From Actinomycetota bacterium (GTDB lineage Bacteria; Actinomycetota; Acidimicrobiia; Acidimicrobiales; JAMCQF01): DNA of 34,841 nt. The notes below the pieces were generated by a model. That model saw nothing but the letters and a program-made list of their open reading frames with translations, had not been told where the DNA came from and did no database searches. The position numbers and the translations under genes are program-made. Positions 1 to 34,841 of this stretch are shown here, piece after piece (the first letter of the stretch is position 1; every line of letters starts with the position of its first letter). The stretch lies in the NCBI GenBank assembly GCA_023379605.1, contig JAMCQF010000225.1, forward strand, positions 1 through 34,841, in the 5' to 3' direction.

Positions 1-330
1 CTTCCTTACCGGTGACTCGGATGCGACCGCGAGCACGACCCGTATCGGTCTGGAGGTGGCCTTGGAATAGTGGAGCTGGCCCAGAGAGACCACGTCCGCC
101 TGGGTCTCCTCGATCCAATCCCTCCCTGTGATGCCCAGATCGAATATCCCATCGGCCACGTAGTTGGGTATCTCCTGAGGACGCAGTATTCGCACCGTCT
201 TTATCCTCGGGTCATCGATTGTGGCCCTATAGTCAACCTCTGACACCCTCGACACAGCAAGGTCAGCGGCGCTGAAGAGCTCCATTGTGGCACGCTCGAG
301 CGAGCCTTTTGGCAAAACCAGGCTTAGCAT
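1..330 (-). CDS. hisG: ATP phosphoribosyltransferase HisG (N-terminal part)
   Basis: First step of histidine synthesis: joins ATP and PRPP to give phosphoribosyl-ATP in the cytoplasm. Only the first 110 residues are inside the window; the C-terminus runs off the left edge, so short or long form cannot be told. The protein opens with LPKGSLE, typical of HisG N-termini, followed by RPQEIPNYVADG and FDLGITGRDWIEE, the conserved binding-protein-like lobe. The ATG at 328-330 lies 4 nt after the ribH stop codon, so it is probably co-transcribed with the riboflavin genes; no strong ribosome binding site is seen, which fits coupling to ribH. Partner genes hisE or hisZ are not visible. Confidence 0.93.
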   Translation of the reverse strand, partial: MLSLVLPKGSLERATMELFSAADLAVSRVSEVDYRATIDDPRIKTVRILRPQEIPNYVADGIFDLGITGRDWIEETQADVVSLGQLHYSKATSRPIRVVLAVASESPVRK

Positions 331-334
331 GGGC

Positions 335-868
335 CTACTGCGCAGCTGGCATCCGAGCTAGCAGGTCAACCATCTCCACCGCTGTCAAGGCAGCCTCCTC
401 TCCTTTGTCGCCAACAGAGCCGCCTGCCCTGGCAAATGCCTGGTCCGCGCTATCGGTGGTAAGCACGCCAAAGACCACAGGAACTCCAGTATCAAGCTGT
501 ACTCTTTGCAGTCCTGCGGCACACTCGCTGGCCACGAAGTCGTAGTGGCCCGTCTCTCCCCTTATGACCGCCCCGAGGCAGATCACGGCGTCAAAGCGGT
601 GAGAGGTGGCGAGCCGTTGTGCAGCAAGCGGAAGCTCGAAAGCGCCCGGCACCCAGAGAACGCTGAGCGCCTCCCTTGCCACCCCGCATCTGAGCAGTGT
701 CCGTATCGCCCCCTTCAAGAGCCGCTCGGTCACAGCACCGTTGAACCTGCCGCAAGCTATTGCCACCCGCAGTCCTGACCCCTCGGTGCTGCCGATCAAA
801 GCAGGTCCCACCCCCTCTATCTCCATCGGCAGCTCGCCCAGCAGAAGACTCCTGTGAGAGCGCGTCAT
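335..868 (-). CDS. ribH: 6,7-dimethyl-8-ribityllumazine synthase RibH
   Basis: Condenses 5-amino-6-ribitylaminouracil with dihydroxybutanone phosphate to lumazine, the penultimate step of riboflavin synthesis; family members form pentamers or 60-mer shells. Visible motifs are ACGRFN, VPGAFELPLAAQRLA, CLGAVIRGETGHYDFVA and TTDSADQAFARAGG. The ATG at 866-868 has GGAAGG six bases upstream, but that signal lies in a duplicated segment shared with the ribBA 3' end. The internal ATG at 824-826 would give 163 residues, nearer the usual family length, so the start is uncertain. It lies 57 nt after ribBA and 4 nt before hisG. Confidence 0.95.
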   Translation of the reverse strand: MTRSHRSLLLGELPMEIEGVGPALIGSTEGSGLRVAIACGRFNGAVTERLLKGAIRTLLRCGVAREALSVLWVPGAFELPLAAQRLATSHRFDAVICLGAVIRGETGHYDFVASECAAGLQRVQLDTGVPVVFGVLTTDSADQAFARAGGSVGDKGEEAALTAVEMVDLLARMPAAQ

Positions 869-957
869 CGAGACCTTCCATGAGATTGGCCCATCTGGAG
901 CGTTTCGATGCGCGAGGATCTCTTCTCAGAGCGCGTCATCGAGACCTTCCATGAGAT
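857..957. repeat. Direct repeat joining ribBA end and ribH start
   Basis: A 30-bp perfect direct repeat (857-886 and 928-957, spacing 71 bp) continues for about six bases with one inserted T. One copy holds the last codons and stop of ribBA; the other holds the GGAAGG signal and the upstream ATG of ribH. Confidence 0.9.
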
Positions 958-2149
958 GGCCCAAGCGGTCGCGCTTGGTGCGCAGGTAGTCGACATTGGA
1001 GGGGTTTGGAAGCGACTCGAGAGGAACTCTCTCCACGATCGTAAGACCAAATCCTTCCAAACCACCGTACTTGGCCGGATTATTGGTCATAAGGCGCATG
1101 GTGGTCACCCCGAGGTCCACCAGGATCTGCGCTCCTATCCCGTACTCCCTCGAGTCGACCGGCAGCCCGAGCTCCAAGTTCGCGTCAACGGTGTCTCGTC
1201 CCTGCTCTTGGAGGTTGTAGGCCCGGAGCTTGTGGGCTATACCTATCCCACGGCCTTCGTGCCCGCGCAGGTAAACCACCACCCCGGTGCCCTCGGTTGC
1301 AATGCGCGCTAGCGCCTCTGCCAGCTGAGGACCGCAGTCACAGCGAAGGGAGCCAAAGACGTCACCAGTCAGGCACTCGCTGTGGACGCGAACAAGCACG
1401 TCCTGCTCACCGGCCACCTCCCCCGCTACCAATGCCAGATGCTGCTCACCATCGAGGACGGACTCATAGGCATAGCAGGTGAACTCGCCCGCCACTGTAG
1501 GTATCCGTGCCTCTGCCACCCTTTTTACAAGTTTGTCCTTGCGCCTACGGTACCTCACCAGGTCAGCGATGGAGATAAGCACAAGACCATGCTCTGCGCT
1601 GAACTCCGTCAGCTCTGGCAATCTGGCCATCCCGGTCTTGTCCTTACTCACGACCTCGCACAGCACCCCTGCTGGGTATGCCCCTGCCGCTCTGGCCAGA
1701 TCGATCGCGGCCTCTGTGTGACCGGCACGCTTCAGCACCCCACCGACTCGGTAACGCAGAGGGAATATATGTCCCGGTCTGGAAAGATCAGTGGGCTTGG
1801 TCGCAGGGTCAATCAATGCCATTATGGTGGCCGCTCTATCGGCTGCAGATATCCCTGTCGAGGTGCCGTGCCGGTAGTCGACGCTTACAGTGAACGCCGT
1901 GTGCTGGGATTCGGTGTTCGTGGCAACCATCAAGGGAAGCTCCAGCTGGTCCAGCCGGTCCGGCATCAGCGGGACACAGATGAGTCCTGAGGTATGGGCT
2001 ATGAAAAACGCGATGCTCTCTGGGGTTGCGAACTGAGCCGCCATGATGAGATCACCCTCATTCTCACGATCTTCGTCGTCGACAACTACGACAATCTCGC
2101 CCCGTCCTATCGCGGCAATGGCATCCTCTACCCGGGCCAGCGGCATCAT
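926..2149 (-). CDS. ribBA: Bifunctional DHBP synthase / GTP cyclohydrolase II RibBA
   Basis: Makes both riboflavin precursors. The N-terminal domain (about residues 1-200) converts ribulose 5-phosphate to 3,4-dihydroxy-2-butanone 4-phosphate; the C-terminal domain (about 205-407) opens [15 protein letters not shown] near residues 24-35 and [14 protein letters not shown] near 93-106 mark RibB. The zinc cysteines 259, 270 and 272 in [17 protein letters not shown] and the [14 protein letters not shown] motif mark RibA. The start is the ATG whose last two bases begin the ribD stop (ATGA, 4 nt overlap). The last eight codons and the stop lie in a 30-bp repeat whose second copy covers the ribH start. 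Its substrate ribulose 5-phosphate connects to rpe, two genes upstream. Confidence 0.96.
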
Positions 2150-3321
2150 ACGACCCCGCTGGCAGGCACGCCCTGAGAGCCATAGGGAGCCAGCTCTATA
2201 CGTAGGTCCTGATCCAAACGGCGGAAGGAGCAGATCTGACCCCTCCAAATATCGCCTATGCTCGCGGCTCCGGGTCCATCAAGCAGTGGGCTGCCATCTG
2301 ATCCACCCATCAGGGCAGGTGCCAGGTAGATGACGTAGCGATCGATCAAACCTGCGCTATGGAATCCATAGGCAACCTTCGGGCCACCTTCGACGAGCAC
2401 CTGGAGCACACCGCGCCGACCCAGCTCATCTAAGACATCATTTAGATCGCCCGAGAGCTCCAAAGCCGGATGCACCCTTGCGCCGGCAGGTACACGCCCG
2501 AGAACCACGCGCAACGGCTGGAAGCTGGGCTTAGTGTCCAACCTGACCGTCAGCTCAGGGTCATCTGCCCTTACAGTCCCAGCTCCTACCAGGATCGCAT
2601 CGCTCAGCGCCCGTAGCTCATGCACATCGGCCCTCGCCTTGGGCCCTGTTATCCAGCGGCTGGAGCCATCAGCTGCAGCTGTTCTACCGTCCAGAGTGCC
2701 AGCCAGCTTGAGAACCACCCATGGCCTGCCTGTGCGCCTGTGCTTTAGGTATGGGGCCAGATAGGCCTCTACCTCCTTCCCTAAAACGCCCAGCACAGTC
2801 TCTATCCCTGCTTCCTGAAGGCGCGCCAAACCAGATCCCGATACGTTAGGATCGGGATCCAGCGTACCTATGATCACCCTCGACACGCCAGCAGCTATTA
2901 TCGCATCCACACACGGTGGGGTCCGCCCATGGTGCGAGCATGGCTCCAAGGTAGTGACGAGCGTGGCTCCAGCTGCTTGGTTGCCGGCACTGGCCAAGGC
3001 CACTACCTCAGCATGCGGGCCTCCAGGGGGAGAAGTAGCCCCCACAAACCAGCCAGAATGGTCGAGCTCACAAGGCAGATCTTTTCCATCTTGCCGGCTC
3101 TCCTCCAAGACCGCCAGCTGACGGGCCAGGGTTCGCGCAGGCAGTAGCACAGAGCCCACCCAAGGATTGGGCGAAGTCGCTCTCCTGACCGACCGACCAG
3201 CAAATATCGCCACCCGCATGGCCTCATCCTCTATAACGCCGAGCAGGTCCCTGCCAGTTAGTCCCCTTGAAGGGTCATCGTCGAGATTGTCCACCGCTCC
3301 TATAGCCTGTTGCCTGCCCAT
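2146..3321 (-). CDS. ribD: Bifunctional pyrimidine deaminase/reductase RibD
   Basis: Deaminates and then reduces the pyrimidine made by GTP cyclohydrolase II. The N-terminal CDA-like deaminase shows zinc motif PHAEVVAL (His103, Glu105) and [11 protein letters not shown] (Cys128, Cys137). The C-terminal NADPH reductase shows [36 protein letters not shown] and [12 protein letters not shown]. Between NPWVG and PHAEV there is about 20 residues more than usual ([15 protein letters not shown] region). The chosen ATG has GGAG five bases upstream; a GTG two codons earlier and a downstream ATG at 3219 are alternatives. It overlaps ribBA by 4 nt. The riboflavin synthase gene (ribE) often found after ribD is missing. 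Confidence 0.94.
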
Positions 3322-3373
3322 CCCCACTCCGTGCTCTGCAAGGGATGCTACCCTCCCAGAGGGAAGACTCAGC

Positions 3374-4063
3374 TTACCTGCCAGATTCCCTCTCTAGCCG
3401 CTCCACACCGCTGGCAGCTTGTGCGGCGTGCCTGATCCGGCGGGCAGCCTCCCAAGAGGGAGGGCAGTGGAATATGGCAGTGCCCGCCACGAACACGGTT
3501 GCGCCCGCTCGGGCTGCCATGGGAGCTGTCTTCTCATCGACCCCGCCATCTACCTGCAACTCAACAGACAGGCCTCGCCTGTCGATCTCCGAGCGCGCCA
3601 TTGCCACCTTTGCCATGACATCTGCCATGAACTCCTGGCCACCGAAGCCAGGAAACACCGTCATGCACAGCAGCAGATCCACGCGATCGAGGTAGGGAGC
3701 CACTAGATCAAAAGGGGTATCGGGGTTCGCAGCCAAGCCCACCTTTAGGTCGAGATCGCGCATCTGGGCGATCAGTTCTGCCGTCTGGCCCACCTCCACA
3801 TGGACTGTGCAACCATCGGCCCCGGAGTGCTTAAAGGCTTCCAAGTACTTCCCAGGATCAGTCATCATGAGATGGCAGTCAAGAAACAGCTCGGTGTGGC
3901 GGCGCAGGGACTCGATGACAGGTGGACCGACGGTGAGGTTGGGGACAAAATGAGCGTCCATAACATCCACATGAAGCCAGTCCGCCTCGGGCGATACCTC
4001 ACCCACCTGCTCGGCCAGGATGCCAAAGTCAGCAGAAAGGACCGAGGGGGCTATCTTTACCAT
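3374..4063 (-). CDS. rpe: Ribulose-phosphate 3-epimerase
   Basis: Interconverts ribulose 5-phosphate and xylulose 5-phosphate in the pentose phosphate pathway. The 229-residue TIM barrel matches the family length and shows APSVLSADF at the N-terminus, WLHVDVMDAHFVPNLT (metal-binding His and catalytic Asp), DCHLMMTDP, MTVFPGFGGQEFM, LQVDGGV with the second catalytic Asp, and AGTAIF. It lies 54 nt after fmt and 52 nt before ribD. In mycobacteria an rRNA methyltransferase gene (rsmB/fmu) sits between fmt and rpe; no such gene fits here. The product supplies or drains ribulose 5-phosphate, the substrate of the RibB domain encoded nearby. Confidence 0.96.
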   Translation of the reverse strand: MVKIAPSVLSADFGILAEQVGEVSPEADWLHVDVMDAHFVPNLTVGPPVIESLRRHTELFLDCHLMMTDPGKYLEAFKHSGADGCTVHVEVGQTAELIAQMRDLDLKVGLAANPDTPFDLVAPYLDRVDLLLCMTVFPGFGGQEFMADVMAKVAMARSEIDRRGLSVELQVDGGVDEKTAPMAARAGATVFVAGTAIFHCPPSWEAARRIRHAAQAASGVERLERESGR

Positions 4064-4117
4064 CGAACAGCCATACTAGGTTTGCCTGGAGGCAATGGGC
4101 GCGTCGGTTGCCATCAG

Positions 4118-5140
4118 CTACTGGCCAAGCACGATCGGCCCAGCCCTACGCAAGCCCCTCAACCAGTCAGCAGCCTTCATGGTGGCACGACCCTGTGGAC
4201 GCAGTAATGAAAGCTCGAGCCGACCCCTGCCGGTTGCAACCCACACCGTGCCCGAAGAGCTGTCCAGATGCACCGTCCCTGGGAGCTGGCTCACCCCTGG
4301 CTCATATCCGACGCAAGCTGCGGGTCGACCCAAAAGATGGCCGGAGCCCTCAGCTGCTCTTGCCTCATGAGGTTCTCCCTGGCAATCTCGTAAGGACGGC
4401 ACAAGCACGCCTGGAGATCCCTCAGCTGCTCTCGCCTCCAAGATGGCTATGCGAGACCCCTCGAGCATGGTCCAGGCCCGACCGACCCGGACCACCCTAG
4501 CCAGCTTCTCAGCAGGGCAATCCCATCGGAGGCAGAGCTCGCCAGGATCGATCTTGGGTGCGTAGGTAGCTTCGCCCACTTGGGGGCGGGAGATTGCCAG
4601 ACCTTCGGGGAAGGTCTCCAGCCACTCAAGGAGCATATGCGAGCCCAGCTCCGCCAACCGCCCCCGTAGATGGCCGGCTGTCTCCTGGTCGCCAATCTCT
4701 ACACTCCTGCACTCGTGCACCGGGCCTGTGTCCAGCCCTTCATCAAGCGACATGAGGCATACCCCTGTCTCTTTGTCACCGGCAAGTATGGCTCTCTCCA
4801 CTGGAGCAGCCCCGCGCCAGCGCGGCAACAGCGAAAAATGCAAGTTGACGATGGGGACCTGTTCTAGGACATCACGCTTTATGATGCGGCCGAACGCCAC
4901 CACCACACCGAGATCCACCCCAGAATCGACCAGGTCCTCGACATCCTCCGACACCTGGATACCGAGCTCTGAGGCAGCCTGCTTTACTGGTGTTGGCTCC
5001 AGCCGGCCACGCCTTGACCTGCGGCGATCAGGACCTGTGACTACCAACCTGACCTCATAGCCCGCACCAACCAAAGCTTTCAGAGGCACGACCGCGTCCT
5101 TAGGAGTGCCAAGATATCCTATGGACAAACCAGCTCTCAC
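4118..5140 (-). CDS. fmt: Methionyl-tRNA formyltransferase
   Basis: Formylates initiator Met-tRNA using 10-formyltetrahydrofolate. The N-terminal domain shows YLGTP, VVAFGRII and LHFSLLPRWRGAAPVERAI with the catalytic His, then GLDTGPV with the catalytic Asp (about residues 75-140). The C-terminal tRNA-binding domain (about 195-340) is recognisable by ATYAPKID and KAADWLRGL. It contains about 40 extra residues, including an eight-residue repeat EARAAEGS at 235-242 and 259-266 encoded by a 72-bp spaced direct repeat. Start is a GTG; TTG four codons later is possible. It follows def, whose product removes the formyl group this enzyme adds. Confidence 0.95.
   Translation of the reverse strand: MRAGLSIGYLGTPKDAVVPLKALVGAGYEVRLVVTGPDRRRSRRGRLEPTPVKQAASELGIQVSEDVEDLVDSGVDLGVVVAFGRIIKRDVLEQVPIVNLHFSLLPRWRGAAPVERAILAGDKETGVCLMSLDEGLDTGPVHECRSVEIGDQETAGHLRGRLAELGSHMLLEWLETFPEGLAISRPQVGEATYAPKIDPGELCLRWDCPAEKLARVVRVGRAWTMLEGSRIAILEARAAEGSPGVLVPSLRDCQGEPHEARAAEGSGHLLGRPAACVGYEPGVSQLPGTVHLDSSSGTVWVATGRGRLELSLLRPQGRATMKAADWLRGLRRAGPIVLGQ
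4347..4438. repeat. 72-bp spaced direct repeat inside fmt
   Basis: Two 20-bp copies with one mismatch (4347-4366 and 4419-4438), exactly 24 codons apart and in frame, encode the repeated EARAAEGS in the Fmt C-terminal domain. Confidence 0.85.
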
Positions 5141-5223
5141 GCCCTTGTCTCTAAGGCACAGGCGGCAGGACCCAACTGCCCTTTGGCTGCCCGGAGCTAG
5201 GTGACGGCCAAAATGGGATCACC

Positions 5224-5766
5224 TCAAGCCTTTGAAAGATTAGAGCGCGCCCCTGAGCGCCTACTGGAAGCCTCTCCAGCCGACATAGACCGCTCCCTTA
5301 AAGTCCTCAAAGCCTCACGGCGTGTATCGGCGTCAAGTCTCTCGAGCAGGAGCACCCCGTCCAGGTGATCCACCTCATGCTGGAAGACCCGAGCCAAGAG
5401 CTCATCTGCCTCCACTGAGATCTCGCCTCCATCCAAATCCAAGCCAGTGAGGTGGACCTCCTTGGGCCTTACTATTGGCCAGGACAGCCCTGGCACCGAT
5501 AGGCAACCTTCTTCATAGGTCCACTCACCGCGGCTTTCGGAGATCGACGGATTGATTATGGCCTGTGGACCATCACCGATATCGAACACAAACAGCCTCT
5601 TTCTTACGCCTATCTGGTTGGCAGCCAAACCGAGACCTGGTGCGCCATACATAGTTTCGAGCATGTCCTGGGCCAGACGCGCCACCCCAGCATCTATATC
5701 ACCAACTGGCGGGAGCGCCTCACGCAGCACTGGGTCACCATAAAGCCTGATCTGCCTCTCACTCAT
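5224..5766 (-). CDS. def: Peptide deformylase
   Basis: Metalloenzyme that removes the N-formyl group from new proteins. All three family motifs are present: GLGLAANQIG (residues 44-53), EGCLS with metal ligand Cys88, and QHEVDHLDG with His130, Glu131 and His134. At 180 residues it has the usual length. The ATG at 5764-5766 is preferred over an upstream in-frame start because the protein then begins MSERQIRLYGDPVL, as in relatives, and because a TACGAT hexamer sits exactly 6 nt before it, suggesting a leaderless transcript. It is 83 nt before fmt and about 195 nt after priA. Confidence 0.96.
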   Translation of the reverse strand: MSERQIRLYGDPVLREALPPVGDIDAGVARLAQDMLETMYGAPGLGLAANQIGVRKRLFVFDIGDGPQAIINPSISESRGEWTYEEGCLSVPGLSWPIVRPKEVHLTGLDLDGGEISVEADELLARVFQHEVDHLDGVLLLERLDADTRREALRTLRERSMSAGEASSRRSGARSNLSKA

Positions 5767-5778
5767 GGCTACATCGTA
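5764..5778 (-). promoter_or_regulatory. Putative leaderless promoter of def
   Basis: TACGAT (5773-5778 on the minus strand) fits the TANNNT -10 consensus and is followed by 6 nt and then the def ATG, so transcription could start at the start codon. The roughly 195-nt stretch between priA and def otherwise holds nothing convincing. No clear -35 element is seen. Confidence 0.5.
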
Positions 5779-5960
5779 GCCAGGGCACGCTAGGGACATA
5801 GCTGATAGCTCACAGGGCGCCAAGGGCTCGACGCCTCATTCGGCGAAGGTAGGCCTGGCGGTGCGACCGGGACACCTCAGATGGGGCATGGACTGATTTT
5901 GGATGAGAGAAGCTGCGTTGGAGAAGGTGGCTGGAGATCTAAGAGCGGCCAGAGCCGATC

Positions 5961-8051
5961 TCAGATGTGGCGTGGATCCACTGATACCCGCACCCGGCCA
6001 GACAGAGGACGTGGGCTCGCAAGAGCTTGACACAGCAGGTCGTGGCTGGCGGCCCTTACCTGCCATGCCCCTTGGGCATCTGGTCCTCTGACCTCGACCT
6101 CAAGGTCGCGCTCGGAAATTGAGAGCGCAAGGTCGCCTGCACCAGGTCCTCGAATCAGCCCGATGGCGCTGAATGGGGGCAGCCTCAGGGCTTGGCGAAC
6201 AGGAATCTCGCTACTGGCGAGCAGATCTGGGTCACCCTTGCAGGCTGCCAGCACCGCTGGATGATCTGGAATCCTGGTCTGGATCATCAACCGACCATGG
6301 CCATCACGTCCACCAGTCCGGCGCGCTGCCAAGGCCAGCAGTGCCAGAGCTTCCTCCGATGCAGTAAAGCGAGGGGCGAGCAAAGCCTGATCCATGTCTA
6401 AGAAGACCACTAGAGACGCTGCCTGCGCCCGGTGAAGCACGGCCTCTGTGCCTATGACCACAGAGACCTGAGGGTATGGGACTGTCCCCCCAGCTTGATG
6501 TGGCCCTCCAATTTGGCCACCGCCACTGCGCAAAGTGGCGCCTGGTCGTTCGCCGCCTATCCCCTGTTGTGGCACACCAGCAAGATGAGCGTCATCTCGG
6601 ACGGCGCCTGTGACCTCACCCACCTCCACCCCCAGGATCGCCTCCAGCTCTGAGCGCAACCGAGAAACCCCGCGACGGGCAACCCGCAGGGAAAACGATC
6701 CGCAACGAAGGCAAACTTGCGGACGCGCCTCGCGACAGAGCGCGCACCGGAGCAGATCGTGCTCTCCGATCTGCGATGCCGAGAAAGAGCCGCCCTTTGG
6801 GCTTGGGCTCTGTTGCAGCTTTGAGCTGTCGAAGCGCTCCCTCAGACCGAGTGAGCCACCGGTCCCGCCTGCTCTTAGCGCCCCGCCTGCTCCCATGGCC
6901 CCACCACAGCTTTCACACACCACAGGCTCTCCGCACGCCCTGCATGTGAGCAGCCTGACCCCACCAGTGCGGTTGTAGATACAAAGAGCATGCTGACCGC
7001 TGGCAATGGCGCGCTTAAGAGCTGTGACCACCCTCTCCCCCAGAACGCCTTCACGCGGATCTGCCCCGCGCCGGTCAACTACCTCCACCAGGGGCCATCC
7101 CTTGCGCTCAAAGGCGGCGGAGGTCTTTACCACCTGAGCGGAGTGGGTCTGCACGAGGGTAGGGCAGGGGGAAATAAGCACGCAGGGCACCTTGGACCTC
7201 CTTGCCCGTTCTGCGGCAACGACCCAACCGTCCCAGGTGGGGGATCGCTCTTCTTGATAGCGTTCGTCGTGGGAGTCAAGGACGATGATACCGCAGAGAT
7301 CCGGGGCGGATGCCCATGCCGCCCCACGGGCTCCCACCACAATCCGACCTCCCGCAGCAGCAAGATCCCACTGCTGTGGCCAGCGGGCTACATCCTGGCC
7401 AGCGCTGCGCAAGGCAATAGAGAGCGCCTCCGCTCCTCTCTGAGTGGGTACGAGCACGATCGCGCTTGGTGGTCCCATGGACCTGTCAGTTCGCCCCATT
7501 GCCAAGTCCATGAGCTCCAATATGGCCTCCACCCAACAAAGGCGATCTATCCCAGGTGCTAGACGGAGCACAGTGCAGCCACCACCAACGCTCTCTCCCA
7601 GGGCCTTTTGCTCTGGTAGCAGGCTGCCTCGCCTGCTGCCAGTGGCCTTGAAAGCGCCCTCACCTCTCGCCGGCAGGTCTGCGAGGATCAGGCGCGGGGG
7701 CGAGGCAGTCCTCAAAAATCTCGCCATAGGCCCAGACCAACGCCAAGCAGCCCACCTGGCAAGGTCTACGACCTCCTCGGATGGGCCATGTCCCCGGTAG
7801 CCGGCCAACGGCTTTAGGTCAATCCCCTCTGTGGGTTGAGAGTGCTCGGACACCACCCATCCATTGACCCTCCGTCCATGCAGCTCTATGCGCACCATAG
7901 CTCCAACGCCAACCCCGCCTGCTTGCTCTGATTGTGGGCCCATAGAGCGCGGGAGCAGATAGTCGAACTCGCGGTCCAAACCGATCACATCGGGCAACAC
8001 ACGGACCACGCTTTTGGAAGCTCTGGACCTCGAGCTGGCTTGACTAGGCAA
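5961..8051 (-). CDS. priA: Primosomal protein N' PriA (degenerate, helicase-dead type)
   Basis: Relative of the replication restart factor PriA. The N-terminal DNA-binding domain (RVLPDVIGLDREFDYLLP, about residues 16-34) and the C-terminal restart domain are recognisable. The zinc region has eight cysteines: 370, 373, 379, 382, 436, 439, 447 and 450. The helicase P-loop expected around residues 164-177 is absent and the DEEH box reads DSHDE (259-263), as is known for actinobacterial PriA; ATP hydrolysis is therefore unlikely. A Gly/Ser-rich insert of about 50 residues (384-433) splits the zinc cysteines, and another low-complexity stretch lies near 485-530. TTG start, 32 nt after metK; a GTG at codon 15 is possible. 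Confidence 0.88.
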   Translation of the reverse strand: MPSQASSRSRASKSVVRVLPDVIGLDREFDYLLPRSMGPQSEQAGGVGVGAMVRIELHGRRVNGWVVSEHSQPTEGIDLKPLAGYRGHGPSEEVVDLARWAAWRWSGPMARFLRTASPPRLILADLPARGEGAFKATGSRRGSLLPEQKALGESVGGGCTVLRLAPGIDRLCWVEAILELMDLAMGRTDRSMGPPSAIVLVPTQRGAEALSIALRSAGQDVARWPQQWDLAAAGGRIVVGARGAAWASAPDLCGIIVLDSHDERYQEERSPTWDGWVVAAERARRSKVPCVLISPCPTLVQTHSAQVVKTSAAFERKGWPLVEVVDRRGADPREGVLGERVVTALKRAIASGQHALCIYNRTGGVRLLTCRACGEPVVCESCGGAMGAGGALRAGGTGGSLGLRERFDSSKLQQSPSPKGGSFSASQIGEHDLLRCALCREARPQVCLRCGSFSLRVARRGVSRLRSELEAILGVEVGEVTGAVRDDAHLAGVPQQGIGGERPGATLRSGGGQIGGPHQAGGTVPYPQVSVVIGTEAVLHRAQAASLVVFLDMDQALLAPRFTASEEALALLALAARRTGGRDGHGRLMIQTRIPDHPAVLAACKGDPDLLASSEIPVRQALRLPPFSAIGLIRGPGAGDLALSISERDLEVEVRGPDAQGAWQVRAASHDLLCQALASPRPLSGRVRVSVDPRHI

Positions 8052-8083
8052 TTCTCAACCGGCAGCCCGTAGGGCTCAACTGA

Positions 8084-9283
8084 TCAGCCAAGGCCAAGGG
8101 CGCTGCGCATCTCCTCGACGCGAGGGGTTGCCTCCCATGTGAACTCCTTGTCGGGCCGCCCAAAGTGACCGTAGGCTGCAGTGCGTCGGTAGATCGGTCG
8201 CAACAGATCCAGGTCCGCGATTATCGCTGCAGGCCTGAGGTCGAACATCTCCTCCACTATGGCCGCGATTCTTGCCGGGTCGACCGTTTCAGTCCCAAAG
8301 GTCTCCACAAGCAGCGAAACAGGACGGGCAACGCCAATTGCGTAAGCCACCTGGACCTCACACCTTGAGGCTGCCCCCGAAGCAACGATGTGCTTGGCAA
8401 TCCAGCGCGCCGCATATGCTCCAGAGCGGTCCACCTTGGAAGGGTCCTTGCCAGAGAATGCCCCCCCACCATGACGGGCATAGCCCCCATAGGTGTCCAC
8501 GATGATCTTGCGACCGGTCAGGCCCGTGTCAGCATGGGGCCCACCCAGCTCGAAGCGCCCCGTCGGGTTCGCAAGCACCTTGAACTCGCTAGTGTCAAGG
8601 TCGCTTGGAAGCAGGGGCTGGATCACATGCTCGCGAAGGTCGGGCAACAGAAGCGTCTCGAGATCAATCCCGGGCTGGTGCTGAGTGGAAATGAGCACGG
8701 TCCTGAGAGCCACCGGCCGGTTCCCTTCGTACTCGACGCTCACTTGGGTCTTGCCGTCGGGACGAAGGTAGGGGATGACCCCCACCCTTCGGACCTGCGA
8801 AAGCCTCTGGGCGAGCCGATGCGCGAGCCAAATTGGCACCGGCATGAGATCGGGCGTCTCGTCGCACGCAAAGCCAAACATCATGCCCTGGTCGCCAGCA
8901 CCTTGGGCGTTGAGCCTGTCCTCCCCACCCTTGCCGGACCGGAGCTCGGCAGCGATGCTAACCCCTTGGCCAATGTCGGGTGACTGCTCGTCGATGGATA
9001 CCATGATCCCGCAGGTATCCCCATTAAACCCGAATGCCTCACGATCGTAGCCGATCTCACACACGGTCTTTCTAACCACCCTTGGAATGTCTACATACCC
9101 TGAGGTGGTTATCTCTCCTGCCACGAACACCAAGCCTGTGGTAAGCAGTGTCTCGCAGGCAACCCGGGAATCTGGATCGGTTTCGAGCAAAGCATCAAGG
9201 ATCGCGTCTGATATCTGGTCTGCCATCTTGTCTGGGTGGCCCTCAGTGACCGACTCGGATGTGAAGATGTAGCTGTCAGCCAC
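8084..9283 (-). CDS. metK: S-adenosylmethionine synthetase
   Basis: Makes SAM from methionine and ATP. The 399-residue protein matches family length and shows [23 protein letters not shown] with the ATP-binding His, [37 protein letters not shown] (the P-loop-like phosphate-binding motif) and DKEFTWE at the C-terminus. The start overlaps the coaBC stop by 8 nt. No SAM riboswitch is possible in the usual place because the upstream sequence is coaBC coding DNA. Its product also serves as cofactor for the radical SAM protein encoded at the right end of the window, though no specific link is implied. Confidence 0.98.
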
Positions 9284-10598
9284 TGGTGGGCTCCCTCCGG
9301 GATAGTAAGGACAGTGCTCTGTCTAGAACCAGGCCCGCCACCTCGCGCTTTGTGGTGAGCGGGACCCGCTCCACGCTACCTGCGGAAACGATCAGGACCG
9401 CGTTGGTGTCGTTCTCGAATCCTGCTCCAGGCTCGGTGATGTCGTTGGCCACTATTAGGTCCACGCCTTTGGCATACAGCTTGGACTTTGCCCGCAGCTC
9501 CACCTCTTCGGTCTCGGCTGCAAAACCTACCAACACCTGTCCTTGCTCCCGACCCGCAGATAGGCCAGCGAGGATGTCAGCGGTGGGCTCCAGGAGAAGC
9601 TCGGGCACCCCATCTGACTTGCGAAGCTTCCTTGGAGAGCTCATCTTGGGTCGGAAGTCGGCCACTGCTGCAGCCATCACGACAATGTCTGCCCCTCTGG
9701 AGCTTGCGAGCATCGCATGCTCCATCTGATCAGCGGTCTCTACCCTTACAACCTCTATGCCAGCAGGTACGTCCAAGGGAGCAGAGGTGACCAGAACCAC
9801 GCTAGCCCCTCGTTCATGGGCAACCTCTGCTATGGCATGTCCCTGCTTGCCAGATGAGCGATTGGTGATGTAGCGCACCGGGTCTAATGGCTCTCGAGTT
9901 CCTCCGGCACTCACCACTACCCTCAGATCCCGCAATGGCGTTCTATCCGAGCCAGCACCCGACAGGCCTGCTCGGACTCTTGGGCCCAGCACCTGAGCAG
10001 CCCTTGAGACGATCTCCTCGGGATCAGCCATCCTGCCGGTCCCGCTGTCACCCCCAGCCAACCTCCCAGTGCCAGGTCCCACAATCACGACGCCCCTCCT
10101 GGTCAGCACAGCGAGATTTTCCTGTACGGCCGGGTGCTCCCACATCTCGGTGTGCATCGCTGGGCACACAACTACAGGGGCCCTAGTGGCAAGGAGAGTG
10201 GCCGTGAGAAGATCCGACGATATGCCCGCAGCGTAGAGTCCTATCAGCCTCGCCGTGGCTGGAGCCACAATCACAAGATCTGCCGATCGGCCTAGCACCG
10301 TGTGGGGAATGGGCTCCGCCCCGTCAAAGAGCCCTTGATGGGCAGGCTCAGAGGCAAGGGCTGAGAATGTTACAGCGCCTACAAAACGCGTTGCTTGCGA
10401 GGTGAGAACCGGGATCACATACGCACCTGCGTCGACAAGCCTGCGACAAAGCTCTACCGCCTTGTAGGCCGCAATCCCGCCAGTGACTCCCAAAACCACT
10501 CGCCGACCCGCCAGCGGCCCCGAGGCCAGGCCATCTGAAGCCGAGCCCATAGCTAGCCCAGTGTGGCCGGGCCTGGTGCCTCCGGTCTCAGCTGACAC
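9276..10598 (-). CDS. coaBC: Bifunctional phosphopantothenoylcysteine synthetase/decarboxylase CoaBC
   Basis: Catalyses two steps of coenzyme A synthesis. The N-terminal flavin-dependent decarboxylase (about residues 28-210) shows [28 protein letters not shown] and [17 protein letters not shown]. The C-terminal synthetase (about 225-435) shows [39 protein letters not shown] and VGFAAETE. The GTG start at 10596-10598 lacks an obvious ribosome binding site; an ATG 16 codons in is an alternative. It follows rpoZ after 67 nt and overlaps metK by 8 nt, the rpoZ-dfp-metK order seen in mycobacteria. Confidence 0.96.
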
Positions 10599-10665
10599 TA
10601 CCGACCACTATTTCTCTGGCTCCTAGATTTCCCTTCCGGTGCCAAAGCGCTGGAGATCCGGCCCT

Positions 10666-11127
10666 CTACCCAGCCTCCTCTGGGTGGGTAGGCTCGTCTC
10701 CATCAGTGGCACCCATCTCCAGGTCGCCAGATGCTTGTTCAGCAAAAGGCATGCTGCCAACTTCTATCTCCAGATCCGCTACTGCGGCCACAGGCACATT
10801 GGCAGGCTCTGTGACAGCCTCGACGGCCATGACAGCCTGGCCAGTTGTGGCTCGCTCGTCTGCTGGTCCACTCTCACCAGAGTCCCTGTGGCGACAGGAA
10901 ACCTTTCCCGCTGCGATCTCCTCAAAAGCAATGGACAGGGGCTTTCGCGCGACGGAGGTCACCTGGGGCGGGACTAGAGCACCCAGACCTTCGCCAAGCT
11001 GATTGAAGTAAGAGTTGATCTCTCGGCCTCTCAGGGCTGCAAGGGAGATCAGGGTGAACTTGGAGTCCACCTTGGAAAGGAGGTCCTCTATCGGTGGCTC
11101 CATCATTGTATTGCGGCGGTCGGCCAT
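10666..11127 (-). CDS. rpoZ: RNA polymerase omega subunit with long acidic tail
   Basis: Omega helps fold and recruit the beta' subunit of RNA polymerase. The conserved part covers about residues 9-75: PPIEDLLSKVDSKFTLISLA, ALRGREINSYFNQL, and the actinobacterial end KPLSIAFEEIAAGKV. About 75 further residues follow, rich in Ala, Glu, Gly and Val with a strongly acidic end; most omegas stop near 80-110 residues. The ATG is preferred because AGGTG lies seven bases upstream; a GTG three codons earlier is possible. Neighbours gmk and coaBC agree with the actinobacterial gmk-rpoZ-dfp order. Confidence 0.92.
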   Translation of the reverse strand: MADRRNTMMEPPIEDLLSKVDSKFTLISLAALRGREINSYFNQLGEGLGALVPPQVTSVARKPLSIAFEEIAAGKVSCRHRDSGESGPADERATTGQAVMAVEAVTEPANVPVAAVADLEIEVGSMPFAEQASGDLEMGATDGDEPTHPEEAG

Positions 11128-11169
11128 GTCTTTCACCTACTCCTGCTCGGCTGGCAAGACGCGTTGCAC

Positions 11170-11730
11170 TTAGCTACGGTCACCAGAGCCACCGACCAAT
11201 CGCCGGTGGCGCTCTAGTATATCGCAGACCCGCTCCAGGGCCTGATCGAGGTCATCATTGACCACAACATCGTCTGCGATCAGCCGGCCGCGCGAAGCTT
11301 CCTCGAGGCCCATGGCAACTCGCTGGGCTATGCGGGCCTCATCCTCGCCCCTGGATCGGAGCCTGTCAGCCTGCACCTGCGCTGATGGTGGGACCAACAG
11401 CACAAGTACAGCCCGAGGGTCGTAAGCCTTGACCTGCTGGGCTCCTTGCAGGTCGATCTCCAGCAGCACGTCATGACCTGGGGGTGGATCTGGCATGGGC
11501 GTGCCATAGCGGTGGCCGAGGAACTCCGCCCACTCCAGGAAGCCTCCAGAGCTCACCTTTGCGTCAAACTCCTCATCGGTAACGAACCGGTAAGCGCTTT
11601 CCGCCTCCCCAGGTCGCCGTGCCCTGGTAGTCCAAGAGCGACTGAGCCACAAAGTGGGGTCCCTGGCTACGAGCCGATCGATAAGGGTTCCCTTGCCGGT
11701 CCCGCCGGGCCCGAATATGACGAAGATCAG
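11170..11730 (-). CDS. gmk: Guanylate kinase with probable CTG start
   Basis: Phosphorylates GMP/dGMP to the diphosphate. The P-loop GPGGTGKGT (residues 7-15) lies close to the N-terminus, followed by SRSWTTRARRPGE (GMP binding), FLEWAEFLGHRYGTP, DVLLEIDLQGAQQV and VNDDLDQAL. The P-loop is coding and essential, yet no ATG, GTG or TTG occurs in frame upstream of it before the frame runs deep into mihF. The only sensible candidate is CTG at 11728-11730, overlapping the mihF TGA as CTGA, the same geometry as the ATGA/GTGA couplings elsewhere in this run. That gives 186 residues, normal for the family. A start at the downstream TTG (11650-11652) would delete the P-loop. Confidence 0.93.
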   Translation of the reverse strand: MIFVIFGPGGTGKGTLIDRLVARDPTLWLSRSWTTRARRPGEAESAYRFVTDEEFDAKVSSGGFLEWAEFLGHRYGTPMPDPPPGHDVLLEIDLQGAQQVKAYDPRAVLVLLVPPSAQVQADRLRSRGEDEARIAQRVAMGLEEASRGRLIADDVVVNDDLDQALERVCDILERHRRLVGGSGDRS

Positions 11731-12047
11731 GAGCGGGTGGTTTCGGCTACCAGGGCTTCGCGCTGGTTGGTACCAAGACCTTGAAGACGGCGCGACTCGC
11801 TTATCCCTACTGTCTCCATAAGACGGCGGGCTTTGACCTTACCAAGACCGGGAAGGGATTCCAGCACGGAGAGGACCTTCATCTTTCCGAGCGTCTCGTC
11901 CTTGTCGGCCTCTGCCAACAGGGCCTGCAGGGTCATCCTGCCCATTTTCAGCTTTTCCTTCACCTCGGCACGCTGCCGGCGGGCCTGAGCGGCCTTGGCA
12001 AGAGCCTGCTGGCGCTGTTCTGGTGTAAGTACGGGAGGTTGCGGCAT
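11727..12047 (-). CDS. mihF: Actinobacterial integration host factor MihF
   Basis: Small DNA-binding nucleoid protein found only in Actinomycetota, essential in mycobacteria and unrelated to enterobacterial IHF. The 106 residues have the expected layout: a basic helical N-terminus (LTPEQRQQALAKAAQARRQ, EVKEKLKMG), then the helix-two-turn-helix core with LGKMKVLSVLESLPGLGKVKA and RRLMETVGISESRRLQGLG. The ATG at 12045-12047 is chosen because it gives the family-like MPQPPVLTPEQR start and has TATGGT 7 nt upstream; an in-frame ATG four codons earlier exists. It overlaps gmk by 4 nt; mihF-gmk adjacency is typical for the phylum. Confidence 0.96.
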   Translation of the reverse strand: MPQPPVLTPEQRQQALAKAAQARRQRAEVKEKLKMGRMTLQALLAEADKDETLGKMKVLSVLESLPGLGKVKARRLMETVGISESRRLQGLGTNQREALVAETTRS

Positions 12048-12060
12048 GGATATGACCATA
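12045..12060 (-). promoter_or_regulatory. Putative leaderless promoter of mihF
   Basis: TATGGT (12055-12060, minus strand) lies 7 nt before the preferred mihF ATG and fits TANNNT. The 114-nt gap after pyrF leaves room for a promoter; a TTGACT at 12160-12165 is too distant to act as its -35. The same TATGGT plus 7-nt arrangement precedes the gene at 33340. Confidence 0.45.
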
Positions 12061-12161
12061 GCTCGTGGAAGCCACCTCCGTCAGCCGATCGGGATAGCTG
12101 CAGCGCCAAGACCCCAAGTGAGCCAATCCCGGCCATTGCGCTAAGAGTCCATTGGCAACAG

Positions 12162-12944
12162 TCAACTCCCTGGCTGGATGTGCAAAGAAGCCACCAGCTG
12201 CTCGGCTGCTCGCTCCCAATTCTGCGCCTGGGTCACCGAACGCCCGATCACAAGGAGATCGGCGCCGGCGTCCAGGGCCTCTTGCGGGCCCATGACCCTA
12301 CGCTGGTCGTCTTTGGACGACCAAGCCATGCGGATGCCTGGAACCACGGCCAGCATGCTCGGAGCAATCTTGCGCAGCAATCCGAGATCCGGTCCTGCGC
12401 AGACAAATCCTCCACATCCACCCAGCTGAGCAGCTTTGACCCGTTCAACCAGCAACTCACTACCCGCCACAGGTTCGCTCGTGAGCACCGTGACAGCCAA
12501 AACGACTGCGTTGCCAGGCTCTTTGCCCGACCCTTCCTCAAGGCCAGCGACGGCCGCCTTCAGCATCTCAGGTCCACCGGATCCATGGACCGTGAGATAC
12601 GACACCCCGTGCTTTCCCATGGCCCTGGCTGCATGGTGAACAGTGGTCGGGATGTCGTAAAGCTTGAGATCGGCAAAGACCTGGAACCCTTCCTCTTGTA
12701 TAGCTGCAACTGACTTGGGGCCGACAGAGCAGAAGAGCTCAAGTCCTACCTTAGCGACCCCAAAGTACGGCTTTAGACGCCTGAGCATCTGAAGTGCCCT
12801 GTCCAAGTCGTCAACATCCAGCGCCAGGGCAAGTCGATCACGCAACAAGTGGTGCCCCCCTTGGGCAAGATCCGCAGCAGGAACGCCCTGACTTGGCTTA
12901 CAGCCCTCCCGCTGGCCACTTGGACTACCCGCCAGCGCACCCAT
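12162..12944 (-). CDS. pyrF: Orotidine 5'-phosphate decarboxylase
   Basis: Last step of UMP synthesis. The 260-residue barrel shows LALDVDDLDRAL, FADLKLYDIPTTV with the catalytic Asp-Lys-Asp set, TVHGSGG, VPGIRM and LVIGRSVT. A 30-residue Gly/Gln-rich N-terminal lead precedes the barrel. The ATG at 12942-12944 is chosen because AGAGGAG sits six bases upstream; an earlier in-frame start lacks one. It overlaps the pyrD 3' end by 20 nt. It is the last gene of the pyrR-pyrF run. Confidence 0.95.
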   Translation of the reverse strand: MGALAGSPSGQREGCKPSQGVPAADLAQGGHHLLRDRLALALDVDDLDRALQMLRRLKPYFGVAKVGLELFCSVGPKSVAAIQEEGFQVFADLKLYDIPTTVHHAARAMGKHGVSYLTVHGSGGPEMLKAAVAGLEEGSGKEPGNAVVLAVTVLTSEPVAGSELLVERVKAAQLGGCGGFVCAGPDLGLLRKIAPSMLAVVPGIRMAWSSKDDQRRVMGPQEALDAGADLLVIGRSVTQAQNWERAAEQLVASLHIQPGS

Positions 12945-13920
12945 GTGCCGCTCCTCTAAGATCACAGGTCCTGTAAATCCCGTGGGCCGCACACCACCTG
13001 CGCAGCTCCACTACCACCCGGGCCGCGGCTTTCGGATCAGCGAAGCTGGCCGTTCCCACCTGAACGGCATCCGCACCTGCCATCATCATCTCCACTGCGT
13101 CCACACCTCGTGCGACACCTCCCACACCTACTATCGCTGCATCGGGAAAGCTCGTCCTGCAGTCCCAAACCGCCCTCACCGCCACCGGTCGGATCGGGGG
13201 ACCTGAGATGCCCCCTGTGAGCCCGCCTAGCCGGGGGGTTTTCGATTCGACATCTATCTCCATGCCCAAGACGGTGTTTATGAGCGTGATCGCCTCTGCA
13301 CCAGCCCCCAGCGCAGCAGCTGCGATCTCGGCTATGTCGGCGACATTGGGGCTGAGCTTTGCCCAAAGCGGCCTGGCGCAGGCTGCGCTAGCCTCCACGG
13401 CCTCTGCGGTCGCCTTCGGCGAGTGGGAGAACATCCGGCGGCGATCCTCCACGTTGGGGCAGCTCACATTTACCTCGACGGCAACCACGGCTGACGGCGC
13501 ATCGCGCAGGAGACAAGCCGCCTGTTCGAACTCCCCCACGGTCCTGCCCCAGATGCTGGCCACCACATGTGCTCCGGTTTGCAAAAGATCTGGCAAGTCC
13601 GTCTCCAGCCAAGCTTCTACGCCAGGGCCCTGCAGTCCAACGCTGTTCAAAATGGCCCCTCCCGGCCCAGGTGCGATCCTGGGAGCGGGATTGCCCGGCC
13701 AGGGTTGCGCGGCTAGCGATTTCACAACTACGGCCCCGAGCGCGCTGAGATCGAGATAGCGTGCCAGCTCTGCGCCGTGACCCGAGGTGCCAGAAGCCGT
13801 CATGACGGGCGCTCGAAGCGTCACCGATCCAACATGGGCTGTGAGGTCCACTTGCTCTAGAGCCCTGGGGCCACAAGACAGCCGCCTAGAACCCGCCAGG
13901 TCTAAGCTGGGCCTAGTCAC
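12925..13920 (-). CDS. pyrD: Dihydroorotate dehydrogenase PyrD, class 1-like
   Basis: FMN flavoprotein oxidising dihydroorotate to orotate. The core shows APVMTASGTSGHG, VVKSLAAQPWPGNP, LNSVGLQGPG and VEVNVSCPN with Cys154 as the class 1 catalytic base (class 2 enzymes have Ser there), followed by LWAKLSPN, LINTVLGMEID and a GVGGV/VQVGTA phosphate-binding end. The cytosolic class 1B form normally works with the Fe-S/FAD subunit PyrK, but no pyrK lies between carB and pyrD, where it is often found. The GTG at 13918-13920, 8 nt after carB, is the preferred start; the true start could be as late as a GTG near 13851. Confidence 0.93.
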   Translation of the reverse strand: MTRPSLDLAGSRRLSCGPRALEQVDLTAHVGSVTLRAPVMTASGTSGHGAELARYLDLSALGAVVVKSLAAQPWPGNPAPRIAPGPGGAILNSVGLQGPGVEAWLETDLPDLLQTGAHVVASIWGRTVGEFEQAACLLRDAPSAVVAVEVNVSCPNVEDRRRMFSHSPKATAEAVEASAACARPLWAKLSPNVADIAEIAAAALGAGAEAITLINTVLGMEIDVESKTPRLGGLTGGISGPPIRPVAVRAVWDCRTSFPDAAIVGVGGVARGVDAVEMMMAGADAVQVGTASFADPKAAARVVVELRRWCAAHGIYRTCDLRGAAHGCAGG

Positions 13921-13928
13921 CTTGGCAC

Positions 13929-16900
13929 CTACACCAGGCGATCTTCGATGCCGGCTCTCTTCAGAGTCCTTGGCGGCAGTGCGTTGTACTCTTGGAGGCT
14001 GCAAACCGAAAGAGGATGCGATGCCCAGTCCGCGATGCCGGTCACGGCGGCACGCGCTGCTGCCAGAGTGGTGATGCATGGGACATGATGGGCCATCGCG
14101 GCGGCTCGGATGTGCACGCCATCTACCCGTGGCCCTCTCCCGCGAGGAGTGTTGACCACCAGTTGTACCTTCCCGCTGGCAATGAGCTCCACGGCGTCCA
14201 CTCCCCCCTCGCTGCTGGGTGCACCGACCTTGTCTACCACGGTGCTCACCGCTATTTGCCTATCGCGCAGGAACCTAGCGGTGCCTTCCGTCGCTGCCAG
14301 CTCGAATCCCTGGTCGGTCAAGCTGCGGGCCACTTCAAGCCCGGCAGGCTTGTCCCTGTCTGCAAGGGAGAGAAAGACCAGCCCGGCCGAGGGAAGGCGA
14401 TTCCCTGCGGCCATCTGGCTCTTGGCGAACGCCAGACCGAACGTGCTCCCCATCCCCATGACCTCACCCGTAGAGCGCATCTCAGGTCCAAGCAAGGTAT
14501 CGACCTCCGGAAAGCGATCAAAGGGAAGCACAGCCTCTTTCACGCTCACCTGAGAGCCCCCAACTATGCGCCAGATGCTTCCCGCACCTCCAAGTGCCGC
14601 AGGAACCAACCCTTCTGCCGCCAAGTCGGCGATGCTGGCCCCCATCATGACTCTTGCTGCCACCTTGGCAATGGGCACGCCGGTGGCCTTGGAGACAAAT
14701 GGAAGCGTCCTGGAAGCCCTTGGGTTGGCCTCAAGAACGAAAACCTGGCTCTTCTTCACTGCGTACTGGACATTTATCGGCCCACACACTTCGAGGGCAT
14801 CTGCTATCGCCTTGGTATAGAGCTCGATAACCGATATGGTCTCCGAGCTCAAAGTGGGCGGCGGTATGGCACAAGCAGAGTCTCCCGAGTGGACACCTGC
14901 CTGCTCCACATGCTCCATCACCCCCGCCAGGAGCAAGGTTCCTCTCAAGTCGCGCACTGCGTCAACGTCGACCTCTGTGGCATCCTCTAAGAACCTGTCT
15001 ACCAGCACTGGGCGCGCTGCCGAAAGCCCCCCTTCCAAGCCAATGCCTGCTCCCAAACCTTCCATCACCCTGCGCAGATCGGACTCTTCGTAAACTATCT
15101 CCATGGCGCGACCCCCAAGCACGTAGCTGGGTCTCACAAGCACCGGGAAGCCGACGCGCCCCACCACCTCGAGGGCCTCTTGAAGATTGGTCGCAGTGCC
15201 GCCAGCAGGTTGGGGGATCTCCAGTCTGGCGCACAGCGCGTTCCAGCGCTCTCGATCCTCAGCTATGTCGATGGCCTCGGGGCTGGTGCCCAACACCATG
15301 TCCTTGGCCAGCAGGGACGCCAGCTTGAGCGGCGTCTGGCCCCCAAGGCTTACTATCACACCTACTACCCCACCTGAGCCGCTGGAAGCTGCCTGCTCGG
15401 CGTCAAGAACGTTGGAGACGTCCTCAAAGGTTAGTGGTTCGAAGTAAAGCCGATCACTCGTATCGTAATCAGTAGATACGGTCTCTGGGTTGCAGTTGAC
15501 CATGATGGTCTCGTAGCCGGCCTCGGACAGAGCCTCGCTGGCATGCACACAGCAATAGTCGAACTCGATGCCCTGGCCTATCCGGTTTGGGCCTGACCCT
15601 AGGACAACGACTTTTGGCTTGGCGCTCGGTCGTACCTCGTCTTCATCCTCAAAGCAGGAGTAGTGGTAGGGAGTGATAGCAGCGAACTCAGCTCCACATG
15701 TATCCACCGTCTTGAAGCTGGGGCGCACTCCCGCCTCCAGGCGGGCGGCACGTACCTTATCCTCAGGCTCCCCGAGCAGCCAGCCGATCTGGGCATCTGA
15801 GAAGCCGAGCCTCTTTGCCCTCTTCCAGTCCTTCTTCGACATCGATGCAAGGCCCTTGCTGGTGATCCGCTCACGCTCGGCAGATATCCTCACCATCTGA
15901 TGCAAAAACCACGGATCTATCCCTGTCGCATCTGCGAGTCTCTCCACAGGTATGCCGCGACGCAACAGCGCCTCCACCTGAAAGACCCGTTCGGGGGTAG
16001 CAATCGACGCTCTTTGCAAAAGCAGCTCATCGTCTATGGCATCAAGCAGCCGCTCTAAGTTATCGCAGTTTAGGCCCAGCCTGCCCTGCTCCAAGGAGCG
16101 CAATGCCTTTTGCAGAGACTCTGGAAATGTGCGCCCTATTGCCATGACCTCACCTACGGACTGCATACGGGTGCCCAGTTTTCCCTGTGCACCTGGCAGC
16201 TTTTCAAAGGCCCATCTAGGCACCTTTGTGACCACGTAATCGATCACTGGCTCAAAGCTGGCAGGGGTTGCCCCTGTTATGTCATTTGTAATCTCATCAA
16301 GAGTATATCCTACTGCAAGTCTAGCTGCTATCTTGGCTATGGGGAACCCTGTGGCCTTAGATGCAAGTGCAGACGATCGTGAGACACGGGGGTTCATCTC
16401 TATCACCAACTGGGTGCCATCGGTGGGACTGACTGCGAACTGGATGTTGGAGCCGCCCGTCTCCACCCCCACCCTGCGTATACATTTGAACGCAGCGTCG
16501 CGCATAGCCTGGTACTCCAGATCAGTCAAGGTCTGCGCAGGAGCCACCGTTATCGAGTCCCCTGTATGAACCCCCATAGGATCGAAGTTCTCTATCGAAC
16601 ACACCACCACGCAGTTGTCAGCCCTATCCCTCATGACTTCCAGCTCGAACTCTTTCCAGCCAGCTATCGAAGTCTCCACAAGCACCTGACCGACTGGGCT
16701 CGCATCTATCCCATCATGGGCCATGCGGGCGAGCGCGGTTGGATCGTTTGCTATACCGGTCCCTGCCCCCCCAAGAATATAGGACGGTCGTACCATGACA
16801 GGATAGCCAAGGCTGGCAGCGATCTCAAGCGCCTCGTCCACAGAGTGCGCAAAGCCGGACCTCGGAACTGCCAGGCCGATCTCGGACATGGCCGCCTTGA

Positions 16901-17294
16901 AGCTGTCCCTGTTCTCCGCGGTGGCGATGGCGCTGGCGCTTGCACCTATGAGCTCTACGCCGAGCTCTGCGAGGATGCCGCTCTGGTATAGGTTCATGGC
17001 CAGATTTAGTGCAGTCTGGCCTCCCAGCGTGGCCAGGACCGCATCGGGCCGCTCCCTGGCGATCACAGCCGCCACGATATCTGGATGCAGCGGCTCCAGA
17101 TAGGTCCTGTCTGCCAGCTGAGGGTCCGTCATGATCGTGGCCGGGTTGGAGTTAACAAGCACCACCCTGTAGCCCTCTGCCTTCAGCACACGGCAGGCCT
17201 GAGCACCTGAGTAGTCAAACTCACAGGCTTGACCAATAACTATCGGTCCAGAGCCAATCACGAGAATGGTCTCTATGTCGTTGCGCCTTCCCAT
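13929..17294 (-). CDS. carB: Carbamoyl-phosphate synthase large subunit
   Basis: Makes carbamoyl phosphate from bicarbonate, ATP and ammonia delivered by CarA. The 1121-residue chain has the two duplicated ATP-grasp halves: the first begins [23 protein letters not shown], with [16 protein letters not shown] and QFAVSPTDG; the second starts near residue 565 with [20 protein letters not shown] and carries [18 protein letters not shown]. The C-terminal allosteric domain (about 965-1121) includes FLSLADRDK and VVNTPRGRG. The ATG shares one base with the carA stop (TGATG). Length and order are normal for the family. Confidence 0.98.
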
Positions 17295-18469
17295 CAGCAG
17301 GACCGCTCCATAAGAGCAGCGAACTCTGAGAAGAGATACCATGCGTCATGGGGACCTGGACCGGCCTCTGGATGGTACTGGATGCCAAATGCGCCCGCAG
17401 CTGGCTGCCTGAAGCCCTCTAGGACGCCATCGTTTAAGTTCACATGGGTGACCTCGCTTCCTTGAAGGGTGCGCATGTCAACTGCATAGCTGTGATTCTG
17501 GCTGGTTATCTCCACCTGACCTGTGAGCATCCTGCGGACAGGATGGTTTCCTCCGTGATGCCCGAAAGGGAGCTTGTAGGTGCTCCCGCCGAGAGCCGTG
17601 GCCAGAAGCTGGTGACCAAGGCAGATGCCAAACAGCGGAACCCGGCCCAGCAGATCTGCCACAGCCCCCACTATCCAGTCCAGCGCTGCGGGATCACCTG
17701 GGCCGTTTGAGAGTAGGACGCCGTCGGGCTCGCGTGCGAGGACCTCAGCTGACGGAGTGCATGCAGGGACCACCTCTACGGTTGCCATGGCCCCAAGGTG
17801 TGCGAGCATCGCTGCTTTTACGCCAAAATCATAGGCCACCACCCGCAACGGTCCATTCCCTGTTACATAGGGGTGCTCGGTGGTCACCGTCGAAACCAAG
17901 TCCCTCCCGTCAGTTGGAAGAGCCAAAGCCGCTGCTTTTGCAAGCTCTCCTTCTCCTGCAGTTCCAAAGGCACATGGGATCGAGCCAAAGTCTCGAATCC
18001 TACGCGTCAGCATTCTCGTGTCCACCCCGGTGATCCCAGGAATCCCGTGACGCACCAAGTAGTGCTCCAGATCTTCTGTGCAACGCCAGCTGCTTGGCAT
18101 GGCTTGTAGATCTCGCACCACCACACCCTCGCACCACGGCCGGGCCGACTCGGCATCGGTCGGGTTGACCCCGTAGTTACCAATATGAGGGTAGGTGAAC
18201 GCGACGACCTGGCCGGCATAAGACGGATCTGTCAGCACCTCTTGGTACCCGCTCATCACCGTGTTGAAAACCAGCTCGCCTGTAGCAATGCCACCCGGCG
18301 GGTGCGCGCCGGCCATCTCTCCTTCGAAAACCGAGCCGTCAGCGAGGACCAGAAGACCATCTGCCCTGGCATTGGCTTCTCCTGCGCAACTCGAAGGCTG
18401 TGGGCTAGATGCTGAACAGCAATGGTCTGCTCCAAGGGGTGAAGCAGCCTGGCTGGGACAAGAGGTCAC
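17294..18469 (-). CDS. carA: Carbamoyl-phosphate synthase small subunit
   Basis: Glutaminase subunit feeding ammonia to CarB. The N-terminal domain shows [33 protein letters not shown] and GVNPTDAES. The class I amidotransferase domain (about residues 205-385) has the nucleophile in [11 protein letters not shown], the GGNHPV motif and the catalytic His/Glu in [13 protein letters not shown]. About 37 residues precede the conserved start. The GTG at 18467-18469 overlaps the pyrC stop as GTGA, which supports it over later starts. It is coupled by a 1-nt overlap to carB. Confidence 0.97.
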
Positions 18470-19980
18470 CTTTGCGCCTCACCCTCTATAACCACAGGCT
18501 CACCACCTACCAGCGTATGGCGAACCTGTCCTTGAAGCTCCACGCCGGCAAAAGGAGTGTTCTTGGACTTGCTTGCAAGCCTATCCGGGTCAACCACCCA
18601 CCTTGTGAAGGGGTCGAAAACGCAAATGCTGGCGACAGCCCCAGGGCGCAGGACGCTCGGGTGGGCACTGCCCAGACGAGCAATTGAAGCTGGCTGCCAA
18701 GAAAGAAGGGTCAGGATCTGCATCAGGTTGAGCCTGATGCCAGATGGTAAGCAAGCTCCGAGATCCACAAGTCTGTGCCTGCCTCCAGCCGGTCCAATGC
18801 TCCTGCTCCCCGCCATGCCAGGGCTGTGGCTGCTCCTCGCCGTGCCAGTGGTCTGCCTGGTCGCGCCTATATCTGTGGTTTTCTCGCCACAGATTTGGGG
18901 GCTGGAACCGACCCTGCCGTCCCAGAGCTCGGTGAGAACGACCGCTAGAGCTGTCTCAAGTCCGAGCATCCCAGATGGAGCCTGGTCGAATGGGGCCTCC
19001 TTGGCCTGAGTGGCGTGGGGAGCATGGTCGGTGGCCACAGCGTCAACCGTGCCGTCCTCCAGCCCAGCCTGCAGTGCGATGATGTGCTCAACGGGGCGCA
19101 GCGGAGGGCTCACCTTGAACAGCGGATCATAGGAAGCCACCTCCTCGTCACTTAAGCAGAGATGGTGGGGGGTGACCTCGGCTGTCACCTTGATGCCCGC
19201 AGACTTGGCCTTTCGTACAAGCTCCACAGACCCTGCAGTGGACAGGTGAAGAAGGTGAAGCCTCGCTCCAGTCAGCCGAGCCAGCATCAAGTCGCGAGCT
19301 ACCATGAGCTCTTCTGCCTCAGCAGGGATTCCGGGGATCCCCAAGATCGAAGACCACCGCCCCTCATGCATGTGACCACCAGATGCAAGCGATCGGTCCT
19401 CGCAGTGTTGAGCAAGGGTCACCCCAAGGCCTCGTGCATACTCCATTGCCCTGCGCATGAGCCCCCCGTCTTGGACCCCCGTACCGTCGTCTGTGAACAG
19501 CGAGATGCCCATGGAGGCCATCTCGGCCATTGGCGCGAGCCTTTCCCCAGCACGATCAACGGTGATGGCCCCTGCGACCATAACCTCCACCAGCGCGTGA
19601 GCACCAAGATCCAGCACATGGTGCGCAGCCGATGCGTTGTCTATAGGCGGGTCTGTATTGGGCATCGCCACAACTGCGCTATAGCCACCCAGGGCAGCTG
19701 CTCTGCTCCCACTCTCCACGGTCTCAGCCAGCTCGCCGCCAGGCTCTCTTAAGTGACTGTGCAGGTCGACCAGCCCGGGCGCCACAATGCATCCGCTTGC
19801 ATCAAGCACTTTCGCACCGCAAGGCACTTCGCAGCCGGGCTGGACGTGCTCTATCCTGCCTCGAGAGATGACTATGTCACAAGCTCGCTGCCCAGCAGCG
19901 TCGACGATAGTGCCCCCCTTTATGACAACGCCAGGCCCAGCAGAGCAGGGAGCTTTTGGGTCTGTGGACAGCTCAGGCAC
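18466..19980 (-). CDS. pyrC: Dihydroorotase PyrC with internal insertion
   Basis: Zinc amidohydrolase closing carbamoyl aspartate to dihydroorotate. Metal-binding VDLHSHLREPG (His74, His76), AMPNTDPP, LAQHCED, LHLLHLSTAGS, EVTPHHL and VATDHAPH (Asp318) are present. At 504 residues it is clearly longer than the usual roughly 430. The excess is a Gly/Ser/Arg-rich insert at about residues 355-415, between ELWDG and LNLMQILTLLSWQPA, partly built from a 27-bp (nine-codon) imperfect tandem repeat. The catalytic residues lie outside it, so function is probably kept. The ATG overlaps the pyrB end by 8 nt and the stop overlaps carA by 4 nt. Confidence 0.95.
   Translation of the reverse strand: MPELSTDPKAPCSAGPGVVIKGGTIVDAAGQRACDIVISRGRIEHVQPGCEVPCGAKVLDASGCIVAPGLVDLHSHLREPGGELAETVESGSRAAALGGYSAVVAMPNTDPPIDNASAAHHVLDLGAHALVEVMVAGAITVDRAGERLAPMAEMASMGISLFTDDGTGVQDGGLMRRAMEYARGLGVTLAQHCEDRSLASGGHMHEGRWSSILGIPGIPAEAEELMVARDLMLARLTGARLHLLHLSTAGSVELVRKAKSAGIKVTAEVTPHHLCLSDEEVASYDPLFKVSPPLRPVEHIIALQAGLEDGTVDAVATDHAPHATQAKEAPFDQAPSGMLGLETALAVVLTELWDGRVGSSPQICGEKTTDIGATRQTTGTARSSHSPGMAGSRSIGPAGGRHRLVDLGACLPSGIRLNLMQILTLLSWQPASIARLGSAHPSVLRPGAVASICVFDPFTRWVVDPDRLASKSKNTPFAGVELQGQVRHTLVGGEPVVIEGEAQR
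18804..18848. repeat. 27-bp imperfect tandem repeat inside pyrC
   Basis: Two 18-bp copies with two mismatches (18804-18821 and 18831-18848), nine codons apart, lie inside the extra segment of PyrC. Confidence 0.7.
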
Positions 19981-21079
19981 CGGTTTCGTCCATGACCTTA
20001 GAGGAGTCCTGCTCTAGATCTCGCTGGTTGCCAGCGGAGCCGAGCAGCAGGTAAAGCACCGCCATACGCACGACGATCCCATTGGCCACCTGTGAAGCTA
20101 TTAGGGCAGACGGCTGGTCTGCGACTTCCGGCGCGAGCTCGACACCCCTGTTGACTGGACCAGGGTGCAATATGACAGCATCTGGCTTCATCTTCCTGAA
20201 ACGGTCCATGTTCAACCCATAGCGGGATACGTACTCCCGAACCGAGGGGACAAACGAGCCAGCCCCTCGCTCGGCTTGCACACGCAGCATGTACAAGACA
20301 TCGGCGCCAGCCAGCACGGGGTCCAAGTCGTAGCTGAAGCCAGCCAGAGGCCAGCCCTCCAGTGAGGAGGGAAGCATGGTAGGTGGGGCAACCAAGCTCA
20401 CCGCAGCTCCGAGCATGGCAAATGCCTTCACCACCGAGCGGGCTACCCTGCTGTGGAGCACATCTCCCACCACGGCGACCGAAAGGCCACCAAACCTGTC
20501 TTTTCCCACAGAGCGCCGTCCCAGCGCCTTGGTGAGCGTATAGCAGTCAAGCAGCGCCTGGGTCGGGTGCTCGTGCCAGCCATCGCCAGCATTGATCACT
20601 GGCACCCCCACCCAGGAGGCCACACGGCTCGGTGCCCCAGCCGATGGGTGCCGCACCACTAACACGTCAGCTCCAAGAGACTCAAGGGTCCTCGCGGTGT
20701 CCAGGAGCGATTCACCTTTATTGACCGAGGAAGTGCCGAGCGAAAAGCTCATGGTGTCCGCAGAGAGACGCTTGGCTGCAGCCTCGAAGGAGAGCCGTGT
20801 CCTCGTTGAGTCCTCATAGAAGAGGGTCGCCACTGTCCTGCCCCGGAGCGCTGGAACCTTGGGAATAGGTCTCCTGCTCACCTCAGCAAAGGAGTCAGCG
20901 AGATCCAGCACCTCCTCTATACCTTCCCGGCCCAGATCGCCGACTTCGAGAAGGCTTCTCGGTACTCTTGGTGAGCCTTTGCTGCTCACCTTAGAGCTTG
21001 ATTGGCTATCTCCGGCTCGGACCGGCTCGGATTTGGGTGGATCTGATCCACAGTCCTGTGCTACCAGCGAAACCCTCAC
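19973..21079 (-). CDS. pyrB: Aspartate carbamoyltransferase catalytic subunit
   Basis: Joins carbamoyl phosphate and aspartate. The carbamoyl-phosphate loop FYEDSTRTRLSFE (near residues 90-102), SSVNKGESLLDTARTL, VVRHPSAGA, NAGDGWHEHPTQALLDCYT, VGDVLHSRVARS and the aspartate-binding HPGPVNRGVE are all present. The 368-residue protein has about 50 extra residues at its Ser/Lys-rich N-terminus and a short tail. No regulatory pyrI is seen. The GTG start overlaps the pyrR stop as GTGA (4 nt), so translation is probably coupled to pyrR and subject to its leader control. Confidence 0.97.
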   Translation of the reverse strand: MRVSLVAQDCGSDPPKSEPVRAGDSQSSSKVSSKGSPRVPRSLLEVGDLGREGIEEVLDLADSFAEVSRRPIPKVPALRGRTVATLFYEDSTRTRLSFEAAAKRLSADTMSFSLGTSSVNKGESLLDTARTLESLGADVLVVRHPSAGAPSRVASWVGVPVINAGDGWHEHPTQALLDCYTLTKALGRRSVGKDRFGGLSVAVVGDVLHSRVARSVVKAFAMLGAAVSLVAPPTMLPSSLEGWPLAGFSYDLDPVLAGADVLYMLRVQAERGAGSFVPSVREYVSRYGLNMDRFRKMKPDAVILHPGPVNRGVELAPEVADQPSALIASQVANGIVVRMAVLYLLLGSAGNQRDLEQDSSKVMDETGA

Positions 21080-21645
21080 TTGGGAACCACGTCGCCGATC
21101 ACGACACCTTCCAGGGTCGCATCAACCATCTCGTCACGGCGGGTGGGAAGGTTCTTGCCCACGTAATCTGGCCGTATGGGAAGCTCTCTGTGGCCCCTGT
21201 CGACCATCACTGCGAGCTGCACAGCCCTGGCCCTGCCGTAGTCAGAAAGAGCATTGAGGGCAGCTCGTATGGTTCGCCCGGTGAACAGCACGTCGTCCAC
21301 CAGTATCACCACTGCACCGGTCAGCTCCTTTGGGATCGAGCTGGCGGCTTCTGGCAGAACTGGGCGGATGCCTATGTCATCCCGGTAGAAGGCCACGTCC
21401 AAGGTGCCCAAGGGGATGTGGTCCTGACCAATCTCCTCCAAGGTAGAAGCCAGCCTGTACGCAAAGGGGACCCCACCAGTCTGCAGGCCTATCAGGACAA
21501 CGTCATCCAAGCCCCCGTTGCGCTCCACTATCTCATGCGCAATCCGGACTAGGGCCCTACGCACATCGTCAAAGCCCATGACCTGAGCCCTGGGAACGAA
21601 CACACCCCTGCCTGGCGGTGTCAGTCTTCTCTCACGCTCGGCCAC
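21076..21645 (-). CDS. pyrR: Pyrimidine operon regulator / uracil phosphoribosyltransferase PyrR
   Basis: RNA-binding regulator that represses pyr expression when UMP/UTP is high and has weak uracil phosphoribosyltransferase activity in known members. The PRPP loop VILVDDVLFTGRTIRAAL (about residues 113-130) is typical, with GLQTGGVPFA, TLDVAFYRDD and VDRGHRELPIRPDYVGKN also matching. The GTG start has GGGAG five bases upstream and opens the operon 55 nt after the predicted transcription start. The leader just upstream holds the matching RNA target, so autoregulation of the whole pyrR-pyrF set is likely. Confidence 0.97.
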   Translation of the reverse strand: MAERERRLTPPGRGVFVPRAQVMGFDDVRRALVRIAHEIVERNGGLDDVVLIGLQTGGVPFAYRLASTLEEIGQDHIPLGTLDVAFYRDDIGIRPVLPEAASSIPKELTGAVVILVDDVLFTGRTIRAALNALSDYGRARAVQLAVMVDRGHRELPIRPDYVGKNLPTRRDEMVDATLEGVVIGDVVPK

Positions 21646-21657
21646 TCGGGCTCCCTT

Positions 21658-21703
21658 ACTGTCCGTGCGAGCCTCTCAGGACACGCTTTACGGTCAGGAC
21701 AGT
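21658..21703 (-). promoter_or_regulatory. PyrR-binding leader RNA hairpin
   Basis: On the transcript, UCCUGAGAGGCU (21670-21681) matches the PyrR-binding loop consensus ARUCCNGNGAGGYU in all but the first base. It is flanked by a CGUG/CACG stem (21682-21685 with 21664-21667). A longer perfect inverted repeat, ACTGTCC/GGACAGT (21697-21703 with 21658-21664), can enclose it or compete. The 3' arm ends just before the GGGAG ribosome binding site of pyrR, and no terminator follows. This favours PyrR-dependent repression of translation, as shown for mycobacteria, over the Bacillus-type attenuation. Confidence 0.75.
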
Positions 21704-21712
21704 TAAATTATA
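21700..21712 (-). promoter_or_regulatory. pyr operon promoter (extended -10)
   Basis: A perfect TATAAT at 21707-21712 on the minus strand is preceded by TGC, giving an extended -10 (TGnTATAAT). The predicted start is near 21700, with a leader of about 55 nt to the pyrR GTG. The sequence 17 nt upstream (GGTCCA) is a poor -35. The rest of the 214-nt gap between nusB and pyrR shows no gene. Confidence 0.7.
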
Positions 21713-21859
21713 GCAGACCCAGGCCAGTGTGGACCCATGTCCTGTATACAGCTCCTCAACGGCGTCGAGAACCACCTATGACAGTGTCGCGAGCCCCATC
21801 CTTGGCAACGTGGACACACCTGCTAGGCGAGCTGATTGGCACAGACAATGCCGCGAGCC

Positions 21860-22327
21860 CTAGCCATCTTGGACCGGGGACCCGCCGCCAGGCAGGCTGA
21901 GCTCCGCGGGTGGTGAGGTCTCCATGCCCAACGACGCTGCTACTGCCGACAAGACGCCATTCACAAAGCGTGGAGAGTCATCGGTCGAGTACTTCCTTAC
22001 AAGCTCTATGGCTTCTGTTATCGACACTGCCAATGGCACTGCCTCCCTGTCCTGCTCGGCAGCTCTCATCAGCTCCAAGGTGGCCATCCTCAGCGTGATA
22101 CGATCCACTACCGCCATGCGCTCCAAATCCCACCCGATCGCGTTTGAGCTGACCAGGGCGTCCACCTCCTCAAGCCTGTTGTCTAGGCCTTCGAGCAGCG
22201 ATACCACATAGGGATCTGGAGGAATAACTTGCTGGGCGAGGACCTCCGAGGCACACAAGTGCTTTGAGTGCGCCTCATAGAGCAGGGACAGGGCCTGCTC
22301 GCGCGCTTGATGGCGGGTGGATGCCAT
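21860..22327 (-). CDS. nusB: Transcription antitermination factor NusB
   Basis: RNA-binding factor of the rRNA antitermination complex, working with NusE/S10. The 155-residue all-helical protein begins TRHQAREQALSLLYEA and shows WDLERMAVVDRITLRMATLEL, PLAVSITEAIELVRKYSTDDSPRFVNGVLSAVA, the NusB signature. A short Pro/Gly-rich tail follows. It lies 9 nt after efp, in the efp-nusB order common in many bacteria. No good ribosome binding site is seen, consistent with coupling to efp. Confidence 0.97.
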   Translation of the reverse strand: MASTRHQAREQALSLLYEAHSKHLCASEVLAQQVIPPDPYVVSLLEGLDNRLEEVDALVSSNAIGWDLERMAVVDRITLRMATLELMRAAEQDREAVPLAVSITEAIELVRKYSTDDSPRFVNGVLSAVAASLGMETSPPAELSLPGGGSPVQDG

Positions 22328-22336
22328 GCACTGTCG

Positions 22337-22906
22337 CTACTGGGCCCTGGTCAAGTACTCACCGCTGCGAGTGTCAACCTTGATCCGGTCTCCAGGGTTC
22401 ACAAAGAGAGGGACCTGCACCACTATGCCGGTCTCCAATGTCGCTGGCTTGCGCGCCCCTGAGACCCGATCACCTTGGACGCCGGGCTCGGTCTCGCTCA
22501 CCTCCAGCTCCACCGCAGCTGGCAGGTCCACATCTATGATCTCGCCCTCGTAGAGCTGCAGGACCGCTGAATCACCATCCTTTAAGTACCTGGCTGCGTC
22601 TCCCAAGGCCAGCTCAGGGACCTGAAGCTGTTCGTAGGATGATGCGTCCATGAAGACATACTCGCCTCCTGCCCTGTATAGAAGCTGCATCTCCCTCTTG
22701 TCTACAATGGCCTGGTCCAGCTTCTCGTCGGCACGGTAGGTCCGTTCGAGCACAGCCTTGGTCCGGACATTGCGCAGCTTGGTGCGGACAAAGGCACCAC
22801 CCTTGCCCGGCTTTACATGCTGGAACTCGACCACAGAGAACAGGCCGTCTGGCAGGTCCAGGGTCATGCCGTTGCGCAGGTCGTTGGTGGACACAGAAGC
22901 AGACAT
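22337..22906 (-). CDS. efp: Elongation factor P
   Basis: Relieves ribosome stalling at proline runs. The 189-residue protein has the three-domain layout: KOW-like N-terminal domain with VEFQHVKPGKGGAFVRTKLRN, where the lysine in PGKGG is at the tip that contacts the P-site tRNA, a middle OB domain (EYVFMDASSYEQLQVP) and a C-terminal OB domain ending GDRIKVDTRSGEYLTR. The ATG shares one base with the pepP stop (TGATG), which decides this start over an in-frame ATG four codons upstream. Enzymes that modify the lysine are not visible nearby. Confidence 0.97.
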   Translation of the reverse strand: MSASVSTNDLRNGMTLDLPDGLFSVVEFQHVKPGKGGAFVRTKLRNVRTKAVLERTYRADEKLDQAIVDKREMQLLYRAGGEYVFMDASSYEQLQVPELALGDAARYLKDGDSAVLQLYEGEIIDVDLPAAVELEVSETEPGVQGDRVSGARKPATLETGIVVQVPLFVNPGDRIKVDTRSGEYLTRAQ

Positions 22907-24060
22907 CAGATCAAACAATCCTTTGGAAACTCGGTTAGCGTTCGGCGCCCGTCAGCTGTGACCTCCAGGGTGTCCTCTATTCGAACCCCGCCGATGCCGG
23001 CCAGGTAAACCCCTGGCTCGACCGTCACTACGGTGCCGGGATCGAGAATATCAGCAACGGTGGCGCCCACGGCCGGAGCCTCGTGGATGTCCAGGCCCAC
23101 CCCATGACCGGTCCCATGGCTGAAGGCCTCCCCCCAGCCCGCAGCTGCGATGATCTGCCTGCAAGTTGCGTCCACCGTCCTTGCCTGAACTCCTGGGGCG
23201 ACGGCTTGAACTCCGGCCTGTTGGCTCTCCAGGACCACTTGCAGCATCCGCTCGACTACAGGATCTGCAGGCGGCCCTACGCAAAAGGTCCTTGTCATAT
23301 CAGATCGGTAGCCATCCATCACTGCCCCGAAATCGATCACCACCGGCTCACCGGGAACTATCCTGCGACTTCCCGGACGGGCATGGGGCTTGGCTCCGTC
23401 CACACCTGCTGCCACTATGGTCTCGAACGCGCTAGCAGATGCTCCCAAAAGCCGCATCTCATGATCCAACGCGGCAGCCACCTCCCGCTCGGTAGCCCCG
23501 CTCTTAAGAAGCGGGAGAACCCGGCTCAGGGCCTCGTCTGCTATCGACGCCGCTCGAGCTATCCTTGCGATCTCACCGGCATCCTTGATGAGACGCAAGC
23601 GCTCCACGACCCCGTCGCTGGGGAGCACCTCCGAGCCCGACAGCACCTGCTTCCACAACCTTGCTTGTGCCCAGCTCACCTGCGATGCCTCTAAGCCGAC
23701 CTTGGACAGGATGGCTGCCGCTCTAATAATCGCCTCTTGCTGGTCGCGAATCGAGCCAATCACGACTTCATCAATGACCCCTGCGGTGCCCGCCTGCTCC
23801 AGCTCCTCTCGCATCTGGTCCCCATAGCGACCGTCCGAGGTTAAGACAGTGTGCTCAGCGCTCACAAGCAGAAGGCCAGCTGATCCACTAAAGCCTGTCA
23901 GGTAACGAATGTTCACCGGGCTCGTCACGAGCAAGCCGTCGAAGGCCTGAGCGCTCAGCTCCTTAAGCAGGCGGGAGATCCTGATCGGAGTCTCCATGGG
24001 AGCAAGAGCCTCAGCTATGGACTTGGCTGAAGATGCTCTTTGAATGCCAGAATGGATCAT
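22906..24060 (-). CDS. pepP: Xaa-Pro aminopeptidase (M24 family)
   Basis: Dinuclear-metal peptidase releasing residues preceding proline. The N-terminal creatinase-like domain (LLVTSPVNIRYLTGFSGSAG) is followed by the pita-bread catalytic domain. Metal ligands are visible in VIDFGAVMDGYRSDMTRTF (two Asp), SHGTGHGVGLDIHEAP (His), VTVEPGVYL (Glu) and GGVRIEDTLEV (Glu). AAGGGGG lies eight bases before the ATG. It directly precedes efp, as the pepQ gene does in mycobacteria. The exact choice between pepP and pepQ names is not settled by sequence alone. Confidence 0.93.
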   Translation of the reverse strand: MIHSGIQRASSAKSIAEALAPMETPIRISRLLKELSAQAFDGLLVTSPVNIRYLTGFSGSAGLLLVSAEHTVLTSDGRYGDQMREELEQAGTAGVIDEVVIGSIRDQQEAIIRAAAILSKVGLEASQVSWAQARLWKQVLSGSEVLPSDGVVERLRLIKDAGEIARIARAASIADEALSRVLPLLKSGATEREVAAALDHEMRLLGASASAFETIVAAGVDGAKPHARPGSRRIVPGEPVVIDFGAVMDGYRSDMTRTFCVGPPADPVVERMLQVVLESQQAGVQAVAPGVQARTVDATCRQIIAAAGWGEAFSHGTGHGVGLDIHEAPAVGATVADILDPGTVVTVEPGVYLAGIGGVRIEDTLEVTADGRRTLTEFPKDCLI

Positions 24061-24161
24061 CTAAAGCCCCCTTGTCTGAAGACAACTGGCTTGGCCGCGC
24101 TTACGGGCAGGCTTGGCAAAAGGGCTCATCGACTTGTATCGACTTTCCTTCTGCACAGACA

Positions 24162-24629
24162 TCATCGCTTGAGAAGTCCTGCGACTGCCCTGAGTGCCAG
24201 CTCGTAGCCAAGTCCCCCAAAGCCAGCGATGGAGCCACTGCACACAGAGGCGAGAACTGAGGTGTGGCGCCAGGGCTCGCGGGCTGAGGGATTTGACAGG
24301 TGGAGCTCCACCGCCACGCCGTCAAAGGCTGCAAGCGCGTCCGACAAAGACCACGAGTAGTGGGTGAGTGCTCCGGCATTTATCACAATGGCCGCCGCAC
24401 GACCTCTGGCCTGATGAACGGCTTGGACCATCTCTCCTTCGTAGTTGGTTTGCAGGTGCTCCAAGCAGAGCCCGAGTGCCTCCGCGGCCGAGCGCGCCCT
24501 ATCCACATGGTCGGCGAGTGTCTTGGCACCATAGATCTCTGGCTGGCGGTCGCCCAACAGGTCGAGGTTTGGCCCTGAGAGAAGCAGCACTACCGGAGCG
24601 GTGGAATCATTCGAAGCAGGATGGCTCAT
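24162..24629 (-). CDS. aroQ: 3-dehydroquinate dehydratase, type II
   Basis: Third shikimate step. The flavodoxin-like protein has the type II motifs GPNLDLLGDRQPEIYG (catalytic Arg and Tyr), QTNYEGEMVQ, INAGALTHYSWSLSDAL, VELHLSN and GFGGLGYELAL. QTNYEGE carries Tyr where QSNHEGE with His is more usual. The ATG at 24627-24629 overlaps the stop of the aroK-aroB fusion as ATGA; an ATG three codons earlier is possible. A gap of 101 nt separates it from pepP, holding only the pepP ribosome binding site and a short hairpin-like repeat. Confidence 0.95.
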   Translation of the reverse strand: MSHPASNDSTAPVVLLLSGPNLDLLGDRQPEIYGAKTLADHVDRARSAAEALGLCLEHLQTNYEGEMVQAVHQARGRAAAIVINAGALTHYSWSLSDALAAFDGVAVELHLSNPSAREPWRHTSVLASVCSGSIAGFGGLGYELALRAVAGLLKR

Positions 24630-26230
24630 GGCTCGCATCCCAGATCTGCCAGCAGCTGCTTCACCAGTACAGGATCCACCCCTGCAACAGGTTCCACCCC
24701 AGAAGGGCCGTCGAGCACGAAAGTTAGACCCGAGAGATTCTTCTTGTCACGAGCCATAAACTCGATCAGAAGCTCTGCACTGGCACCAGCGGGGATCTCA
24801 ACTGGCAAACCGAAATCTGCAACCAGCCCTCGATGATACTCCACGCGTTCAGGCCCTATCCTTCCCAACCGCTCAGCAAGGCGCGCCGCAAACACGATGC
24901 CTATGGCAACTGCCTCACCATGTCGTAAGTCCCATCCTGGCTCCGGCAGAAATGAAAGGGCCTCCAGAGCATGGCCGAGCGTATGACCGTAGTTGAGCAC
25001 CATACGATTGTGCGCTTCCCTTTCGTCAGCCGAGACCACTGAGGCCTTGACCTCAACGCAGCGAGCAACCTGCTCGTCAAGGGGAAAGGACCGCAGATCC
25101 CCAGCACCGAGGAATGCGTACTTGACCATCTCCCCCATGCCGCTCAAACGCTCCCGAGCCGGCAAGCTTGCAAGCAAGCCTGTGTCGCAGATCACAGCTG
25201 AGGGTTGCCAGAAAGCTCCGACCAGGTTCTTCCCTTCGGGTAGGTTCACCCCGGTCTTCCCCCCAATCGCAGCGTCCACCTGAGCAAGCAGCGTCGTCGC
25301 AACGTTAACGAGACCAATCCCGCGGTGGTAGCAAGACGCCGCAAAGCCACCGAGGTCGGTCACCACCCCACCGCCCACTGCCACCACGATGTCCCTGCGT
25401 GTGAGCCCCCAGGTCGCAAACCCGCGGCAGAGCTGCTCGACGCTCGAAAGGCTTTTGGCCTGCTCACCCTCTTGGACCAAGAAGACTTTTGTCTCCATGG
25501 CGCAGTCCAGCCCGTCCAACACCCCTGCATCAACCAGTGATTGCTGGGTGACCACCGCCGCCCTTTCGGCTTTACCCCTACATATCGCGCCCAAAACACT
25601 CAGTGCTCCACGGCCCACATGCACCAGATAGCTACTCTGGCCGAGCTCGACTGTTATCGCCCTTCTTCCGAAGGCGGCAGTCCGGCTCAACTTTCCTATC
25701 ACCAGATCTGCAACCGCACTGGCCTCGAGATCATCTACATCCACAACGCAACTGGCCAGCTCCTCGTAGTAGGGCCTGCGCTCCATCTCCAGATGGGCAA
25801 GAGCCCCTTGAGGGCTGCCTGCCAGCAGAGGGCGGCCCGAGCCGCTCCCGACCCGTGCAGCCAGAGTGTGCGGCTGTGCTCGTAGCCAGACGACATGGGC
25901 CCCACCTTGTCGGGCTCGTTGCAGAAGCGACCTATTTTGTGGATCCAAGACTGCTCCGCCAGCAACCGCTACGACGGTTGGATCGTCCCTTAAGACAGCT
26001 TTGCGCAACACTGCAGACTCCTCGGACCGAAAGTGCGCCTCGCCGCTTGATTCAAAAATCCGCGCCACACTCTGACCCGTCGATCTCTCTACCTCCTCAT
26101 CGGTATCTAGGTACTTCCATCCCATCCGAGAGGCAACCATGCGGCCGACCGTGGTCTTTCCAGCTCCCATCATGCCCACTAGATAGACCTGTTGGACTCC
26201 ACCGTGGGCGCTTTGACTGGATTCTCTCAT
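24626..26230 (-). CDS. aroKB: Fused shikimate kinase / 3-dehydroquinate synthase (AroK-AroB)
   Basis: Single chain of 534 residues for steps 5 and 2 of the shikimate pathway. The kinase (about residues 13-180) has P-loop GMMGAGKTT (19-27), DTDEEVERSTGQSVARIFE, the FRSEE motif, VAVAGGAVL and the lid RPLL. The synthase (about 190-534) has GEQAKSL, VVAVGGGVVTDLGGFAASCYHRG, QVDAAIGGKTGVN, PEGKNLVGAFWQP, NYGHTLGHALE and RHGEAVAIG, covering NAD, zinc and substrate sites. In many actinobacteria aroK and aroB are separate adjacent genes. The ATG at 26228-26230 lies 7 nt after aroC; an earlier start overlapping aroC is possible. Confidence 0.95.
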   Translation of the reverse strand: MRESSQSAHGGVQQVYLVGMMGAGKTTVGRMVASRMGWKYLDTDEEVERSTGQSVARIFESSGEAHFRSEESAVLRKAVLRDDPTVVAVAGGAVLDPQNRSLLQRARQGGAHVVWLRAQPHTLAARVGSGSGRPLLAGSPQGALAHLEMERRPYYEELASCVVDVDDLEASAVADLVIGKLSRTAAFGRRAITVELGQSSYLVHVGRGALSVLGAICRGKAERAAVVTQQSLVDAGVLDGLDCAMETKVFLVQEGEQAKSLSSVEQLCRGFATWGLTRRDIVVAVGGGVVTDLGGFAASCYHRGIGLVNVATTLLAQVDAAIGGKTGVNLPEGKNLVGAFWQPSAVICDTGLLASLPARERLSGMGEMVKYAFLGAGDLRSFPLDEQVARCVEVKASVVSADEREAHNRMVLNYGHTLGHALEALSFLPEPGWDLRHGEAVAIGIVFAARLAERLGRIGPERVEYHRGLVADFGLPVEIPAGASAELLIEFMARDKKNLSGLTFVLDGPSGVEPVAGVDPVLVKQLLADLGCEP

Positions 26231-26237
26231 GTCGAGC

Positions 26238-27437
26238 TCATCGTAGGGACTCCACAAAGCCGTGAAAGTTGTAGAGCATCTCCTCTAGGGAATCGCCTCC
26301 GAACTTTCTAATGGCCTCCTGAGCCAGCACGAGCGCCACCATCGTCTCTGCCACAACACCCATTGCCGGAACCGCCGTCACATCCGTGCGCTCCTTGAAC
26401 GAGACGGTCTCTTCCTTGGTAGCAGTATCAACGGTTTTCAGCACAGGACGGTTAAGGGTCGCAAGAGGCTTCATAAACACACGAGCAACGATCATCTCTC
26501 CCGTAGAGATGCCGCCCTCTATGCCTCCCGCCCGTGAGGTCTCCCGACGGTAAGCGCCTATGCCCGGCTCCCAGACAATAGCATCATGGCTAACCGATCC
26601 CCGTCGATCGGAGATCTCCATGCCGTCTCCTATCTCGACTGCCTTTATGGCCTGGATGCTCATGAGTGCCTGTGCCAGCAGACCATCTAGCCGGCGATCC
26701 CAATGCGCATAGCTTCCTAGACCCACAGGAACCCCGTATGCGAGCACCTCTGCGGTGCCGCCGAGCGAGTCACCGTCCTTTGCGGCCTGCTTGATGGCAG
26801 CTACCATCGCAGGCTCGGCGCTGGGGTCAAAGCACCGTACCTCAGATCTATCCACAGCATCCAGATCCTCCGGCCTGGGCCGAGGGTAGGATCCGCCCGC
26901 GCCATCACCGCCATGACCAGAGCCACAACCGGGCCTTCCCACATGAACACCACCCAAGGCCACCACATGGCTCACCACCGACACGCCCAGGTGCGCAAGG
27001 AGAGCCTTCGCTGCGCAACCAGCAGCGACCCGTGCCGCTGTCTCCCGTGCTGAAGCGCGTTCGAGCACGTCCCTAGCATCTTTAAGGCCATACTTCTGCA
27101 TCCCAGCCAGGTCTGCGTGCCCAGGTCTCGGCTTGGTGAGGGGCTTGGCGGTGGCCCCTGGAGCGGGCGACATCTCCTCCACCCACTTCGGCCACTCAGT
27201 GTTGGCGATCTCGATGGCCAAAGGCGAGCCCAACGTCCTACCGTGACGAACCCCTGCTAAGAGAGTGACCTCGTCCTTCTCGAAGCGCATCCTCGGACCG
27301 CGCCCGTATCCCAGGCGGCGGCGTGCAAGCTCTGCTTGCACCTCTTCTTTGCTAAAAGCCAACCCCGCAGGCAATCCCTCGACCACGACCACAAGGGCTT
27401 GGCCATGAGACTCTCCGGCAGTGAGGTAGCGAAGCAC
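26238..27437 (-). CDS. aroC: Chorismate synthase
   Basis: Final shikimate step, needing reduced FMN. The protein opens MLRYLTAGESHGQALVVVVEG and shows TLGSPLAIEI, KPRPGHADLAGMQKYG, DARDVLERASARETAARVAAG, RAGGIEGGISTGE, PLATLNRP and RTDVTAVPAMGVV, all family signatures. A Gly-rich stretch of about 18 residues (HVGRPGCGSGHGGDGAGG) is inserted before DLDAVDRSEVRC. The GTG start has TAGGAT 6 nt upstream, so it may head a leaderless aroC-aroKB-aroQ transcript. Riboflavin genes at the left end make the precursor of its cofactor. Confidence 0.97.
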   Translation of the reverse strand: MLRYLTAGESHGQALVVVVEGLPAGLAFSKEEVQAELARRRLGYGRGPRMRFEKDEVTLLAGVRHGRTLGSPLAIEIANTEWPKWVEEMSPAPGATAKPLTKPRPGHADLAGMQKYGLKDARDVLERASARETAARVAAGCAAKALLAHLGVSVVSHVVALGGVHVGRPGCGSGHGGDGAGGSYPRPRPEDLDAVDRSEVRCFDPSAEPAMVAAIKQAAKDGDSLGGTAEVLAYGVPVGLGSYAHWDRRLDGLLAQALMSIQAIKAVEIGDGMEISDRRGSVSHDAIVWEPGIGAYRRETSRAGGIEGGISTGEMIVARVFMKPLATLNRPVLKTVDTATKEETVSFKERTDVTAVPAMGVVAETMVALVLAQEAIRKFGGDSLEEMLYNFHGFVESLR

Positions 27438-27449
27438 TATCCAATCCTA
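27435..27449 (-). promoter_or_regulatory. Putative leaderless promoter of aroC
   Basis: TAGGAT (27444-27449, minus strand) is followed by 6 nt and the aroC GTG. The gap to the upstream prepilin peptidase gene is only 57 nt, and no ribosome binding site precedes the GTG. A well-spaced -35 is not evident. Confidence 0.5.
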
Positions 27450-27494
27450 CCCGCCGCAGGCATGGACAAAGGTCCCAAAGACGCCACCAGGTGC

Positions 27495-28379
27495 CTAGTG
27501 CAGGAGCAGGCGGGTCCAACCACTTGCCAGCGCGGGTCCCCACATCACCCCCAGCACACAGCCAAGGGCCATGTAGGGAGCAAACGGCATGGCGGTCTTT
27601 CGGCTTCCCCCAAACACGGCTATGAGGATGATCCCGACCAGAGCTCCTGTGAGAAAGGCAAGGAAGAACCCGGCCAGGACCGACTGCAACCCGAACCAGC
27701 CGAGCACCGTGCCCACCAGCCCGGCCAGTCGGACATCGCCAAAGCCCATACCTTTGGGCGAGAGCAAGTGCACAAGGAAAAAGAAGCCAAAAGACGCGCC
27801 TCCACCTGCTGCGCACAGGCCAATATAGGACATGTGGTGGTCCACCACAGCAGAGATGACGAGCAGCGGCGCAACCGCAGCCAAGGTCGAGTACACGATC
27901 ACGCGCGGAACCACGCGATGCTTGACGTCCACAATGGTCACAGTCACCAGCACGGCAAATACGAGGTCTACCGGTACCAGGACCAGGTTTGCACCAACCC
28001 TAAGTGCCGCTGCGACAAAGAGCACCGCAGTCAACGCCTGCCACAGGAGCCGGTAGGCGCTAGACAGCGATTGGGCACTTGGCAGCAATGCCCCACAACC
28101 ACTGCAGGTGGGTCGGCTGGCCTTCCACAAAGAGAGCGAGACCATGGCTGACCTCGGCAGTGGCTTCCCACAGGATAGGCACTCGGTCCCAGCGTGCTGA
28201 CCATATGATGCGGCGGAGCCATCGGCAGCACGAGAGCCGGGGTGGCCGGGATCGCCCGAAGAGCCTGACGGCTGGGCTGGCCCACGTCTTGGAAACCACG
28301 CTGTAGCACCTACTGCAAGGCCGCCTGCAAACAGCCCCGCAACGGCACTTGCGATCAGAACCAAAGAGTCTACGATCAC
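27495..28379 (-). CDS. Type IV prepilin peptidase (A24 family)
   Basis: Membrane aspartyl protease that cleaves, and sometimes N-methylates, prepilin-like proteins. A zinc-type pair of CxxC motifs (CLSCG and CSGCG) lies in the cytoplasmic N-terminal part after a first membrane helix. The catalytic aspartates are seen in TIVDVKHRVVP and in the GxGD motif of GMGFGDVRLAGLVG. About seven to eight hydrophobic segments span the protein. A Ser/Gly-rich stretch at about residues 33-62 enlarges the N-terminal loop. Starts at GTG 28379 or TTG 28382 are possible; AGG lies three bases before the GTG. No pilin gene is visible nearby. Confidence 0.92.
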   Translation of the reverse strand: MIVDSLVLIASAVAGLFAGGLAVGATAWFPRRGPAQPSGSSGDPGHPGSRAADGSAASYGQHAGTECLSCGKPLPRSAMVSLSLWKASRPTCSGCGALLPSAQSLSSAYRLLWQALTAVLFVAAALRVGANLVLVPVDLVFAVLVTVTIVDVKHRVVPRVIVYSTLAAVAPLLVISAVVDHHMSYIGLCAAGGGASFGFFFLVHLLSPKGMGFGDVRLAGLVGTVLGWFGLQSVLAGFFLAFLTGALVGIILIAVFGGSRKTAMPFAPYMALGCVLGVMWGPALASGWTRLLLH

Positions 28380-28520
28380 CAACCTGCAGCGTACAGAGCA
28401 ATCAGTGGGAGTTCATGGATGGTTGAGCCGCGCTGTCCAAGGCAGCGCTCGCACTGAGCTCGTGCACCAAAGAACCGCTCGGGGCTCGCTCAGGTCGCAT
28501 AGGTACCAAGGTGCGACTGC

Positions 28521-28539
28521 GTGCAGGAAGAACCTGCAC
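28521..28539 (-). terminator. Hairpin downstream of nfuA
   Basis: A perfect 7-bp stem (GTGCAGG/CCTGCAC) with a 5-nt loop lies 19-37 nt after the nfuA stop. It lacks a T-run on either strand, so it may be a weak or factor-dependent terminator. The rest of the 178-nt gap between nfuA and the prepilin peptidase gene shows no gene. Confidence 0.4.
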
Positions 28540-28557
28540 TGGCAAAGGACGAGGTGC

Positions 28558-29259
28558 TTACTTTTTTGCAGCCTGGAAGTATGGATCGGATCCACTTGCG
28601 TGGTCGGTAACATCTACCACGGAGATGATCTCAGGGATGGCCTCTTTTATGGCCACCTCGATGCCCTGAGAGAGCGTAACCTGTGCAAGCCCGCAGCCCT
28701 GGCATCCCCCGCCCAGGCGAAGGAAAGCCGCCCCCTGTCCTTCATCAATCGCAACCAACTCAGCATGGCCACCATGCATGGCAATGCTCGGATTGATCTG
28801 CTCCTCCAGGATCGCCACCACCTGGCGGGCCAGATCGCCAGAGAGGTCCTCTGTGGCCCCAGGGGGAAGCTCGGCTGCAAGCGACCTAGACCCAGTAGCT
28901 GCCGGCGGTGTGTTCGGGTTCAAGATCACAAGACCGCCGTCTTCGCCCTCGCCTGAGACATCCAGGGTGGCTCCTCTCAGCATCGCAAGGCTTGCACCTG
29001 GGATCACAACAGGAAGGTCATCGTGGTGCTGGACAACATCGCCCCTTCCTGCATGCGCCACGGCCTGGAAGAAGACATCGTAGGAGTACGCGTCACCGTT
29101 AATGCCGGCCACCTCGATCCAAAGCGCTAGCTTAGATGCATCCGCCTCATCTGCCCTGGCCTGGAGCACCATCGAGCGCGCGGCGTCGGTTACCCGCACC
29201 ACCGGCTCATTACCGGGCTCCTCGCTGTGCTGTGCGGCCTGTACGGGTTGGGTTGCCAT
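28558..29259 (-). CDS. nfuA: NfuA-like Fe-S carrier protein
   Basis: Carrier that delivers iron-sulfur clusters to target proteins. The N-terminal half (about residues 19-115) looks like a degenerate A-type (IscA/HesB) domain: VRVTDAARSMVLQ, YSYDVFF, but without the three cluster-binding cysteines. A Pro/Ala linker leads to a NifU C-terminal domain (about 140-215) with INPSIAMHGGHAELV and the cluster-binding Cys186-x2-Cys189 in RLGGGCQGCGLAQVTL. The ATG at 29257-29259 is chosen because upstream codons are not family-like and a TATTAT lies 6 nt before it. It is divergent from the ATP-grasp/radical SAM set with only 17 nt between the start codons. Confidence 0.93.
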   Translation of the reverse strand: MATQPVQAAQHSEEPGNEPVVRVTDAARSMVLQARADEADASKLALWIEVAGINGDAYSYDVFFQAVAHAGRGDVVQHHDDLPVVIPGASLAMLRGATLDVSGEGEDGGLVILNPNTPPAATGSRSLAAELPPGATEDLSGDLARQVVAILEEQINPSIAMHGGHAELVAIDEGQGAAFLRLGGGCQGCGLAQVTLSQGIEVAIKEAIPEIISVVDVTDHASGSDPYFQAAKK

Positions 29260-29279
29260 GTCACCATAATAGACACGTG
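29257..29279. promoter_or_regulatory. Overlapping divergent leaderless promoters
   Basis: The 17 nt between the nfuA ATG (minus) and the ATP-grasp GTG (plus) hold TATTAT on the minus strand (29266-29271) and CATAAT on the plus strand (29265-29270), sharing five base pairs. Each is exactly 6 nt from its start codon. Both genes would then be leaderless and the polymerases could not bind both sites at once. -35 elements are not clear. Confidence 0.55.
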
Positions 29280-30566
29280 AGCGCCATTGCTTACCCCAGC
29301 GCCTCCACTGGAGCCAAGAAGCCTCCCTGCGTGCTTTTGATCCTGCCCTCTGCCACCTATAAGGCAAGGGACTTTCTCCAAGCGGCAAAACGCCTTGGTG
29401 CAAAAGTCGTTATCGCCACTGATGAGGCCCAGGCCCTCGCCGGAGTGATGGGAGACCGCTTCCTGCTTCTTCCACTGGATGATCCCCACAGCTCAGCACG
29501 CATAATTGCTGAGCACTCAAAGCGGGTCCACTTTGACGCTGTAGTGGCTGTAGATGACCAGGGCACCTTGGCCGCAACTGCGGCAGCCGAGATGCTAGGG
29601 CTTGCCCACAACCCATTCGAGGCCACCGCAGCCACGAGAGACAAGCTGGCCATGCGTAAGAAGTTTGCAGCTTCACAAGTCCCCCAGCCGGCCTTTGCGG
29701 TGCTAGAGCCCGGCTCGGACCCAGGTGCTGTAGCAGGATCTATCGGCTTTCCCTGTGTCTTAAAGCCGATCTCGCTGTCTGGCAGCCGGGGCGTGATCAG
29801 AGCAGACGACACCCAAGGCGCCCGCTCTGCTGCAGAGAGGATATGGGCGATGCTGGCCTCACTTGGTGGAGCTGGACCGGCTGAGCTTCTGGTCGAGGAG
29901 TTCATTCCCGGTGTGGAGGTCGCAGTCGACGGGTTGCTGAGCTCCGGCTCTCTTCAGGTCCTAGCCATCTTCGACAAGCCAGATCCACTCGACGGACCGT
30001 ATTTCGAAGAGACGATCTACGTGACCCCTTCAAGGCTGACCGCCAGGGAGATCGCGGCTATAAGGGAAGCCACCAGCTCGGCAGCCCACGCTCTCGGGCT
30101 GGTTGAAGGACCTGTGCACGCAGAGCTTCGCCTTCACGCGAACAAGGCTCTTGCTCCAACTGTGATCGAGATCGCAGCCCGTAATCTGGGCGGACTGTGC
30201 GCGAGGATCCTCACCTTCGGAACTGGCATATCACTTGAGGAGATAGTCTTGGCCCACGCACTGCACAAGTTGGAAGCCCTACCAAAAATACAAGCTGGAG
30301 CGGCCGGGGTGATGATGCTACCCATTCCAGCGGGTGGAACCCTTGCGGCGGTGGAAGGCAGGAAAGAGGCCCTTCAAGTGCCGGGCATCACTGGGCTGGA
30401 GATAACCATCCCCCTAGGAGCTAGGGTCTACCCACTCCCTGAGGGCGATCGGTATCTGGGCTTTCTGTTCGCGCATTGCGAGGATCCGCGCGCTGCTGAG
30501 CTTGCCCTTCGCACAGCGTTCGCCTCCTTGGACATCCAGATCATTCCCACCGAGCCACCCGATTAG
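29277..30566 (+). CDS. ATP-grasp domain ligase
   Basis: Carboxylate-amine/thiol ligase of unknown substrate, related in layout to L-amino acid ligases and carnosine-synthase-type enzymes. A Rossmann-like N-terminal part (CVLLILPSATYKARDFLQAAKRLG) leads into the ATP-grasp core: PCVLKPISLSGSRGVIRADD, LLVEEFIPGVEVAVDGLL, DGPYFEETIYVTPS and the metal-binding region HAELRLHANKALAPTVIEIAARNLGG. The C-terminal part carries FGTGISLEEIVL. The GTG at 29277 is preferred because of CATAAT 6 nt upstream; a GTG at 29331 is possible. It lies 44 nt before the radical SAM gene on the same strand, suggesting a joint pathway such as forming an amide bond on a product that the radical enzyme modifies. Confidence 0.9.
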   Translation: MSAIAYPSASTGAKKPPCVLLILPSATYKARDFLQAAKRLGAKVVIATDEAQALAGVMGDRFLLLPLDDPHSSARIIAEHSKRVHFDAVVAVDDQGTLAATAAAEMLGLAHNPFEATAATRDKLAMRKKFAASQVPQPAFAVLEPGSDPGAVAGSIGFPCVLKPISLSGSRGVIRADDTQGARSAAERIWAMLASLGGAGPAELLVEEFIPGVEVAVDGLLSSGSLQVLAIFDKPDPLDGPYFEETIYVTPSRLTAREIAAIREATSSAAHALGLVEGPVHAELRLHANKALAPTVIEIAARNLGGLCARILTFGTGISLEEIVLAHALHKLEALPKIQAGAAGVMMLPIPAGGTLAAVEGRKEALQVPGITGLEITIPLGARVYPLPEGDRYLGFLFAHCEDPRAAELALRTAFASLDIQIIPTEPPD

Positions 30567-30597
30567 CCTGCCAACCCGAGTGGGCGGGGCTCGACGC

Positions 30598-30613
30598 TAC
30601 GTTGTTAAAGGTG
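30598..30613 (+). promoter_or_regulatory. Putative leaderless promoter of the radical SAM gene
   Basis: TACGTT (30598-30603) is 7 nt before GTG 30611. The gene could therefore have its own leaderless transcript besides read-through from the ATP-grasp gene 44 nt upstream. Confidence 0.4.
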
Positions 30614-32143
30614 AGGATACTCCTTGTCTCCACTTACGAACTGGGCCACCAGCCAGTCCACATAGCATCTCCTGCTGCAGCGCTGCGCATGAGGGGACAT
30701 GACCTTCGTTGCCTGGACTTGAGCGTCCAAAAGTGGGACCCCACCGGAGTTGAGCTCGCCAGTTGGGCCGAGGCAGCAGCCTTCTCAGTGCCCATGCACA
30801 CAGCAATGCGCCTCACCCTCGAAGTGATACCCGAGCTGCGTAAGTACAACCCCACGATGCCAGTTTGCGTCTACGGCCTCTATGCCGGCTTGGCCGTAGC
30901 CCCATATAGTCGTCTCGAGACTATCTACGCAGTAGCAGGAGAGTACGAGCCGTCACTTGTGCAGTGGGCAGAAGCCCTCGCAGCCGGTGAGGATCCTGTG
31001 GCTGCTGTCTGCCAAGGCCAAAGGGCTGGAGCGGGCGGGCAGGACCAGCCCAGGCGAGAAAGCCAGCTTGCCGGGTTAAGGGTGGATCTTCGGCGCCACA
31101 GCCAATCTGACAAGATGCTTCCCGCGCGCGATCTCCTTCCCCCACTTCAGCGCTACGCAAAGCTCCTCTCCAAAGGCACAGAGCAGCTCGCAGGATATGT
31201 AGAAGCCAGCACTGGGTGCTCGCACCGCTGCCGGCACTGCCCTGTCCCAGTCATATACGACGGGCGTATGCGCTCAGCTGCAGTCGACAACGTGTTGGCC
31301 GACATCGAACAGCTCGTCGCCATGGGTGCCAAGCACGTAAGCTTTGGCGACCCGGATTTCCTGAACGCCCCCCAGCATGCTCTAAGGGTGGTCCGGGCCA
31401 CCCACGATGCCTTCCCACAGCTCACTTTCGATGCCACGGTAAAAGTCGAGCACGTCCTGCGCCATGAGACGATCTGGCCAGAGATGTCCAAGGCGGGCTG
31501 CCTGTTCGTCGTCTCTGCGTTCGAGTCGACCGACGACGAGGTGCTGGCCAAGCTGGCCAAGGGCCATACGGTCTCAGATGCTGCCCGCGCAGTGGAGATC
31601 CTGCGCGAGCAGGGCATAGAGCCCAGGCCATCCTTTGTACCGTTCACCCCCTGGACCACTAGGGCGCAGATAGAGGACCTCTTCGAGTTCGTCTACAGGT
31701 ACGACCTTGTATACAACGTTGACCCCGTCCAATACGGGATACGCCTGCTTGTCCCTCCAGGCTCTCTGTTAGTGACGAGCGGGCAGCTGGATGGAATCGT
31801 CCAGTCCTATGATCCAGATCAGCTGGGCTACCCGTGGAAGTCGCCAGATCCCTGGACAGACATGCTGCAAGTAACCCTTGCCAAGATCGCCGAGGAGGCC
31901 GCTGCCTGCGAGCAGCCAGTCGAGGAGACTTTCGAAGAGATGGTGAGCCAGGTTACTAAAGGCAGATCCACACAAGAGTTCGCTCAGCCTGTCAAGTCGC
32001 CGACGGCTCCTTTCACCCCCGGCCAGCATAGACCTCGGCTCTCTGAAGCCTGGTTCTGCTGTGCTGAGCCGACCGAGGCACAGCACTTGAGCGTTGCCGG
32101 TCGGTCAGCCAGCCAATGCCTAGCGCCGGGATGCAGCACCTGA
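30611..32143 (+). CDS. CCAEP-tail radical SAM protein (Cys form of a selenoprotein family)
   Basis: Radical SAM enzyme of 510 residues. An N-terminal B12-binding-like domain (about 1-130; RILLVSTYELGHQP) lacks a clear DxHxxG cobalamin His. The 4Fe-4S cysteines are in GCSHRCRHCP (Cys203, 207, 210), followed by FGDPDFLN, VKVEHVLRHE and VVSAFEST. Near the end, RLSEAWFCCAEPTEA (Cys483-Cys484) matches the CUAEP/CCAEP tail of a family in which the second residue is often selenocysteine; here the codon is TGT (32060-32062). Two more cysteines close the protein. Residues about 135-170 are Gln/Arg/Ser-rich and atypical. The substrate is unknown. GTG 30611 or TTG 30602 could be the start. Confidence 0.88.
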   Translation: MRILLVSTYELGHQPVHIASPAAALRMRGHDLRCLDLSVQKWDPTGVELASWAEAAAFSVPMHTAMRLTLEVIPELRKYNPTMPVCVYGLYAGLAVAPYSRLETIYAVAGEYEPSLVQWAEALAAGEDPVAAVCQGQRAGAGGQDQPRRESQLAGLRVDLRRHSQSDKMLPARDLLPPLQRYAKLLSKGTEQLAGYVEASTGCSHRCRHCPVPVIYDGRMRSAAVDNVLADIEQLVAMGAKHVSFGDPDFLNAPQHALRVVRATHDAFPQLTFDATVKVEHVLRHETIWPEMSKAGCLFVVSAFESTDDEVLAKLAKGHTVSDAARAVEILREQGIEPRPSFVPFTPWTTRAQIEDLFEFVYRYDLVYNVDPVQYGIRLLVPPGSLLVTSGQLDGIVQSYDPDQLGYPWKSPDPWTDMLQVTLAKIAEEAAACEQPVEETFEEMVSQVTKGRSTQEFAQPVKSPTAPFTPGQHRPRLSEAWFCCAEPTEAQHLSVAGRSASQCLAPGCST

Positions 32144-32185
32144 GGAAAAGGCGTTCATTCCGCCCTTTCCAGTAAGGCCAGCCCA

Positions 32186-32935
32186 GTGAGCACGATGCAA
32201 GCACCCAAGAGCCGCCCAGTCCCAGCTTCCAGACCAGCTCCAAGCGCGGTACGCGAATGGGTGAGCTTTGAAGACCCAGCAGAGGACCGCACCTGGATGT
32301 TCGAGGTCACCTTTCTGCTTTCAAACTGGTCATGCATCTTCGGCTGCGGGTGCCAAGGCGTGCTCACCGGCCCAGCTGAGGAGCTAGAGCAGGGATGCTG
32401 TTCCTACGGGGCCCACTTCACTGGGGTGCAAGACCTGGAGCGGGTCGAAGCAGCTGCTCAGACCCTCAGCCCGGAGCAGTGGCAGCACTACCGCAAAGGG
32501 GCCAAGGGCATTGCAAAGCGCGCCCCAGGCGGCGGCTGGATGACCAGGCAGGCAGGCAGCGGCTGCATATTCCTCAACCACCCGGGATTCCCCGGTGGAG
32601 CGGGATGCGCTCTGCACCGGGCAAGCTTGGAGCGAGGGAAGTCGCCCATCACCATGAAGCCGGACGTCTGCTGGCAGCTGCCCTTGAGGATCTCGGATCG
32701 TGACGAGCCAGACGGCCATGTCACCACCACAGTCGAGCGTTGGGAGCGCCGTCACTGGGGAGAGGGAGGAAAGGAGTTTCACTGGTGGTGCACTGAGGAC
32801 CCCGAGGCATTCGTTGGCACGGTCCCAGCATACGTAGCGTTAGAGAAAGAGCTGGTCACGATGACCAGCAGCAAGGTATATGAGCTCCTATCTAAGTACC
32901 TGGAGCAAAGAGGTCGGTGCGGCGGAGCCCGCTAG
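32186..32935 (+). CDS. Cysteine-rich protein of unknown function
   Basis: A 249-residue protein with about ten cysteines grouped as in metal-binding domains: WSCIFGCGCQGVLTGP, EQGCCSYGAHF, GSGCIFLNHPG, GAGCALHRASLE, KPDVCWQLPLR and WWCTEDPE. The pattern resembles DUF3109/YkgJ-like zinc- or iron-chelating proteins, but this assignment is tentative. A Ser/Pro/Arg-rich N-terminus of about 25 residues precedes a conserved-looking core; there is no signal peptide or membrane segment. It lies 42 nt after the radical SAM gene on the same strand, with AAGG about ten bases before the GTG, and may act with it. A convergent gene follows. Confidence 0.8.
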   Translation: MSTMQAPKSRPVPASRPAPSAVREWVSFEDPAEDRTWMFEVTFLLSNWSCIFGCGCQGVLTGPAEELEQGCCSYGAHFTGVQDLERVEAAAQTLSPEQWQHYRKGAKGIAKRAPGGGWMTRQAGSGCIFLNHPGFPGGAGCALHRASLERGKSPITMKPDVCWQLPLRISDRDEPDGHVTTTVERWERRHWGEGGKEFHWWCTEDPEAFVGTVPAYVALEKELVTMTSSKVYELLSKYLEQRGRCGGAR

Positions 32936-32952
32936 CCATCCTGGCTTGAAGA

Positions 32953-32966
32953 GCTCCTTCAGGAGC
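32953..32966. terminator. Palindrome between convergent genes
   Basis: GCTCCT-TC-AGGAGC is a perfect 6-bp inverted repeat that overlaps the stop codon of the small minus-strand gene; a second short hairpin (AGCCA/TGGCT, 32933-32945) lies at the end of the plus-strand gene. Together they could stop transcription from both sides, although no T-tract is present. Confidence 0.35.
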
Positions 32967-33135
32967 CATTGACACCGGGCTCCTCCTCAAGCTCTTCCGA
33001 CTCGGCCAGGCACCACGAAGCGTGGTCCTCCTCTGGACCGGCCCCACACTCCACGCACCTTACGGCCCTGGTCTCCGTGCGCGCTCTCTTAAGACTTCGC
33101 GCCTCCTCAAAACGGCGATGGCGTCCCTTCTTCAC
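32959..33135 (-). CDS. Small zinc-ribbon-like protein
   Basis: A 58-residue protein with a strongly basic N-terminal half (KKGRHRRFEEARSLKRAR) and a C-terminal half with CVECG, then HASWC, a Cys-x2-Cys-x8-His-x3-Cys arrangement able to bind one zinc, and an acidic tail. GTG 33133-33135 is favoured because GGGGAG lies five bases upstream; an ATG 15 codons earlier lacks such a signal. Convergent with the cysteine-rich gene. No family is recognised; a nucleic-acid-binding role is possible but unproven. The basic/acidic split and ordered Cys/His spacing argue against a chance reading frame. Confidence 0.6.
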   Translation of the reverse strand: MKKGRHRRFEEARSLKRARTETRAVRCVECGAGPEEDHASWCLAESEELEEEPGVNGS

Positions 33136-33279
33136 AGCGACTCCCCGATCCGCAGCCCATCCACGGCCGACCGAACTCATCTTTCGAGAACGGCTCAGCC
33201 AGCGAGTCAGTTTTCGATCGCGACTGCTCTCGGAGTGCAGTTTATCTGCTGCTCGCGTTGGTGGCGCCAGTCACCCTTG

Positions 33280-33306
33280 TTACACTTCTGCTTCCAAGTG
33301 GTGTAA
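33280..33306. promoter_or_regulatory. Inverted repeat upstream of the 78-residue gene
   Basis: TTACAC (33280-33285) and GTGTAA (33301-33306) are perfect complements; the arms extend to TTACACTT/AAGTGgTGTAA with one extra G. The dyad lies 34-60 nt before the ATG at 33340, in a 204-nt gap (33136-33339) without other visible genes, and could be an operator or an RNA hairpin. Confidence 0.45.
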
Positions 33307-33326
33307 AGCTTCGTAAGAGCCGCTGA

Positions 33327-33342
33327 TATGGTGACCTAGATG
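33327..33342 (+). promoter_or_regulatory. Putative leaderless promoter of the 78-residue gene
   Basis: TATGGT (33327-33332) lies 7 nt before the ATG, the same hexamer and spacing as at mihF. No ribosome binding site is seen. Confidence 0.45.
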
Positions 33343-33576
33343 GCTGACGAGTTCGATCCCGCTGCAATGGTGCAACGCTTTCAAGAGAGGGCGGCCGCCG
33401 TGCGGCGGAGAGCACTTCCCCCCGTAGAGGGTGCCGAGCGCAAGCGCTTGATCCAGCAGGCTCAAGAGGACTATATGGACTTCGCCATCATAGGTGACGC
33501 CGAACCATCGCTCGAGGGTGGCATCCTCACGTTGCGTGTTGATTTGAGAGCAGGCAAGAATAGCGAAGGCACGTAG
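33340..33576 (+). CDS. Conserved-looking 78-residue hypothetical protein
   Basis: The protein reads as a soluble helical domain followed by a short beta segment: FDPAAMVQRFQERAAAVRRR, then PPVEGAERKRLIQQAQEDYMDFAII and GGILTLRVDLR. The composition, rich in charged residues with a regular helix pattern, is that of a real protein rather than a chance frame. I do not recognise the family and assign no function. It has its own promoter-like hexamer and an upstream dyad, and ends 1 nt before the stop of the convergent flavin reductase gene. Confidence 0.75.
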   Translation: MADEFDPAAMVQRFQERAAAVRRRALPPVEGAERKRLIQQAQEDYMDFAIIGDAEPSLEGGILTLRVDLRAGKNSEGT

Positions 33577-33577
33577 C

Positions 33578-34192
33578 TCACCCTCCGTAGCTCATTTTCG
33601 TGTCCTCCATCCTTAGAACAGGGCTGTCCGGCGAGCTGAGCTCACCCGCATTCACAATCTCGCCTACAAAGAGCGTGTGGCTCCCCAGCACCAGGCTGTG
33701 GCGGACATGGCAATCCAGGTACGCCACCGCACTTTCCAGCACTGGACATCCTGACTGCGCCTCAAAGACAGCAAAGCCATTAAGTTTCCCATCTGCGTAT
33801 TCTGCGGGCTTTACAAACTTGCGTACGACCGGACTCTGGCTTCGCTCGAGGATGGAGACGGCAAATGCCCCGGCTTGCTGGACAAGCTCGCAGGTGAAAG
33901 CATCGCTCTCCACACTTACTGCAACGAGCTTTGGCTCTTTGCAAACCTGCATTGCCCAGTTCAAAGTCATCATGTTGCGCCTTTCACCTGCTCTGCTTCC
34001 AAGGAGGTACAACCCAGAAGGCATCCTCCAAAGCACCCGCCGGCGCAAGCGCCCATAGGAGAGCTGGGCGCTCTCATCACCAGCCACTCCCAAGGGAAAC
34101 GGGCCGATCTCTGTACCGCTCGAAGCTCTCAGCTGGCCATACCTCCGATTGGCTTGCCCGAAGAGACCCTCGGGCTCAACTGCGCACTCCAA
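33578..34192 (-). CDS. Flavin reductase-like FMN-binding protein
   Basis: Split-barrel flavin reductase family, which uses NAD(P)H to reduce free flavin or binds FMN/F420. Matching parts are RRRVLWRMPSGLYLLGS, NMMTLNWAMQVCKEPKLVAVSV, FAVSIL, the LDCHVRHSLVLGSHTLFVGEIV region near the C-terminus and the closing RMEDTKMSYGG. The N-terminus is uncertain: TTG at 34190-34192 overlaps the lipoprotein gene by 17 nt, while GTG at 34085-34087 would give 169 residues and a more family-like start; neither has a good ribosome binding site. The partner oxygenase, if any, is not in view. Confidence 0.87.
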   Translation of the reverse strand: MECAVEPEGLFGQANRRYGQLRASSGTEIGPFPLGVAGDESAQLSYGRLRRRVLWRMPSGLYLLGSRAGERRNMMTLNWAMQVCKEPKLVAVSVESDAFTCELVQQAGAFAVSILERSQSPVVRKFVKPAEYADGKLNGFAVFEAQSGCPVLESAVAYLDCHVRHSLVLGSHTLFVGEIVNAGELSSPDSPVLRMEDTKMSYGG

Positions 34193-34664
34193 AGCTTGCT
34201 AGCACCACCTTGGACCGAGCAAGTAGAGCAGTGCCTTTATCTAGCAGGGAAATCACCGGGCCCATCTCGCCGATGTGATTTCCCTCGGCAAGGGCATAGC
34301 AGCGGGTCGCTGCCTCGAACAGGAGCCTGTAGGCTTGATCCAGGTCTGTGGTCAAAGCTGAGTCAGGGGTCGGGAGCTCACCATGGGCCTTACGGACGTC
34401 ATCACCAAGCACCAGACACCCCGTGGCAGCAGACTTGCCCCCGTAGTGCATCAAGGTCTTTATGTGGGCAACATCGGCATCCAGCTGGGATGTGGATCCC
34501 ACCACACCAGCTCCCTTCGACCACGAGGCCACCTGATCCGCCTGGCTGCCGCTAAAACTGCCGACCGAGCACGCCGAGAGCATGAGCGCCGCAGCCGCCA
34601 TGACCCACAGCCTTGTCCTGGCTGGGTGGAATGCCCAACAGGTACGCAAAGATGACCTGCTCAC
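34176..34664 (-). CDS. Putative lipoprotein of unknown function
   Basis: Secreted, lipid-anchored protein of 162 residues. A basic N-terminus (about residues 1-19, with ARTRLW) leads into a hydrophobic stretch and the lipobox LSAC, so lipidation is expected at Cys32. The mature part is helical and polar, with KTLMHYGG, TGCLVLGDDVRKAHGE, DLDQAYRLLFEAATRCYALAEG and two cysteines that could form a disulfide. The family is not recognised. The GTG start overlaps the upstream stop as GTGA, supporting coupling with the gene entering from the right edge. It precedes the flavin reductase-like gene. Confidence 0.85.
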   Translation of the reverse strand: MSRSSLRTCWAFHPARTRLWVMAAAALMLSACSVGSFSGSQADQVASWSKGAGVVGSTSQLDADVAHIKTLMHYGGKSAATGCLVLGDDVRKAHGELPTPDSALTTDLDQAYRLLFEAATRCYALAEGNHIGEMGPVISLLDKGTALLARSKVVLASFGVRS

Positions 34665-34841
34665 CCACTCTCACCGCTTGATGCACCTGGATACGATAAA
34701 GCTTTCCCTTGCTGAAGTGAAGGATCGAGCTGGCGCAGGAAGACACTGCAGCGCTCAGCTTCGTCCAACTCACCAATCGAAGCCGCAACCCTGCCCAAGC
34801 CCTCCAGCGAGCGAAGGAACCCCCGGTTTGACGGCTCGCTC
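34661..34841 (-). CDS. C-terminal end of an unknown protein (partial)
   Basis: An open frame enters from the right edge and ends at TGA 34661-34663, giving about 59 residues, including GFLRSLEGLGRVAASIGELDEAERC and VFLRQLDPSLQQGKA, which look like protein coding. The TGA overlaps the lipoprotein GTG by 4 nt, the same coupling used elsewhere on this strand. The function cannot be judged from the fragment; another minus-strand frame over the region lacks these features. Confidence 0.6.
   Translation of the reverse strand, partial: SEPSNRGFLRSLEGLGRVAASIGELDEAERCSVFLRQLDPSLQQGKALSYPGASSGESG

Follow-up and report, generated by a model that had tools for sequence, protein, structure and literature searches.

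A working precedent for the joint action of a radical SAM enzyme and an ATP-dependent ligase on a protein is the beta-lysylation of EF-P, in which the radical SAM enzyme EpmB makes the amino acid and the ligase EpmA attaches it to a lysine of the target. For the rSAM_CUAEP family (NF040546), to which the radical SAM protein described here belongs, we know of no function. The term "CUAEP" was not found in the literature searched, nor was any description of a fixed ATP-grasp partner, of NfuA or YggX partners, or of a lysine tail associated with this family. Among ATP-grasp enzymes, the closest described group is the L-amino acid ligases (BL00235/3vot, BacD and DdaF), which combine the ATP-grasp fold with an LAL_C2 domain. 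Among radical SAM enzymes it is ArsL (NF040542), which functions in arsinothricin biosynthesis (PMC8552651). ArsL sits in arsenic operons, and an ATP-grasp gene is likewise present in some ArsL-type clusters, those of Alicyclobacillus, Priestia and Pantoea.

The window analysed here is the whole 34,841-nucleotide stretch of an Acidimicrobiales genome. The first-pass annotation described three co-directional open reading frames at 29277-32935 with nfuA divergent from them, and all are present. The gaps between them are short: the ATP-grasp ligase gene (29277-30566, + strand) has its stop at 30566, the radical SAM gene (30602-32143, +) starts at 30602 or 30611 and stops at 32143, and the gene for a cysteine-rich protein (32186-32935, +) starts at 32186. 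The ATP-grasp start is probably the GTG at 29331, the start position of most homologues, and the probable start of the radical SAM gene is the GTG at 30611. The Fe-S cluster carrier gene nfuA (28558-29259, - strand) is transcribed divergently from the ATP-grasp gene, an arrangement shared by most related loci; its product matches PF01106 NifU at 70 bits, over the cut-off, and aligns with nearly the whole of TIGR03341 at 88 bits, under the equivalog cut-off of 269.

The radical SAM protein matches rSAM_CUAEP at 528.3 bits over residues 6-494, above the curated cut-off of 500, so that its earlier assignment to the CUAEP/CCAEP family holds for the full length of the protein and for the tail. Its [4Fe-4S] cluster site, CSHRCRHC (Cx3Cx2C; 31217-31240, +), has three cysteines that are invariant in 33 sequences. 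The WFCCAEP tail (32051-32071, +), whose presence in close homologues had been set as a check, is kept in all 33 aligned relatives: within the longer motif ExWFCCAEP, the E, W, both cysteines, A, E and P are invariant and the F is conserved at more than 90%, a degree of conservation far above chance. The AlphaFold model is of high quality (pLDDT 91, pTM 0.91), with a confident tail region at residues 481-490 (about 86) preceded by a weak linker, and its fold is closest to AprD4, then to TsrM and OxsB. Assignment as a cobalamin-dependent radical SAM enzyme was rejected, as the B12-binding domain PF02310 scores 27.4 bits, below its cut-off of 32.1, and no DxHxxG motif was seen in the alignment.

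The second-best family for this protein is ArsL at 261 bits, with the next after that at 54 bits, and identity to ArsL is 27-33% over the full length. Sequence comparison thus places the protein as a sister of ArsL, with which it shares the Cx3Cx2C site and a vicinal cysteine pair in the C-terminal tail. The tails themselves differ, however, being RCCLKC in ArsL and WFC[C/U]AEP here, and the score of 261 bits lies under the ArsL cut-off of 450.

The neighbouring ligase is of the L-amino acid ligase type, with matches to PF13535 (103.2 bits) and PF18603 LAL_C2 (51.4 bits), both over the gathering score, together with PF18130; its nearest solved structure is 3vot, the L-amino acid ligase BL00235 (E 2e-36). 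Unlike the named ligases, it falls below every named equivalog cut-off (46 bits against 850 for BacD, 41 against 840 for DdaF) and its gene is found with those for Fe-S carriers, not with those for peptide antibiotics. Conserved co-occurrence had been set out in advance as a point on which the proposed system could fail, and the pairing of the two enzymes proved to be strong. Across the order, the ATP-grasp gene is present in 20 of 20 genomes with the radical SAM gene and in 1 of 39 without it, and it occurs in 26 of 28 further genomes in which it does not adjoin the radical SAM gene. In many bacteria of soil and water the two enzymes are nearly always found together.

The cysteine-rich protein, proposed by the first-pass annotation as part of the system, fared differently. 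The open reading frame is a real gene, its product being 47-63% identical in 10 relatives, and the protein is found in 46 of 59 order-mates, most of which lack the radical SAM gene; the gene adjoins the system only in Acidimicrobiales-type loci. The protein has no Pfam or NCBIfam match, and its AlphaFold model (pLDDT 71) has no match among solved structures. On its distribution it was rejected as a dedicated component: it belongs to the general protein set of the order, and the edge of the system had been drawn wrongly.

The earlier description of nfuA as a divergent neighbour was right as to position but incomplete, as NfuA is a conserved partner with a C-terminal lysine tail specific to the system. 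In 20 loci around ATP-grasp genes separated from the radical SAM gene, nfuA adjoins in 15 and yggX lies near in 3, and in Chloroflexota yggX adjoins the enzyme pair or is translationally coupled to it. Linked NfuA proteins end in a tail of the form NPYYxxAK[K/G], whereas unlinked ones stop at NPYY. Here the tail is PYFQAAKK (28561-28584, -), with the conserved lysine, at +4 after the aromatic pair, encoded at 28564-28566. This lysine tail is carried by 19 of 19 linked and 0 of 28 unlinked NfuA proteins in the order, 13 of 13 and 0 of 11 in the phylum, and 25 of 25 and 0 of 1 in Chloroflexota. The lysine stands at +4 in 73 of 75 linked NfuA proteins and at +5 in the other 2, and is found in none of the unlinked. 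In genomes with two NfuA proteins (G041, G053, G132 and G142), only the copy near the ATP-grasp gene has the tail. One of these, G053, combines the ATP-grasp gene with a tailed Nfu but gave no radical SAM match, which indicates that the tail tracks the ligase. E. coli NfuA shares the Nfu domain with its CxxC and the A-type-like region at the N terminus, but it ends at GEHSYY, whereas in linked proteins xxAKK follows the aromatic pair.

Some Chloroflexota NfuA proteins carry two to four tandem copies of the motif (e.g. NPYYQPAKG...SPFYAPSKG), with one four-copy tail. Because motif copies can be internal and the last residues vary, the constant feature is the lysine rather than the C-terminal carboxylate. 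System-linked YggX proteins in Chloroflexota have PAKGG-type tails. E. coli YggX ends in PEDKK, and in E. coli we know of no such enzyme system, so that a lysine-ended YggX tail is not in itself specific, and of these tails just the longer KGG type seems to stand out. On the NfuA tree, which is weakly resolved, tail and linkage mostly share ancestry, and the five changes on it give too few independent pairs for a sign test. The divergent NfuA is the real third core member of the system. Taken together, co-occurrence, linkage and the tail correlation establish with near certainty a single functional unit of three parts: the ATP-grasp ligase, the CUAEP/CCAEP radical SAM protein and an Fe-S or iron carrier with a lysine tail, which is NfuA in this genome and YggX in those of the Chloroflexales type.

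How such a unit might act is suggested by its parts. The best reading, to which we would give almost an even chance, is that the enzyme pair modifies the tail lysine of the Fe-S or iron carrier. With SAM and the Cys-Cys or Cys-Sec pair of its own tail, the radical SAM enzyme would produce or modify an unusual amino acid; by homology with ArsL, this would probably involve transfer of a 3-amino-3-carboxypropyl group. The ATP-grasp ligase would attach this amino acid, in amide linkage, to the side-chain amine of the lysine in the C-terminal PYYxPAK[K/G] of NfuA or YggX, and the small group then borne by the carrier would tune how it handles clusters or iron. Lipoylation follows a similar logic. 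The scheme also resembles EF-P beta-lysylation in working logic only, as a radical SAM enzyme and an ATP-dependent ligase act on a target lysine; the target protein is another one, and we know of no homology between EpmB/EpmA and the enzymes here. Set against modification are the capacity of a short basic tail to serve as a docking peptide and the fact that the nearest characterised relatives of the ligase join free amino acids; against ArsL-type chemistry, its attribution comes from homology and there is no arsenic context at this locus.

The main rival to modification of the tail lysine is docking, which we consider rather unlikely. The tail would stay covalently unchanged and serve as a docking peptide, letting NfuA or YggX supply the CUAEP radical SAM enzyme with its oxygen-labile [4Fe-4S] cluster or mend that cluster, and the product of the enzyme pair would be a free small molecule. 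The role of YggX in Fe(2+) trafficking is compatible with such delivery, and SufS/SufU/SufT, IscS and Mrp genes lie near some loci. A precedent is the restoration of the lipoyl synthase cluster by NfuA/NFU1 (PMC9585516). Docking to the radical SAM enzyme fits poorly, however, with the tendency of NfuA, once the genes separate, to keep company with the ATP-grasp gene rather than the radical SAM gene, with the tailed Nfu of G053, and with the tandem copies around an invariant lysine, which resemble a modified site.

A further alternative is improbable: the product of the pair would be a free low-molecular-weight metabolite (a thiol or selenol, or a metal-binding dipeptide) that serves Fe-S cluster or iron trafficking, with the tailed carrier as its protein user. 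L-amino acid ligases do make dipeptides, 3vot being the nearest solved relative, and the ATP-grasp genes of ArsL-type clusters look as if a SAM-derived amino acid were commonly ligated. But the ligase of those clusters is about 22% identical to the one here and not its nearest relative, so that a common origin is not supported, and a free metabolite alone fails to explain a lysine that is restricted to linked carriers and multiplied in tandem. Far less probable still is a variant of arsinothricin biosynthesis, which would make the locus a cluster for an arsenic natural product. The kinship with ArsL and one Chloroflexota locus (L131) with arsM and arsR near the gene would favour it, whereas the tail and sub-threshold ArsL score noted above speak against it; so does the neighbourhood of Fe-S and central-metabolism genes, on which it was rejected, with an ars-like gene within about 10 kb in only 4 of 81 stretches and none in the window. 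In several lineages the radical SAM gene has genes for pyruvate dehydrogenase, lipoate, aconitase or citrate synthase next to it or close by, an arrangement that may be incidental.

Modification of the tail lysine would, in its broader form, constitute a new post-translational modification of Fe-S and iron carriers: a group assembled by a (seleno)radical SAM enzyme together with an ATP-grasp ligase on the lysine of a portable PYYxPAK[K/G] tail, which NfuA and YggX, carriers unrelated to each other, would both have acquired, sometimes in tandem copies; we put this forward tentatively, at somewhat worse than even odds. It would add a layer to bacterial Fe-S cluster handling and give ArsL-type chemistry a role outside arsenic. 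Even if the tail served only for docking, a portable C-terminal tag common to NfuA and YggX would, to our knowledge, be new to Fe-S biology. For a (seleno)enzyme family of unknown function, the findings supply a constant partner enzyme and a specific protein target, both open to testing in cultured strains.

The radical SAM tail itself varies in the selenoprotein forms of the family. The second cysteine of WFCCAEP is replaced by UGA (selenocysteine, giving CUAEP) in 28 of 79 loci read. These versions have a covarying SECIS-like hairpin that is 89.6% paired, compared with 27-57% in slid control windows, and 5 of its 7 pairs change on both sides. As a marker of selenocysteine use SelB is blurred by other GTPases, so that only matches over the cut-off were counted; on this basis selB is present in all 4 of the UGA genomes of the order.

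The ATP-grasp ligase and the CCAEP-tail radical SAM protein form a genuine pair. The three genes at 29277-32935 on the forward strand (ATP-grasp ligase, radical SAM protein and cysteine-rich ORF) were found as the first-pass annotation had them, and the pairing of the first two recurs beyond the genome of origin, an actinobacterial assembly of 2.5 Mb that is 74% complete. With presence defined as a best E < 1e-60 for the radical SAM protein and E < 1e-30 for the ATP-grasp orthologue, the radical SAM gene occurs in 20/59 genomes of the order Acidimicrobiales (among the order-mates, G033 is a single-contig genome of 2,158,157 bp), and the ATP-grasp orthologue is present in all 20 of these versus 1 of the 39 negative genomes (G053). 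A wider scan of 84,980 genomes, queried with an 18-sequence alignment, confirmed at least 568 relatives, the best 80 of which belong to Actinomycetota, Chloroflexota, KSB1, Poribacteria, Nitrospirota, Acidobacteriota, Elusimicrobia and Gammaproteobacteria. Of 28 genomes whose fetched locus lacked the ATP-grasp gene or had it at some distance from the radical SAM gene, 26 do encode it.

The ATP-grasp protein has PF13535 and LAL_C2 domain hits, and its closest solved structure is the L-amino acid ligase BL00235. The radical SAM protein exceeds the cut-off of the CUAEP/CCAEP family NF040546; its kinship to ArsL, the arsinothricin radical SAM enzyme, is established by a second-ranking score of 261 bits, all other families scoring at most 55. 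The predicted model, of high confidence (pLDDT 91, pTM 0.91), suggests a Rossmann-type N-domain, in which no B12 motif was found, followed by a radical SAM barrel, with AprD4, TsrM, OxsB and MgmA as fold neighbors; prediction confidence is about 86 for the tail and 67-78 for the linker before it. The CUAEP/CCAEP family was named by others and to our knowledge has no known function. No description of the three-part unit or its lysine tail was found in the literature searched, which was mainly open-access, and an earlier description elsewhere is possible.

The iron-sulfur carrier NfuA and its counterpart YggX also belong to this system. In the window, where nfuA occupies 28558-29259 on the reverse strand, and in most relatives, nfuA and the ATP-grasp gene are transcribed divergently. 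Among 20 fetched loci chosen for ATP-grasp genes apart from radical SAM, one of which (L143) proved to contain a radical SAM copy as well, nfuA adjoins the ATP-grasp gene in 15 and yggX lies near it in 3. A different layout, with nfuA immediately upstream of the radical SAM gene, is seen in KSB1, Poribacteria and some Chloroflexota. In Chloroflexales-type genomes nfuA is replaced by yggX, standing side by side with both partners in L266 and, in L268, having a stop codon that overlaps the radical SAM start. In Actinomycetota outside the order, NfuA is nearly restricted to genomes with the ATP-grasp gene.

Match ends gave the first sign that NfuA in system genomes extends beyond its ordinary NPYY end (E. 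coli NfuA ends HSYY). Among extracted C-termini from the order, an xxxK[KR] tail is present in 19/19 linked and 0/28 unlinked NfuA, a twentieth occurring in G053; the phylum sample gives 13/13 and 0/11. In Chloroflexota, a sample examined only after the pattern had been spotted, lysine is found in 25/25 NfuA from ATP-grasp genomes, and the sole NfuA from a genome without that gene ends NPYYQHGH. Where two Nfu proteins are encoded (G041, G053, G132, G142), the tail is on the copy near the ATP-grasp gene. Counted from the aromatic pair, lysine falls at +4 in 73/75 dereplicated linked NfuA and at +5 in the other 2, in a protein whose overall lysine content is 2.3%. Two unlinked NfuA placed among tailed proteins on the tree have tails of equal length without lysine (APTHG, EPSGM), and the linked NfuA of L064 ends EPAQK though placed among tail-less ones. 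On the NfuA tree, tail state switches 5 times versus 31 with shuffled labels, but good support is rare among the forks concerned, which limits the independence of the changes. Some Chloroflexota tails are repeated in two (NPYYQPAKGAAGQSPFYAPSKG) or four copies. Linked Chloroflexota YggX end in PAKGGPRRK, PSKGGPRK, GRKGGGPARKK and similar sequences; as E. coli YggX already ends PEDKK, only the KGG extension looks special.

The ATP-grasp enzyme may take the tail lysine amine as acceptor, because lysine is the invariant feature, because tandem and internal copies rule out a C-terminal-carboxylate rule, and because the tail follows the ATP-grasp gene, as in G053. The main rival is a docking role for the tail. 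The radical SAM enzyme could supply or change the attached acid, a role suggested by its kinship to ArsL. ArsL was predicted to transfer 3-amino-3-carboxypropyl to arsenite (PMC8552651), a transfer since reported in work cited by PMC12159101. A soft acceptor or substrate is probably bound by the Cys-Cys/Sec pair of the radical SAM tail. ArsL-like clusters with an RCCLKC tail also include an ATP-grasp gene in L134, L136 and L137 (Alicyclobacillus, Priestia and Pantoea plasmids), which suggests arsinothricin-like products that undergo further ligation.

The codon at the second cysteine position of the radical SAM tail is UGA in 28 of the 79 loci in which the tail pattern was read; the window carries the Cys form. 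In Thermomicrobium roseum (L133 11360-11380, plasmid NC_011961.1), the annotated protein is truncated at UGA after WFC, and reading UGA as Sec gives WFCUAEP. The Sec forms carry a SECIS-like element: a hairpin 3' of the UGA with a conserved CAGTT at the loop, pairing at 89.6% across 26 sequences (27-57% in slid versions), with 5/7 pairs altered on both sides (covariation as high in 0/500 shuffles). Folding 3' of the tail, relative to shuffles, is stronger in UGA than in Cys versions (p about 6e-6), and SelB exceeds its cut-off in 4/4 UGA genomes of the order.

The proposal that the cysteine-rich protein is a third component is contradicted by its order-wide distribution, which rules it out: it occurs in 46/59 order-mates, most of which lack the radical SAM gene, and several genomes that do carry that gene have no copy of it. 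This ORF has no family match. A small conserved Cys-containing protein (VKKGRHRRFEEARSLKR...CxxCG...HASWC; 32959-33180 of the window, reverse strand) adjoins the cysteine-rich gene in several loci (L091, L114, L121, L087, L054).

Several other neighbors recur. A DUF169-like protein adjoins nfuA, the ATP-grasp gene or the radical SAM gene (L065, L075, L083, L085, L098, L101, L127 and others). Loci of Chloroflexota (L065-L092) and Acidimicrobiia (L086, L089, L104, L106, L111, L113, L115) have the pyruvate dehydrogenase E1 gene aceE close to the radical SAM gene, in two differing arrangements; in Chloroflexota it is followed by lipA, aceF and lpd. Aconitase is close by in L083, L094, L098, L100, L109 and L127, and citrate synthase in L119. 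Rfam gave zero matches across the whole window, whose reverse strand at 1-27437, judged from its ORFs, carries genes for pyrimidine, shikimate and riboflavin pathways and for SAM synthetase that look unremarkable.
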